Shown here: piece by piece, positions 1-64,000 of the stretch
How positions within the stretch are numbered: the first letter of the stretch is position 1
How the letters are laid out: each line of letters starts with the position of its first letter
NCBI GenBank assembly: GCA_964035015.1
Contig: OZ036005.1
Span: forward strand, 10,273,012 to 10,337,011
Length of the DNA: 64,000 nt
Direction: 5' to 3'
Source of the DNA: Corallium rubrum
Taxonomy: Eukaryota; Cnidaria; Anthozoa; Scleralcyonacea; Coralliidae
The notes under the pieces: generated by a model
What the model saw: the letters and a program-made list of their open reading frames with translations, nothing else
The model's database searches: none
Told to the model about the DNA's origin: nothing
Program-made: the position numbers and the translations under genes

Positions 1-216
1 CATATTCCTGGATATAAGCCAGAGAAAGGAAAATGTAGTTTTCACTACAGGGGCTTTGTCCTCTGTTATAAAATCCCTGTAGAGGCTAGAGATCAGACAA
101 ACTTAAGGGCATTTAAATTAGGATTGTTAAATATTGAGAACATTTTGTAAACTATATTGATTTTTTATTGCATTGAACTTTTAATATACATGTATATGCA
201 TGATATTTTATTAGTG

Positions 217-313
<97 letters not shown>

Positions 314-746
314 GGTTGGTTGGTTGGTTGGTTGGTTGGTTGGTTGGTTGGTTGGTTGGTTGGTTGGTTGGTTGGTTGGTTGGTTGGTTGGTTGGTTGGT
401 TGGTTGGTTGGTTGGTTGGTTGGTTGGTTGGTTGGTTGGTTAGTGGGTTAGTGGGTTAGTGGGTTAGTGGGTTAGTGGGTTAGTGGGTTAGTGGGTTAGT
501 GGGTTAGTGGGTTAGTGGGTTAGTGGGTTAGTGGGTTAGTGGGTTAGTGGGTTAGTGGGTTAGTGGGTTAGTGGGTTAGTGGGTTAGTGGGTTAGTGGAT
601 TAGTGGGTTAGTGGGTTAGTGGGTTAGTGGGTTAGTGGGTTAGTGGGTTAGTGGGTTAGTGGGTTAGTGGGTTAGTGGGTTAGTGGTTTAGTGGGTTAGT
701 GGGTTAGTGGGTTAGTGGGTTGGTTGGTTGGTTGGTTGGTTGGTTG

Positions 747-778
<32 letters not shown>

Positions 779-879
779 ATGGACCTTTTATTTACAAGCA
801 TTTATATGTATTTTATATTATTGTAACACGGCTCCCTGGAAGACCATGTAAAATGAAGCGATACTGTGTTCTTTAAATA

Positions 880-947
<68 letters not shown>
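1..947 (+). mobile_element. 3' end of a non-LTR retrotransposon (LINE)
   Basis: Positions 1-150 are an open frame running in from the left edge to a TAA at 148-150. It ends in a pattern typical of LINE reverse-transcriptase C-termini: FHYRGFVL..KIPVEARDQ followed by TNLRAFKLGLL, resembling the family's 'YRG..LWN.LP...R....L..FK..L' tail. A second 3'-UTR-like block (about 782-883) ends in a pure ATC repeat at 884-946, the usual LINE end. The two blocks are separated by a long GTTA/GGTT/GTGGGTTA microsatellite. The element lies in an intron upstream of the channel exon at 1011. The LINE call is firm; the clade is not determined. Confidence 0.6.
215..778. repeat. Compound tetra/octanucleotide microsatellite
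   Basis: Ordered blocks of GTTA (about 217-310), GGTT (311-440), GTGGGTTA octamers (441-720), then GGTT and GTTA again. The symmetrical order GTTA-GGTT-octamer-GGTT-GTTA suggests stepwise mutation and expansion inside one array. It lies within the LINE 3' region. Confidence 0.95.
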
Positions 948-1010
948 GAATTAAATTCGTCTGTTGTGCGACGTTTAGCGCAGGCCTAAAGTTTTTTTTG
1001 TTTAATTCAG

Positions 1011-1314
1011 AAAGTGGTACATGGGACATCATTGATATCCAACTCATTGAACACGTGACAGAGAAACACGACACTTCTAAGGCGACAGTTACGTTTGTCG
1101 TTCATATTCGTCGCAAAGTATTCTACTATTTCGTCTACCTCATAGCACCGTGCTTGCTTACCGCTATACTCGCCACTCTTGTGTTCTTCCTCCCCGCAGC
1201 CAGTGGTGAACGGATGGTGGTTGGGTGTACTATCCTGCTTGCTTTGTCTGTGTTCTTCTTACTGGCGACCAACTACATTCCTGAAACGTCCGAGCACGTT
1301 CCTCTCGTTGGAAG
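1011..1314 (+). CDS. Nicotinic-type Cys-loop receptor, exon with loop C, M1 and M2 (partial gene)
   Basis: Internal exon of a pentameric ligand-gated cation channel of the plasma membrane. The acceptor is tttaattcag|AA and the donor GGAAG|gtttag. The product starts with the last strands of the ligand-binding domain (SGTWDIIDIQ...FVVHIRRK), then M1 (VFYYFVYLIAPCLLTAIL, with the conserved proline-cysteine), LPAASGER, and M2 (MVVGCTILLALSVFFLLA), then NYIPETSEHVPLVG. The SGER Glu at M2 -1' and the absence of the Pro-Ala-Arg anion motif indicate cation selectivity. Leu 9' is conserved. The vicinal cysteine pair of alpha subunits is absent from the visible loop C. M2 has Val at 2' and Asn at 20', where vertebrate muscle subunits have Thr and Glu. 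The first 200 or so residues (signal peptide, Cys loop) must lie in exons to the left of the window. Confidence 0.92.
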
Positions 1315-1499
1315 GTTTAGTATCTCTATTCAAATAATTTAATACCGATTATTATGCCCCTATATTTTTTACGTACCATGTACTCATAATATCACGTCAA
1401 CTACATCTCATATGCAAACGCTACCGCTTAGCAGCACACGTGACTATGAATTTGCAACCTCTCAGCTCTTTATCCAAGCCTTAATATTTCAGAAATAGA

Positions 1500-2490
1500 A
1501 AACATTTTCCGTGTTTCTATTTAATAATTAGACAACGAGCCCGAGTTTTCTACTATCGCTCATAGAAAACGAGAAACTTTTATACTAAAGAGTTATAGAA
1601 ACACGAGTGGAACGAGAAATTACACTAATTGCAGGAACACGAGCCCGCAGGGCATTTCGAGTTCTTCCAAACTTCTACATGCAAGTGTTTCTATTTAATA
1701 ATTAAACAACGAGCCCGAGTTAATAGTCAACGAGGCGAAGCCGAGTCGACTATCGCTCATATAAAACGAGAAAATAAAAGTAAAATAAATTCTCGACCAC
1801 AACGTATTCTTTGAGGGTCGTTTAATTTTTTAACTGCCAACAACAAACGTTCAACAGTCATTTCGGACATCTCCTGGTCCCGTACAGTAACTGATGGAAA
1901 AGTAAAGTTTTCTTGCATAATTTAGCATGGGTTTTCATGTACAATATTGAAACAATATATATCCACTCATTTGATTTGTAAAAGTGACAAAAAGTTGAAA
2001 GAAACACTCAATTTAGCATATAGTTTACATCACGGAATCTTGTCAACAGCAAGCGCGTAATTTTGAAATGTGTTCTGTTTGCAGTTATTTCGTTTTAAAC
2101 GAACACTGATAAACAATTTAACGATCTTACCATTAATAATTTCCATTTTAACCATTTTGCAGCTGTTTTTGTTTTCTGTAGAACTTATATATTGCTTCGC
2201 TTAAATGTTCAAGTTCTTCTTTCATTTCCCCACTCCGTTATAATTTCGGTGCCATTGTTTTAACAGAACAACCGCTGGCTCTAATGATCATTGCTCGTGC
2301 TATACTACATATTTTGTCATTGGTTAATTTCGTTAAAAGAAGGCTTTTCATTGGCTTAACGCCAGAGGTTTCTATTAGCGGGTAGAAACTCCTGCGAAAA
2401 AGCCATGGCATGAAATTCAAGGATTTGTAATAGTAAAGAGTTATAGAAACACGAGTGGAAGTTTGGGAGAACGAGAAATTACACTAGTTG
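1500..2490. repeat. Dispersed repeat fragments in the channel gene intron
   Basis: The motif GTTTCTATTTAATAATTA.ACAACGAGCCCGAGT occurs at about 1511 and again at 1686. The motif AGAGTTATAGAAACACGAGTGGAA...ACGAGAAATTACACTA occurs at about 1590-1625 and again at 2436-2486. Direct repeats of both halves suggest two copies, or one nested copy, of the same element. No coding capacity was recognised. The rest of intron 1315-2741 holds nothing else recognisable apart from a stretch at 2570-2665 that is shared with the TMCC intron. Confidence 0.55.
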
Positions 2491-2569
2491 GTTTAGAGCG
2501 GTTGCAGGTTTGATCTCTGTCTTGGGCTCAGAAATATAAGTGTTTGAGCTTGACGAACCAGGAAACGTC

Positions 2570-2665
2570 TGTAATTTCTGGTCATCTCATGATACACCCA
2601 CATTTCATTGTTCCAACTTCCAACAGACGCGTTAAATATCTTATTGAACTGATTAGTATGCATAT
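2570..2665 (+). repeat. Dispersed repeat fragment, also present at 26945-27085
   Basis: A stretch containing CACATTTCATTGTTC..AC, AGACGCGTTAAAT and TATTGAACTGATTAG matches, with gaps, the sequence just after the first TMCC exon. It is the same intronic repeat in two unrelated host genes on the same strand. Confidence 0.5.
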
Positions 2666-2741
2666 CTAGTCTTATCGATGATTGTCACACTCTTTTGAAT
2701 GGAAAACTCCATACTAAAATAGTACACTATGTTTGTTTTAG

Positions 2742-2853
2742 ATATTATTCTATGGTTATCGTTGAGATTTGTGTGGCTCTTGTGTGTACGGCATGGGTTC
2801 TTCGATATCATTATCGTAACCCAGCCATGGGGAAGATACCAAAATGGATTCGC
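2742..2853 (+). CDS. Cys-loop receptor exon with M3
   Basis: Acceptor tgttttag|AT and donor CGC|gtaagg. With the AG left over from the previous exon the frame reads RYYSMVIVEICVALVCTAWV, then LRYHYRNPAMGKIPKWIR. This is M3 followed by the conserved short stretch (H.R.P....P.W.R) that opens the intracellular loop of nicotinic receptors. Length 112 nt; it ends in phase 0. Confidence 0.9.
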
Positions 2854-2930
2854 GTAAGGATATAGTCAAACTTGTTATCATCTTTCTATCTGCTTTCCTG
2901 CGTGTGTCTTTTTCTGACAGTTAGTCATGC

Positions 2931-3219
2931 TGTGTGTGTGTGTGTGCGTGTTTGTTTGTTTGTTTGTTTGTTTGTTTGTTTGTTTGTTTGTTTGTTTGTT
3001 TGTTTGTTTGTTTGTTTGTTTGTTTGTTTGTTTGTTTGTTTGTTTGTTTGTTTGTTTGTTTGTTTGTTTGTTTGTTTGTTTGTTTGTTTGTTTGTTTGTT
3101 TGTTTGTTTGTCCGTCCGTCCGTCCGTCCGTCCGCCGTCCGTCCGCCGTCCGTTCGTCCGTCCGTCCGTCCGTCCGTCCGTCCGTCCGTCCGTCCGTCCG
3201 TCCGTCCGTCCGTCCGTCC

Positions 3220-3270
<51 letters not shown>
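2931..3270. repeat. TTTG / TCCG / TCTG tetranucleotide microsatellite
   Basis: A short GT run is followed by about 40 TTTG units, then TCCG units (from about 3111), then TCTG units (3221-3270). All three phases stay open because the period is four with no stop codons, which explains the long cysteine/valine-rich frames here. They are not genes. Confidence 0.95.
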
Positions 3271-3433
3271 AGACGTTATCTTATTTCATTGGTAAGTCCA
3301 ATGCGTTATAAGAAACAGGAGTAATTTTATTTTATTCTAAGAGGTACCATGATCGCCTCGGATTCCTTTGTTCTCCGAGGGAATGTAAACCTCGTATTTC
3401 CCTCATCGCTCATGCAAGAGGGAAATTTATCCT

Positions 3434-3567
3434 TTGTCTTCTAATTTCCCCGTGCATGTTGATGAGGGAAAATTAGAAGACAAAGAAATCTTTCTAATTT
3501 CTTTGTCTTCTTCTAAATTTCCTGCTTGCATATATTTTCCCTCATCAACGTGCACGGGAAAATTAGA
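3434..3567. repeat. Small inverted repeat (foldback) in channel intron
   Basis: Arms at 3441-3470 and 3539-3567 are inverted copies (CTAATTTCCCCGTGCATGTT versus its complement, with one mismatch). A second small inversion (GAAGACAAAG / CTTTGTCTTC) lies in the loop. Confidence 0.7.
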
Positions 3568-3665
3568 TGCAACTTCTCTGATCAACCGTGTAAATTTCCT
3601 GTCGGTAAGATCCTCAGCGATCATAATTTTTTTCCTCGGCGATCATAATATTACAAACTAATACT

Positions 3666-3817
3666 GTAACATGACTTGAGGGAAATTAGCGATTGAATTT
3701 CCCCTTTGCCTCGGGAAGATTTGTAAAAGTTCTCGGGCCTGCGGCCCTTGGACTTTCATAAATCTTCCCTCGGCGGCGGAGAAATTTAATCGCTAATTTC
3801 CCTCAAGTCGTGTTACT
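3666..3817. mobile_element. MITE-like foldback, about 150 bp
   Basis: The terminal inverted repeat GTAACATGACTTGAGGGAAA (left) matches the complement of the right end. Inner arms (GGGAAGATTT / AAATCTTCCC) also pair, making one long hairpin. It has no coding capacity. Confidence 0.7.
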
Positions 3818-3980
3818 ACTTATAAATACTTACCTTTGAATACAATGTACAGAAACTGTCTTTGGAGTTGTTGAAACAAGGAAAATTCAAAGTTTAAAAA
3901 TATGGGTGAAAATTTATTCTTTTAGATCATGGGTAACTAAAATAACAACAAAGTTTGTTTTTTTTATTTCAATACTTTAG

Positions 3981-4065
3981 GTTTACATTTTTGGTTATCT
4001 TTCGAAGTTGGTTCGTACAAAAGTTCCTGAGGAAATGTTGGCGAAAAATGCGTTAGCAGACGAAG
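3981..4065 (+). CDS. Cys-loop receptor exon, intracellular loop part 1
   Basis: Acceptor aatactttag|GTT, donor CGAAG|gtaatg; 85 nt. It encodes VYIFGYLSKLVRTKVPEEML then AKNALADE. This follows M3 directly and is the amphipathic start of the M3-M4 cytoplasmic loop. It ends with one leftover base that joins the next exon as GAT (Asp). Confidence 0.82.
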
Positions 4066-4139
4066 GTAATGGGAACTCACCATTAGGATAACGAGTTTTT
4101 CCCCCTTTTTTCTGAGAAAGATGTTACTTTGTCATTTAA

Positions 4140-4480
4140 TTTTAAGTGTTCTTTCAAATGCAATCACAAAAAACTGGGGTGAAATTTCGTTGCATAGGCA
4201 GGCACTTCACCCTCAAGTTACTTTCGATTCGTTCTCGGGTTGCCTTCATTTCTTTTTTAAGTCAGTTTCGAGTCACCCTCGAGTTAATTTCGAGTTCACT
4301 ACGTGTATCTAGTCACGCTCCAATCACTCTCACTCTTATTAAAAGTCAGCTTCGAGTCACCCTCGAGTTAATTTCCGGGTAAATACGTTATGGTTATCTT
4401 CGTGTTACCTTTGTGTCATTCTCAAGTTATCTCGCGGTTAATTTTGAGTTACTATTTTGAGTTACCATCTATAATCCGTT
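4140..4480. repeat. Degenerate short repeat in last channel intron
   Basis: The motif TTCGAGTCACCCTCGAGTTAA occurs at about 4266 and 4352, with many weaker GAGTTA/GAGTCA variants between and after. This is a decayed tandem repeat and no coding signal is seen. Confidence 0.5.
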
Positions 4481-4774
4481 TAGAGGGCCCTGAGTAAGAT
4501 TAGCTTTGCTAACCAGAGATGCTTTTAACCCTCTATAAATAACGTTTCAGTTTCAGTTGGAATTTGTCCTAAAGGTTTTGGGACCTGATTTGATATATTT
4601 ATTGTTTTCAAAGGTGGACGTGTAGTTTGACTTGGAAATAGCATTGAAAGAGTACAGACTTGACTCGACTTGATACTTGATTTCAAAAATTTGAGACTTC
4701 TCCTTAAAGACTGAAAACTTGACATTCTACGAGACATTTTAATATTGACGAGTTGTATGCATACTTTATTTTAG

Positions 4775-5061
4775 ATTCAGAAGAAGGAAGGAAAGAATCT
4801 GATCATGAAGAGAAAATCGATGCTGCTGCAACCGATGATCTAAGAGGACTTGCTTTAATGGCAGAACAAATAACCGAGGAACAAGAAATGAGCACGATTC
4901 AAGAGGAATGGCAACTTGCGGCTGAAATTCTTAATCAATTCTTCATGATTATTTACATGATTACCGCATTTCTTACATTTGCTGGCATCTTTATGAACGC
5001 ACCTGGAATCATGTCTTCTCATCCGGTACCATCCATGGATGAAATCATCCGGGTGTACTAA
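4775..5061 (+). CDS. Cys-loop receptor last exon with M4 and stop
   Basis: Acceptor ctttattttag|AT. The product begins with the acidic cytoplasmic segment (DSEEGRKESDHEEKIDAAAT), continues through an amphipathic MA-like helix (EQEMSTIQEEWQLAAEIL), then M4 (NQFFMIIYMITAFLTFAGIF), and a short tail ending DEIIRVY and TAA at 5059-5061. The M3-M4 loop is short for this family, about 100 residues in total. No AATAAA is seen after the stop: the satellite starts at once. The four exons together encode about 261 residues. Confidence 0.88.
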
Positions 5062-8000
5062 AGCACTAAAATATATATACTGCTTTAGACTACTAAAGCA
5101 TTGAAATATATACTACTTTTGACTATACTGAAGCATTGAAATATATACTACTTTTGGGCGCACTGGAGCATTGAAATATATATTACTTTTGACTGTACTG
5201 AAGCATTGAAATATATACTACTTTTGACTGTACTGACGCATTGAAATATATACTACTTTTGACTGTACTGAAGCGTTGAAAAATATACTACTTTTAACTG
5301 TAATGAAGCATTGAAACATATACTACTTTTGACTATATTGAAGCATTGAAATATATACTACTTTTGACTGTAATGAAGCATTGAAATATATACTACTTTT
5401 GACTGTACTGAAGCGTTGAAAAATATACTACTTTTAACTGTAATGAAGCATTGAAACATATACTACTTTTGACTATATTGAAGCATTGAAATATATACTA
5501 CTTTTGACTGTAATGAAGCATTGAAATATATACTACTTTGACTGTACTAACGCATTGAAATATATACTACTTTTGACTGTACTGAAGCATTGAAAAATAT
5601 ACTACTTTTAACTGTATTGAAGCATTGAAACATATACTACTTTTGACTATATTGAAGCATTGAAATACATACTACTTTTGACTGTACTGAAGCATTGAAA
5701 TATATTACTTTAGACTGTACTGAAGCATTGAAATATATACTACTTTTGACTGTACTGAAGCATTGAAATATATACTACTTTTAACTGTAATGAAGCATTG
5801 AAACATATACTACTTTTGACTATATTGAAGCATTGAAATATATACTACTTTTGACTGTAATGAAGCATTGAAATATATACTACTTTTGACTGTACTGAAG
5901 CATTGAAATATATACTACTTTTGGGCGCACTGGAGCATTGAAATATATATTACTTTTGACTGTACTGAAGCATTGAAATATATACTACTTTCGACTGTAC
6001 TGACGCATTGAAATATATACTACTTTTGACTGTACTGAAGCGTTGAAAAATATACTACTTTTAACTGTAATGAAGCATTGAAACATATACTACTTTTGAC
6101 TATATTGAAGCATTGAAATATATACTACTTTTGACTGTAATGAAGCATTGAAATATATACTACTTTTGACTGTACTGAAGCGTTGAAAAATATACTACTT
6201 TTAACTGTAATGAAGCATTGAAACATATACTACTTTTGACTATATTGAAGCATTGAAATATATACTACTTTTGACTGTACTGAAGCATTGAAATATATAT
6301 TACTTTAGACTGTACTGAAGCATTGAAATATATACTACTTTTGACTGTACTGAAGCGTTGAAAAATATACTACTTTTAACTGTAATGAAGCATTGAAACA
6401 TATACTACTTTTGACTATATTGAAGCATTGAAATATATACTACTTTTGACTGTACTGAAGCATTGAAATATGTATTACTTTAGACTGTACTGAAGCATTG
6501 AAATATATACTACTTTTGACTGTACTGAAGCATTGAAATATATACTACTTTTAACTGTAATGAAGCATTGAAACATATACTACTTTTGACTATATTGAAG
6601 CATTGAAACATATACTACTTTTGACTGCAATAAGCATTGAAATATATACTACTTTTGACTATTGAAGCATTGAAATATATACTACTTTTGACTGTACTGA
6701 AGCATTGAAATATATATTACTTTAGACTGTACTGAAGCATTGAAATATTTATTACTTTTGACTGTAATGAAGCATTGAAATATATACTATTTTTGACTGT
6801 AATGAAGCATTGAAATGACTTTTGACTACTGAAGCATTGAAATATATACTACTTTTGACTGTACTGAAGCATTGAAATGTATACTACTTTTGACTGTACT
6901 GAAGCATTGAAATATATACTACTTTTAACTGTAATGAAGCATTGAAACATATACTACTTTTGACTATATTGAAGCATTGAAATATATATTACTTTAGACT
7001 GTACTGAAGCATTGAAATATATACTACTTTTGACTGTACTGAAGCATTGAAATGTATACTACTTTTGACTGTACTGAAGCATTGAAATATATACTACTTT
7101 TAACTGTAATGAAGCATTGAAACATATACTACTTTTGACTATATTGAAGCATTGAAATATATACTACTTTTGACTGTACTGAAGCATTGAAATATGTATT
7201 ACTTTAGACTGTACTGAAGCATTGAAATATATACTACTTTTGACTGTACTGAAGCATTGAAATATATACTACTTTTAACTGTAATGAAGCATTGAAACAT
7301 ATACTACTTTTGACTATATTGAAGCATTGAAACATATACTACTTTTGACTGCAATGAAGCATTGAAATATATACTACTTTTGACTATTGAAGCATTGAAA
7401 TATATACTACTTTTGACTGTACTGAAGCATTGAAATATATATTACTTTAGACTGTACTGAAGCATTGAAATATTTATTACTTTTGACTGTAATGAAGCAT
7501 TGAAATATATACTATTTTTGACTGTAATGAAGCATTGAAATGACTTTTGACTACTGAAGCATTGAAATATATACTACTTTTGACTGTACTGAAGCATTGA
7601 AATGTATACTACTTTTGACTGTACTGAAGCATTGAAATATATACTACTTTTAACTGTAATGAAGCATTGAAACATATACTACTTTTGACTATATTGAAGC
7701 ATTGAAATAATATTACTTTAGACTGTACTGAAGCATTGAAATATATACTACTTTTGACTGTAATGAAGCATTGAAATATATACTACTTTTGACTGTACTG
7801 AAGCATTGAAATATATACTACTTTTGACTGTACTGAAGCATTGAAATATATACTACTTTTGACTACTGAAGCATTGAAATATATACTACTTTTAACTGTA
7901 CGGAAGCATTGAAATGTATACTACTTTTGACTGTACTGAAGCATTGAAATATATACTACTTTTGACTGTACTGAAGCATTGAAATGTATACTACTTTTAA

Positions 8001-11000
8001 CTGTAATGAAGCGTTGAAACATATACTACTTTTGACTACTGAAGCATTGAAATATATACTACTTTTAACTGTAATGAAGCGTTGAAACATATACTACTTT
8101 TGACTATATTGAAGCATTGAAATATATATTACTTTAGACTGTACTGAAGCATTTAAATATTTATTACTTTTGATTGTAATGAAGCATTGAAATATATACT
8201 ACTTCTGACTGTAATGAAGCATTGAAATAACTTTTGACTACTGAAGCATTGAAATATATACTACTTTTGACTGTACTGAAGCATTGAAATGTATACTACT
8301 TTTGACGGTACTGAAGCATTGAAATATATACTACTTTTAACTGTAATGAAGCATTGAAACATATACTACTTTTGACTATATTGAAGCATTGAAATATATA
8401 CTACTTTTGACTGTAATGAAGCATTGAAATATATACTACTTTTGACTACTGAAGCATTGAAATATATACTACTTTTGACTGTACTGAAGCATTGAAATAT
8501 ATATTACTTTAGACTGTACTGAAGCATTGAAATATATACTACTTTTGACTGTAATGAAGCATTGAAATATATATTACTTTAGACTGTACTGAAGCATTGA
8601 AATATATACTACTTTTAACTGTACGGAAGCATTGAAATATATACTACTTTTAACTGTAATGAAGCGTTGAAACATATACTACTTTTGACTATATTGAAGC
8701 ATTGAAATATATACTACATTTGACTGTATGAAGCATTGAAATATTTACTTTGAAACTTGACTTATTGAAGCATTGAAATATATCACATTGAAATATATAC
8801 TACTTTTGACTGTACTGAAGTATTAAAATATATATTACTTTAGACTACTGAAGCATTGAAATATATACTACTTTTGACTGTACTGAAGCATTGAAATATA
8901 TACTACTTTTGACTGTAATGAAGCATTGAAATATATACTACTTTTGACTACTGAAGCATTGAAATATATACTACTTTTGACTGTACTGAAGCATTGAAAT
9001 ATATATTACTTTAGACTACTGAAGCATTGAAATATATACTACTTTTGACTGTAATGAAGCATTCAAATATATACTACTTTTGACTACTGAAGCATTGAAA
9101 TATATACTACTTTTGACTGTACTGAAGCATTGAAATATATACTACTTTTGACTACTGAAGCATTGAAATATATACTACTTTTAACTGTACGGAAGCATTG
9201 AAATTTATACTACTTTTGACTGTACTGAAGCATTGAAATATATACTACTTTTGACTGTACTGAAGCATTGAAATGTATACTACTTTTAACTGTAATGAAG
9301 CGTTGAAACATATACTACTTTTGACTACAGAAGCATTGAAATATATACTACTTTTAACTGTAATGAAGCGTTGAAACATATACTACTTTTGACTATATTG
9401 AAGCATTGAAATATATACTACTTTTGACTGTAATGAAGCATTGAAATATATACTACTTTTGACTGTACTGAAGCATTGAAATATATACTACTTTTAACTG
9501 TAATGAAGCGTTGAAACATATACTACTTTTGACTATATTGAAGCATTGAAATATATACTACTTTTGACTACTGAAGCATTGAAATATATACTACTTTTGA
9601 CTGTACTGAAGTATTAAAATATATGTTACTTTAGACTACTGAAGCATTAAAATATATACTACTTTTGACTGTACTGAAGCATTGAAATGTATACTACTTT
9701 TGACTGTACGGAAGCATTGAAATGTATACTACTTTTAACTGTACTGAAACATTGAAATGTATACTACTTTTAACTGTAATGAAGCGTTGAAACATATACT
9801 ACTTTTGACTACTGAAGCATTGAAATATATACTACTTTTAACTGTAATGAAGCGTTGAAACATATACTACTTTTGACTATATTGAAGCATTGCAACATAT
9901 ACTACTTTTGACTGTACTGAAGCATTGAAATATATACTACTTTTAACTGTAATGAAGCGTTGAAACATATACTACTTTTGACTATATTGAAGCATTGAAA
10001 TATATACTACTTTTGACTGTAATGAAGCATTGAAATATATACTACTTTTAACTGTACTGAAGCATTGAAATATATACTACTTTTAACTGTAATGAAGCGT
10101 TGAAACATATACTACTTTTGACTATATTGAAGCATTGAAATATATACTACTTTTGACTACTGAAGCATTGAAATATATACTACTTTTAACTGTACGGAAG
10201 CATTGAAATGTATACTACTTTTGACTGTACTGAAGCATTGAAATATATACTACTTTTGACTGTAGTGAAGCATTGAAATGTATACTACTTTTAACTGTAA
10301 TGAAGCGTTGAAACATATACTACTTTTGACTACTGAAGCATTGAAATATATACTACTTTTAACTGTAATGAAGCGTTGAAACATATACTACTTTTGACTA
10401 TATTGAAGCATTGAAATATATATTACTTTAGACTGTACTGAAGCATTTAAATATTTATTACTTTTGATTGTAATGAAGCATTGAAATATATACTACTTCT
10501 GACTGTAATGAAGCATTGAAATAACTTTTGACTACTGAAGCATTGAAATATATACTACTTTTGACTGTACTGAAGCATTGAAATGTATACTACTTTTGAC
10601 GGTACTGAAGCATTGAAATATATACTACTTTTAACTGTAATGAAGCATTGAAACATATACTACTTTTGACTATATTGAAGCATTGAAATATATACTACTT
10701 TTGACTGTAATGAAGCATTGAAATATATACTACTTTTGACTACTGAAGCATTGAAATATATACTACTTTTGACTGTACTGAAGCATTGAAATATATATTA
10801 CTTTAGACTGTACTGAAGCATTGAAATATATACTACTTTTGACTGTAATGAAGCATTGAAATATATATTACTTTAGACTGTACTGAAGCATTGAAATATA
10901 TACTACTTTTAACTGTACGGAAGCATTGAAATATATACTACTTTTAACTGTAATGAAGCGTTGAAACATATACTACTTTTGACTATATTGAAGCATTGAA

Positions 11001-12880
11001 ATATATACTACTTTTGACTGCTGAAGCATTGAAATATATACTACTTTTGACTGTACTGAAGTATTAAAATATATATTACTTTAGACTACTGAAGCATTGA
11101 AATATATACTACTTTTGACTGTACTGAAGCATTGAAATATATACTACTTTTGACTGTAATGAAGCATTGAAATATATACTACTTTTGACTACTGAAGCAT
11201 TGAAATATATACTACTTTTGACTGTACTGAAGCATTGAAATATATATTACTTTAGACTACTGAAGCATTGAAATATATACTACTTTTGACTGTAATGAAG
11301 CATTCAAATATATACTACTTTTGACTACTGAAGCATTGAAATATATACTACTTTTGACTGTACTGAAGCATTGAAATATATACTACTTTTGACTACTGAA
11401 GCATTGAAATATATACTACTTTTAACTGTACGGAAGCATTGAAATTTATACTACTTTTGACTGTACTGAAGCATTGAAATATATACTACTTTTGACTGTA
11501 CTGAAGCATTGAAATGTATACTACTTTTAACTGTAATGAAGCGTTGAAACATATACTACTTTTGACTACAGAAGCATTGAAATATATACTACTTTTAACT
11601 GTAATGAAGCGTTGAAACATATACTACTTTTGACTATATTGAAGCATTGAAATATATACTACTTTTCACTGTAATGAAGCATTGAAATATATACTACTTT
11701 TGACTGTACTGAAGCATTGAAATATATACTACTTTTAACTGTAATGAAGCGTTGAAACATATACTACTTTTGACTATATTGAAGCATTGAAATATATACT
11801 ACTTTTGACTACTGAAGCATTGAAATATATACTACTTTTGACTGTACTGAAGTATTAAAATATATGTTACTTTAGACTACTGAAGCATTAAAATATATAC
11901 TACTTTTGACTGTACTGAAGCATTGAAATGTATACTACTTTTGACTGTACGGAAGCATTGAAATGTATACTACTTTTAACTGTACTGAAACATTGAAATG
12001 TATACTACTTTTAACTGTAATGAAGCGTTGAAACATATACTACTTTTGACTACTGAAGCATTGAAATATATACTACTTTTAACTGTAATGAAGCGTTGAA
12101 ACATATACTACTTTTGACTATATTGAAGCATTGCAACATATACTACTTTTGACTGTACTGAAGCATTGAAATATATACTACTTTTAACTGTAATGAAGCG
12201 TTGAAACATATACTACTTTTGACTATATTGAAGCATTGAAATATATACTACTTTTGACTGTAATGAAGCATTGAAATATATACTACTTTTAACTGTACTG
12301 AAGCATTGAAATATATACTACTTTTAACTGTAATGAAGCGTTGAAACATATACTACTTTTGACTATATTGAAGCATTGAAATATATACTACTTTTGACTA
12401 CTGAAGCATTGAAATATATACTACTTTTGACTGTACTGAAGTATTAAAATATGTGTTACTTTAGACTCCTGAAGCATTGAAATATATACTACTTTGGACT
12501 GTACTGAAGCATTGAAATATATACTACTTTTGACTGTATTGAAGCATTGGAATATATACTACTTTTAACTGTACTGAAGCATTTAAATATATATATATAC
12601 TACTTTAAAAGTAGTATGGCAATGCTTCAATATAGTCAAAAGTAGTACTTTTGACTATATTGAAGCATTGAAATATATAATACTTTTCACTGTACTGAAG
12701 CATTAAAATATATACTACTTTTGACTATACTGAAGCATTAAAATATATACTACTTTTGACTATACTGAAGCATTTAAATATATACTACTTTAGACTGTAC
12801 TGAAGTATTGAAATATATACTACTTTTAACAGTACTGAGGCATTTAAATATATACTACTTTTGACTATACTGAAGCATTG
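5054..12880. repeat. 35-bp AT-rich satellite array, about 220 monomers
   Basis: The consensus monomer is 35 bp, made of TGTACTGAAGCATTGAAATA followed by TATACTACTTTTGAC. Common variants are ACTATATTGAAG, ACTGTAATGAAG, AACATATACT, TATATTACTTTAGAC and a 32-bp form ACTACTGAAG. The first degenerate unit overlaps the last codons and stop of the channel gene (TGTACTAAAGCACT against TGTACTGAAGCATT). Larger duplications are visible. About 8041-10330 repeats at 10331-12420 with an offset of 2241-2294 bp (markers ATTTAAATATTTATT at 8151 and 10445, CATTCAAATA at 9060 and 11301, TTGCAACATA at 9890 and 12131). A 715-765 bp duplication lies in 5150-7560. No variable spacers are present, so it is not CRISPR. 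Confidence 0.97.
12607..12670. repeat. Inverted monomer forming a perfect 24-bp hairpin
   Basis: One monomer near the right end of the satellite lies in reverse orientation. Positions 12620-12643 and 12647-12670 are perfect complements with a 3-nt loop. It is the only strand switch noticed in the array. Confidence 0.9.
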
Positions 12881-13440
12881 CATAATACCATGAACATAGG
12901 CATAGTAGCCCAATTTATTTGGGGGTGGGATGGGGCGGCTTTTTGCCCGTATTTTTCAGTCTTAGCACAGCATAACGTATCGAAATTGCCCGAAATTCCC
13001 AGCAGAAACTGCCCGATCGCGGATTCTCCTAGCTTTTTCAAATATACCCCCTGCCTAATACGCATATGACCATGAAGCTCCCCCCCCCTAAGCGAGCGAG
13101 AGGTTTTGTGGCTAATGCACCTCTTTCCATGGTAAGATTCTGTGCACCAATATGGCCGTCAGATGAAAACCAAGAATACGATCTGGTTTGACCAGGAATA
13201 CGATCAGAGCCGTAGAGAGCCGGGCCCCTCACCGAAATCAATGTTTTAAGTATATATACTCTCCATTAACCTCTCTCTATTAACTAATAAACTACTATAC
13301 TCTGTATTAACACCTCTCTCTGTTAACCCAATACCTCTATTAATCCACTTGATCCCCTTATTAACCTCCTCTCTATTAATTCACTCCCTCTCTATTTTCC
13401 CTCTCTATTAAGCCCCCTCGTCCCAGAATAGGTATTTCAC
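12881..13440. other. Non-coding spacer with CTCTCTATTAA repeats
   Basis: No gene was recognised. At 13258-13420 a degenerate pyrimidine repeat built on CCTCTCTATTAAC occurs about ten times. The first clear AATAAA downstream of the channel gene is at about 13283, roughly 8.2 kb after the stop codon. Confidence 0.5.
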
Positions 13441-13578
13441 TATGCTGTGGTCACATATATAGTGGGAGTGCAATGCAAAAAAATTGCGAAAAACGTCCTT
13501 TTGCGAACGCCCCTCTACCCCACTCCGTCCTTGGCTATGGGTACCAGATTGCTTCCCATGATAATTTTGCTATTTTCG

Positions 13579-15010
13579 TTCCCAGAGCCCTCGTTTTGGA
13601 CCGCGCCCAGAAACGGACACCCTACACCCTCGCCACCAGGCTGACCTGTTTTAGCTGCGCATGCGTAGAACGAATATCTTGCGTGTAAACGTCATCAATA
13701 CACGGCCAACAGGAGCGAGGATTGTGGTTAGGCTTAGGGTTTCCGGGGAGTTGTGGTCTGGGGTTGGGGTGTGGGGGTGAGGAATTCATTTAAAATTCAT
13801 GATTATGATGAATACAAGTGCAAAACAACATTTCATTATTATAATGAATCTCCTCCGGAGAATGTGCTGGATTTCAGATCGTGCCGGGCATATTTGGCTC
13901 AGGGTACGAGATTCAGCTGCCAAACATTTTGCGCATGCGCGACGTCCGAGCTCGGCCTCAGAAAAAGTGCGGTAAAACACTGAAATATTTGGACTAGTCG
14001 ACCAACACAAAAGTTAAAATTATCAGCATACTACCAAAACGGAGGGTTGTGGTTAGGTTTAGGGCCACCGGGGGGTTGTGGTTAGGTTTAGGGTTTCCGG
14101 GGGGTTGTGGTCTGGGGTTGGGGTGTGGGGGTGAGGTTTCATTTAAAATTCATGATTATGAAGTCTTCGCTGTCTGGTTGTTGTCGCCACGGCTAGTTCC
14201 CACTTCTCTTGCAATGTTTATTTACTCTAGCGAATTCACGCATGCGCAAACGTTCGGCAGTGGTTTTACTCTAGCCTGGCCCATATTCTTTGATTGGGCC
14301 ATGGTACCAGGTTACCACTAAAGGTTTGTGCTTTCCTATTGGTTGAAACTTGGACAGGCGTCAGGCATGCGCAGTAGGGTTCTGGGCGCGGTCCCAAAAC
14401 GAAGGGCTCTAGCTAGCCCAGGGGTTTTGGTTAGGTTTAGGTCCACCAGGGGTCGTGGTTAGGTTTAGGGTTGCCAAGGGGGTTGTGGTTAGGTTTAGGG
14501 TCAGGTTTAGAGGTGGGGGTTGGGGGGGGGGTTTGGGGGTAGGGAATTATTTTTTAAAATTAAGGATTATTGTTAATTCTACGACATTTCACAATTAATC
14601 TGCAACATGTCCTCTCACTTGAGTATCTTAAACTAAATTGCATATAACAAAAGAACCATTAGGGGTGTTGTGGTCGGGGTCTGAGAGGCGGGACTTTTTT
14701 CCGGAGGGTTGTGGTTAGGGTTAGGTCCAACGGGGGGTTGTGGTTAGGGTTGTCAGTGGGGTTGTGGTTAGGGTTAGGGTTGTCAGGGGCGTTGTGGTTA
14801 GGGTTAGGGTCAGGTTTAGATGTGGGGGTTGACTTGGGGGTTTGGGGGTAGGGAATTCTTTTTTTTAAATGATGATTATTGTTAATTCAACGACATCTCA
14901 CAAATGACGATAATCATCATTTCGAAATGAGAGGATATGCTGTAATCTAAGGGCTTAGCAAATGCCCCGCGCGGCCGGGGCAATTTGGCTCTGGGAACGA
15001 GATTGATAAT
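13579..15010. repeat. G-rich dispersed repeat complex with TTAGG-like minisatellite
   Basis: Four blocks (about 13715-13790, 14040-14150, 14410-14560, 14690-14870) share GGGTTGTGGTTAGGGTTAGG-like units, each leading into a conserved TTTAAAATTCATGATTATGA-like segment. GTTCCCAGAGCCCTCGTTTT at 13579 and its inverted match at 14376-14412 bracket part of the complex. A GGCTCTGGGAACGAGATTGA end lies at about 14988. Segments 13925-14280 recur at 60690-60990. No coding frame was recognised. Confidence 0.6.
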
Positions 15011-16400
15011 TGTGATGAAGCATGCATTAGTTCCCATTGTTCTTCGTATAATTTCTGCATCAGACATTCAGACTAGAGTGATCCGACAAACCTGCTCAAA
15101 TATGTCGACAATACTTGTATGCCTTGAGATTTACTAGATTTCTTCGCATTTCACGGCTGTTTTTAACCGAATTTTATACCTCGGAGGCTTTTACGAAGAA
15201 ATGTCTCTCCTGTATCCAACTCGCCAAGAAAGCCGTGAGAATGGACACAAATGGTTGAGGAGTGATGGACTAAAATCGGTTTAAAGACTTTAAAAGATTT
15301 ATAATCCCTTCAACTACCACTAGTCGAACACGTTCAAATCAGGACCCGATGTCTGCCTTGCCAAACCGAAAAGAAAGTAAGGAAGACTTTAAGTATATGG
15401 TAGATTAATTTGCTGATTGTTTATCTCGATAATTCAGGCTTTAAATTGCGAATTTCGCAATGTGGTTGCCTGCCGCCATGTCGTTTGAAATATTTATTCA
15501 TGACTTGTCTCAACTGATTTGTTCTGGGGCTTTTATTTTTTAGCAGCTTTTAAACGCTCTATTTTGTTCCTTATTTAACTACTTGTTTGTTTTTTAGTCG
15601 TTGTTTAGTTTACGAAGTATCAAGGCCTTAAAACACTTTAAAAATTTAACGCTTTAAACTGATAAAGCGACATTGAAGTTCAGGGCTTCAGGCGATACAC
15701 TAGTGCACTGAGATCCATATATGTATAAAATTTTAGTTCCAAAAATCAACGATTTCTATTCTGAGAAAATATTAACGAAATTCGTTAAATGATATAATAT
15801 ATTTTCCCTAAACTTTCAACTTAATGCATAATTAAGCATCTCCTTAAAACTTCAAAATACATTAATTATAAAGACCTTAATTATTTTCAGCTTGGCAGTA
15901 GCCAGAATTTCTACAATTGAGCTAAAATTTAAAGGGCTAGCTATAATCTGTTTCATATTCCAAATGGTTGCTTCCAAGAACTCGACAATTACAACATCAA
16001 AACTGGATATTTCCCCCCCTCTGATTATTAAATTGATTTTGCAGGCCAGCTGGACATGAGTCATTGATAAAAGTGGTTTCAATATCTGCACACCAAAACT
16101 GTCAACATTTTGAGTGAATAGATAAAGGCATTTGAAATGAAGGGTGTATTTTGTTCCTGACCACTAATAGGAATTTGGGAGGGACTTAATTTAATTTATT
16201 TTGTTGTATGGGATGTTGTTGTCCAGATTATCACAGTTTTAGATCTTAATTTAATTGAACAAAGGTGCACCGATGCATAACATGTTAGTTCAGCATTGGA
16301 ATGCAAGATCTTTGAAACAGCTAGCATGGGTTGCAAAAGATCAAAGTGAAAAGGTGTTAAAATGTTGAGATAAGTACTATCATTCGACCTTCATCTCCTA
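15011..16400. other. Intergenic DNA, nothing recognised
   Basis: AT-rich unique-looking sequence. Short open frames such as the minus-strand one at 15852-16091 lack codon or splice support. No RNA gene, repeat array or terminal inverted repeat was seen. Confidence 0.4.
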
Positions 16401-16487
16401 GCTTGACCTGTAGCTCAGTTGGTGGAGCCAGTTTTCTCTACTTATTCGGTATGGTTTGTCACTTGGAGTAACACCTTATTATTATTC
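16401..16487 (+). mobile_element. tRNA-derived SINE, internally deleted copy
   Basis: It has the same head (GACCTGTAGCTCAGTTGG, a good pol III A box) and the same tail (GGTTTGTCACTTGGAGTAAC then ACACC and an ATT repeat) as the copy at 16611, but the B-box region and anticodon arm are missing. Confidence 0.8.
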
Positions 16488-16610
16488 TCCACCCAAGTTC
16501 ACTGTCCCACAATAACCATTCAAAATTGTCATACATGTATGAAGACTGAACATTATGAGATATTGAAGAAACTTTGTCTGTTTTGAAATTTCAAATAACC
16601 TATTCTAAGC

Positions 16611-16750
16611 TACTTGACCTGTAGCTCAGTTGGTAGAGCATCGGACTGGTAAACCGAAGGTTGCTGGTTTAATCCCAGCTGGACCAAGTAGAGTTTTCTC
16701 TAGACTTGTCTGGCATGGTTTGTCACTTGGAGTAACACCTTATTATTATG
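16611..16750 (+). mobile_element. tRNA-derived SINE, full-length copy
   Basis: The 5' part is tRNA-like. A box TAGCTCAGTTGG, anticodon arm TCGGA-CTGGTAA-ACCGA, T arm GCTGG-TTTAATC-CCAGC, and a near-consensus B box GGTTTAATCCC. The acceptor ends do not pair well. It continues into a 60-bp body and an ATT-repeat tail, and a second copy lies 210 bp upstream. It is therefore a SINE rather than a working tRNA gene. The tail is cut by the next element. Confidence 0.85.
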
Positions 16751-17342
16751 CAGGGTTCGAATTAACATATCGCGATTCGCAAATTGCGATGCACTTTTGA
16801 AAATATGCGATCCAGAACAAACATAAAAACTCCAAAATCGCGATGCAAAGTAACCGCTGAGTGCCTTCCAATAACTTCTTCACAGTGTGTTTTGGTTTAT
16901 TACAAAACAAAACAACAGCCTTGGATAGTTCTCACGTTATATCGCATCATAACAATAAAAACCTCGTGAAACTGAAACACTGCTACTGTAAATTTATCCT
17001 TGAAATTCAGTGAGATTTTGAGGACAAAAATAAAACAAACACATGTCATTTCAGACACATTTCTGACACTGTTGTTTCGCCTGCAGTTTGAAGTCACATT
17101 TAATGAGTAAAATGCTTGGAAAGGTTCGAATTACGCACTGATGAGTTTGACGTTTGAAACAAGCTTAAATAAATGCGTTGTTTCCTTGCACGGTGTTTCG
17201 AATTCTAGTATAATCCAGAACTCCAACGCCGATTCTGTCGCGAAATACCAAAGCGAAAGCGGAAGTTGAAACTGGGGGCAGCCCCCCTACTTTTTCAACA
17301 ATATTTTCGCGATGCACTTTTGAAATGTTAATTCGAACCCTG
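16751..17342. mobile_element. Non-autonomous hAT-like element, 5-bp target duplication
   Basis: Terminal inverted repeats CAGGGTTCGAATTAACAT and its complement, with a shared subterminal GCGATGCACTTTTGAAA. TTATG flanks both sides (16746-16750, 17343-17347). It is inserted in the ATT tail of the SINE. CAGGG...CCCTG tips are typical of hAT elements, but 5 bp is shorter than the usual 8-bp duplication, so the superfamily is tentative. No transposase was seen. Confidence 0.75.
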
Positions 17343-17482
17343 TTATGTTCAAACAAACTGCTTTTACCACAGTGGCACAGTTGTGCTTAATGTCGTAACT
17401 TAGAGAGAGTGCCTAAATTAATTTGTTTGATTGGAAGTTCTGATGCTGCCTACATAACTTTGACCTACATTATTGTCCAGAC

Positions 17483-18204
17483 CAGGCCCGGCGGAAGCTC
17501 TGGAGAAGTGGAGCGGCTAGGGGGGGGGGGTCTGGGGGCATGCTCCCCCAGAAAATTTTGAATTTTGCATGCCCCAGAAAGGCACTTTTGGAGAGTTCTG
17601 AGAGGAATTTCCGAAAAATCAATCGGTAAGACAACGGTGATATTCAGGCATTTAAAGAGAAAATTCACGATAATTTAAGGCATTTGTTGCACTAAGAAAA
17701 TTTAATAATTACAGCTTTTTAACCTGCCGGATTCATTCGCTAATAGAATGTTTAAGCTTCACCTTGGCACGCCGAACTACAAACTACAAGCTGCAGGCAG
17801 AAGTAAAATTGTTGTTTAAAAGACAATAAAAAGAAAACAGTTTTCCCATATTAAACTAAAACATAAAAATTAATAACCTTCATGACGGGAAAAAGCAAAA
17901 CGCAAGATGACGAGTGGTAAAAAAAAACTCTACCAATAAAAACAACTCTCTGAATAAATTAGCCATAATGTTACGCCGGTGAGGTAACGAGAAGGTAAAA
18001 CTCGGTGCTTAACTAAGTATTCCCTGACAAATCTCATTCTGGACTTCGTTTTCAAGAAGATTGCAGCACCTTATTGTAATGAAACTTAAAAATTTTATAT
18101 CACTATTTTTATATATTTTTAAAAGTGCTTATGTCAGCAAAAACATTTGACCAAAAAGTGGGGTGGCTGTGGCCGCCCCTGCCGCCCCAGCTCCGCCGGG
18201 CCTG
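17483..18204. mobile_element. Non-autonomous hAT element, 8-bp target duplication
   Basis: Tips CAGGCCCGGCGGAAGCTCTG and the complement of CCAGCTCCGCCGGGCCTG, flanked by perfect GTCCAGAC at 17475-17482 and 18205-18212. It is 722 bp and has no intact frame. An 8-bp duplication and CAGG tips fit the hAT superfamily. Confidence 0.9.
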
Positions 18205-18327
18205 GTCCAGACTATTTGTATTGTGTGAACACTGCAAGTGGTCCTTAGCCATAAGACTAGTGTTTAATGTGTCTGTTTATGTTTTAAATGTGAAAGCAGT
18301 TTAAGAGGAGAATGTTGACACTTCAGT

Positions 18328-18357
18328 AGGCCCGGCAGAAGCTCTGGAAAAGTGGAG
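18328..18357. mobile_element. Solo left tip of the same hAT family
   Basis: A 30-bp copy of the left end (AGGCCCGGCAGAAGCTCTGG...) sits between two TTGACACTTCA direct repeats (about 18314 and 18360). This is a minimal remnant or abortive insertion. Confidence 0.6.
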
Positions 18358-18686
18358 TGTTTGACACTTCAATAATAGCCCACTTATGAATAGGGCAGGT
18401 GCTACTGCACTTAAAATGGTTGTTTACTTGCCTGACATGGTGGGGGGTGAATAACTTCCAGTGGTTTCAACTCACTTTTCAGTGTGCTGTTCAGAAAAGC
18501 ATTGCCAAGTTTCAAATTACATTTTCAAATTCAGAAGTTGATTACGAAGTGCATCTAGAAGTTCAAATGTTTGATTTGAATTTCAGCTTTGACTATTCAG
18601 TGCTTTCATTCCCTTTGGTGGCACTTTTTATTTTCCCCCCTCTTCCCAAGATGGTATCACATGATGTATTACAAATCGGTTTGAGT

Positions 18687-19639
18687 CATTGAACTCTAAG
18701 TAAACTGGAACGATAACTCGATGGCGTATCATGAAGCCAAAAATGGCGGACATGGGGGCCGCCATGCACGTCAATCCCAGTCCCTTTTACTGTATAACCG
18801 AGAGAAAATGAAGCTGAATTTGGTGAACTGGATTGCAAAAACAGCTTGAAATCAAACAAAAACTGAACTTGTTAACCACTTTTAGGCTTAAATCAAATTC
18901 CAATATACCGTAGAGTATGTGAGCACTGACATGACGAGTAAAAACAAGGAAAACAGTAAAAATATCAGCTCTCAAATGAAAGTCAACAATACGCAACCAA
19001 AATTGCCATTGGTTTGGACAAATATAAAGAAAATACATATGAAACCCCGGTTTAAAATGAAGAGGTTGTTTATAAAAACAGTTGGGTTTTAAATTTCTCA
19101 ATTTTCAGTAGGAAAAAAACCAACAAAATGCACTTTACCGTGTGTTATTACAGCTCTGGAATTACTCTTCGTATCAAAAAATGTCAGATTTAGCATTTCC
19201 ACAACTGAAACTTGAGTTAAAGCTATAATTTAGCATTATCTTATTACTAATTCTTGGCAAGACAACCTTCAAACGTTTGAGATAACAAAGAAAAATAAGA
19301 GAAACCTGCATTTTCCGTACGAGTTTCGGACTCGAATTTTGCTTTTGTTCGGCAGATATTTCGTCATTCAATCCATTTTCGTGTGTAGAAATTGTTCAGG
19401 TACAAGGCCAATAAACCCAATACATACTATCTTCTTCGTTATCATCTATAAAAAAACTTTAGGTCTAAAAAATGGTTGTTTTTTGCAGCGAGTTTTCAGT
19501 TTTTCATTGTACGTGCCGCTCATAGGTTCCGTTGACGTCAGACGTGCAATGGCGACCCCCAGCGGCCGGAAGTTTGACTTCACCCAATTATAGGGCCTTT
19601 CTTATGGAGTTAGCGTTCCAGTTTATTTAGAGTTCAATG
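18687..19639. mobile_element. hAT-like element, 953 bp, 8-bp target duplication
   Basis: Inverted tips CATTGAACTCTAAGTAAACT and the complement of AGTTTATTTAGAGTTCAATG, flanked by perfect GTTTGAGT (18679-18686 and 19640-19647). The open frames inside are short and unrecognised. The right duplication is also the start of the adjoining foldback arm, so this element appears to have landed in that foldback. Confidence 0.8.
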
Positions 19640-19946
19640 GTTTGAGTACTGCCGAAAATATTGAACGTAGTGTGTAACGTTTCGAGCGAAGGCCCTTCAT
19701 CAACATTTCAACATTTTTTTAACATTTTTATTAAATCACAATATTTACAAAATAGTACTAAGGAAATTAATGTATTAAACAGGAAAAATATTATTGAAAA
19801 TATGTATAAATAGCAATACTTGATTATGTGCAGCAGCCAAAGTAGCATAAAGCTTTTGAGTTGACTGCTGTCAACTTTTGAGTTGAGCCCTACGTTTAGC
19901 CCTACGTCAGGCCCTATGTTCAATATTTTCGGCAGTACTCAAACCT
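19639..19946. mobile_element. Foldback element of the GGGCCTTCGCTCGAAACGTT family
   Basis: Arms GGTTTGAGTACTGCCGAAAA..ATTGAAC (19639-19666) and the complement (19919-19946). It contains AACGTTTCGAGCGAAGGCCC, the core of the hairpin at 23050-23221, and both are followed by the same TACTATATTTCG and ...ACGCAGCAC flank. Confidence 0.75.
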
Positions 19947-20028
19947 TACTATATTTCGGTTTGTATTTCAACAATTCAACACTACCCACGCAGCACACTG
20001 TTCGATTAGGCAGACAATTTGAATGGGG

Positions 20029-20112
20029 TGACAAAAATAACTCGACTCTTAAGGACCAACTTCAAATTCTTCAAAACAAAGCTGCTAAAACTATCCTTGA
20101 TGTTCCTCTTTA
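20029..20112 (+). pseudogene. LINE reverse-transcriptase remnant
   Basis: The frame reads STLKDQLQILQNKAAKTIL then DVPL and stops. It matches the 'L..LQ..QN.AA..I' region found downstream of the polymerase domain in many non-LTR elements. It abuts a second remnant that covers an overlapping part of the protein, so two elements are juxtaposed. Confidence 0.6.
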
Positions 20113-20790
20113 AGGAACATTAGGCGCATTAGGAAATACCTATCTAATGAATCAACGCAAACGTTAGTTCATGCGTTCATTATTGGGTGCCAGAATTATT
20201 GTAACAGTCTTCTCTATGGTCTACCGTCAGTCCATCTTGGTAAACTACAACATGCACAGAACTCTGCGGCAAGAATAATCTGCAAGACATCAAGATTTGA
20301 CCATATAACCCCTGTGCTATATACCCTGCATTGGCTGCCTATTAAATTTCGCATTAGCTATAAAATACTTATCCTTACTTTCAAGGCGATTCATGGCCTG
20401 GCGCCTGAATATATTATTAATTTAATAGGTATTGGGGAAAGATCTATATATAGTCTTCGATCTAACAGTGGATTACTTCTTAATCAACCTAGTGCTAAAC
20501 TCAGAAAGACATTAGGGGATAGGTCGTTTATATCTGCTGCCCCAACACTCTGGAATAAGCTACCGTTACATATTTGGAACACGGACAATTTTACAAGTTT
20601 TAAGAATATTTTAAAGACTCACTTTTTTAAGATTGCGTTTAATGTTTAAGTAAATTAATTATTTTATGTATGTAATTAGATTAGTTACATTAATTATTTT
20701 GTATGTTTATATCAATTCCTGTAAAGCGCATTTGATCATATTCAAATGTTAATTTGCGCTACAAAAGTTTTAATTATTATTATTATTATT
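20101..20790 (+). mobile_element. Second LINE fragment: RT C-terminus and 3' tail
   Basis: An open frame from 20101 to the stop at 20647-20649 encodes about 182 residues. Motifs in order: LQHAQNSAARIICKT, ITPVLYTLHWLPIKFRISYK, ILTFKAIHGLAPEYI, YSLRSNSGLLL, DRSFISAAPTLWNKLPLHIW, FKNILKTHFFKIAF. This is the classical C-terminal end of CR1/L2-like retrotransposon proteins. The 3' UTR ends in a TTA repeat at about 20772-20790. The element is 5'-truncated: the palm domain is missing. Confidence 0.85.
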
Positions 20791-22350
20791 ACTCTTTTTA
20801 CTTCCTCAACTGAAGCTCTCAATAAACTACACTGGCATCCACTTATATACCGGCGCTATTTACACCGAGTTTTAACAATCTTCAAGTGTAAAAATAATTT
20901 AATAGATTTGATTTCAAACTGACTAATATTAACCATACTTTTATTATATGGCAAGCGCCACTTCCGGTGAAATAGCGCGCTGTGATTGGCTTAGAAACAT
21001 TTTTAGCGGTCCATTACTTTCCCGTAATGTACCAGCGGTCCATTACGGAAAAAAACAAACAAATTTCTTATCAGCCATGTTGTTTGCAACTAAACAACGA
21101 AAGAAAACCGCAAGAATTTTGTGAATTCAACAACCTGAGGACTAAATTATGTATGATTGGGACGAGAGCAATCTGGAAGCGTGTTTAGGAGTCCGAAAGC
21201 GACGACAACAAAAGCAACAACATTGAAAACGATGAGTTTATGTCACACGCTCGAGGTCACACTAAACTGACTAAAGTACGTATCACGACAAGGTATAAAT
21301 GTAAGGTTTGTTGTTTCAAAATGCCATATAATAAACTTTTTATTAACCTCGCTTGCTGGGTCTTTACAGAGATATATCAGACCTCGGTCTTTGTTTACTA
21401 GAAATACATAAATGCAACAACCCCTCGCCTACTTTTATATGCTTTTGAAATACACCCCACCCACCCCACCTTCCAATTAAAATAAGCACTCCTGATATAC
21501 AGCAAAAGCAAATGAATTAATCCTCAGGATAATTACAGAATTTATGATTAAGATGACTAAAATGAAAGTTGAACATATCAAAGGAAAACTTACAGATTTC
21601 AAATTAAAATCTGGTTGTAAAAATATATTGTTTTAGCCATACAGGAGTTTTCCAAAGGAATTACTTTTATGTTTTGCAAAGGCAGGATTAAAAGTTAACA
21701 GCTCAAAAACGTAGGAGATAAAACAACAGACAACGTAATTTCAGTCTGTATTATACAGGACAAAAGAAAATGGACAAAGCCTATATGAGTATGAGTAAAA
21801 CATCACGTCCACAGTAGCAAAGGGAAAGCACGAAAACGTGAAGCTGTATACTGCTTACCTGTAATAGGTTAAGCAAAAACTTGAAAACAACATATTAAAG
21901 GACAAGGCATAAAACTTTATATGATAGTTGCTAGATTAAGTTTACAGTAACTGACGAGTGTCTAAAAGGGTTCTATTTAAAAGTCTTGCCGTTCTTGGCG
22001 TTCACAGAATATATTAATGAATAAATGCTGATTGCCGACAACAACAGTACCTGTGACCACAAACACTACAGTTCAGATCGAGTTTTTGCCGTTTACCATA
22101 CGTTTGGTTTCTTCAGGTTTTCTGGTTTCTCTTCAAGATATATTAAACTGGCTGTTTGTATCCTTCTTTTATTCGTTGTTCTGCTTCTTTCCGTTTAAAA
22201 CGAAACCATTTGAAACAATTTTGTTTCGTAAAATATGGAAATAACTATAAGTTTGCTTCAAAGCTAGTCACCAGTGCCCAACTATTCTTACCGCGTGACA
22301 CCGTACCAAACATATAAACTATTTCCAGATTTTGTCTCCCTTGCTTTTTC
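20791..22350. other. Intergenic DNA, no gene recognised
   Basis: Mostly AT-rich. GCGGTCCATTACTTTCCCGT and GCGGTCCATTACGG at about 21006-21045 are a short direct repeat. A small stretch around 21405-21430 (CAACAACCCCTCGCC) recurs at about 53088, a weak dispersed repeat. No RNA gene was seen. Confidence 0.4.
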
Positions 22351-22446
22351 TACACGCGTGTAAAGTGGACTCCACGCATGTCGAGATTAGCACCCTCACC
22401 CGGGCTCCGGGCCTTCGGCCCTACGCCCGGGCTCGGGGACAAACCT
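22351..22446 (+). repeat. GC-rich dispersed repeat, copy 1 of 3
   Basis: It contains ACACGCGTGTAAAGTGGACT, TCGAGATTAGCACCCTCACC and the palindromic CCGGGCCTTCGGCCC core, ending CGGGCTCGGGGAC. Near-identical copies lie at 54110-54192 (same strand) and 61589-61675 (opposite strand). It stands out against the AT-rich surroundings. Confidence 0.85.
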
Positions 22447-22529
22447 CGCCCTACGGGCTCGGTCTGTACCAAAAAGACCTCGGTCCGATATTTCTCTGTA
22501 AAGACCTCGCGTTCGGTTAATATAAGAAG

Positions 22530-22905
22530 TTAATAATACTAGACGCAAAGACAATATCTACCTTAGTAAACCCAAAACAAATTGGGGGAAGCAAAAACTT
22601 CTCTACCAAGCATCTAAAGAATATAATGCGTGGCATTCAATTTAAGATCAATAGAACAATTGGCTGCCTTTAAACATGAACTCCTCAAAATACCATACCC
22701 ATAATATTACATTATAGTTTACCTTTTTTATCTTTGTAATATACTATATAATCATTAACAGATATACTCTTATTCATAATTTTCTTTTTCTTTTATGATT
22801 TCATACTTTGCATTTTTGTTTCTCAGGAACCTTCTGAAAAACACTACTTGTGATGTAGGTTTTCCTGAATAAATATATTATCATCATGATCATCATCATC
22901 ACACT
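22530..22905 (+). mobile_element. LINE 3' tail fragment
   Basis: The sequence ends CCTGAATAAATATATTATCA then a degenerate ATC/ATG repeat, like the tail at 884-946. The upstream part is decayed, with TGGCTGCCTTTAAACATGAA resembling a '..L..FKHEL' retroelement C-terminus. The assignment is tentative. Confidence 0.45.
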
Positions 22906-23049
22906 ACTTTTATTTCGTATGACAGTCGGTTTCAGGTTGGTTTTTACGGAAATGTTTAGATGTTCGTTCTGTAGTTCGCAAGTTCATTTGACATTCGCCT
23001 TTGATTGGCTAATTCGTTACTAGTAGCCAATCAAATGCCTAGTTCAATA

Positions 23050-23221
23050 CGAAATATAGTAAGGTTACATATACTGCCGAAACAGAGAACGTAGGAGTCT
23101 AACGTTTCGAGCGAAGGCCCTTCGTCAGAGAGAAACGTGGGCCTGACGAAGGGCCTTCGCTCGAAACGTTAGACTCCTACGTTCTCTGTTTCGGCAGTAT
23201 ATCTAACCTTACTATATTTCG
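23050..23221. mobile_element. Long hairpin MITE, about 170 bp
   Basis: Arms CGAAATATAGTAAGGTTA..TACTGCCGAAACAGAGAACG... and their near-perfect complement, meeting at TCAGAGAGAAACGTGGGCCTGA. The GGGCCTTCGCTCGAAACGTT core is shared with 19639-19946. Confidence 0.9.
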
Positions 23222-23401
23222 ATTGTTGTTTCTACACTGCCTACGCAGCACGCTACTTTTATTACACTATTTGGATTAGTTCAGTACGAACTTGTGGAGC
23301 GAACTTCCTTTCATTCTCCAAGGAGATGCATCAAAGGTGCACTGTAAGTTCTCATTGAGCTAAGTCCGAAAGTACTAGTCAATCTTATATTAGTTATATA
23401 C

Positions 23402-24493
23402 TAGAGATGAGCCGATTACGAAAATCGCCGATTACTGAAGCCGATTATTTGGTGGCCGATTAATACAAATAATCGGCCGATTAATCCGATTAGTGCTACG
23501 TTGTTGGTTACCAGTCCCTGCGCAGTTTTGCAATGTTGTAGGGATTGCTAAATTGTAACAAGATTTGTGAAATATAACAGAAATGTTTCGTGATGATTAG
23601 TTTTGCCTGTTTTGAGAATCAATTTCGTTTTGTTTGTCCGACTTTCAGTTTTATAAATCGGTATGCGCTACGCTATTAGTATTTGACAAATTGTGATGTA
23701 AAAACAAAATATCCACTTTATGTACACACGCTCTGAATAAACACTTGAATTGGGAGGCTCAGATGCTTCAGCACAGCTTTGAACAAGTTGGGATAAATAA
23801 GTTAGTTTCTTTGCTTGCCACCAAACATAAGGGCCTGCTTGCAAAAGGCTGTAGCGGAAGGATGAGAAAGGCGTCGATCTCTTCTTCAAATTTGTGGCTG
23901 GAGTTGGAAGTGCTGTCGCTTGACCCAGCGATCTCGTCGAAGCAACACCATAGGTCTTGATGAGGTTCAGTGCTGCGGCTCTTTTCCTGGGTTGAGATGT
24001 TCTCGGTCGTGTCTACCTCAACCCGTGAAGATCCTTTGCCATCTCGTGTTGGTTTTAAAATTTAAACTTTTAAAAGCGTTTCACAAATATTTTGACAGAC
24101 TAAAGTTCCGAAGTTCCGGTTCATTGTTTCCAAAGTTGGCGACAAACATTGCAACTTTGTTTAGATGCTCGCTATTTGATCGGCTGCTATACGTAACGAA
24201 TTTGCGGAGTTCGTAAACTTTGTGGCAAACGTCTGACTGCGGAACTCTTCCGTCAAGAGTTATGTGAAACGCTCTGTAATCATTGTGAAATAAGGACTAT
24301 TGTGTTTGGGCTTATGCAGTTACGGACTTATGTGGTGTGTGTGCAGGTGTGTTTGCATCGTTCATGACAAGCTTTGAGACATGCACCGATTATTTTGCCG
24401 ATTATTCAAAATAATCGGCCGATTACCGATTAATTTAAATTGGCCGATTAATCGGCTTTGCCGATTAGTTTCCGATTAATCGGCTCATCTCTA
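23402..24493 (-). mobile_element. hAT transposon with decayed transposase, 8-bp target duplication
   Basis: Tips TAGAGATGAGCCGATTA and the complement of TAATCGGCTCATCTCTA, flanked by perfect TTATATAC (23394-23401, 24494-24501). Subterminal regions carry many CCGATTA / TAATCGG repeats at both ends, likely transposase binding sites. The inside encodes a broken hAT transposase on the minus strand. Confidence 0.9.
23668..23960 (-). pseudogene. hAT transposase C-terminal dimerisation domain remnant
   Basis: Read on the minus strand, 23960-23890 gives FDEIAGSSDSTSNSSHKFEE. After a frame change, 23889-23668 gives VWWQAKKLTYLSQLVQSCAE then ASEPPNSSVYSERVY. The pattern WW......YL.L......PP.SS..SERV.. 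is that of the hAT C-terminal dimer domain. The catalytic part is not recognisable. It is clearly inactive. Confidence 0.65.
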
Positions 24494-24681
24494 TTATATA
24501 CAGTATAAACAGCCACCCAAAAGCTATCTTTTTGAAATGGATATCTAAAATTTACAAAGGCTGCCAAAAAGATAACCCAAGTTAAGCTGAATTTCCACTA
24601 GGCGTAAAATATCGCGCCTTCAACTTTTTTCTTTTGTCTTGTGAGTTTAGGACGGCTAAACGGCTGGATGGGCGAGTCAGA

Positions 24682-25816
24682 CCCCGTTCACACGAGTCCG
24701 GGGTGGTTGAAAACGGCGCTAAAAGACACAAAACGCCGTTGCGTTCACACGGCACCGGATCGAAATTGTGTGAAAACAGCGCTCTAACTGGAGCGTTTTG
24801 AAAACGATTTCCAGACGGAGCGAGATGAAAACGGAACCCTTGGCGGTGTCATGTGAACGCAAGATCCGGCACTTTTTCGCTCCGCTTTAGTACCCAGTTT
24901 CTAAATTTACAGCTCGTGTATTTTTCAGCAATGGAAACTTTATTTGCCTTCTCGACTCCGGAAAGCTTCTGCTAAGAACTTGTGCTGTTATTAGTGAGGT
25001 TCAGATCACACTACCGCTACCGTAAATATAATTAAGCATGTCAAATATTGTTTTTACGTTCAGTAATGGTCGCAGGTCTCAAACCTAGTGCAAAGAGAAA
25101 GCGTTTTACGATACCAGGATTAAGACCAACTACGACTACAAGACGAGAAAACGAACATTACATCAGCTCATAGTCAATCGAGATATGGTCTGGAAACTCA
25201 GCTAAAGTCTTTGGTCTATCTTTTTGTTCGCCTTTATGCAGTTTTGTGCACGGTGCACGGTCACTGAATACATTGTATTTTAGTATAATGAACGAATTGT
25301 GCAATAGCAACGTTTCAGTTCAATCACTCAACCGTGCTATTTAAATATTAATAAACCGAAAACAAAGGATGTGCACGGTGTAAGGTACGGTTCAACATAA
25401 AATCACAGCTCATTATAGGCGCTTTGAAGTTTGCCGAGTTTCCAGACCATATCTCGATTGACTATGATCAGCTTAACCACATTTACGGTAGCAGTAGCGG
25501 TAGCGTGATCTGAACCTCGCTATACGCAACAATGATTAGGAGAAGATTAATTCAATAAGGAGAGTCCCTAACAGAAGGATTAAAATTGTAAACCTAGAAT
25601 GCACTATACACCTTGGTGGGATAATATTCTTTGAATTGCTCCTCGTTTCCATTTACTGTTGACGAGATATGGCTATTTAAGCAGTGCACAGCATTGGAAT
25701 ACTGGATGTACATCTGAAGTTTCCGAAGTCGTGTGAACACCTTCAAAGCGTCGTTAAATTATGACGGAAACTACATTTTACTGTTTATTTTCTATACCGG
25801 ACTCGTGTGAACGCAA
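24682..25816. mobile_element. Non-autonomous element with GTTCACACGAGTCCGG ends
   Basis: The left end CCCCGTTCACACGAGTCCGG pairs with the right end CCGGACTCGTGTGAACGCAA. TCAGA flanks both sides (24677-24681, 25817-25821). The inside has no intact frame but carries a nested inverted repeat at 24996-25518. Confidence 0.75.
24996..25518. mobile_element. Nested inverted-repeat element
   Basis: Outer arms GAGGTTCAGATCACACTACC..CGTAAAT and the complement (25484-25518). Inner arms at 25165-25203 and 25435-25475 (TCAATCGAGATATGGTCTGG and its complement). This double-arm foldback sits inside the element above. Confidence 0.75.
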
Positions 25817-25950
25817 TCAGAGGTGGAAAAAGTGTTTTTCTTTTTGGGAACCTGGTTTCCGGACTCAAAGTTTCTGCAAAACTTGCAATACAACTTAGAC
25901 AGAACAACACCATAATTAATTCTTTGAAAGTTTTCATGGCGATAAAGTAA

Positions 25951-26080
25951 TATAAATAAGTTTTGTGGAAACATCACGTAAAATATTTCTTTGCTAGAAA
26001 TATTTGCTAGAAATATTTGCTTAGAAATATTCTTAGCAAAGAAATATTTTACGTGGTGTTTCCACAAAACTTATTTATAT
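25951..26080. mobile_element. Hairpin MITE, about 130 bp
   Basis: TATAAATAAGTTTTGTGGAA...CACGTAAAATATTT pairs with its complement at 26041-26080. The loop contains tandem AGAAATATTTGCT. The same arm occurs at 54288-54345. Confidence 0.85.
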
Positions 26081-26093
26081 AACACCATAATTA

Positions 26094-26187
26094 CCAACCT
26101 CGTACCCAGGGTCTTATCTCCGCTGCTCCGCGCAGCGGTGGGCGGTGGCAGTGGCGAGCGGAGATAAGACCCTGGGTACGAGGTTGC
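26094..26187. mobile_element. Hairpin MITE, about 94 bp
   Basis: AACCTCGTACCCAGGGTCTT..ATCTCCGCT pairs with its complement. It is flanked by ATAATTAC on both sides (about 26086-26093 and 26188-26195), an 8-bp duplication. The GC-rich loop is GCTCCGCGCAGCGG. Confidence 0.8.
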
Positions 26188-26815
26188 ATAATTACTATAC
26201 ATTGTGTAAAGCAAAATATGTCGTTATTGTCTGATATGTGTAGACATAAAATCGGGTGTAATGAGAAAGCAACGACAAAAGCAATAGAACAAGGCATACG
26301 ATTAGTAATATTTTCATCAGTCAGACTGTCAGAGTGTCACTGCAACAGGCCAGCTTCCAGCTACTAGTGATGTTACCGTTGTTGGCTTGTCTTTGTATAT
26401 AATTTCTCTACTTAAGGTGACTCCCTAACGGTAATTTTAAGAAGGGACTGGTAACGATTGTGACGTCGGAACATGCGTAAACAGCAATCTTGTCGAGTTG
26501 ATATGCTGTCACGTCAGCAGCCGTCCGACCGATACAAATGCTCAAGTATCACACATATGCTTCCATAAAATTCTTTAAAATTTTGTGCATAAAAGAACTT
26601 TGTTTATACCGAAAACTCTGTTTAGACAACTTTCCCTACTATTTTGCTACAGTGTTCTATATGGAAAAAACTGACCAGATAATGGGAATGAAGCATTGAG
26701 TTATAACTCGTTGTGCCAAACACCTTTATTGTTTAGATATTTTTAGTGTGTTCCATGGGGAGGAGGGTTGTTTGGATATTTTCTGGAGCTGCACAGTGAT
26801 TCTTTTCTTTGATAG

Positions 26816-26932
26816 GTCTTGATGTTCCTCAACTTCAAGTCAATGATGACCATGGTAGCTTTTCATCAATTCATTCATCAGAGCGAAGTTACTCACCAGG
26901 TACTTCTCCTCGGCCAGTAAGAAAATTAAAAG
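26816..26932 (+). CDS. TMCC: TMCC-family gene, first visible exon
   Basis: Acceptor tttctttgatag|GT, donor TTAAAAG|gtaaga; 117 nt. It encodes a serine-rich, disordered segment (GLDVPQLQVND, SSIHSSERSYSPGTSPRPVR, KLKG). It needs one base from an upstream exon, so further 5' exons should exist; none was confidently found in 12.9-26.8 kb. Eleven exons from here to 63892 keep a continuous frame (302 codons). The gene is identified by the coiled-coil exon at 49003. TMCC proteins are endoplasmic-reticulum proteins with a C-terminal pair of membrane segments, which are not in this window. Promoter not identified. Confidence 0.75.
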
Positions 26933-26944
26933 GTAAGAACAATT

Positions 26945-27085
26945 CCAAAATTCGTTGTTCCAAGAGACGCGTTAAATCCTATATCTCTCCATCTTTATCT
27001 CATGACACACCTACATTTCATTGTTCTAACAGACCGGTTAAATCCTTTATTCAACTGATTAGCATGAAGATGAGTATGCATAGTG
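26945..27085 (+). repeat. Dispersed repeat fragment shared with 2570-2665
   Basis: CCAAGAGACGCGTTAAATCC, CATTTCATTGTTCTAACAGA and TTATTCAACTGATTAGCATG match the channel-gene intron copy in the same order. It starts 13 bases after the exon's donor site. Confidence 0.5.
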
Positions 27086-28246
27086 AGATAACTAGTTATC
27101 CCACTTGGATAACTAGTTTTGTTATATAGCTGGAGTTTCACTGGATGCAACGATGACTGTCATCGGTTGGTTTGGGGTCACATGACCTTAGCTAAATTTC
27201 AATGTCTACCGGGTCAATACCGTTCTTGAGACGACGGAAACTTCTAGAACGTTGAAGCCTGTCATCGTTGTTTCACTACAATGAGACATGCATTTAAAGT
27301 AGAAAACTTGTGTTTTAAGGGGAATAATTTCATTACATTACATGTACAATATAAAATAAAGATATAAAGATGAAATTTAAGCTTATGAGCTAACAGTTTA
27401 GATATGTGATTATTCATAACCTTTGTTTTGGGTAAAAAAATCTTTTCAAAGAATACACGGTTCAGTAGTTCTGTATTGTATTCCTATTCTTCCGGTCACC
27501 GTCCGTGTCTCAAAAACGCCTAATATGCTTAAGCTCTCTAAAGGCGGTCCAGGCGGCCGCCATACGACACAGTTCAGACCACGGATCTGTAATATAGAGT
27601 GTTAACGATTCTTGAAGATGAATTCTCAAACTCATGAATAATTTATGAGCTAATTAGCCAATCAAAAACACGTATTTCGTCACGTGCGTGAGTTGCGAAA
27701 CCCCGGTAACTAACGAAAAATTGAATTAATAATTAGGAAATTAGATAATAAACGCTTTAAACAATAAAAAGCGTACATTACAACATTTCTAAATTATAAA
27801 AACAGTCAAAACAAAGAAAACTGTATTATTACCACAATTCTAAATTATAAATGCAAAACTCAACACAGAAACCAATTAAGTTAGGTTATATTATAGCACG
27901 CCATCTAATTAGGGAATTCTACAACAATAGACTATTGTCAACTGAGAAGTTATTTCATAAACTCGTGGCTCGCGCTAGTTTATGAAATATTACATAAAGT
28001 ATAGAAAATACAGTCCCCAGAGTGTTGAATATTGAAGCAGCAACGAGTAAAAGACCAAACGCAGGGTTTCTACGACAATTAACACTGCTAATTTAAACAG
28101 CAAATGCTTTCATTCACAATGAACATTCACTGAAACAAAGCATTTTATAGTTGATTAGAAATGTGTTTAAAGCTTGCTTTCAATCAGCTATTGTCTTCTC
28201 ATGTAATTTTGGGTGTGTCATGGGATAAGATGGCCCCGAGTGACTG
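27086..28246. other. TMCC intron, repeat-derived, no gene
   Basis: A short SINE-tail-like stretch at 27530-27605 (CGACACAGTTCAGACCACGG) resembles part of the 5S-derived SINE at 31060-31345. The rest is AT-rich with nothing recognised. Confidence 0.4.
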
Positions 28247-28826
28247 TTAAAGCATGGTTTTCATTTGTCGCATTTCATCGCCGATCATCGCCGATGCTCA
28301 CATTTGCGACGATCGGGGATTGTCTGGGATGATCGCCGATCATCCCAGACAGTCGCCGTCGAAAACCGATCAATGCGGGAAAATAATATCTTTTGTCAAA
28401 ATGGGCGCCTCCTAAACAACAGATTATTACTCTATACGAAGCTTTCACTCGTCATAGCGCTGGTACTGTGTAAGAAATATAGAAAGAAGAGTTTCTGGGT
28501 GCGAAAAATATTTGAGACAAGGAAAGAACCGAAGAATCATGGCAATTTCATGCATGTTTGAAGTGCTCGGTTTTCTTCCAGAGACTGGGTCCTAATTTGT
28601 CTTATTTCATCGGATTTCGGTTTTCATTTGTTTTGCTTGTCTTAATTCATCGGCGACAGTTGGCGATCATCGGGGGAAACAAATTTTTTTGGTTCTTGCG
28701 ATGATCGCCGTAATCGGGGATTGTCCCCGATTGTCGGTTTTCATAATCCTATTTCATCGCAATTCATCGCAAAGCTGTATCGCCGATGATCGGCGATGAA
28801 TTACGATATATGAAAACCAGGCTTAA
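28247..28826. mobile_element. MITE with TTAA target and GCCTGGTTTTCAT ends (copy 1)
   Basis: Left end TTAAAGCATGGTTTTCAT and the complement of the right end ATGAAAACCAGGCTTAA, followed inward by shared ATTCATCGCCGATCATCG motifs. Many internal GATCATCGCCGATC repeats form further hairpins. The TTAA target suggests a piggyBac-type relationship (inference). A second copy with the same tips is at 54667-54959. Confidence 0.8.
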
Positions 28827-28916
28827 GCTTCAACCTTAATACCTTACGTTCTTAATACCTTAAGAACGGCCGCTGTTATTTCATTACACTCATTTATTTT
28901 CCTGAGCTGATCGTCA

Positions 28917-29004
28917 ATGAGCGAGTTCAGCGGCGAAACGACGAGCACAACTGCAGAAGGAATGATTGACGAGTTTCGACATGATTTGATGATTGCCTCT
29001 GCAG
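28917..29004 (+). CDS. TMCC: Candidate alternative first exon of the TMCC gene
   Basis: ATG at 28917 opens a 29-codon frame (MSEFSGETTSTTAEGMIDEF, RHDLMIASA) that ends at GCAG|gtacag with one leftover base. The next TMCC exon (30087) accepts exactly that phase, giving ...IASA-GFKKIIPW. It lies in the intron between exons 26816 and 30087, about 90 bp after the MITE end, which is where an internal promoter could sit. The frame continues unspliced to 29162 only through a repeat. No TATA box is evident. The exon role is inferred from phase and position, not proven. Confidence 0.55.
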
Positions 29005-29029
29005 GTACAGAGCGTTTTCATCTTACGTC

Positions 29030-29095
29030 ACGGCGGCCATATTGGTGTACCAAAACAATGAAATGGCGGTCATATTGGTGCACGGTATGGGAATT
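29030..29095. repeat. Two units of the 33-bp GGTGTACCAAAACAATGAAA repeat
   Basis: GGCGGCCATATTGGTGTACC and the next unit are the same minisatellite unit found in the array at 37608-37895. Confidence 0.75.
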
Positions 29096-29540
29096 AACTC
29101 TTTCTTATTCAAATATTTCGTATTGTTTCACCACCCCAATGGGCCACCGATCACGTGAGTGAAAACGCTCTATAAATTTCTCTGAGTGAGCAGCTATGAT
29201 GACGTTATCTATTAATAAGATGTAAATTTGCTTCTGGTAATAGACCACTGTCATCACGATTTAATGGAGTGTTGATGCTATTAATGTACCAAGCCTCCAA
29301 ACAACGTCTTTGATGTTACCATTGATTGGTAGTAATAATTTTGAGTCATTCCACGCTATATCATGGCTAATTCGACACACGTGCTTCGGCAAAGCATGAT
29401 TACCTTCTTTCTTTTTGAAAAGGCGACAGCCTTTTGGTGCTCTAATTCAACCGCGTACTAAACTGACGGTTAGTCTGGCCGATGCACTCCTGATTACAGT
29501 CATTGCACGGAATGGAATAAATAGCATTTATTCATTCATT

Positions 29541-29985
29541 TCCTTCCTTCCTTCCTTCCTTCCTTCCTTCCTTCCTTCCTTCCTTCCTTCCTTCCTTCCT
29601 TCCTTCCTTCCTTCCTTCCTTCCTTCCTTCCTTCCTTCCTTCCCTTCCTTCCTTCCTTCCTTCCTTAATTCCTTCCTTCCTTCCTTCCTTCCCTTCCTTC
29701 CTTCCTTCCTTCCTTCCTTCCTTCCTTCCTTCCTTCCTTCCTTCCTTCCTTCCCTTCGTTCGTTCGTTCCTTCCTTCCTTCCTTCCTTCCTTCCTTCCTT
29801 CCTTCCTTCCTTCCTTCCTTCCTTCCTTCCTTCCTTCCTTCCTTCCTTCCTTCCTTCCTTCCTTCCTTCCTTCCTTCCTTCCTTCCTTCCTTCCTTCCTT
29901 CCTTCGTTCCTTCGTTCCTTCGTTCCTTCCTTCCTTCCTTCGTTCCTTCCTTCGTTTCTTCCTTCGTTCCTTCCTTCGTTCGTTC
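29541..29985. repeat. TTCC tetranucleotide microsatellite
   Basis: About 110 TTCC units with scattered TTCG and CCC interruptions. It creates long Ser-Phe-Leu-Pro and Lys-Glu-Gly-Arg frames on both strands, which are not genes. It lies about 100 bp upstream of the exon at 30087. Confidence 0.97.
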
Positions 29986-30086
29986 CAGACGAGGACAGCC
30001 TTTAATATTTTATTCTGGCTAATACAAGATGATTGAATCCTAATGCGAAAGAACAGAGATGATGGGTTTTTTATTTCCATTTCTAG

Positions 30087-30154
30087 GGTTTAAGAAAATT
30101 ATACCTTGGAGGAAACGAAGCAGAGATATTTTGGACACACACGCACATGCAACT
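30087..30154 (+). CDS. TMCC: TMCC-family gene, basic exon
   Basis: Acceptor ccatttctag|GG, donor GCAACT|gtaagt; 68 nt. It encodes GFKKIIPWRKRSRDILDTHA then HAT, a lysine/arginine-rich segment that could act as a localisation or membrane-proximal signal. It joins either upstream exon (26816 or 28917) in frame and ends in phase 0. Confidence 0.78.
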
Positions 30155-30258
30155 GTAAGTAACTGCAAATTTAAAGCAAACCATGCATGATTTCAAATAA
30201 ATATTTTTGATTTAAATATATTTAATATAATTTTGTTTTACGGTAAGCACCATGTATT

Positions 30259-30815
30259 TACTCGGGCTACCCTGTGGTAGACCGAGTATAGGTTTCGGCC
30301 CGGTTTTTTTTGTCTTTGTTTCGAAATGGCAATCATTACGTCATCCCACCAGGCCTTGTGCGGCTGATGATGCGTGCTAAATGCTAATCTTCATGCTTTC
30401 TTTCTTCGCTTTCCTGAATCCTGATTTCTGATCAAGTTGTTTGAAGTCAAGTGTTCTTTCTTGGACATGTTCTACTAGTACTATGTGTTCACAGACATAG
30501 TTATTGTTTAGTAATGCCGCTGGCAGGTAACGCTTACAATCGCACACGCCTGACTAAACATGATCACCCTGTGTTGATATTTAATACCCGAAGGGACCAG
30601 ACATATGAACGCTGTGTGGAAATACGTTAAATACAGGCAATCGTGTTTTGTGTGTATTGCGAATTGTGTTTTCTATCGGAGAATTAGATTGTGTTTTGAC
30701 TATTTTCTGTGACCAATGACGTTTAGACTTTTATAGATTTTAGCACTGCATGCCATGTAATTGCAGCTGCGAGTTTGCAGTAGCCCAAGTGAACGCCTGA
30801 CCAGGCGTCTTGTTA
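30259..30815 (+). mobile_element. CTCGGGCTAC-family element, copy 1
   Basis: It begins TTTACTCGGGCTACCCTGTG and ends GTAGCCCAAGTGAACGCCTG..CAGGCGTCTTGTTAA. The short inverted CTCGGGCTAC / GTAGCCC(G/A)AG tips and an internal TGTTGATATTTAATACCCGA block are shared with 58666-59438 and 59752-60654; a short copy lies in reverse at 38265-38412. It has no coding capacity. Confidence 0.75.
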
Positions 30816-31059
30816 ATTTTCTATGCTGAGCTTTCGTCCTGTGAGCTCCTATCAGGACTTCATCAGAACTAATGAGTGGTTAAAGTACACGTCAGTCTAT
30901 TTTATAACGTATTGACGCTTGCGTCATCTTGTGTTGATGTAGGCTCGATTTCCAGCCATATCCCGGGCCCCGGTACTTACAGATTTTAATTACTTCTTCC
31001 CACAAGGGGTTTTTCAAGAGCAATTTACATTACTAAATTTCAAGTGGCAGAGTCGAAGG

Positions 31060-31345
31060 CATATTAAAGGCGCTCGAAGCAGCCGCCCTACGACACATTT
31101 ATGACACACATGTCAGACCACGAATCACAGACCTAGGTGTTGATTTTATGGAGGGAGGAAAACCGGAGAACCCGGCGAAAAACCCTCCAAAGCACAGGAG
31201 AGACCAACTAAACTCTACTCACATGAGTGTTCCACGCTCGAGAACGGGGTTATTCCCAGACGGTCACCCATCCAAGTACCAACCCCGTCGAACCAGACTT
31301 AACTTTTGGTGAGAGGCAGCGCCCTAACAGCACACGCCACCCGTG
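31060..31345 (-). mobile_element. 5S rRNA-derived SINE
   Basis: On the minus strand, 31312-31245 reads like the 3' half of 5S rRNA: AAGTTAAGTCTGGTTCG, TTGGTACTTGGATGGGTGAC and CGTCTGGGAATAA. It continues into a non-5S body (AGTTGGTCTCTCCTGTGCTT, GGGTTTTTCGCCGGGTTCTC). The 5' half of 5S is divergent or missing. Fusion to an unrelated body marks a SINE3-type element, not a working 5S gene. Confidence 0.75.
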
Positions 31346-31550
31346 CTTCCCCCGAAATCACGGCTGGACTCGTGAGCTTGTCCATTGTCGATTTGCACCA
31401 ATCACAAACGTGCCAGCACATTTTCAGCAGGCATATATTATTGGGATGATTGGGATTATTGCATGAATTACTCAGTAAGTTCAAAATGGATCAATAGAGT
31501 GCTGATGATAGTCGAGGAGGAGAAGCGAGAAAACGTCGACCACGTAGCAC
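31346..31550. other. TMCC intron spacer with a GTCGAGGAGGAGAAGCGAGA copy
   Basis: The only notable feature is GTCGAGGAGGAGAAGCGAGA...CCACGTAGCAC at 31511-31550, a direct copy of part of the outer inverted repeat (31656-31697). Confidence 0.5.
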
Positions 31551-31962
31551 CGACTGAAATATAAGTGACTTTAAAGTGACTTTCCCAATCCTGTAGACTG
31601 AAAGACAAAATATCGTGGCCATTAACCAATTTCTCTAGAGCTTGCCTTACTCATAGTCGAGGAGGAGAAGCGAGAAAACGGCGACCACGTAGCACCCCCA
31701 CTACACAATAGTTTTGACTCCAGATTGTAATAGGCTGATACCCATAGAACATTGCTAGGTCAGTCATACTCACAAATTGTGGGGTCAGTGGCCTGCTACA
31801 TAGAGGGGGTGGGTGGTCCTTACATTGACTTAAAGTGCACATGAAACAAAATTAAGTTTGTCTTATTTGAAAGAACACTTAAAATGATAGAGTAACATCT
31901 TTTGCAGTTTTTCGTTTCCTTGCTTCGTTGTTGAGATATTTCAGTTTGTTTGAAATGTAAAC
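31551..31962. repeat. Outer inverted repeat, left arm
   Basis: CGACTGAAATATAAG... to ...GTTTGAAATGTAAAC. It is the inverted counterpart of 40378-40647 (first 280 bp, roughly 95% by eye) and of 38637-38757 (last 120 bp). The right arm is split in two by the LINE insertion. Together with the sequence between, this is an older element of about 9.1 kb. Confidence 0.85.
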
Positions 31963-32326
31963 AAGACGCCCGCTAGGCGTTAACTGGGGCTACTTAATAG
32001 TGGGCACTGGCAGTGGTAGGCTGGTATGGTGAGATTATGCTATGCAAATAATCCAACACGCCATGATTCTAACCTGTGTGCTAACAAATGCTATAGGATA
32101 CAGTAGTTGTCAAGAAAAATTTGTTCACAAACAATTTATCAATCATTTCCTGTAAACATTATGCAACTATTAACCCTTTACCAGGCAAGATTACCAGGAG
32201 GTCTCCAGTTGACAAATAAAATCATGTGCCATTAGACAGAGTAAAAGTAAGAAGTTGCTAAATGGCAACCATGCCAAGAGCAAAACTAACATTAGTACAA
32301 GCGTACAATGAAATGGGTGCCATACT
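31963..32326. other. Non-coding interior of the outer element, left side
   Basis: No gene was recognised. The last 30 bases are one unit of the 33-bp minisatellite (ACAATGAAATGGGTGCCATA), the target of the giant palindrome. Confidence 0.5.
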
Positions 32327-33848
32327 GGTGTAAGTAGTAATACCCCCCACTATAGACCCCAAAGGGATGCCGCCTCATTAAATATTCAACTTATTATTTA
32401 TTCATTCTCCTTTGTGACGTTCTAACCCTAATCTCATTATGCATACGTCATTATTTCTCATGTTCCTTTGGGACATAGTAACCCTAACTTTCCCCCCTAG
32501 CCCTAGCTGTTACTTAACCCCCCTGGTATTCACTACGTCATACCGACTTATTATTTATTCATTCTCAGACTCCTTTTAGTAACCCTAACTTTCCCCCCTA
32601 ACCCTAGATGTTACTTAACCCCCCGTCATAACCGATAGCTCTCCGACTGATTTCCGAAGTTACGTAAAAGGTACTCGGCTTATATCCTTATAAGTAATAG
32701 TAATCACCTTTTCATTTAAACACTTTACCCTACTGACAGTTGACAGTTGTGGGACACGTAGACGTACAGAGCATGCGTACACTAAACTTTAACAAAATAG
32801 ATGTTCTTTACAAGGAACTAAAGAGAAATTGATAGAGGCACTTTATATTTTTTATCTGAAACCTTGTCTGGAGGATTATAGAGAGTTCTGAACAGCGTAA
32901 GTGTCTGAATTGGCAGAGAGAACTGCTCTGGTCAAACCTGAATATTATTTGAATAATATGGAGACTTTGAATATTATATTAGTCAGAACCTGAATGACCA
33001 AACAGTCTTATACGCGTTTGGTGGCAATAAGTGTTAACAATTTTAGAGAGTTATCGTTTACTTTGGCCTAGTTTGTAGAGGAACGAAACAGAAATGGATA
33101 GAGGCACTTTATATTTTTTGTCTTAAACTTGGTTTGGAGGAATATAGCGGGTTTTTGGTTAAGTAATCCGAGTGTTATTTTCGAAGAGATGAATGTTGAC
33201 AGTTTTGGTCGAATTATTGCCTATCTAACCTTAGTCTATAACCTACTAGTGATTCCTTGGATGAAGAAACAGTTCGAGAAGTCGTAAGAAGACACAAATC
33301 AATTCGAAAAGCGAAGAGCAAAGACTTGTCCATATATAACTGAGATACATCATGGTTACTAGGCTTTCTCTTTATAAGTGAGGAAATTGTAGACAACTAG
33401 GCTGCCCAAAACTCTCTATACTCATCGAGACAAGGTTTCAGAAAGTTTTGTGAATATTGACCAAATACCCTACTTTGAAACATTGCAGAGCTTGGTTAAA
33501 TAATTCGTTGCTATGGTTTGATATGCTATAAGATTCTCGCACGTGCAGAACACAAAAGGGAAAAGCTATTAAAACCTCATCACGGGTCATTAGTGGTACA
33601 ACTCGCTTGTATTTGCATATACTGTAGAATATGTAATTATTTGTGGGGTTGTGAAAGGATAATAAGGGATATGAAGACGCTTTAATGCGTAGGCATGTTT
33701 AGGCCAAAAAGTCATTAGCGTGTATTTTGCATAAGACAGAATTCACAACAATCGGTTTAAAATATTTATTTAGGCTTTGGTTTAAACATATACATATAAA
33801 AAGTTTTAGTAAGGTCTGCTTCTTAGATTATATTTAGGTGTTTTTATT

Positions 33849-34112
33849 TTAAAAGTAGCATGATAATCTTTCTTGTCCTCTGATGATAATTGAGACACGT
33901 CTTCTTTTGTCATGGGTAAATATTTTGATCTGGTCATCAATAGATTGGTGTTCATACTCTTCTCTTTCATCCGGAGTCATCTTTGCCAAGTCTTTCTCTG
34001 TCGGGTCGCCCAAACTTTCCCAGTTATGAAAGAAATTATGTTTAAGCGTCGGTTGTTCAACGGTAGGAGGCGGTGTTACAAAATAGGTTTTAGGTGTAGC
34101 AGGGAAACCCCC
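33849..34112 (-). CDS. Unidentified ORF in left palindrome arm
   Basis: Same 87-residue end as the right-arm copy at 35822, with one visible residue change (SIIIRG versus SIVIRG). Key stretches are TPKTYFVTPPPTVEQ, WESLGDPTEKDLAKMTPDER, EEYEHQSIDDQIKIF and RRRVSI. The complement of TAAAATAAA follows the last codon, so the stop is directly followed by AATAAA. Upstream the frame runs into the G-rich minisatellite (Gly-Val-Phe-Gly-Gly-Tyr-Pro-like repeats), so the true start or splice acceptor is unclear. Not recognised; it could be a terminal exon. Confidence 0.4.
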   Translation of the reverse strand, partial: GGFPATPKTYFVTPPPTVEQPTLKHNFFHNWESLGDPTEKDLAKMTPDEREEYEHQSIDDQIKIFTHDKRRRVSIIIRGQERLSCYF

Positions 34113-34765
34113 CCGGAGTACCCATGGGGGTAACCCTAAACCCCCCCCCCCTGGGATACCCCCAATCACCACCGGGATACCCCAAACACCCCTGGGGTAA
34201 CCTCCAAACACCCCGGGGTACCCCCAATCACCCCTGGGGTAACCCCCAAACACCCCCGGGATACCCCAATCACCCCAGGGGTAACCCCAAACACCCCCGG
34301 GGTAACCTCCAAACACCCCGGGGTACCCCCAATCACCCCTGGGGTAACCCCCAAACACCCCCGGGATACCCCAATCACCCCAGGGGTAACCCCCAAACAC
34401 CCCCGGGGTACCCCAATCACCCCTGGGTAACCCCCAAACACCCCCGGGATACCCCAATCACCCCAGGGGTAACCCCCAAACACCCCGGGGTAACCTCCAA
34501 ACACCCCGGGGTACCCCCAATCACCCCTGGGGTAACCCCCAAACACCCCCGGGATACCCCAATCACCCCAGGGGTAACCCCCAAACACCCCCGAGGTACC
34601 CCCAATCACCCCTGGGGTAACCCCCAAACACCCCCGGGGTACCCCCAATCACCCCAGGGGTAACCCCAAACACCCCGGGATACCCCAATCACCCCGGGGG
34701 TAACCCCAAACACCCCCTGAGGTACCCCATTCACGCCTGGCGTAACCCCAAACACCCCCGAGGAT
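34113..34765. repeat. C-rich 42-bp minisatellite, left arm
   Basis: Alternating 21-bp half-units TGGGGTAACCCCCAAACACC and GGGTACCCCCAATCACCCC. About 15 units of 42 bp. It is the inverted counterpart of 35335-35830 but roughly 160 bp longer, so the arms have changed length independently. Confidence 0.92.
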
Positions 34766-34889
34766 GCTCCAAACTCCCCCTATCAAGCAGTCATATAGTC
34801 ATGTAGTCATAATACTAACTAAGAGTATAGTCCTTATCTTCCCATTATCTTCCATTTATCTTTCTTGTCTTCCTTATCTTCCTCTTATC

Positions 34890-35200
34890 TTCCCATTATC
34901 TTCCTCCTCCTCCTCTTTCTCCTCCTCCTCCTCTTTCTCCTCCTCCTCCTCCTCCTCCTCATTCTCCTCCTCCTCTTCCCCCTCTTGCTCCTCCTCCTCC
35001 TCTTGCTCCTCATCCTCCTCCGCTCCTCCTCCACCTCCTCCTCCTCCTCCTCCTCCTCCTCTAAGTCCTAAGACTTAGGACTATAGTCTTAGGACTATAG
35101 TCTTAGGACTTAGGACTATATAGTCTTAGAACTTAGAGGAGGAGGAGGAGGAGGAGGAGGAGGAGAAAGAGGAGGAGGAGGAGAAAGAGGAGGAGGAGGA
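34890..35200. repeat. TCC/AGG trinucleotide tract around the palindrome centre
   Basis: TCC-rich tract (34900-35060), the 64-bp centre, then the AGG-rich complement (35137-35200). The polypurine/polypyrimidine mirror makes hairpin or triplex structures likely at the axis. Confidence 0.9.
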
Positions 35201-35334
35201 AGATAATGGGAGGATAAGAGGAAGATAAGGAAGACAAGAAAGATAAATGGAAGATAATGGGAAGATAAGGACTATACTCTTAGTTAGTATTATGACTACA
35301 TGACTATATGACTGCTTGATAGGGGGAGTTTGGA

Positions 35335-35830
35335 GCATCCTCGGGGGTGTTTGGGGTTACGCCAGGCGTGAATGGGGTACCCCAGGGGGTGTTTGGGGTT
35401 ACCCCTGGGGTGATTGGGGGTACCCCGGGGGTGTTTGGGGGTTACCCCTGGGGTGATTGGGGGTACCTCGGGGGTGTTTGGGGGTTACCCCTGGGGTGAT
35501 TGGGGTATCCCGGGGGTGTTTGGGGGTTACCCCAGGGGTGATTGGGGGTACCCCGGGGTGTTTGGAGGTTACCCCGGGGGTGTTTGGGGGTTACCCCAGG
35601 GGTGATTGGGGGTACCCCGGGGTGTTTGGAGGTTACCCCGGGGGTGTTTGGGGGTTACCCCTGGGGTGATTGGGGTATCCCGGGGGTGTTTGGGGGTTAC
35701 CCCTGGGGTGTTTGGGGGTACCCCGGGGTGTTTGGAGGTTACCCCAGGGGTGTTTGGGGTATCCCGGTGGTGATTGGGGGTATCCCAGGGGGGGTTAGGG
35801 TTACCCCCATGGGTACTCCGGGGGGGTTTC
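35335..35830. repeat. G-rich 42-bp minisatellite, right arm
   Basis: Units of GGGTGTTTGGGGGTTACCCC and GGGGTGATTGGGGGTACCCC, about 11 to 12 copies. The frequent G runs could form quadruplexes on this strand. It is open in several frames only because the unit has no stops. Confidence 0.92.
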
Positions 35831-36085
35831 CCTGCTACACCTAAAACCTATTTTGTAACACCGCCTCCTACCGTTGAACAACCGACGCTTAAACATAATT
35901 TCTTTCATAACTGGGAAAGTTTGGGCGACCCGACAGAGAAAGACTTGGCAAAGATGACTCCGGATGAAAGAGAAGAGTATGAACACCAATCTATTGATGA
36001 CCAGATCAAAATATTTACCCATGACAAAAGAAGACGTGTCTCAATTGTCATCAGAGGACAAGAAAGATTATCATGCTACTTTTAA
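35822..36085 (+). CDS. Unidentified ORF in right palindrome arm
   Basis: Open frame ending at TAA 36083-36085, immediately followed by AATAAA at 36086-36091. It encodes GGFPATPKTYFVTPPPTVEQ then PTLKHNFFHNWESLGDPTEK, an acidic/basic helical stretch (MTPDEREEYEHQS) and RGQERLSCYF. The composition is like a normal soluble protein rather than translated repeat. No family was recognised. The tight stop/poly(A)-signal arrangement and conservation in both arms suggest a real last exon, though two recent palindrome arms will agree even without selection. Confidence 0.42.
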   Translation, partial: GGFPATPKTYFVTPPPTVEQPTLKHNFFHNWESLGDPTEKDLAKMTPDEREEYEHQSIDDQIKIFTHDKRRRVSIVIRGQERLSCYF

Positions 36086-36537
36086 AATAAAAACACCTAA
36101 ATATAATCTAAGAAGCAGACCTTACTAAAACTTTTTATATGTATATGTTTAAACCAAAGCCTAAATAAATATTTTAAACCGATTGTTGTGAATTCTGTCT
36201 TATGCAAAATACACGCTAATGACTTTTTGGCCTAAACATGCCTACGCATTAAAGCGTCTTCATATCCCTTATTATCCTTTCACAACCCCACAAATAATTA
36301 CATATTCTACAGTATATGCAAATACAAGCGAGTTGTACCACTAATGACCCGTGATGAGGTTTTAATAGCTTTTCCCTTTTGTGTTCTGCACGTGCGAGAA
36401 TCTTATAGCATATCAAACCATAGCAACGAATTATTTAACCAAGCTCTGCAATGTTTCAAAGTAGGGTATTTGGTCAATATTCACAAAACTTTCTGAAACC
36501 TTGTCTCGATGAGTATAGAGAGTTTTGGGCAGCCTAG

Positions 36538-36720
36538 TTGTCTACAATTTCCTCACTTATAAAGAGAAAGCTTAGTAACCATGATGTATCTCAGTTATAT
36601 ATGGACAAGTCTTTGCTCTTCGCTTTTCGAATTGATTTGTGTCTTCTTACGACTTCTCGAACTGTTTCTTCATCCAAGGAATCACTAGTAGGTTATAGAC
36701 TAAGGTTAGATAGGCAATAA
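36538..36720 (+). other. Short open frame present in both arms, probably not coding
   Basis: A 60-codon frame, MSTISSLIKRKLSNHDVSQL and onward. The mirror copy is at 33214-33396 on the minus strand with one residue different. No family, poly(A) signal or splice support; recorded because it sits in the transposon arm. Confidence 0.2.
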
Positions 36721-37607
36721 TTCGACCAAAACTGTCAACATTCATCTCTTCGAAAATAACACTCGGATTACTTAACCAAAAACCCGCTATATTCCTCCAA
36801 ACCAAGTTTAAGACAAAAAATATAAAGTGCCTCTATCCATTTCTGTTTCGTTCCTCTACAAACTAGGCCAAAGTAAACGATAACTCTCTAAAATTGTTAA
36901 CACTTATTGCCACCAAACGCGTATAAGACTGTTTGGTCATTCAGGTTCTGACTAATATAATATTCAAAGTCTCCATATTATTCAAATAATATTCAGGTTT
37001 GACCAGAGCAGTTCTCTCTGCCAATTCAGACACTTACGCTGTTCAGAACTCTCTATAATCCTCCAGACAAGGTTTCAGATAAAAAATATAAAGTGCCTCT
37101 ATCAATTTCTCTTTAGTTCCTTGTAAAGAACATCTATTTTGTTAAAGTTTAGTGTACGCATGCTCTGTACGTCTACGTGTCCCACAACTGTCAACTGTCA
37201 GTAGGGTAAAGTGTTTAAATGAAAAGGTGATTACTATTACTTATAAGGATATAAGCCGAGTACCTTTTACGTAACTTCGGAAATCAGTCGGAGAGCTATC
37301 GGTTATGACGGGGGGTTAAGTAACATCTAGGGTTAGGGGGGAAAGTTAGGGTTACTACGTCCCAAAGGAGTCTGAGAATGAATAAATAATAAGTCGGTAT
37401 GACGTAGTGAATACCAGGGGGGTTAAGTAACAGCTAGGGCTAGGGGGGAAAGTTAGGGTTACTATGTCCCAAAGGAACATGAGAAATAGTGACGTATGCA
37501 TAATGAGATTAGGGTTAGAACGTCACAAAGGAGAATGAATAAATAATAAGTTGAATATTTAATGAGGCGGCATCCCTTTGGGGTCTATAGTGGGGGGTAT
37601 TACTACT

Positions 37608-37895
37608 GGTGTACCAAAACAATTAAATGGTGACTATACTGATGTACATGCCCCAAAACATTGAAATGGTAGCCATAGAACCAAAACAATGAAATGGTGG
37701 CCATACTGGTGTTACCAAAACAATGAAATAGTGGCCAATCAGCCGTATTGGTGTATCAAAACAATGAAATGGTGGCCATACTGGTGTACCAAAACAATGA
37801 AATGGTGGCCATACTGATGTGCCAAAACATTGAAATAGTGGCCATATTGGTGCACCAAAACAATGAAATGCCAGCTATACTGGTGTACCAAAACA
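37608..37895. repeat. 33-bp minisatellite, about 8 units
   Basis: Unit GGTGTACCAAAACAATGAAA plus TGGTGGCCATACT. One further unit lies left of the giant palindrome at about 32296-32332, so the array was split by the insertion. Confidence 0.9.
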
Positions 37896-38264
37896 ATAAT
37901 ACACACTTGATGAAAGTAATGTATAAACTGTTTAATAACATCGACTTTTAGTGCAAGACATCAGTACAATAATAAACAATACAAGCAAATAAAGCAAACC
38001 ACAAATATTAATACAGTTACCTCAATACATTTAAGCTTACATACAGCATTCACAGACACAAGTCAGTTCAGCTAAATGACAACTTCGATGAAGATGTAAA
38101 ATACAGCATGTTTACCTTTCACTTGCTAGTTGGCTTTATCAACTTTCTTTGTTCTTTGATTTACAGCATTGAGCAACATTTTTCAGTACCATTTAATTAA
38201 TAACACATGTAAGTTGATCGAGAACACATTGATCGGCACATTTTCAGCGTACAGTTACCGAGAT

Positions 38265-38412
38265 CGGCGACCAACCCAGGCGTCAGGAGAAGAAAAAACT
38301 CGCCACTCCTGCATGAAAATCCGCCATGATGAAACATGCAGTTTCGCAAAGCCTGTTGGGGCAATATCGCAGCCCCAAAAACCTAGACTCGGCTATCACA
38401 AGTAGCCCGAGT
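38265..38412 (-). mobile_element. CTCGGGCTAC-family element, short reversed copy
   Basis: On the minus strand it begins ATTACTCGGGCTACTTGTGA and contains CAGGCTTTGCGAAACTG, as in the copy at 59752. It ends near CCTGACGCCTGGGTTGG. About 148 bp, internally deleted. Confidence 0.6.
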
Positions 38413-38636
38413 AATTAAACAACTTGACGTCACATGTGCATAATGAGTTATCAGAGAAGGTTATATATCTTTGCTATTATCAAATAACATAATCACTTGA
38501 AAATTCTACATGTTTGGCGTTGTGAGAGAAACACACGCACATATACTTCCTTCGAATTAAGTTTGGTTTGATATATAGCAAAGATATATAACCTTCTCTG
38601 ATAACTCATTATGCACTGTGACATCAAGTTGTTAAT
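38413..38636. mobile_element. Foldback MITE of the TTATCAGAGAAGGTTATATA family
   Basis: Arms from about AACAACTTGACGTCACATGT..GCATAATGAGTTATCAGAGA pair with the complement at 38565-38636. The core arm TTATCAGAGAAGGTTATATA..TCTTTGCTAT recurs at the right edge of the window (63960-64000). Confidence 0.8.
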
Positions 38637-38757
38637 TTACATTTCAAACAAACTGAAATATCTCAACAACGAAGCAAGGAAACGGAAAACTGCAAAAGAT
38701 GTTACTCTATCATTTTAAGTGTTCTTTCAAATAAGACAAACTTAATTTTCGTTTCAT
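38637..38757. repeat. Outer inverted repeat, right arm, inner part
   Basis: Inverted copy of 31845-31962 (TTACATTTCAAACAAACTGA, ATATCTCAACAACGAAGCAA). It continues at 40378 after the LINE. Confidence 0.85.
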
Positions 38758-40375
38758 TGTTCGGTAAAGTTGGATAATGGAAGTACTCCTTTCTTTAAGT
38801 CCTATATTGGAGTAAAGCAAGGATGTAATCTAAGTCCTACTTTATTCAACATGTTTATAAATGATACACCTGATTTATTTACCAGCTCGTGTGCTCCAGT
38901 AAAACTTGGTGAAACGGATTTAAATTGTTTACTTTATGCAGACGATTTAGTTTTATTATCTGAATCCAAGTCTGGTTTACAAAACTGTCTCAAAAAACTT
39001 GAATTTTACACCAAGAAATGGAAATTAAACATTAATTTTAAAAAATCCAAAGTCTTATTATTTGGAACACCAACCCAAAGACGTACACACTTATCATCAA
39101 ATTGGTCCTTTGAAAATAACATTTTAGAACAAGTTGATGAATATTGTTACCTTGGTATTACTCTTCATTTTTCTGGTAATTTTAAACGAACACAGAAAAT
39201 AATATATGGTAAAGCATTATGTGCCTACGATAGTTTATTCAAAAGATTTTCAAACGTGGAAAATGTACCATTCAAATTACTTTTAAAACTTTTCTCTTCG
39301 ATGGTATAGTTCCAATTTTACTGTATGGTTGCGAAGTTTGGGGCCCGTACTTACTGGGCAAAATAAATTCTTTCGAAATGTTTAAATCTAAAATTTTTAA
39401 AATAAGAAATGATCTTGAAAGACTTCATTTTAAAATTTTGCAAAAGAATTCTAGGCGTTCATTCAAAATCAACAAATTTGGCCGTCTACGCTGAACTAGG
39501 CAGGACACCCTTAATTATACAAATAGACTAAACTTGTAACAAAATTATTGGTTTCGCATCCAAAGTTCACCTTTTTCAGATACCCTTGTTGGTGAAGCGG
39601 CGAGAGTCTGCACGAACTTTAACCTACAACCAATATCATTCACAAAATATTTACTACAGCTAGGTGGGGTAGAAATTTGCAACTCTCAATCTTCTGCATT
39701 ATCCACCAAAGAACAAGGAAATTTTTTCCATTACTTGAAAAATAAAATACAAGAATATTTTATTGAATACTGGAAAGAACAGATTGAACAGGGTGAAAAC
39801 AATGGCAAGTTAAGAATTTTTAAAAAAATGAAAACTAACTTTGGTTATGAAAAATGTCTTTCTGAGATTCACAATTTCAAACACCGTCAAGCTGTCACAA
39901 AATTAAGGATTTCAGCTCATAGATTACCTGTTGAAACTGGTCGATACAGCAATGTTCCATACAGTAATAGACTATGTAAACATTGCGATCTTAACGAGAT
40001 CGGGAATGAGGAACACTTTTTAACGTCATGTACAAACACAAAGTTCGCCGATCTCAGAGTAAATTTTATTGATAACCTATATAAAGTAAATAGTTCATTC
40101 GAATTGTTTAATTCCCAAGATATTTTTATGTACCTTATGTCTACTCAAGACAGAACAGTTATGACTTTGGCAGGGAAACACTGTTTCGATGTTTTAACAA
40201 TTTTTGATATCATAACTTAACGTAGATAATAGAAATTAACTTTATATATATGTAATATGTATGTCATGTAGTTGTAGTTAGTGTCACGTTTGTATCCTAT
40301 ATACCAAAGCTGGTATTGATGTTGTTGATCAAGTAAATTAATCTGTCACATCAAACTAATCTGTGCACTTTATAA
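38758..40375 (+). pseudogene. 5'-truncated LINE with broken reverse transcriptase
   Basis: 38770-39309 encodes the polymerase palm: GVKQGCNLSPTLFNMFIND, LLYADDLVLLS (catalytic YADD) and WKLNINFKKSKVLLFG. The frame then breaks near 39309. Pieces such as ILGVHSKSTNLAVYAELGRT (about 39444-39510) are in other frames. 39735-40220 encodes the C-terminal part with a CKHCDLNEIGNEEHFLTSC zinc-binding motif (CX2C...HX4C). The endonuclease domain is missing. It interrupts the right arm of the outer inverted repeat, so it arrived after that element formed. The clade is not assigned. Confidence 0.88.
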
Positions 40376-40377
40376 GT

Positions 40378-40647
40378 CTGTCAATGTAAGGACCACCCAC
40401 CCCCTCTATGTAGCAGGCCACTGACCCCACAATTTGTGAGTACGACTGACCTAGCAATGTTCTATGTGTATAATCTGGAGTCAAAACTATTGTGTAGTGG
40501 GGGTGCTACGTGGTCGACGTTTTCTCGCTTCTCCTCCTCGACTATGAGTGAGGCAAGCTCTAGAGAAATTGGTTAATGGCCACGATATTTTGTCTTTCAG
40601 CCTACAGGATAGGGAACGTCACTTTAAAGTCTCTTATATTTCAGTCG
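40378..40647. repeat. Outer inverted repeat, right arm, outer part
   Basis: Inverted copy of 31551-31840, ending TATATTTCAGTCG. It includes CTACGTGGTCGACGTTTTCT and GGTCAGTGGCCTG complements. Confidence 0.88.
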
Positions 40648-41559
40648 GCTTTTATGGTTTTTGATATCGTGAAATTAATTTAATGCCTAATGAATATTTC
40701 GCCAAACACAAGCCAACGAAAAATACTTAATGTAAGACGTACAGTATTGTCTATTCATGTATATCTGTGGTATCCCATGAGCCTCCACAAGGTGGCGTCA
40801 TGAAAACGACTTGATCTTTTTAGCTTTAATTATAAACACAAAAAAAAAACCGGATTAGAAGTGCGTTCTCGAGCTCTAGTCAAACCATTGAACCGTGGTC
40901 AAACGCAAATATCATAGAAACTCAACTAGTATTTTCTTGGGTAGTCTACAATAATATCGCTTTATTGTAATATAATATATCTTATATATTGGTATCCCAG
41001 ACTTTATTTACTTGATCTTTGAAAGTCGTAAATGATTGAGGACACGCTTAATTGTACTTGGTGCACTGCAAGTAAATAAGCGACGACCAAATAAAATATT
41101 AATAGCATTCATACAATAAAAAGTTCCCGTTTTTGGCCCGTTCTTCGAGCAAATTTGTGCATGTCTTCTGAAATACGAAATCTCACAAATTCTCTCACGG
41201 CCAGGCTGTTTCTCTGTTTGTTTTCAAACGGATAAAGCTTTTAATTCAATGTAAACAGCCTTCTTGGACCCTTCTTAATTATGCAGAAAAGTTGTCACAT
41301 CGACTGCACTATATTCAAATTAGGTGAGATTAAATATTTAACTCTTGTCTTTAAAGAGAAGAACTCGTATACAACGTTGACGAATTTTAAGATGGAGGTA
41401 AATTATTATCAATATATACAGGTAGTAAACGGCTTGGTGTATAGGCCTGTTGATGTACAGTAAATTTGTTGCAGTGTTTTATGTGCGATGTAGTTTATGA
41501 GATAAGGCAGGCAGTTTGCTATCGTTTGCATCGAGTGTTATTTAGGGAACGATAATCGT
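40648..41559. other. TMCC intron, nothing recognised
   Basis: AT-rich. The 60-codon frame at 41281-41463 has no supporting motif. No repeat or RNA gene was seen. Confidence 0.4.
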
Positions 41560-42400
41560 GACTTTAACCCATTCCTGCCTGGACTGGCCAAAAACAATTC
41601 CTTTATTGTTTTACTCTGTCTAATGCCAGACTATTTTGCTCGACAAAGGGAGAACCCTCGTACGTCTTAGGCAGTAATGTGCTGATAAGTGATTAACAGG
41701 TGATTGATTCATTTCAGTTCTTGAACTGGCCAAGCAGCCTTTTTGTTGTTGTACTCTGTCTGATACCCTAAAATTTTGTTCGTCAAAGAGAGAACCCTCA
41801 GACATCTCAGACCAATAGGTTAACTAGTGATTAACCCATTCCTGTTTGAGCTGGCCAAAAACGGCCCTTTTTTGTTTTAGTTTGTGTAATGCCAGACGAT
41901 TTTATGGGAGAATGCTTTAATTGATATACTAGGCAGCATTGGATTAACAAGTGACTGACCCATTGCTGCTTGAGCTGGCTAAAAACGGCTGGGCCAACGG
42001 TTTCTTTATTGTATTACTCTGTCTAACACCAGACAATTTTGCTCAACAAGGAAAGAACCCTCAGTCATCCTAGGGTTAACAAGTGATTAACCCATTGCTG
42101 CCTGACTCTGTCGAACGCCAAATGATTTATATACTTGGCAAAGGGAACCCTCCGACATCCCAGGCAGCAATGCATTAACGAGTGACTAACCCATCCTAGT
42201 GCCTGCATGAGCCGGTCAAAAACTTCCCTTTATTGTTTTACTCTGTCTAACACCAGATGATTTTGCTCATCAAAGGGAGAACCCTCTAGTCAGTCATTCT
42301 GGGCAGCAACGTGTAACAAGCGATTAACCTATTCCTGGCCAAAGAAGACTCTTCTCGCAGGATAAGAAAACCTTAAATATCCTAGGCAACAATGGGTTAA
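41560..42400. repeat. Degenerate satellite of about 130-bp units
   Basis: About six units, each with TTAACCCATTCCTGCCTG, GGCCAAAAAC, TTTATTGTTTTACTCTGTCT, CCAGA.GATTTTGCTC, AAAGGGAGAACCCTC and GGCAGCAATG. Unit lengths differ (about 105-145 bp) and divergence is high, so the array is old. Confidence 0.85.
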
Positions 42401-43081
42401 TATGCTTGCCAATTTACGAGTTTACTCGACAAGTGAATCGTTACAGGAAAGAGACATGCAGATAGTTTCTAACTCGTTCATGTCAGAGGCTTTTCCCAGA
42501 TTTGAAGAAAATGGCAGCAAATTTCCTGGTTGAGTTACTGGGTTAGTGTATAAACTAGGCAGTAAACTCGTTTTTGATTAGGGTTAGGGACTTTGTCGGG
42601 GTTAGATCATGAAGATAATCTCACTTTGTCCTTAGGTTAAAGTCAAAGAAAAAAACGTTTTATTTGCTAACGACCATGAGATCCGACTTTTACACCTGCC
42701 TCGAATAAAATCGTCTGACATTAGCCGGAATAAAATAAAAAAGTCTGAAGACCAATTCGGACAGAAAAGAGTTAGACAATAGTTTTGAATTCGTCCCTAT
42801 ATTCGAGAGCTTTCCCAAAGATAAATAAAATCATCTGGCCTTACCCGAATAAAATACTGTTACCAATTCGGGATGGAAATACGAATTAGAGTTTGCTTCT
42901 AGACTATAGTGTTCCAAACGTGATGAATTTAGAACTTTGTAACGTTTTGGATTGCATTACGAGAACTTTGGAATTTAGATCTTCTAGTTTTCAAAGTTTT
43001 GTAAAAGCTTAGGGTTTTCTTAAAAAAAATTTAAAATTGTCTTAAAAATAGTAAGTGACCGGCCGTTAATGTTCTAACTAA
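42401..43081. other. TMCC intron, weak repeats only
   Basis: The fragments TCGAATAAAATCGTCTGACA, CCGGAATAAAA and ATAAAATCATCTGGCC (42700-42860) repeat a short motif that recurs at 50965. Nothing coding was seen. Confidence 0.4.
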
Positions 43082-43458
43082 AAGGGGGTCTTCATACGAT
43101 CTCGGTAAGCGGGCTGGCCCGCACACTTATTTCCCTACTAAAATTTCGTTGCGTTTATATGAGAAACCGGGCTGGGACAAAAAGTTAGTTCCTTTTATGG
43201 GATCTAGGGATAGGAATATAAATCACAATTATAATAGTAAAAGATTGATTTTGAAGCAAACAAACCTGTACAATACAACAAAATTGTGGTCTTTGATGGC
43301 TGATGTCTAGTCATGCACGGATCATCAGACAAGCTAATTTTATTCATGATTTATCCTCGCTATAGCTGGGATGAAAACTACCATATGAACACAAGACAGA
43401 CTTTGTCTCGCTTACAGGGTCAGCCCGCTTACTGGGATCATATGAAGCCCCCTAAAAG
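43082..43458. mobile_element. MITE with GGGGGTCTTCATACGATC ends
   Basis: The left end GGGGGTCTTCATACGATCTC pairs with the right end GATCATATGAAGCCCCC. Subterminal GTAAGCGGGCTGGCCC pairs with GGGTCAGCCCGCTTAC. TAAAA flanks both sides. A related element is at 50445-50852. Confidence 0.8.
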
Positions 43459-43534
43459 GCAAAGTGAGATTATCTGAATCATCCAACCTATGCATACAAA
43501 CAAAAACTCTAAACCTCAGTAACCGTGTTAACGG

Positions 43535-43855
43535 CCTAGCTTATACATGCACTAACCTGACTCGCTAGCATGTTTACTGCATAGCTTATATACACGCTAA
43601 CCTAACCCGCTAGTGTGTTTATACTACCTAGCTTATCCACTAACATGACCCGCTAGCGTGTTTACTGCCTAGCTTATACACTAACCTGACCCACTAGCGT
43701 GTTTATTGCATAGCTTATACACTAACCTGACCCGCTAGTGTGTTTACTGCCTAGCTTATCCACTAACATGACCCAGTAGCGTGTTTACTGCCTAGCTTAT
43801 CCACTAACCTGATCCGCTAGCGTGTTTACTGCACGCTAACCTGATTCACTATAGA
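43535..43855. repeat. 41-bp minisatellite, about 8 units
   Basis: Unit GCGTGTTTACTGCCTAGCTT plus ATACACTAACCTGACCCGCTA, with variants such as CATAGCTT and CCACTAACATG. Confidence 0.9.
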
Positions 43856-44008
43856 TGTGACTTGAACTCTTAGTTGAATACAAACCACATGTTACGCAAT
43901 TCCATTCTCTATATAACATCGTCCTCGTTCTTGTTTGTTAGTTACTGGCTAAGCTTCCCTGATTACATAGAATGAGTAGCTAGTGTCATGGGAGACCTTT
44001 ATGGGCGA

Positions 44009-44544
44009 TTAATTTATTATTGAGTCGGTTTTCTTTGTTCTTTCGAGGGCTTTATATCGCATAAAGCCCTTGAATACTAATTAGATAAGAAATGAAGGAA
44101 AAAACTAGGAAATCTTTGTCCAAGGTAGAAAAAAAACCCCAACTTTGTTGGAAAACCTCCTCAATAATAAATTAAGTCAGATAAATCCCTCGAACGTCGG
44201 GATTTATGCGATATAAAGCCCTCGGACGCTTCGCGTCCTCGGGTCTTTATATAGCATAAATCCCTCGTTCTCGGGATTTATCTATTACTTACATGAAGAT
44301 TTTTAACCCAGCCTTCCGATAAAAACTTTGTAAATCAGAGCTCTTCTATTACATGAAGAAGGTCTAAGTCCCCCAGATAGGTTTGAGCTACCCAAGATGA
44401 AGTTTTCAGCTGATCGGACTGAATTGAATTTCTCATGTAGAAGCGATTATTGAATATGATAAGCATGTGTAATACTTGTTTCTGCACTTGCATGTTAAGT
44501 CATAGTGCCATGGTAGGTGCACTTCGGGATGTTTTCTGATCGTA

Positions 44545-44599
<55 letters not shown>

Positions 44600-44631
44600 A
44601 ATATAAATAAATAAAGATAAATAAATAAATA

Positions 44632-44666
<35 letters not shown>

Positions 44667-45139
44667 AAATAAATAAATGAAAATAAATAAAAATAAATAA
44701 ATAGAAATAAATAAATAGAAATAAATAAAAATAGTAATAAATGAATAAATAAGAATATATAAATACCCCCCCCCCAAAAAAAAAACACAACAAAAAACAA
44801 TCAAATAAATAAATAAATAAATAAATAGAAAATTAAATAAATCAATATTTATGTAATAGATAAATCCCGAGAACGAGGGATTTATGCTATATAAAGACCC
44901 GATTTATATCGCATAAATCCCGACGTTCGAGGGATTTATCTGACTTAATTTATTTCGAGGGATTTATCTGACTTAATTTATATAGGAGGTTTTCCAACAA
45001 AGTTTTGTCTTTTTTTCTACCTTGGACAAAGATTTTCCTAGTTTTTTTCTTCATTTCTTATCTAATTAGTATTCAAGGGCTTTATGCGATATAAAGCCCT
45101 CGAAAGAACAAAGAAAACCGAGTCAATAATAAATTAAGA
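44009..45139. mobile_element. Foldback element with 285-bp arms around an AAAT microsatellite
   Basis: Arms 44009-44300 and 44852-45139 are inverted copies (TTAATTTATTATTGAGTCGG at the left tip, ATAAATCCCTCG / CGAGGGATTTAT units inside). The loop is an AAAT array (44546-44840) with a poly-C/poly-A stretch. The right arm has a 30-bp internal duplication (GAGGGATTTATCTGACTTAA twice). The tip TTAATTT may include a TTAA target. Confidence 0.85.
44546..44840. repeat. AAAT microsatellite in the foldback loop
   Basis: AAAT/AAATA units with GAAAT interruptions. The minus strand shows long Tyr-Leu-Phe-Ile frames that look membrane-like but are repeat translation. A similar tract lies at 45141-45360, just outside the right arm. 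Confidence 0.95.
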
Positions 45140-45383
45140 ATAAATAAATAAATATAAACAAATCAGTAAAAATAGAAATATATAAATAAGTGAATAAATA
45201 AGAATATATAAATAAATATAAATAAAAAGCCCCCCAAAAATGAATAAACAAACAAATAAATAAAAAATAAACAAATAAATAAATAAAGCGATACTGTAGA
45301 TAAATAGATAAATAAATAAATATAAGTAAACAATCAAAGAACTAAACAAACAAATTAATAAATATAAATTTTCTATTTTTTAG

Positions 45384-45472
45384 GATACTGAACTAGCGAA
45401 GGAAGATACTTCTTACAATCACACCAGGAAAAAGAAAACATCGATAGAAAGTAGAGCAAAAGAACTGGAGAT
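45384..45472 (+). CDS. TMCC: TMCC-family gene exon
   Basis: Acceptor tattttttag|GAT, donor GGAGAT|gtatgt; 89 nt. It encodes DTELAKEDTSYNHTRKKKTS then IESRAKELE, polar and charged and probably disordered. It follows exon 30087 in phase 0 and leaves AT to join C of the next exon (Ile). The donor is weaker than its neighbours but keeps the frame. Confidence 0.72.
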
Positions 45473-45514
45473 GTATGTTCATGTATATGGATTTTTTATC
45501 TCCACTCTTCTGGT

Positions 45515-46410
45515 GGGGGTAATGATGATGGTGGTGGTGGTGGTGGTGGTGGTGGTGGGGGTGGTAGGGTAATGATGATGATGGTGGTAATGGTGATGAT
45601 AATGGTGGTGGTGATGATTGGTGATCTTTGTGATGTAATGGTGGTGGTGATAATGGTGATAATGGTGGGTGGTGATGATTGATGATCGTTGTCGTGTAAT
45701 GGTGGTGGTGGTGGTGGTGATGATGGTATAGAGGTGTTGCTAGATCTGGTCTGGTGGTTTATATCGTCCAGTGTGTTGTAAGTGGTTTATGTGGGTTGTG
45801 GTGGAGTTAGTGGTGATGTTAGGAGTGGTAGTGGTTAAGCTGAATGTGTTGGTAGGTTCGGTGTGGATGAGTTGTGGTTGCTTATGAGAGGTAGGGGTTT
45901 TGGGGGAGTTGTTTATGAGTGGTGGTCGGCTTATGAATTGTGGTTGGTTGCTTATGAGAGGTGATTGCTTATGAGATGTGATTGTGTACGAGAGGTGGTG
46001 GTTTTGGGGGAGTTGTTGTTTTGAGTGATGGTTGCTTATGAGTGGTGGTTGCTTATGAGAAAGTGGTGGTTGCTTATAAGAGGTGGTTGTTTATAAAAGT
46101 TTGTTGCTTATGAGAGATGCTTATGAATGGTGGTTGCTTATGAGTGGTGATTGCTTATGAGAGGTGGTTGCTTATGAGAGGTGGTTCCGTGCTTGCTTAA
46201 TGCTTATGAAAGGTGGTTGATTATGAGAGGTTGTTGCTTATTTAAGGTGGTTGTTTGTGAGAGGTGGTTGCTTGTGCGAAGTGGTTGCTTTTGAGAGATG
46301 GTCGTTTATGAGAGATGGTTGCTTATAAGGGGTTGCTGCTTATGAGAGATGGTTATTTATGAGGACTGGTTGCTTATGAGAGGTTGTTGCTTATCAGAGA
46401 TGGTTTGTTC
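45515..46410. repeat. GGT/GAT trinucleotide tract and 17-bp minisatellite
   Basis: 45515-45730 is TGG/TGA-rich. About 45880-46410 consists of about 30 degenerate units of GGTTGCTTATGAGAGGT. No coding signal. Confidence 0.88.
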
Positions 46411-46426
46411 ATTTTCTCCTTTCGTT

Positions 46427-46852
46427 TAAAGTGGTTCTCTGATGAAAATATTGTCGGTAATGTTCTAAAATTCGTTGAAGAAAAGGTGGTATTTTACGTG
46501 TAAAGTTTGTACTTTGGAGCGCCTCGATTAAATTGGCCGAGCTTGAGAAGAATGAGTTGAGGAAGCTTATGACGTCATAACCTCATTAACAACAAAAGAT
46601 AATTGTTGTTGTCAACAAAAGGGTCATTGTTGTTATTGAGGTTATGACGTCATCAGCTTCTTCGGCTCGTGCTTCTCAAGCTCGGCCACTTTAATGGCGG
46701 CGCTCCAAAATACAAACTTTACACGTAAAATATCACCTTTTCTTGGACAAATTTTGAAATTAAACTTTGTACGATTACTAACTACCATAACATCTTAAGG
46801 ATTATGCAAAAACATTGCCAACAATATTTTCATCAGAGAACCACTTTTACAT
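46427..46852. mobile_element. Foldback MITE, about 425 bp
   Basis: Outer arms AAAGTGGTTCTCTGATGAAA..ATATTGT pair with the complement ending GAACCACTTT. Inner arms (TTACGTGTAAAGTTTGTA, GGTTATGACGTCAT, GCCGAGCTTGAGAAG) also pair, giving an almost complete hairpin just upstream of the exon at 46890. Confidence 0.85.
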
Positions 46853-46889
46853 TGCTAATGACAGTATAATTTTACATTCGTATTTCTAG

Positions 46890-47064
46890 CCGTAAAAAGC
46901 GAAGTCGTTCTGTCGACCACCTGTTAACAGATCCCAACCTTAGAGCCAACTTTGAAGTGTCTCCTCCAGTCAATCACAGAGTATCGTATGGCGAGGCTGA
47001 TCTCAGGTTGCATAGTCCGGCGAGATCATCAGTCACGGACGAAGAAAGTGTTGATGGTGAATCG
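46890..47064 (+). CDS. TMCC: TMCC-family gene exon, serine-rich
   Basis: Acceptor gtatttctag|CC, donor GAATCG|gtaagc; 175 nt. It encodes RKKRSRSVDHLLTDPNLRAN, then FEVSPPVNHRVSYGEADLRL and HSPARSSVTDEESVDGES. The RKKRSRSVDHL start looks like a basophilic-kinase or 14-3-3 type site (inference). It ends in phase 0. Confidence 0.78.
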
Positions 47065-47365
47065 GTAAGCAGGATACGCTTTTTGGTGGAGAGTTTTCAC
47101 GTGTACACGCGTAAAAACGCACAACTTGTTCACGGTTGTCAACAGGCGTGAGCAATGTTGTGCTACTGGCCGTGAATAATGTTGTGCTGCTCGCCGTGAA
47201 CAAGTTGTCAACAAGTTGTTCACTTATGGTTCGAACAACTTGTTCACGAATAAATCAACAGTCTATTTTTTTGTTTATTCTGTTCTGTTTTCACACTGGG
47301 TCCATGAGATGTCAACCATATTCGTATTATGTGAACTAGTTTTTTACTATATTCCGTATTTACAG

Positions 47366-47410
47366 GGCAACGAAACCTTTGATGCAGTAGATGGAGTGGA
47401 CAATACTGAG
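47366..47410 (+). CDS. TMCC: TMCC-family gene, 45-bp exon
   Basis: Acceptor tatttacag|GGC, donor ACTGAG|gtgagt. It encodes GNETFDAVDGVDNTE, an acidic linker. Being 45 nt and in phase 0 on both sides, it could be skipped without changing the frame. Confidence 0.7.
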
Positions 47411-47518
47411 GTGAGTTTGTGGTGTGATGTGGGGGATTGTATGGTGTATGTGTGGGGGGTAGTGTGGGGGGTAGTTTGCTATGCTATGCTGTTGTGTGAT
47501 GTGGTGCGTGTGTAATAT

Positions 47519-47950
47519 GGTATAGTATAGTATAGTATAGTATAGTATAGTATAGTATAGTATAGTATAGTATAGTATAGTATAGTATAGTATAGTATAG
47601 TATAGTATAGTATAGTATAGTATAGTATAGTATAGTATAGTATAGTATAGTATAGTATAGTATAGTATAGTATAGTATAGTATAGTATAGTATAGTATAG
47701 TATAGTATAGTATAGTATAGTATAGTATAGTATAGTATAGTATGTTTTGGTATGGTGTGGTGGGTATGTGGGTATAGTGATGTGGTGTGTATGTCGTATG
47801 GTATGATATGGTGTGGCATGCATGGCTTTGTATGGTTTGGGATGTGGTATGGTATGGTTTGGGATGTGGTATGGTATGGTATGGTGTGGTGTGGTATGGT
47901 ATGGTGTGGTATTGTATGGTATGGTATGGTGTGGTATTGTATGGTGCACT
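47519..47950. repeat. TATAG pentanucleotide array and TATGG-like continuation
   Basis: About 45 perfect TATAG units (47519-47742), then degenerate GGTATGGTATGGTGTG (47743-47950). Long Tyr-Thr-Ile-Leu frames on the minus strand are repeat translation. Confidence 0.97.
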
Positions 47951-48008
47951 ACATGGCTTTCATTGCACACTAGTGCGGAATAATCCAGCAAACGTTTCCT
48001 CTGTTTAG

Positions 48009-48093
48009 CCATTAATTGAAGACAGCCAAAGACTAAGTCATAAAATTGAGAAAACCAAGGAAAGAATGAGAAAGCTGCAGTGTTCAATGGATG
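48009..48093 (+). CDS. TMCC: TMCC-family gene exon, start of coiled coil
   Basis: Acceptor tctgtttag|CCA, donor ATGGATG|gtaagc; 85 nt. It encodes PLIEDSQRLSHKIEKTKERM then RKLQCSMD, a charged helix that leads into the family coiled coil. One leftover base joins the exon at 49003. Confidence 0.82.
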
Positions 48094-49002
48094 GTAAGCC
48101 TTGTGTTCATTTCCCTGAATTTCCATACTTAAATGTTTATTAAATAAATTTAACTAAATGCTAAAGTTTTGCTTACTGTATAGTTATTTTTGCTATACTG
48201 AATATATACGAATACTCGCTTCTAGAAATAAGCTAATGATGATCTATTTAATATTGTATATTAATATAAAATAAGTCGGGACTTATTTAAGGCGCGTCTG
48301 ATATAAGTTGCGAACACTCTCGTATAAACAGTTAATTTGTTCGTAACCAAAGTAAGTCGCGACTAAAATAAGTACAGGGCTTGAAAGCTAGTCCAAAATA
48401 ATACTTATTAGAAATTGACCTTTTATACGATTGTGTTTGTAACTTAGTTAAGATGCGCCTTAATCAAGCCGCAACTTATTTTCTCCTGGCTCTAATAAGA
48501 CTTAAAATGTTTAAAGGTTAGTTTACACATAATACACAAGCGTTATCACAAACACCAACACCAACACCAACATGCAAAGTATAAACACCAACACACAGAT
48601 ACCAACACGCATAAGTACCAACACGAATACACCAATACCCAAACATCAACACTAACACGAACACGAACACGAACACGAAAACACCTACACGCAAATACCA
48701 ACACGAAATTACCAACATGCAAACACCAAAACAAAAACTCCAACACGAAAACTCCAACACGAAAAAACACCAACACGTAAACATCAACACACAAATACGC
48801 CCACAGAACACGAACACGTTTACAAAACACGAACCTGCTGACCTGCAGACAGTAGATGTTTACCGTAATTTAGATTACGCGAGCATTTACACTAGATATA
48901 CAGCCAAACGTGAGAATAACTGGACAACTGCAACAAGTTCAACATTGCTTTTTCTTTGCTTGTATCTTTGTTACTCAAATATGGTTAACCTTGTTATTGT
49001 AG
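48094..49002. other. TMCC intron with AACACC/AACACG hexanucleotide minisatellite
   Basis: 48538-48805 is built from degenerate CGAACACGAACACC-type units. The remainder is AT-rich with nothing recognised. Confidence 0.8.
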
Positions 49003-49148
49003 AGAATCTTGAAGAATATCTGGAATCAGTGAAAGACAACCCTGATCCAGAGCTTAGTAAGAAATTATTCGAGAAGAAAAATTTAAAGTCCAACCAAAAT
49101 ATTGGACAATTACAAAAGAAATTGGATAAATATCAAAAGGCGCTAAAA
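49003..49148 (+). CDS. TMCC: TMCC-family gene, signature coiled-coil exon
   Basis: Acceptor gttattgtag|AG, donor CTAAAA|gtacgt; 146 nt. It encodes ENLEEYLESVKDNPDPELSK, then FEKKNLKSNQNIGQLQKKL and DKYQKALK. The FEKKN.KS...I..LQKKL..Y pattern is the hallmark of TMCC1/2/3 and related proteins, where it forms a coiled coil before the C-terminal membrane segments. This is the strongest evidence for the gene's identity. Which vertebrate paralogue it matches best cannot be told here. Confidence 0.9.
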
Positions 49149-49602
49149 GTACGTGTTTTTGGGTTGTTTTTTTAACTTTTCTCTTTGCTAAGTTTGAGCT
49201 TATAAGAATCGTTAAAACTAGTACACTACAGTATTGTTGAAAATTTATCTGAGTGACCATCAGAATTGAACTTTATAACAAATAGATCGTTCGGGACAGC
49301 ACGAGCGGTGTGTCTTTACAATCCAATTTTTTAAAAATTTATCGAAGACGGGAAAAAACATCAACCCAGATGCTACACAGTGACTCGACTGTAGAATGCG
49401 AAGAGAGTTTTCTCTGACCTTTAAGCAGGCCTTTTACTCAATTTCCAAATTTTCACTGCTGAATCAATGTGTAACATTTTGGCGTGATCCTGGGTTGACG
49501 TCATTTCCCTGTGAATAGTAAACGAACTTTAGCAGTGGAAAAAACATCAAGATGAGACTTTAGTTGACGATAATATTAGACAATTCCTTTCAGAAAGTGC
49601 CA

Positions 49603-49606
<4 letters not shown>

Positions 49607-49666
<60 letters not shown>

Positions 49667-49758
49667 CTACAGACGGTACCGTTTCGGCCTTTCGGGCCTC
49701 ATCAGTGTAGTGCTGATGAGCAGGATGAAGGTAACTGCTTATGAGTCACCTTTGATGC

Positions 49759-49810
<52 letters not shown>
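49607..49810. repeat. TA microsatellites flanking a short repeat
   Basis: TA runs (about 49610-49664 and 49762-49808) bracket a unit with ACGGTACCGTTTCGGCCTTT and CGGGCCTCATCAGTG, a dispersed-repeat core related in style to the CTTCGTCAG-type foldbacks. Confidence 0.8.
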
Positions 49811-49812
<2 letters not shown>

Positions 49813-50059
49813 CGGCTTTTCCGACTCCCCCGGCACAGAGTACTTAATATTCCTCCCCCCGGATAATCTGTCAAGATTGCTTATACTAGTCAACTTTAGG
49901 ATTGGGAACAAGTTCCAAGGCCGCAATGCGTCATATGTTCCACTACGTAAGATGGCGGCGACTGCCGCGAAATGTTTGACTGCTGGCCATAGGGAATGGC
50001 CTATCCAGTTTATTTAGAGATCAGTGGTCTAGAGCCCACAAGACAAGAAAGTATTAGTG

Positions 50060-50340
50060 TGGTATTAAGTGTCATGAAAACAGCTCCCAAAGAATTTGCA
50101 TGCTAAAGTTGAGTTTTTTTTCTTTTTTGAGTTGACCAGATGCCAAACTATCAGAAAATGACGGTGTTCAAATTTTCAACCTCTCGACATACATGTACAG
50201 GGGGGTTGAGAGCTTGGAGAATTTGAACTCATTTTCTGATAGCTGGACGCCTAGTCAACTCACAAAAATCAACTTTAGCATGCAAGTCTTGCGAAAGCTG
50301 TTTTGATAACACTCCATACCACACTATTTGGGCTAGGATC
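50060..50340. mobile_element. Inverted-repeat element, about 280 bp
   Basis: TTTGCATGCTAAAGTTGA, CTATCAGAAAATGA and AATTTTCAACCTCTC on the left pair with their complements on the right (AATTTGAACTC, TCATTTTCTGATAG, TCAACTTTAGCATGCAA). Confidence 0.7.
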
Positions 50341-50444
50341 AAGGTCAGGAAAGGTCTTCGAGTCACTCCTATTAGCCATGTCTCCTACCCCTCGACCCTC
50401 CTGTAAATGGAAAGGTCGAAAATTTGATCCCCATCAAAATCAAT

Positions 50445-50852
50445 TAAGGGGGTGATTACATGGACTGGGCTGGCGGTTAACCGGGCTAGCCCGCTTTATA
50501 TATAAAACGCATGTTGTTTTAACATTTCGATTACATGTTTCGTGATCAAAGCGAAGATTTAATAAATTAATTAGTCTTCGTGAAGACGCTTTCCTGGGTT
50601 AGCGAAGACTTTAACAATCTTTTTATTAACGATGGGATTACAAAATAAATAATAGCCTAATTAGTGTAAAACTAAAGTAGAACTAACGTAACTTTGCCCT
50701 TATTTACTTGATAATTGCGAATTTCGGCCTGAAATCATCCCGGCTTACCGAGCTAGCCCGCTCCATGTAATCGTTTCGTAAACTCATCCCGGCCAACCAG
50801 GCTAGCTTGGTTAACCGGGCCAGCCCGCCCGGTCCATGTAATCGCCTCCTTA
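50445..50852. mobile_element. MITE with GGGGGTGATTACATGGAC ends
   Basis: The left end TAAGGGGGTGATTACATGGA pairs with the right end TCCATGTAATCGCCTCCTTA. Subterminal GGGCTAGCCCGC motifs occur on both sides. It is similar in design to 43082-43458. Confidence 0.82.
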
Positions 50853-51056
50853 GTACGAAAATCCTACGGGATTACACCTTATACCAAAACGTCAATTGCG
50901 CGACAAAAAGCTCTGAATGAAAATCAGTCTTTAGAGAGTGCCAGGGGTTCCTCTATTGACGAGTAAAATCATCTGGCGTTAACTGGAGTAAAATACTAGA
51001 GTACGTCCTTGGTATACTGAAATTGTTAACTAACGCATCCATTTATATGTACTTAG

Positions 51057-51109
51057 GACTTAGAGACATGCAAACAAGCAAGAAGCCATACTGCCAAGGA
51101 AATGCTGAG
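51057..51109 (+). CDS. TMCC: TMCC-family gene exon
   Basis: Acceptor tgtacttag|GAC, donor ATGCTGAG|gtaaat; 53 nt. It encodes DLETCKQARSHTAKEML. It continues the post-coiled-coil region and leaves AG to join A of the next exon. Confidence 0.78.
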
Positions 51110-51194
51110 GTAAATGAATCTACTACTTCGTAGTGCGAGACTGTTCATTATTTGTAGCCAGGGTGGGTAGAATCCCCGTTCCATTTAGTGCGGC

Positions 51195-52560
51195 GATTGC
51201 AGAACTTGTGTTGCACGATTTTGGCCAGTAAATGACCATTGTACAGCATGTTACACTGCAATGGTTTGTGCAACTTGTCTTACAATGATCTCGAGCATTA
51301 CACACCATATTACACACTGCAGTGGTTCGTGTAACTTGTCTCACTAAGATCTTGACCATTGTACAGCACTCAATGGTTCATGTAACCTGTCTCACACAAC
51401 GATCTCAACCATTGCACAGCATGTTACACACTGCAATGGTTTATGCAACTTGTCTAACAACGATCTTGATCATTGTACAGTACTGCAATGGTTCATGTAG
51501 CCTGTCTCACAACGATCTCAACCATTGCACAGCATGTTACACACTGCAGTGGTTTATGCAACTTGTCTAACAACGATCTTGATCATTGTACAGTGCTGCA
51601 ATGGTTCATGTAACTTGTCTCACAACGATCTCAACCATTGCACAGCATGTTACACACTGCAATGGTTTATGCAACTTGTCTTACAACGATCTCGACCATT
51701 GTACAGCATGTTACACACGGCAATGGTTCATGTAACTTGTCGCACAACGATCTTGACCATTGGACTGTATGTTACATGACGCAATGGTTCATGTAACTTG
51801 TCTCACAACGATCGTGGCCATTGCACAGCATGTTACATGCTGCATGGTTTGTGCAACTTGTCTCACAACGATCGTGGCCATTGCACAGTATGTTACATGC
51901 TGCATGGTTTGTGCAACTTGTCTCACAACGATCGTGGCCATTGCACAGCATGTTACATGCTGCATGGTTTGTGCAACTTGTCTCACAACGATCGTGGCCA
52001 TTGCACAGTATGTTACACGTTGCAATGGTTTGTGTAACTTGTCTCACAACGATCTTGGCCATTGCACAGTATGTTACACGTTGCAATGGTTTGTGTAACT
52101 TGTCTCACAACGATCTTGGCCATTGCACAGTATGTTACACACTGCAATGGTGTATGCAACTTGTCTCACAACGATCTTGGCCATTGCACAGCACGTTACA
52201 CATTGCAGTGGTTCGTGTAACTTGTCCCACAAAGATCTTGATCATTGTACAGCATGTTACACACCGCAACGGTTTATGTAACTTGTCTAACAACGATCTT
52301 GATCATTGTACAGCATGTTACACACGGCAATGGTTCATGTAACTTGTCGCACAACGATCTTGACCATTGTACAGCATGTTACACACGGCAATGGTTCATG
52401 TAACTTGTCTAACAACGATCTTGATCATTGGACTGTATGTTACACGCTGCAATGGTTTATGCAACTTGTCTCACAACGATCGTGGCCATTGCACAGCATG
52501 TTACATGCTGCATGGTTTGTGCAACTTGTCTCGCAACAATTTGCGCAATCAGCCAATAAA
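51195..52560. repeat. 60-61-bp minisatellite, about 22 units
   Basis: Unit TGGTTCATGTAACTTGTCTC, ACAACGATCTTGACCATTGT, ACAGCATGTTACACACTGCAA. Subtypes form runs: four consecutive GATCGTGG/CATGGTTTGTG units at about 51800-52020 are nearly identical, indicating a local recent expansion. All frames on both strands are repeat translation. Confidence 0.95.
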
Positions 52561-52820
52561 AACGTGCTTTTTAACCGTTCTAGACTTCTTCGGTCAGCTT
52601 TGCGGGACAAGTTGCAAGAAACATTGCATAGTGCGACACTCCTGCTTGTGCAACTGCAATGCAAGAGCTAGATTTAGCCGTTGCGAGACAAGTTACACGA
52701 AAAATTGCATAGTGTAGCACTAAGGTATTTAGTCATTTGATGGTGTTATATGACTGTCAATCCATGTCAACTGACCAAAAAGATTCTGGTCAGCTCATCG
52801 TCTTTCGTTTGTTGTTTTAG
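52561..52820. other. Intron with decayed minisatellite units
   Basis: GGGACAAGTTGCA...CATTGCATAG and GAGACAAGTTACAC resemble diverged units of the preceding array. Otherwise nothing. Confidence 0.5.
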
Positions 52821-52853
52821 AGGCGTAAGAACCAGTGTCAAGGAACTATCAGG
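52821..52853 (+). CDS. TMCC: TMCC-family gene, 33-bp microexon
   Basis: Acceptor gttgttttag|AG, donor TCAGG|gtgagt. It encodes (R)GVRTSVKELS(G). The same 'GVR..VK...G' pattern is repeated by the next microexon (GVRDGVKAGFTG), so the two look like an exon duplication of the conserved glycine-rich stretch found in TMCC proteins. Multiple of three, hence a possible cassette exon. Confidence 0.72.
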
Positions 52854-54109
52854 GTGAGTGAAAGCTCGACTATTTCTATTTTTTAGAGCCTGGTTTCATT
52901 TCATGCATTTTATTGCAAATGAAAGAATTGTATAGTTCTAAGACAAGGATAATGAATAATTTTTCGTCTCTGGAGTAATCTCATACAACACCGTCTCGTT
53001 CTTTATACAACGCACTTGGGGTATATTTTGACGTCTTTCGGACGACCTCATGACTTCAATACAGACACTACTAGAAAGACATGAACGCAACAACCCCTCG
53101 CCCGCGTTATATGAATTTTTAAACAATCCCCCCCCCCCCCCGCCGTTCCCGCCCCCTCCCCCCCCCCAATTTATTTTTTTTGTTGTATTAATCAATACTG
53201 AACACAGATCAGAAAACATCCAGAAAATTAGTTAGCAAGGTTCATCTGTAGTCGTGTATTGACACACCGAAAGAACATGCAATGTCAATATTAAAAAAAA
53301 AACGAGATGAACCAAATGACAAATTTTCATTCAAAAATATATATAAACAATGGCCAAGAAAAGACACAAATCACACAATGTCAACGTCCTAGCGTTGAAA
53401 GACAATTCTAGACAATATATTATTTATGTTAATTATAATTTTCAAGATTTCTTCCGTTTTAACTCAGCTAAACTGTTAAATACGAATCTCCTACCGTTAA
53501 ACTTTCTTCTGCTTTTGTGATCACAAACACTGCCAATTCAGTCTAGTCTTTTCGGATTGTTTTCTCGTTCGCGGTTTCTTACTTTTTTCGTTGTTGACCA
53601 AATAAATATGATAAGGCATCATTGAGTTCTCTTCATGATCTAAAAAGCCGTTTGTTTCAAAATTTCGTCATCGTTCCCTCTCGAGTTATGTAGAATACAC
53701 CAGAGCAAAATTCTTTACCGGCTTTGAACAGTTTCAGGACACATCCTGCTTCTTTCAGTTACATTTCTATTTCCAGTGGTTTTAAGTCGTCTTTATTGTT
53801 GTCTTTTTCTCGCTGGCACATCTCTTGTTAGCCTTCTTTCTTTGGTCTTTTTTCATAGTAATATTAATGTACATTTTAGCTGAAACCATTTTTTCTGGCA
53901 AAGATTTCTTTTGTCATGACCGTTGAAAAACTATTTCGTAATCCAACCGAACTTATAAATTATAATTTGCTGACGTAAATTTAAATAATTTGAATAATTT
54001 ACCAGGTTAGTTACCAGTACCCTGCTATCCGAACTGCGAAAGTTGCGGATTTGTTGACATATATATATATATAAACATCTCGCAGAATTTCTTTCCCCCT
54101 TGCGTGTAA
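52854..54109. other. TMCC intron; poly-C tract, nothing coding
   Basis: A CCCCCC-rich tract lies at 53130-53168. CAACAACCCCTCGCCC at about 53088 matches 21415. The rest (53170-54109) is AT-rich and unremarkable. Confidence 0.45.
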
Positions 54110-54192
54110 TTTCGCGTGTACTCCACGCGTGTCGAGATTAGCACCCTCACCCGGGCTCCGGGCCTTCGGCCCTACGCCCGGGCTCGGGGACA
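54110..54192 (+). repeat. GC-rich dispersed repeat, copy 2 of 3
   Basis: TCGAGATTAGCACCCTCACC, CCGGGCCTTCGGCCC and CGGGCTCGGGGAC as in copy 1, preceded by ACTCCACGCGTG. Confidence 0.85.
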
Positions 54193-54287
54193 ATCATTTT
54201 AGCAGTACTAGGATTAAACTAGTCATATCAAACATAGTAGTCATGCAGTTAACCGTGACTTTCTTAAATTGTAAAATTCATATATAA

Positions 54288-54620
54288 TATAAATAAGTTT
54301 TGTGGAAACACCACGTAAAATATTTATTTGCTAAGCTTTCGTTGACTCCAGCCTTCACCAGAGCAATAACAATAAGCTGTTGGCTCCACGTCATTTATAA
54401 ACTAAGCAACTGATCAATTAAATCACGTACGAATACAATAGCGTAATTTTATTAATTAGAAAACAAAATCAAGAATGTTCTCCGAATAGAGCACACCACA
54501 TGCTGTTTAATGGCTGTCCAAATAAATATTAAATATTGTAGCTTAAATAAATTATAAATATTAATATTATTTATAAATATTATAGCTTAGCAAATAATCC
54601 CACATGTGATCCCACATGGC
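54288..54620. mobile_element. Element sharing an arm with the hairpin at 25951-26080
   Basis: It starts TATAAATAAGTTTTGTGGAA..CACCACGTAAAATATTTA as at 25951. AATTTATTTGCTAAGC-like sequence is inverted at about 54583-54596 (GCTTAGCAAAT). Probably a longer family member whose hairpin derivative is at 25951. Confidence 0.6.
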
Positions 54621-54666
54621 CAGGATCAACCAATGTTGCTGAAATTAAACAATAGTGTAATATCAC

Positions 54667-54959
54667 TTAAGCCTGGTACTCATATGTCGCCGACCCATGA
54701 TTTAGATGCATGTTAAGTAAAAGAATAAAAGCACTGCTTTTCTGCATTGTTCTTTATTACGTAACATGATGCTGCACTTCCCGTTTTAACATGCATCTAA
54801 GGCCCCGTTTACACTAGAGCAAAACTATCCGGATTCACATTGTTTTTTATTCCCATGAGGATGAAAAACAATGTGAATCCGGATAGATTTGCTCTAGTGT
54901 AAACGGGGTCTAAATCACAAATCGCCGACGATCGGCAACATATGAGAATCAGGCTTTAA
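54667..54959. mobile_element. TTAA MITE (copy 2) carrying a nested hairpin
   Basis: Ends TTAAGCCTGGTACTCATATG and the complement of CATATGAGAATCAGGCTTTAA, matching the tips at 28247-28826. A second element (54801-54910) is inserted within it. Confidence 0.82.
54801..54910. mobile_element. Hairpin MITE nested in the TTAA MITE
   Basis: GGCCCCGTTTACACTAGAGC...GAATCCGGAT pairs with its near-perfect complement across a 14-nt loop. CTAA lies on both sides. Confidence 0.88.
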
Positions 54960-55768
54960 GGCGTATAAAATACCTATTATAGTCGACCCAAATTCTGAAA
55001 TTGTTCCTGTTGAGTTATACGGCGTATTTTCGTCGTATTTAATAAGTCGAATAAATTACAGTTCTCGAGTCGTAGGTCTGGAAACGATGTTACAAACATG
55101 AATTGTGGATAGCAAACGTATTATCATATTGTAAATTAATGTATGCATTTTATTCGGCGCATGAAAAGTACGCCGTCTGCATCAACGCCGTACTTGAGTC
55201 GTATTATACGACCGGGCTCGTCGTATTTAATGGCACTGTCGAACTTAATGAAATTGCCGTATTTAATGGTTACAGACGGCGTATTTTTCATGAACTTAAT
55301 TCTCATATTTTATACGGAATATATATTTTTTATATGAAAAATACGCCGCAAGTCAGTAGTGTCTGATTTTTAGAGCAAAATTCTTTCCTTAAATGTCTAT
55401 CTTGTCAATACTGATTTGCAACATTTATATATTTACATCTTTTATATGGGAGACCAACTCGATATTACAAATATTACATTATATAGTTGTAAAAAACGTC
55501 CTCAATCAAACTACTTTATTTGTATCTTATACACTTTTTCATTTGAGTTCGACTTGCTCAACCGTTAGACCGTCTCACCTCACCAGTGATCAGAATGTTT
55601 CAGAAATTGTTGAAATAATATAATGGCTAAAAGTCAAAGAGCCTTCTCGTACATATCATTAATGATTGATATCAACGTCTGATTAGCATTCTCAACGAGT
55701 GATTTTATCGCTAAAATTATTATTCGCTCGAGGTTATAAAAGGGATGGCTCAAAGGAACCCTGCATCT
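54960..55768. other. Intron with GTCGTATTTAA / GCCGTATTTAA motifs
   Basis: GGCGTATTTT, GTCGTATTTAATAAGTCG, GCCGTATTTAATGG and TACGCCGT recur about ten times at 55020-55350, probably a decayed inverted-repeat element. Nothing coding. Confidence 0.45.
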
Positions 55769-55959
55769 AGTCCTTTCGCGGCTTTTCCAAAATATGTCGT
55801 CAAATATTTTTTTCCAAAAAGCTAGGAATAGAGTTAGGGTTTTTGTTGTGGTTATAGGCTATCCAGAAGATTGCTAAAATCTTGCGACTCACTGAAGTTT
55901 GACGACAAGTTTTGAAAAACAAATCTCACGACAAAATTTGAGAAAGCCGCGAAAGGACT
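55769..55959. mobile_element. MITE, about 190 bp, AGTCCTTTCGCGGCTTT ends
   Basis: Left AGTCCTTTCGCGGCTTTT and the complement of right AAAGCCGCGAAAGGACT are perfect. The inside repeats TTTGACGACAAG / TGTCGTCAAA. Confidence 0.85.
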
Positions 55960-56108
55960 GGACGAGTCCCCCTGGGTCACCCTTTTAACCTTGACCGTTT
56001 TGCTCTAGCGGCTTTTCAACGGACATGCATTAATTATTTAAGCATATGCATGCCCATCACCGTTGCTCGAAAGAAGAAAACCAGGCCTCTTCATCTATAC
56101 ACTCCAAG

Positions 56109-56141
56109 ATGGCGAATCTTTTCAGAGATTATCGCCGTTGA
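56109..56141 (+). CDS. Short upstream ORF before the candidate first exon
   Basis: ATGGCGAATC in a good context (CCAAGATGG) opens a frame of ten codons ending TGA at 56139-56141, 6 nt before the longer ATG. If this region is transcribed, it would act as an upstream ORF that lowers translation from 56148 (inference). Confidence 0.35.
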   Translation: MANLFRDYRR

Positions 56142-56147
56142 TTGGCA

Positions 56148-56293
56148 ATGCTTTCGAAACAAATTAGTGCCCCACCACGCATCGTAATCCGTCAGAAAAC
56201 CAGCGAAGCAGCCGAGTCGACGAGAAGTCGACCGCGGTTGAAGAAGAGAATCCAGTCACTTCCCGCTTCGAAGGAGTCTCCAAAATTTTGGCT
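56148..56293 (+). CDS. TMCC: Candidate internal alternative first exon of the TMCC gene
   Basis: ATG at 56148 opens 48 codons (MLSKQISAPPRIVIRQKTSE, AAESTRSRPRLKKRIQSLPA, SKESPKFW) ending at GGCT|gtaagt with two leftover bases. The exon at 61339 takes one base, giving ...SPKFWL-GVRDGVKAGFTG in frame. The donor is a perfect GTAAGT. The local sequence is more GC- and CpG-rich than its surroundings. This would give a short isoform lacking the coiled coil but keeping the downstream region and membrane anchor. It could instead be the start of an unrelated gene. Confidence 0.55.
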
Positions 56294-56985
56294 GTAAGTT
56301 AATTTGTCTTCCTTTATGTAATATGTTTGGCGGTCCTTTTCTTGTTAGTGGAATATTCAATGCTTTATAAGTAAGCTCCTATACCGTAGACCACTTGCAC
56401 TTATTCCCTTGGTGGAGGAAAAATGCTTATAAACTATAGAATTTTCATTCATTATTTGCTCTGTTGAACGTCGGGACTTTGAAGTTGTCCTCCAGATGCA
56501 CCGTTTTGACGTCATCTGCAAGAGGTCTCTACGCTTTTTGTTATGTTTCGTATAAAGTCAGTCTTGGCTTTGACATATAAAGTGTTTGTTAATATATATG
56601 TCTATGTAATCTGCGAAATGGTTTTGTCCTAAGGGGCCGATTTATACACAAACGAGTTGGGCAGGTGAATTGTACATTGTACTGACTCGATTTATTATGC
56701 ATGATCATAATACTGCATGTGGTTTTAAAGCTCCATGAACTAAATTTACAAAGAAGAATTGGTTTAGTTTAGATGGAAGCGAATTGTAACGATGATTCAG
56801 CTCTTTTCCGACCTTGACATCTTCCAGGCCGAGGAAGATGTTTCGTAACACGAGTTAGCCATGTAGCTGCTAATTAAATCGGCTTTGAATCTAAAAGTCA
56901 GTAATTTGGTACCAAGATATTAATGGCAATGCAAACTCAAAACTTCATTAAATCAAGATTAACAAAGTACAGTAGCTTTAAAACT

Positions 56986-56988
<3 letters not shown>
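56294..56988. other. Intron, nothing recognised
   Basis: Mixed-composition sequence with no motif, array or inverted repeat noted. Confidence 0.4.
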
Positions 56989-57079
<91 letters not shown>

Positions 57080-57326
57080 CCGCAACACATGCATTGCCGA
57101 AGCGCCTAGCGGCACTGTATATACAGAGAACATTTAAACTACGCCAGCTGTTTCGGATACGCCTGAAGAAGACGAAGTCTCCGACCATGTAGAGCATACA
57201 CATAGTGAATAATTGTTTTAGCCCATAACTCATAAATGAAATAACAAGTTCAATATTGTAGCTTATATTTTTCGGTATTTTCATACAAGACAGGCCTCTA
57301 GCAACTTGGCGTACTCGATATTTAAG

Positions 57327-57368
<42 letters not shown>
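56989..57368. repeat. Two TA microsatellites around a short dispersed repeat
   Basis: TA runs at 56989-57068 and 57331-57368. Between them AGAGAACATTTAAACTACGC, CAGCTGTTTCGGATACGCCT and GAAGAAGACGAAG form a repeat core resembling 49665-49760 in layout (TA - GTTTCGG... - TA). Confidence 0.75.
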
Positions 57369-57377
<9 letters not shown>

Positions 57378-57401
57378 TAGTTTAATGTAAAATATGTTTC
57401 A

Positions 57402-57895
57402 GCCGGGACGAGACAGGTATAAGCGAGACGGGACGTTTTTCATCCCGGGTTTATATGAGAATGTTTTCAGGCGGGTCAGTTGGCGACCGGGACGTTGCCC
57501 AACACAGCTAGAAAGTAGTAAAAACCACATAATAACAGAGAAATAAATAGATTTTGACGTATTATAAAGAGCTGCTGTCCTCCTACTAGCCATTATCACT
57601 CATTTGCATCGAATAAACAGCTTAAGAATCAAAATAAATACTCGAAACGGTATCCGTCATATCGTCCCGGTTACGCGGGACAGATAATTTATACGGCGAA
57701 AATTGTCCCCCTCACGCTGGGATTCCGGTTAGGCGGGACAGATAATTTGTATGGCGAAAATTGTCCCCCTCACGCTGGGATTCTGGTTAGGCGGGACAGA
57801 TAATTTGTATGGCGAAAATTGTCCCCCTCAAGCCGGGATCCCGGTTAGGCGGAACGGGACAAAAACGTCCAGGCAAACATTCTTCATATAAACGA
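57402..57895. mobile_element. Inverted-repeat element with a 58-bp tandem inside
   Basis: GGGACGTTTTTCATCCCGGG..TTATATGAGAATG on the left pairs loosely with CGGGACAAAAACGTCC...CATTCTTCATATAA on the right. 57655-57845 holds three units of TTAGGCGGGACAGATAATTT..GGCGAAAATTGTCCCCC. Confidence 0.7.
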
Positions 57896-58352
57896 AATGA
57901 GATACATAAAGGGAAAACATAGTAGCGATGCGATCCCGCTTAACAGCTCCTAGCTCATGTTGTGATCGTCTCTCAAAACAACAGGCTTCAATCGCCAGCT
58001 GATCTTCCATGAGATGAACGTTCCTCGTTTTAGATTGTAGACCAGTCAAACACCAGGGGAATTAAGAAGTTGATAAATATAATGAATTTGCCAAAACTGC
58101 TTGGCAATACAGCTGTGAATCTATGATGTCTTCCACTCCGCGAACGATGGCTGTTATCTGGCATTTTTCTGTTTTCTCTTTAACACTAAACTAGATTTTC
58201 ACGTCCTTTCTAACGCGTAGCTTCCTTTACCTCATGATTAATGACGGATACGATACGATTTACACTAGATTTTAATATACGCGAGATTTGTCAAAAGATG
58301 GAAAATGACAAGCCGTTATGTGTACAATGAGTCTGGGCACGAGAGTTTGGAA
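57896..58352. other. Intron, nothing recognised
   Basis: No array, inverted repeat or RNA gene noted. Confidence 0.4.
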
Positions 58353-58361
58353 ATGTTTGTT

Positions 58362-58577
58362 CAATCTCGTTCCCAGAGCCCACGTTCCCCTTACCCAGCG
58401 GGCGGGAAACGAGAGACTCTGGGATAATCTGTTCACGCCATCACATGATTCTTGTTATCCGGAAGAAGAGTTATATAGAGTTCATTGTGTTCATCAGCCA
58501 ATGAAATATCAATGTGAAACGGATTCCAGAGTCTCTCGTTTCCTGGGTGGAGAACGTGGGCTCTGGGAACGAGATTG
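58362..58577. mobile_element. MITE with perfect 25-bp ends and 9-bp target duplication
   Basis: CAATCTCGTTCCCAGAGCCC..ACGTT on the left and its exact complement on the right, flanked by ATGTTTGTT (58353-58361 and 58578-58586). Nine-base duplications are usual for Mutator-like elements (inference). The same GTTCCCAGAGCCC tip occurs at 13579 and GGCTCTGGGAACGAG at 14988. Confidence 0.88.
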
Positions 58578-58665
58578 ATGTTTGTTTGGAATACGCCTGT
58601 TACGTCACTGCGTCGGGAATCCGACGCAGGAGGGAGCGCGTGGGTATGGGTACGAGAACGTGTTA

Positions 58666-59438
58666 TTACTCGGGCTACCTGTGGTAGGCCGAGTCTAGGT
58701 TTCGGCTCGTTTTTTTTCCTTCTGTGTCACGCTCTTAGCCTACTCCGCAGGCATCTCTAATCAGAAAGCGCAGACTCAAGTCAAGTGCGCATTTAACTTA
58801 TTCCGCCGTCTCGATCAAGACAAACATAATAAGACTTTGCGAAACTGATGCGTGCATGCCAAATGCTTTCTTTCTTTGCTTTCCTGATGTCTGATCAAGT
58901 CTTTCTCCTCTCGGATGTGTTTTGTGTTTTCACAGACATAGTTATTGGTTAGTAATGTCGCTGGCAAGTATCTTGATATTATATACGCTTACGATCTCAC
59001 ACGCCGTATACATGAAGCTGTGTTGATATTTAATACCCGAAGAGACTTGACATATGAACGCTGTACATGTGTGGAAATAATACTTTCTTTCTTAGCTTTC
59101 CTACTGTCTGATGATCAAAGTCTGATCAAGTCTTTCTCGTCTCGGATGTGTTTTGCGTGTTCACAGACATAGTTTGATATTGGTCAGTAATGTCGCTAGC
59201 TGTGTTGATATTTAATACCCGAAGAGACTCGACATATGAACGCTGTGTACATGTGTGGAAATACGTTACAGGCAATCGTGTATTGCAAATTGCGTTTCTA
59301 TCGGAGATTGGATTTGTTTTGACTTTTGTCTGTGACCTGAATGTGTTTAGACGGCGGCTTTAGATCTTAGCACTGCATGTGACAACCTGCGCGTGATTTT
59401 GCAGTAGCCCGAGTGAACGCCTGACCAGGCGTCTTGTT
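58666..59438 (+). mobile_element. CTCGGGCTAC-family element, copy 2
   Basis: Starts TACTCGGGCTACCTGTGGTA, ends GTAGCCCGAGTGAACGCCTG..AGGCGTCTTGTTT. The block TGTTGATATTTAATACCCGA...CATATGAACGCTGT occurs twice inside (about 59018 and 59201), an internal duplication absent from copy 1. Confidence 0.78.
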
Positions 59439-59751
59439 TATAAGATGAAGCGAGTCTTTTCTTTCTTTTTGTTCTGCACTTTTTGTTCAATTTCAATTTC
59501 AAGTTCTAAATACTGACAGAAAGTTTTAGAAACTTGGTTTCAGAAGTAGCTTCTCGGTTTCTGCGAGAGTAAACTAAAGCGTGTTCTTGAGGGGAATCAA
59601 TTTCGTAAAGGGTGGGGCATACTTCCTTAGAAATTTTTGGCCCGGGGGGGGGATTTCCTGTGACACCAGTTTTATGTTCGGAATTTTTTGGCACGAATTG
59701 ACAATTCTATTGCAAAATTGAATAAATTTCTAATTAGTTTCAGCCAAGAGC

Positions 59752-60654
59752 TCATTACTTGGGCTACCTGTGGTAGACCGAGTCTAAATTTCGACTCCGT
59801 TTTTATTTTTATTTTGTCGATGTCTCGAATTGGCAATTATTGCATCATCCCGTCAGGCTTTGCGAAATTGATGTATGATAAATGCATGCTTTTCTTTTCG
59901 ACAGCTTTGCCTTTGATCGAGTTGGGTTGAGGTGATTTCCGCGGTATTAGTGAATTCATCAGTAGTTGATCAGTAATGTTGCTGACAAGGTTTGTCCATG
60001 AAGACAGAATAGACGAGTATGTTACAGACGGGAGAAAATGTTCAAAATGCCGTGTTGACATCAGTACCTAGGAAGCCTTGACTTGAGGACTAGAAGTACA
60101 AGGAAGAGTCACATAATATCAAAGAACATATACGTACTGTTTAGCTAGTATTAAACGCCTTGCTGCTTGGTCCAACAACAACGAAACACATGTGGTAGGC
60201 ACCGAATAATGCAAAAAATACGTTTACTGGTCGTCTCCCTATCATGAAGGTGTCGTATTACATTCGGAAATGTGTTTCAAAAATGCATGTTTAAATATTT
60301 TCTGTTCGTACAATTTACATGAATTCTATATCGGAACCATCGCTTGAATATGCCGAATTCAGCACTATAGGTTTTGTGGTTTTGTCTAGTCTACTGAAAG
60401 TATTAAGATCGCTTAATTATTCGGCTAAACAGGCTTGTTTTTTTACGCCAAATCGCTTCATCGTACCAAGTATTTCATATAAGTCCATATATAGAGAATT
60501 TGTGTAGAGCACACTTCTGATCATGAGAGTTTTGTACTTTTTAACAAACACTGAATATGCACACGCTGTTCGTCAGTTTTCTAGATATGCGAAGACTGCG
60601 CCAATATTTGCAGAAATCAGTAGCCCGAGTGAACGCCTAAGCAGGCGTCTTGTT
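59752..60654 (+). mobile_element. CTCGGGCTAC-family element, copy 3
   Basis: Starts ATTACTTGGGCTACCTGTGG, ends GTAGCCCGAGTGAACGCCTA..AGGCGTCTTGTTAA. The interior differs from copies 1 and 2, with only the ends conserved, as in non-autonomous DNA transposons. Confidence 0.72.
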
Positions 60655-60689
60655 AAAAATAAAAGAAAGGAACAATTCAATTCGCAGGA

Positions 60690-60990
60690 ATTTATTCAGA
60701 AACGGTTTGCGCCTGCGCGACATCCGAGCTCCTACCTCGAAAAAGAGCGGGAAAACGCTGAAATATTTGGACTGGTCTGAGAGTCACAGACAAAAGTTAA
60801 AATTATAAGCATACTACCAAAAAGATAAGGTTGGTAATTTGTGCATGGCTTCTTTGTCAATGAATAGACTGAGTCCTACTTAGTCTTCACTGTCACGGCT
60901 AGTTTCCACTTCCCTTGCAATATTCACGCATGCGCAAATGTTTGGCAGCGGTGTTACTTGGGCTCGTTTGTAGGGTCCGATTTCATGCTT
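60690..60990 (+). repeat. Dispersed repeat shared with 13925-14280
   Basis: GCGCCTGCGCGACATCCGAG, GGGAAAACGCTGAAATATTT, GCATACTACCAAAA, CACGGCTAGTTTCCACTTCC and TTCACGCATGCGCAAA occur in the same order in both places. The 13925 copy has the G-rich minisatellite inserted; this one does not. Confidence 0.75.
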
Positions 60991-61338
60991 GGTAGCGTAA
61001 GCATAATGAAACTGTCCCTCCAAACGATTTCAAGAACACCAACGCTCGATACTCGTTACCATTACTAGTCTTCAATTATTTTGGGAAATGTCCAATTTAT
61101 AGCATGATCAGTTGCTGTGCTTCACTTTGCCACGTCACGGCTTACATACACAACACCACAACACTTCCCTTATGCAACCTGCGCGTCTTAGTTTTCTCGA
61201 ATAATTTCCCGTACAGACCTCGCACTCGGCTAATAAGTCTTTAGTATCGTTCGTATTTGGTCAAAGGTTGAATGGCTTTCGATCTGTTTGTTTATGTTAT
61301 TTTAGCCGCACATTTTTAATTGTTGATTTTCTTTCTAG

Positions 61339-61374
61339 AGGTGTTCGTGACGGTGTGAAAGCTGGTTTTACAGG
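61339..61374 (+). CDS. TMCC: TMCC-family gene, 36-bp microexon
   Basis: Acceptor tttctttctag|AG, donor ACAGG|gtaagc. It encodes GVRDGVKAGFT(G). It is preceded by an 8.5-kb intron and is the phase-matched acceptor for both the main transcript and the candidate first exon at 56148. Confidence 0.75.
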
Positions 61375-61588
61375 GTAAGCTGAAAAGTGCAAGTAGCTTT
61401 TTTGCAATTTTATCTCAAATTGCATGACATGTTACATGTAATTAAAGACCGGACACGACGTTTCCCGCAAAAAACTGGTCTGGGACGAGGGCAATTGCAA
61501 GCAGTGGGCAATTTCAAAATAATTGCCATCTTTTTGTGTGGCAAAAATTCGAAGGCTCATTTACTGTGCACGAAAATCTTACTATTTA

Positions 61589-61675
61589 ATCCCCGAGCCG
61601 GGCGTAGGGCCGAAGGCCCGGAGCCCGGTGAGGGTGCTAATCTCGACATGCGTGGAGTCCATTTTACACGCGTGT
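61589..61675 (-). repeat. GC-rich dispersed repeat, copy 3 of 3 (reversed)
   Basis: CCCCGAGCCGGGCGTAGGGC, GAAGGCCCGGAGCCCGG and TGAGGGTGCTAATCTCGACA are the complement of copies 1 and 2, ending in ACACGCGTG. Confidence 0.85.
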
Positions 61676-62542
61676 TGAAATGCGAATCAATTTGAGCGAT
61701 CTCAATATTTGTATATATATATATGTGTGGACGGACCACGCGCGGTGAAGATTGTGGAGCACTGGAAACAATATAGTTCTTGACAAAAAAAGATTTGAAA
61801 AAGATTTGATATTATTCTTGACAAAAAGACTTGAGAAAGGAGTTTTTGGGATACGTATCCTTTTCAAAAGAACAGAAACAAATCAACGCTTACGTATATA
61901 AAGTCTTCAGACTTGACTAAAAGGAAACCCGTCAAACCAAAACTCGAAAGAAACGAAGACAAAGGCCGAAAAGTTTATAAAGCTACGGTAAAAATATAGA
62001 GCAGTCGCTCTCAGTAATCACGAACACTTAGTAGCAAAACTGTTGAGTTTCCCTGTTTACATCTATCACTGTTAATTTTGTTTTATATTTTGCGTGTCCT
62101 TGAAGTACGTATCGTATCATTTGCATGTTTTTTCTTGCCAATGCCCCTTACGTTGTATTTTTTACCTGTGGCTGCCGTCTTATCTCCTTTTAAATGGCTT
62201 TCTTATTGTAAAACTACATATGACTGAGCGGGTTTTATAATTTAGCATAAATATGGAGAAGGAACATTTCTTCTTTGTAAAACGTACAGACTACAAATGC
62301 TGTTGAAATATTTATTAACATGTATGTGAAAACATTTTCAGCAATTCAGATTTCGAAATGAAAAATTGTTTTTGTTATATTAGTTTAAATAAATTTAAAA
62401 TGCCATAAATGAATATAGTTTGAGTAGTTTTCAAAATACAAATATTTTTAGATACCAAGCGATGTTCTTTAATTGTAAACATGGGAAGAAAGAACTGTAA
62501 AGTATAACCCTAATATTTTAATAAAATTCTGATGCCTGCTTC
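61676..62542. other. Intron, nothing recognised
   Basis: AT-rich. TTGACAAAAA.AGATTTGA occurs as a short tandem at about 61780-61835. No gene. Confidence 0.4.
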
Positions 62543-62612
62543 AGTAGTGTGGTGGTAACGTCGTCGGTTTGCACGCGAACGAGATTGAGTTCAAACCCTG
62601 GAAGCGCAACGT
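62543..62612 (+). mobile_element. tRNA-like SINE head (weak)
   Basis: TAGTGTGGTGGTAACGTC (D-arm/A-box-like) and GAGTTCAAACCC (B-box-like) are correctly spaced, and acceptor-like GCTTC / GAAGC ends can pair. The anticodon arm does not fold well, so a tRNA-derived repeat is more likely than a gene. Confidence 0.35.
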
Positions 62613-62837
62613 TCAATTTTCTTCATCTCAATATATTTTACGAAATATCATCCGTAAATTTTTCTTTGTTCTTTGTGGCATTTTTCTTCAAAAAAATAGA
62701 GTGTTTTTTTTATATCTCAAATATTCTACCATAATTAAAACTATATTTTCGTCGTTCCGACCATTCGTGAGGATCTGGGTACGAGAATGCGTTCCGACAG
62801 AGTAGCTATTTCCAGGCCTCCAATAAAAAAGAGCGCA

Positions 62838-62857
62838 AGGGGGGGGGGGGGGGGGGT
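62838..62857. repeat. Poly-G run
   Basis: About 20 consecutive G. A likely sequencing and length-variation hot spot. Confidence 0.9.
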
Positions 62858-62909
62858 CGCTGTAAAAGCGAGCGAGGGGATATTTCATTATTTTATGTAT
62901 TTCTAGTAT

Positions 62910-63090
62910 ATAGTAATTACTACTTATTGACCGAGCATGAGGTCTGTACTAGTGAAATATCGGACCGACGTTTTTAGTACGTGCAGAAAACGTCGGTCCG
63001 ACGTTTTTAGTACGTGCAGAAAACGTCGGTCCGATATTTCACTGGTACAGACCGAACAAGCGAGGTCAGTAAGTAGTTTATTATATGATT
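62910..63090. mobile_element. Hairpin MITE with duplicated core
   Basis: GGTCTGTACTAGTGAAATAT...CGGACCGACGTTTT on the left pairs with AAAACGTCGGTCCGATATTT...GGTACAGACC on the right. The core CGACGTTTTTAGTACGTGCA..GAAAACGTCGGTC is present twice in tandem. Looser outer arms (TAATTACTACTTATTGACC / GGTCAGTAAGTAGTTTATTA) extend the fold. Confidence 0.82.
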
Positions 63091-63833
63091 ACAAGTGCTG
63101 TATTGAACGTTCTGTGAGTTCTGTGTTAAGCTCGTTTTCGCCACCATCTTTCTTGCGAACTAATCCAAAATGGCAGATGTTTTCCCATTTTTAAAGTATA
63201 CTTTCCGTTTAGCTAAGATCCTGAACTTTCTACCCCAAATAGCATTTTCCAATTGCTCTTGTTTGACATATCGCTCACAGTTGTACGTTATGTAGTTGAA
63301 TAAAAAAACATTTGAAATTCTATAATATGAGAAGTAAATAAATTCTATAATATTTGTGAGGCGTAAATGTTGTATTCTTACGAACACTGCTACGAACATT
63401 TTGAACATTTTAAAAAGTTTCACAGAATATGGAAACTTAAACTATACATCAAATCAAAGCTTAACACAATTTCTAACAAAATACCTGCTTGATACATTTC
63501 AACAAGGAGTAGTTCTGAAATTATTATCTTTGTTGCATGTATACTGACATGACTTTCATTTTTTAAAAAAAATTCTCTCAGCGGTGCGGAACGGCAGATT
63601 CCGAACTGCTCAGGAACCAATCAAATTTACTGGATTTCACGTTCCGGACCGCTCACGAAAATAGTCATATAACAGGAGATATTATGAAACCAAGAATGCT
63701 ATTCTTTTGTTTTTCGGAATTATGTTTTAACAAGATCAAAGTTGGATAGCGGAATTTTTTTGTCGCAGTTAGCACTTTAACCTTATGTCTAAAGTCTATG
63801 CGGTCATTTAACATTATTTCTTCTCCATTGCAG
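63091..63833. other. Intron, nothing recognised
   Basis: AT-rich. The small inverted AGCGGTGCGGAACGGCAGAT / CACGTTCCGGACCGCT pair at 63580-63652 could be a decayed MITE. Nothing coding. Confidence 0.4.
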
Positions 63834-63892
63834 CGCTGTTTCCAAGTTTTTTAACAGTAATGAAAATATAACGGATGCTCATCCTCTTTCTA
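63834..63892 (+). CDS. TMCC: TMCC-family gene exon, last in window
   Basis: Acceptor tccattgcag|CG, donor CTTTCTA|gtaagt; 59 nt. It encodes AVSKFFNSNENITDAHPLS, matching the conserved TMCC stretch with 'VSK....F.S.ENI' that follows the glycine-rich segment. It leaves one base for an exon beyond the window, where the remaining helix and two membrane segments should be. Confidence 0.82.
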
Positions 63893-63959
63893 GTAAGTGT
63901 TATTGTTTAAAAATATTGGAAGTCGATCCTTGAAAATCAATATAGGTCCTGTGTAGAAT

Positions 63960-64000
63960 GAGTTATCAGAGAAGGTTATATATCTTTGCTATTATCAAAC
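63960..64000. mobile_element. Left end of a second TTATCAGAGAAGG MITE, cut by window edge
   Basis: AGTTATCAGAGAAGGTTATA..TATCTTTGCTATTATCAAA is identical to the arm at 38447-38484. Confidence 0.85.

Follow-up and report, generated by a model that had tools for sequence, protein, structure and literature searches.

Very long near-perfect palindromes are usually unstable, and one of about 5.3 kb in the precious coral Corallium rubrum raises the question of what kind of element it is and how it was formed. It lies in a stretch of 64,000 nucleotides (contig OZ036005.1, positions 10,273,012 to 10,337,011), which as a whole is called the window here. Polintons are virus-like DNA transposons, and we conclude, with a probability of roughly 75%, that this palindrome and its relatives, which form a large family, are snap-back Polinton genomes, formed by strand switching during protein-primed replication, inserted by a Polinton integrase and in some cases spreading as lineages.

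Sequence searches

The genome searches scored 40 of 1840, 93 of 2182, 150 of 243, 140 of 1686, 150 of 2152 and 71 of 759 candidates; genome counts are therefore lower bounds, and the absence of a nearby gene means absence among the matches listed. The palindromes examined were the top matches of a search with the arm and not a random sample. In total 27 element loci were extracted and both tips were obtained for 17. The other ten (L009, L027, L028, L029, L031, L033 and L035-L038) lacked one tip in the extracted piece or contained N. L034 was counted as one element with L040/L042 (C28), and L030 with L039 (C270), while L043, L044 and L045 each represent an internal part of one of three additional elements. 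L027 was set aside, having retrotransposon-like ORFs as judged by eye. In the comparison of ATPase copies one of 16 (L026) was left out for its length, and the pooled pairs are not independent.

Structure of the element

The initial annotation had described a near-perfect palindrome of about 5.3 kb with arms of about 2.7 and 2.5 kb, and this was borne out. The palindrome covers positions 32333-37607 (5275 bp), all bases being included in mirror alignments, and the arms are 97.6% identical over 2280 aligned columns. The left arm (32333..35060, plus strand, ~2.73 kb) and the right arm (35137..37607, minus strand, ~2.47 kb), which is the left arm inverted, flank an asymmetric core of ~76 bp at 35061..35136, as seen by core comparison and by folding of the centre. 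This core is also found in L010-L013 and L028, in either orientation. Three substitutions and a single 6-bp indel separate the two arms in their outer 1.8 kb.

Both tips are identical, as had been claimed, with AGTAGT..ACTACT ends, and begin with the Polinton-like 5'-AG. The left tip, AGTAGTAATACCCCCC (32333..32348, plus strand), carries the (AGT)2 Maverick-type end motif (PMC8097293), and the right tip (37592..37607, minus strand) ends in ACTACT. Subterminal direct repeats of 21-48 bp occupy the end region at 32389..32624 (plus strand). Each arm also has a G/C-rich minisatellite, at 34148..34760 on the left (units of ~21 bp) and at 35342..35807 on the right.

Insertion site

The sequence GGTGTA is found on both flanks (32327..32332 and 37608..37613). 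The insertion target is a host minisatellite with a 33-bp unit, which extends over 37604..37897 and has about one unit left of 32332. When the flanks were joined, removal of exactly 6 bp fitted the 33-bp repeat best (score 167, against at most 159 for removal of 0-5 or 7-14 bp). It had been stated that joining with one GGTGTA restores an exact repeat unit. The 6-bp duplication is real, but the restored unit, although in phase, is not exact, since 30 of the 33 bases that follow the element on its right agree with the consensus unit. As GGTGTA itself belongs to the consensus unit, the evidence from this site is only the 6-bp phase overlap, for which we estimate a chance probability of about 1 in 33.

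The duplication is settled by sister insertions into other sequences. A genome search with the arm, proposed in the initial annotation, recovered such insertions, and exact 6-bp duplications were present at 15 of 15 informative elements, namely fourteen palindromes of 4.9-10.4 kb, the window element included, and one hybrid. Two more insertions, C28 and L041, lie within TA repeats and are compatible with a 6-bp duplication but uninformative.

Gene content of the arms

No genes had been recognised in the palindrome. In fact, the last ~100 residues of a predicted Polinton-type packaging ATPase are present in each arm. The remnant at 33951..34112 (minus strand) is identical at 53 of 54 residues to residues 356-409 of a 454-aa relative, which matches Pox_A32 with 24.5 bits (cutoff 22.8); judged from these matches it is the C-terminal part of the ATPase. 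The C-terminal end follows in another frame (33806..33976, minus strand) and reads NLRSRPY before the stop, the ORF of L034 ending likewise. In the right arm the same residues are translated from 35825..35986 (plus strand), within an ORF at 35774-36085, and the C-terminal end at 35958..36128 (plus strand) reads toward the right tip; the 53/54 comparison used the left copy. The gene was identified through its relatives, and not by an internal-repeat coding test on the arm, which was not significant (pair score 32, mean best score of shuffles 33.7).

Among the ORF translations of 32333-37607 neither a protein-primed PolB nor an integrase was found. A Pfam scan of 7 window ORFs gave no matches, capsid proteins included; Pfam could miss such proteins, because the Polinton-like structural ORFs of the relative L030 also remained without a significant match. 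No relative was found for residues 122-184 of a 201-aa arm ORF, and the viral contigs searched contained neither relatives of the small arm ORFs nor the tip.

Related elements in the genome

The 16-mer of the tip occurs 694 times (347+347) in the 474-Mb assembly, and its reversed control 0 times. Of the first 100 tips listed, all on one contig, 86 make 43 facing pairs. Eight of these pairs measure 12.7-15.9 kb; a Polinton integrase is listed in six of the eight, and a polymerase as well in three of the six. The six span 12.9-14.7 kb and have the same 16-mer ends as the palindromes, so that the longer copies with integrase and polymerase B for which a search had been suggested do exist. The C270 hybrid joins a palindrome arm on one side to a Polinton integrase half on the other (rve, 56.7 bits) inside an exact 6-bp duplication. 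The commonest ends of vertebrate Mavericks are (AGT)2//(ACT)2, accompanied by 6-bp duplications (PMC8097293). All 15 informative elements, the window element among them, have such ends and a 6-bp duplication. The window element also has termini in common with coding elements and carries the ATPase remnant. The view of a mobile element whose whole body consists of two inverted repeats can be kept, but the element is best placed as a Polinton derivative and not as an unplaced foldback.

Two relatives fall short of a full palindrome. L041, of the window element's subfamily, has 1.42-kb terminal repeats reaching into the ATPase gene; the 3.4 kb between them are unique and contain a single intact ATPase. 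L044 has a unique stretch of 2.5 kb. No extant parental copy was found that equals the window element in all respects except the mirror. The B-type ATPase shares only 75-78% identity with its counterpart in coding Polintons (140 of 1686 candidates scored), and we therefore regard the B palindromes as an established lineage.

Each mirror element is one Polinton end together with its own inverted copy, and the gene sets are divided between two mirror forms among the matches listed. For ATPase#1, at least 41 divergent close pairs were present among 140 listed matches, with 0.14 close pairs expected at random, and for none of the 82 genes in these pairs is a polymerase or an integrase listed at a distance of up to 12 kb. 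The close pairs of polymerase genes (71 of 759 candidates scored) are convergent in 7 of 7 cases. A listed integrase lies within 14 kb of 0 of the 14 paired polymerase genes, whereas this holds for 46 of the 57 others. The polymerase palindromes, known here from gene pairs alone, seem to be a sister subfamily with other tips, as the list has no exact tip 16-mer in the neighbourhood of the polymerase pair on C1 (17.72 Mb).

Axes and arm identity

In 14 palindromes the unmatched centre was compared. Eight have none and are mirrored to the last base, four have 38-158 bp, and two have 236 and 828 bp. The 828-bp centre (L023/L024) holds the 5' part of the only ATPase listed there. In L045, a 652-bp centre between arms of 99.4% identity contains the first part of a single ATPase gene, with 61% identity to ATPase#1 over 165 aa. 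Listed matches to the core were present in 7 of 43 elements, and all seven have one at most 341 bp from the midpoint.

Hairpin-rich axes were considered as general switch sites and dropped, self-complementary 8-mers being clearly more frequent than in the rest of the element at only 3 of 13 axes (L033, L036, L037). They were slightly more frequent at three (L015, L016, L032) and not clearly so at seven (window, L010-L014, L045).

Elements having one core in common differ from each other by 75 of 1761 positions, and the arms inside each element stay identical. In five such elements, 72 columns vary between elements yet agree in both arms; no column is side-specific and 4 are private. The arms within elements thus show concerted evolution, for which a hairpin stage may be the cause. 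By branch, 6 of the 72 changes fall on L010-L013, 25 on the window element, and 41 could be assigned to neither. Each of the six is carried by both arms in four different insertions, and homogenisation before insertion is indicated by these 6 columns only. Since the arms evolve in concert, their identity gives no age, and the earlier argument for a recent move from the small difference between the arms is not valid. That the family has been active recently is shown by four near-identical copies (0-1 substitutions in ~1775), each inserted at a different place.

Origin of the palindromes

For Polintons, replication of the linear DNA is assumed to proceed by protein-primed strand displacement. 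We infer that the palindromes originated by a strand switch in this process. The polymerase would start at one tip, switch strand inside the element and copy its own product back to that tip. If the resulting snap-back molecule were copied through, a linear palindrome with one Polinton tip at both ends would be obtained, and, as both ends bear the same tip, both would offer the same origin and integration site. A Polinton integrase would then insert this palindrome, creating the 6-bp duplication. Some of the palindromes would go on to spread as independent lineages, their arms correcting each other. In the portion of PMC8097293 consulted, jumping-back at Maverick end motifs is not an observation but an expectation drawn from adenoviruses and tectiviruses. 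The palindromes probably rely on coding Polintons as helpers that provide polymerase and integrase.

A non-autonomous, MITE-like Polinton with long terminal repeats that had lost its entire interior is an unlikely source. L041 speaks for it, with repeats that already enter the ATPase gene around a unique interior. However, the arms measure 2.4-5.2 kb here and the terminal repeats of intact vertebrate Mavericks 46-1447 bp (PMC8097293). Further, most palindromes are mirrored to or nearly to the last base, ATPase and polymerase are single in coding Polintons but occur here as inverted pairs, and the loop of L045 corresponds to the beginning of a single gene.

Gene conversion is known in palindromes, and head-to-head insertion or breakage and fold-back in the chromosome, with arms kept alike by conversion, would account for the homogenised arms. 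Most of the shared changes assigned to a branch lie on that of the window element (25 versus 6), where conversion after insertion suffices. Even so, we consider such a chromosomal origin quite improbable. Every two-tip palindrome with an informative target sits whole between the copies of one 6-bp duplication and was therefore inserted as a unit, and the changes on the L010-L013 branch are shared by both arms of all four insertions. Foldback elements and transposons with 6-bp duplications (Foldback, Galileo, TU, Dada, IS3EU) come to mind by their long inverted repeats with internal repeats, but an element of this kind with its own transposase is very improbable here. The tips are common with polymerase- and integrase-bearing Polintons and the arms carry a Polinton-type ATPase. 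A cut-and-paste transposase was not recognised in the ORFs of the window element, nor seen in the few interiors read of elements with the same tips. Duplications are 9 bp for Foldback, 8 bp for TU and 7 bp for Galileo, whereas every one of the 15 informative sites here shows 6 bp. Palindromes are prone to assembly artefacts, and several loci examined contain runs of N; nevertheless a missed adapter or mirrored contig can hardly be credited, given host sequence that differs on the two sides, the exact duplications and the private differences between arms.

If the snap-back reading is right, chromosomes have preserved such genomes, in some cases with loop and junction still readable. Protein-primed replication would then have left a sequence record through which it could be tested in a multicellular host. 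Copy-back defective viral genomes would have a natural counterpart in integrated form, and the elements would supply an animal genome with very long near-perfect palindromes at scattered places. More tentatively, and with rather less than even odds, mirror Polintons might be stable satellite replicons rather than dead by-products. These would be linear palindromes able to exist as hairpins of half the length, with just one protein-primed end, and their arms would be copied one from the other in each cycle. They would keep the packaging ATPase intact, along with further ORFs, while being spread by polymerase, integrase and virions of coding Polintons. ATPase-half and polymerase-half mirror forms would then make up a split, symmetric and partly multipartite system.

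Comparison with known systems

Hairpin and palindromic plasmids are known for yeast pGKL1, and AAV, for which snapback genomes are described, is not protein-primed. Snap-back and copy-back defective genomes, among them the AAV snapback genomes (PMC8235507), resemble the present elements in having one parental end at both ends and an inverted-copy stem, which in some includes a loop. The present elements likewise lack some of the parental genes, among the matches listed and in the ORFs of the window element. Unlike those defective genomes, the elements are integrated with a target duplication and propagated as families. Foldback, Galileo and TU share the long inverted repeats with internal tandem repeats, but differ in their ends and duplication length, and Polinton genes are carried here. 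L041 has the same tips and the 3' end of the ATPase within its repeats, and differs from the window element in its unique interior. The closest system is Polinton/Maverick itself (adintovirus-like, with rve integrase and protein-primed PolB), with which the palindromes share the (AGT)2//(ACT)2 tips, the 6-bp duplication, the ATPase and the 16-mer tips of the coding copies of this genome. The window element is distinguished from it by a body made of one end and its mirror, without recognised polymerase or integrase, and by arms longer than any terminal repeat given for intact vertebrate Mavericks in PMC8097293.

Anatomy and target site of the palindrome

A single palindrome spans window positions 32333-37607, with tips AGTAGTAATACCCCCC and the 6-bp duplication GGTGTA on both flanks (32327-32332 and 37608-37613). 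Three substitutions and one 6-bp indel separate the arms over their outer 1.8 kb; the interior holds a G/C-rich minisatellite and TCC-rich repeats, and the axis is occupied by an asymmetric core of about 76 bp (35061-35136). When the flanks were joined, the best fit to the 33-bp host repeat was obtained with exactly 6 bp removed. Since GGTGTA belongs to the unit of that repeat, this site alone is moderate evidence for a duplication, and sister insertions elsewhere decide the question.

Three other features of the window were observed. A 7.8-kb satellite (5073-12880) consists of 225 copies of a 35-bp unit (ATATATACTACTTTTGAC...), two ORFs directly to the right of the element (38746-40220) resemble by eye a non-LTR reverse transcriptase, and ORFs at 950-1342 and 4723-5061 resemble, also by eye, exons of a gene for a nicotinic acetylcholine (Cys-loop) receptor, so the host is an animal.

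Further copies in the assembly

A search of the 474-Mb assembly containing the window with the arm's first 1.2 kb gave at least 132 matches, from 40 scored of 1840 candidates, many of them as inverted pairs with a spacing of 5-10 kb. The initial annotation had proposed such a one-arm search for other insertions, and 13 further palindromes with exact 6-bp duplications were found: L010-L016 (4878-5967 bp), L032 (5531 bp) and five of 9299-10,432 bp, the latter with arms 99.2-99.8% identical. All 13 fetched palindromes have AGTAGT..ACTACT tips, and the duplicated sequence differs at each. Including the window element and a hybrid on contig C270, the duplication is exact in 15 of 15 informative elements, a count which leaves out 10 fetched loci without one end; the C28 composite and L041 insert in TA repeats, which is consistent with a 6-bp duplication and uninformative. 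The claimed GGTGTA duplication of the near-perfect palindrome with identical tips is borne out by sisters with duplications of their own.

Mirror alignments reach the last base in 8 of 14 palindromes (the window element and L010-L016). The unmatched centre is 38-158 bp in four 10-kb palindromes and 828 bp in L023/L024 (C175:104224-105051), and in L032 a run of 236 bp stays unmatched.

Relationship to Polintons

As given in the relevant parts of PMC8097293, vertebrate Mavericks most often end in 5'-(AGT)2//(ACT)2-3', and intact copies have 6-bp duplications and terminal repeats of 46-1447 bp. Our tip pattern AGTAGTRATACCCCCC occurs 347 times per strand in the genome, and its reversed control 0 times. 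The first 100 tips listed include 43 facing pairs (86 tips), which span 5.0-15.9 kb. The eight pairs of 12.7-15.9 kb include six with a listed integrase (12.9-14.7 kb), three of these also with a listed polymerase, so that the longer integrase- or polymerase-carrying copies which the initial annotation suggested looking for do exist within the same tips. Seven of the eight pairs of 9.7-11.2 kb enclose one or two listed genes for the packaging ATPase of the long palindromes (ATPase#1), and none of the eight encloses a polymerase or integrase among the matches listed. The genome is Polinton-rich: it holds dozens of coding Polintons, many nearly identical, with an open integrase (~360 aa), a conserved 269-aa ORF and polymerase frames.

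Each arm of the window element carries the last ~100 residues of a packaging-ATPase-like protein (ATPase#2), split over two frames alike in both arms. Its full-length relative is a 455-codon ORF in L034 (Pox_A32 at 24.5 bits against a cutoff of 22.8, plus a C2H2 finger), with 53 of 54 residues matching. The protein has 781 database relatives; among 120 listed, two are named, both from the coral Oculina patagonica. ATPase#1 has 277 codons, a finger at 31.9 bits and Pox_A32 at 20.3 bits, below the cutoff. It is carried by the five 9.3-10.4-kb palindromes: in both arms of three, in a single arm of L021/L022, and in L023/L024 as one copy extending into the centre. Three of the five also have an ORF of 186-191 codons in each arm, and L021/L022 has it in one. 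The pooled pairwise dN/dS of ATPase#1 is 0.18 (8 distinct sequences; 15 of 16 copies used), which indicates constraint at some time and does not prove present function. The ATPases of B-type elements share only 75-78% identity with their counterparts in coding Polintons, so these palindromes are an old lineage.

Mirror halves and hybrid elements

Gene pairs were counted among the matches listed, so true numbers are at least as high. ATPase#1 (at least 140 matches) gave 41 divergent and 2 convergent close pairs. Polymerase or integrase was found within 12 kb of 0 of the 82 divergent-pair genes among the matches listed; of the remaining 58 genes, 10 have a listed polymerase and 12 an integrase within that distance. 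Of the close pairs of ATPase#2 (at least 93 matches), 9 are divergent, 2 convergent and 1 on the same strand, and for polymerase (at least 71 matches) 7 of 7 close pairs are convergent. A listed integrase lies within 14 kb of 0 of 14 paired polymerase genes versus 46 of 57 others (Fisher 1.9e-8). This clean split in the lists argues that the ATPase side and the polymerase side each have mirror elements of their own, which lack the other half.

The polymerase palindrome L045 has arms 99.4% identical and a 652-bp centre. In this centre a single ATPase gene begins (identical to ATPase#1 at 101 of 165 residues) and then gives way abruptly to GATTCAATCTTAG-type units in an inverted array; in one coding Polinton the same array lies between the polymerase (DNA_pol_B_2, 164.8 bits) and the ATPase. 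The unmatched centre of L023/L024 likewise holds the 5' part of its only listed ATPase#1. Stem, loop and junction are the anatomy expected of copy-back. The polymerase palindromes apparently form part of a sister subfamily. Each L045 arm has a tRNA-like sequence near the tandem array (947-1020 and 3449-3522; ARAGORN, unusual anticodon). Fragments of a structural-like ORF (C8:18605224(+) and C8:18605617(-)) are arranged as mirror images between a divergent pair of ATPase genes, perhaps a palindrome with its axis at another place.

The C270 hybrid (L030 and L039; C270:699272-711170) is 11.9 kb long with the exact duplication GACGGA. On one side lies a B-type palindrome arm that is partially mirrored; on the opposite side, an integrase (rve, 56.7 bits) and an ORF with a GRF zinc ribbon precede a related end, which matches the tip region of the window element at 86% over ~290 bp. 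Structural ORFs of Polinton-like appearance, identified by eye, were also seen on the integrase side. The arrangement suggests that mirror and coding elements recombine. The 12.7-kb C28 composite (L040, L034, L042; C28:8692584-8705255) combines an A-type element like L041 with a B-type palindrome, both within one common pair of tips in a TA repeat.

Origin of the arm identity

The asymmetric core is common to the window element and L010-L013, in either orientation (alignment score 147-152 of 152), and their ancestor was therefore probably palindromic already. The window element differs from L010-L013 at 74-75 per 1761 positions, whereas arm-to-arm differences within the five are 3, 1, 0, 0 and 1. 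The alignment has 76 variable columns: 72 show the same state in the two arms of every element, 4 are private and 0 side-specific. Divergence between elements with near-identical arms within them indicates that the arms copy each other. Rooting with other subfamilies placed 25 shared changes on the branch of the window element and 6 on the L010-L013 branch, and left 41 unplaced. Because the 6 occur in both arms of four separate insertions, some homogenisation predates insertion. For the window element itself, gene conversion subsequent to insertion would explain the arm identity equally well. A hairpin or panhandle stage of a replicating molecule is one explanation of the copying between arms.

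At 13 axes, the number of self-complementary 8-mers in a 400-bp stretch was compared with that in the remainder of the same element. Three axes show a clear excess (L033, 12 vs 1.7; L036, 5 vs 2.1; L037, 13 vs 3.5), three a slight one (L015, L016, L032) and seven no clear one, including the window element (3 vs 3.7). Axes rich in short palindromes were consequently rejected as general switch sites, and hairpins are not supported as a general cause of strand switching. The inspected axes are mostly tandem or simple repeats; that of L036 (around 5619-5793) carries a fragment of the shared end region.

Proposed mechanism and precedents

No description of palindromic or snap-back Polintons was found among the open-access papers that full-text searches listed, or in passages of PMC8097293, PMC11071308 and PMC12220804.

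Most likely, a strand switch during protein-primed replication would yield a snap-back molecule, a palindrome with the Polinton tip at both ends, which would then integrate with a 6-bp duplication. As polymerase and integrase are missing, such elements would depend on a helper. Long repeats with a unique interior exist too, in L041 and L044, which limits the snap-back claim, as do the age of the B-type lineage and the apparent place of the polymerase palindromes in a sister subfamily; the A-type element L041 (714-6924), whose 1.42-kb repeats take in the 3' end of its own intact ATPase gene, is a possible intermediate stage of repeat growth.

The yeast linear plasmid pGKL1, with its hairpin and palindromic derivatives, is the closest known precedent. 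AAV uses a different priming system. Its snapback genomes (PMC8235507) are an analogue of the mirror Polintons.
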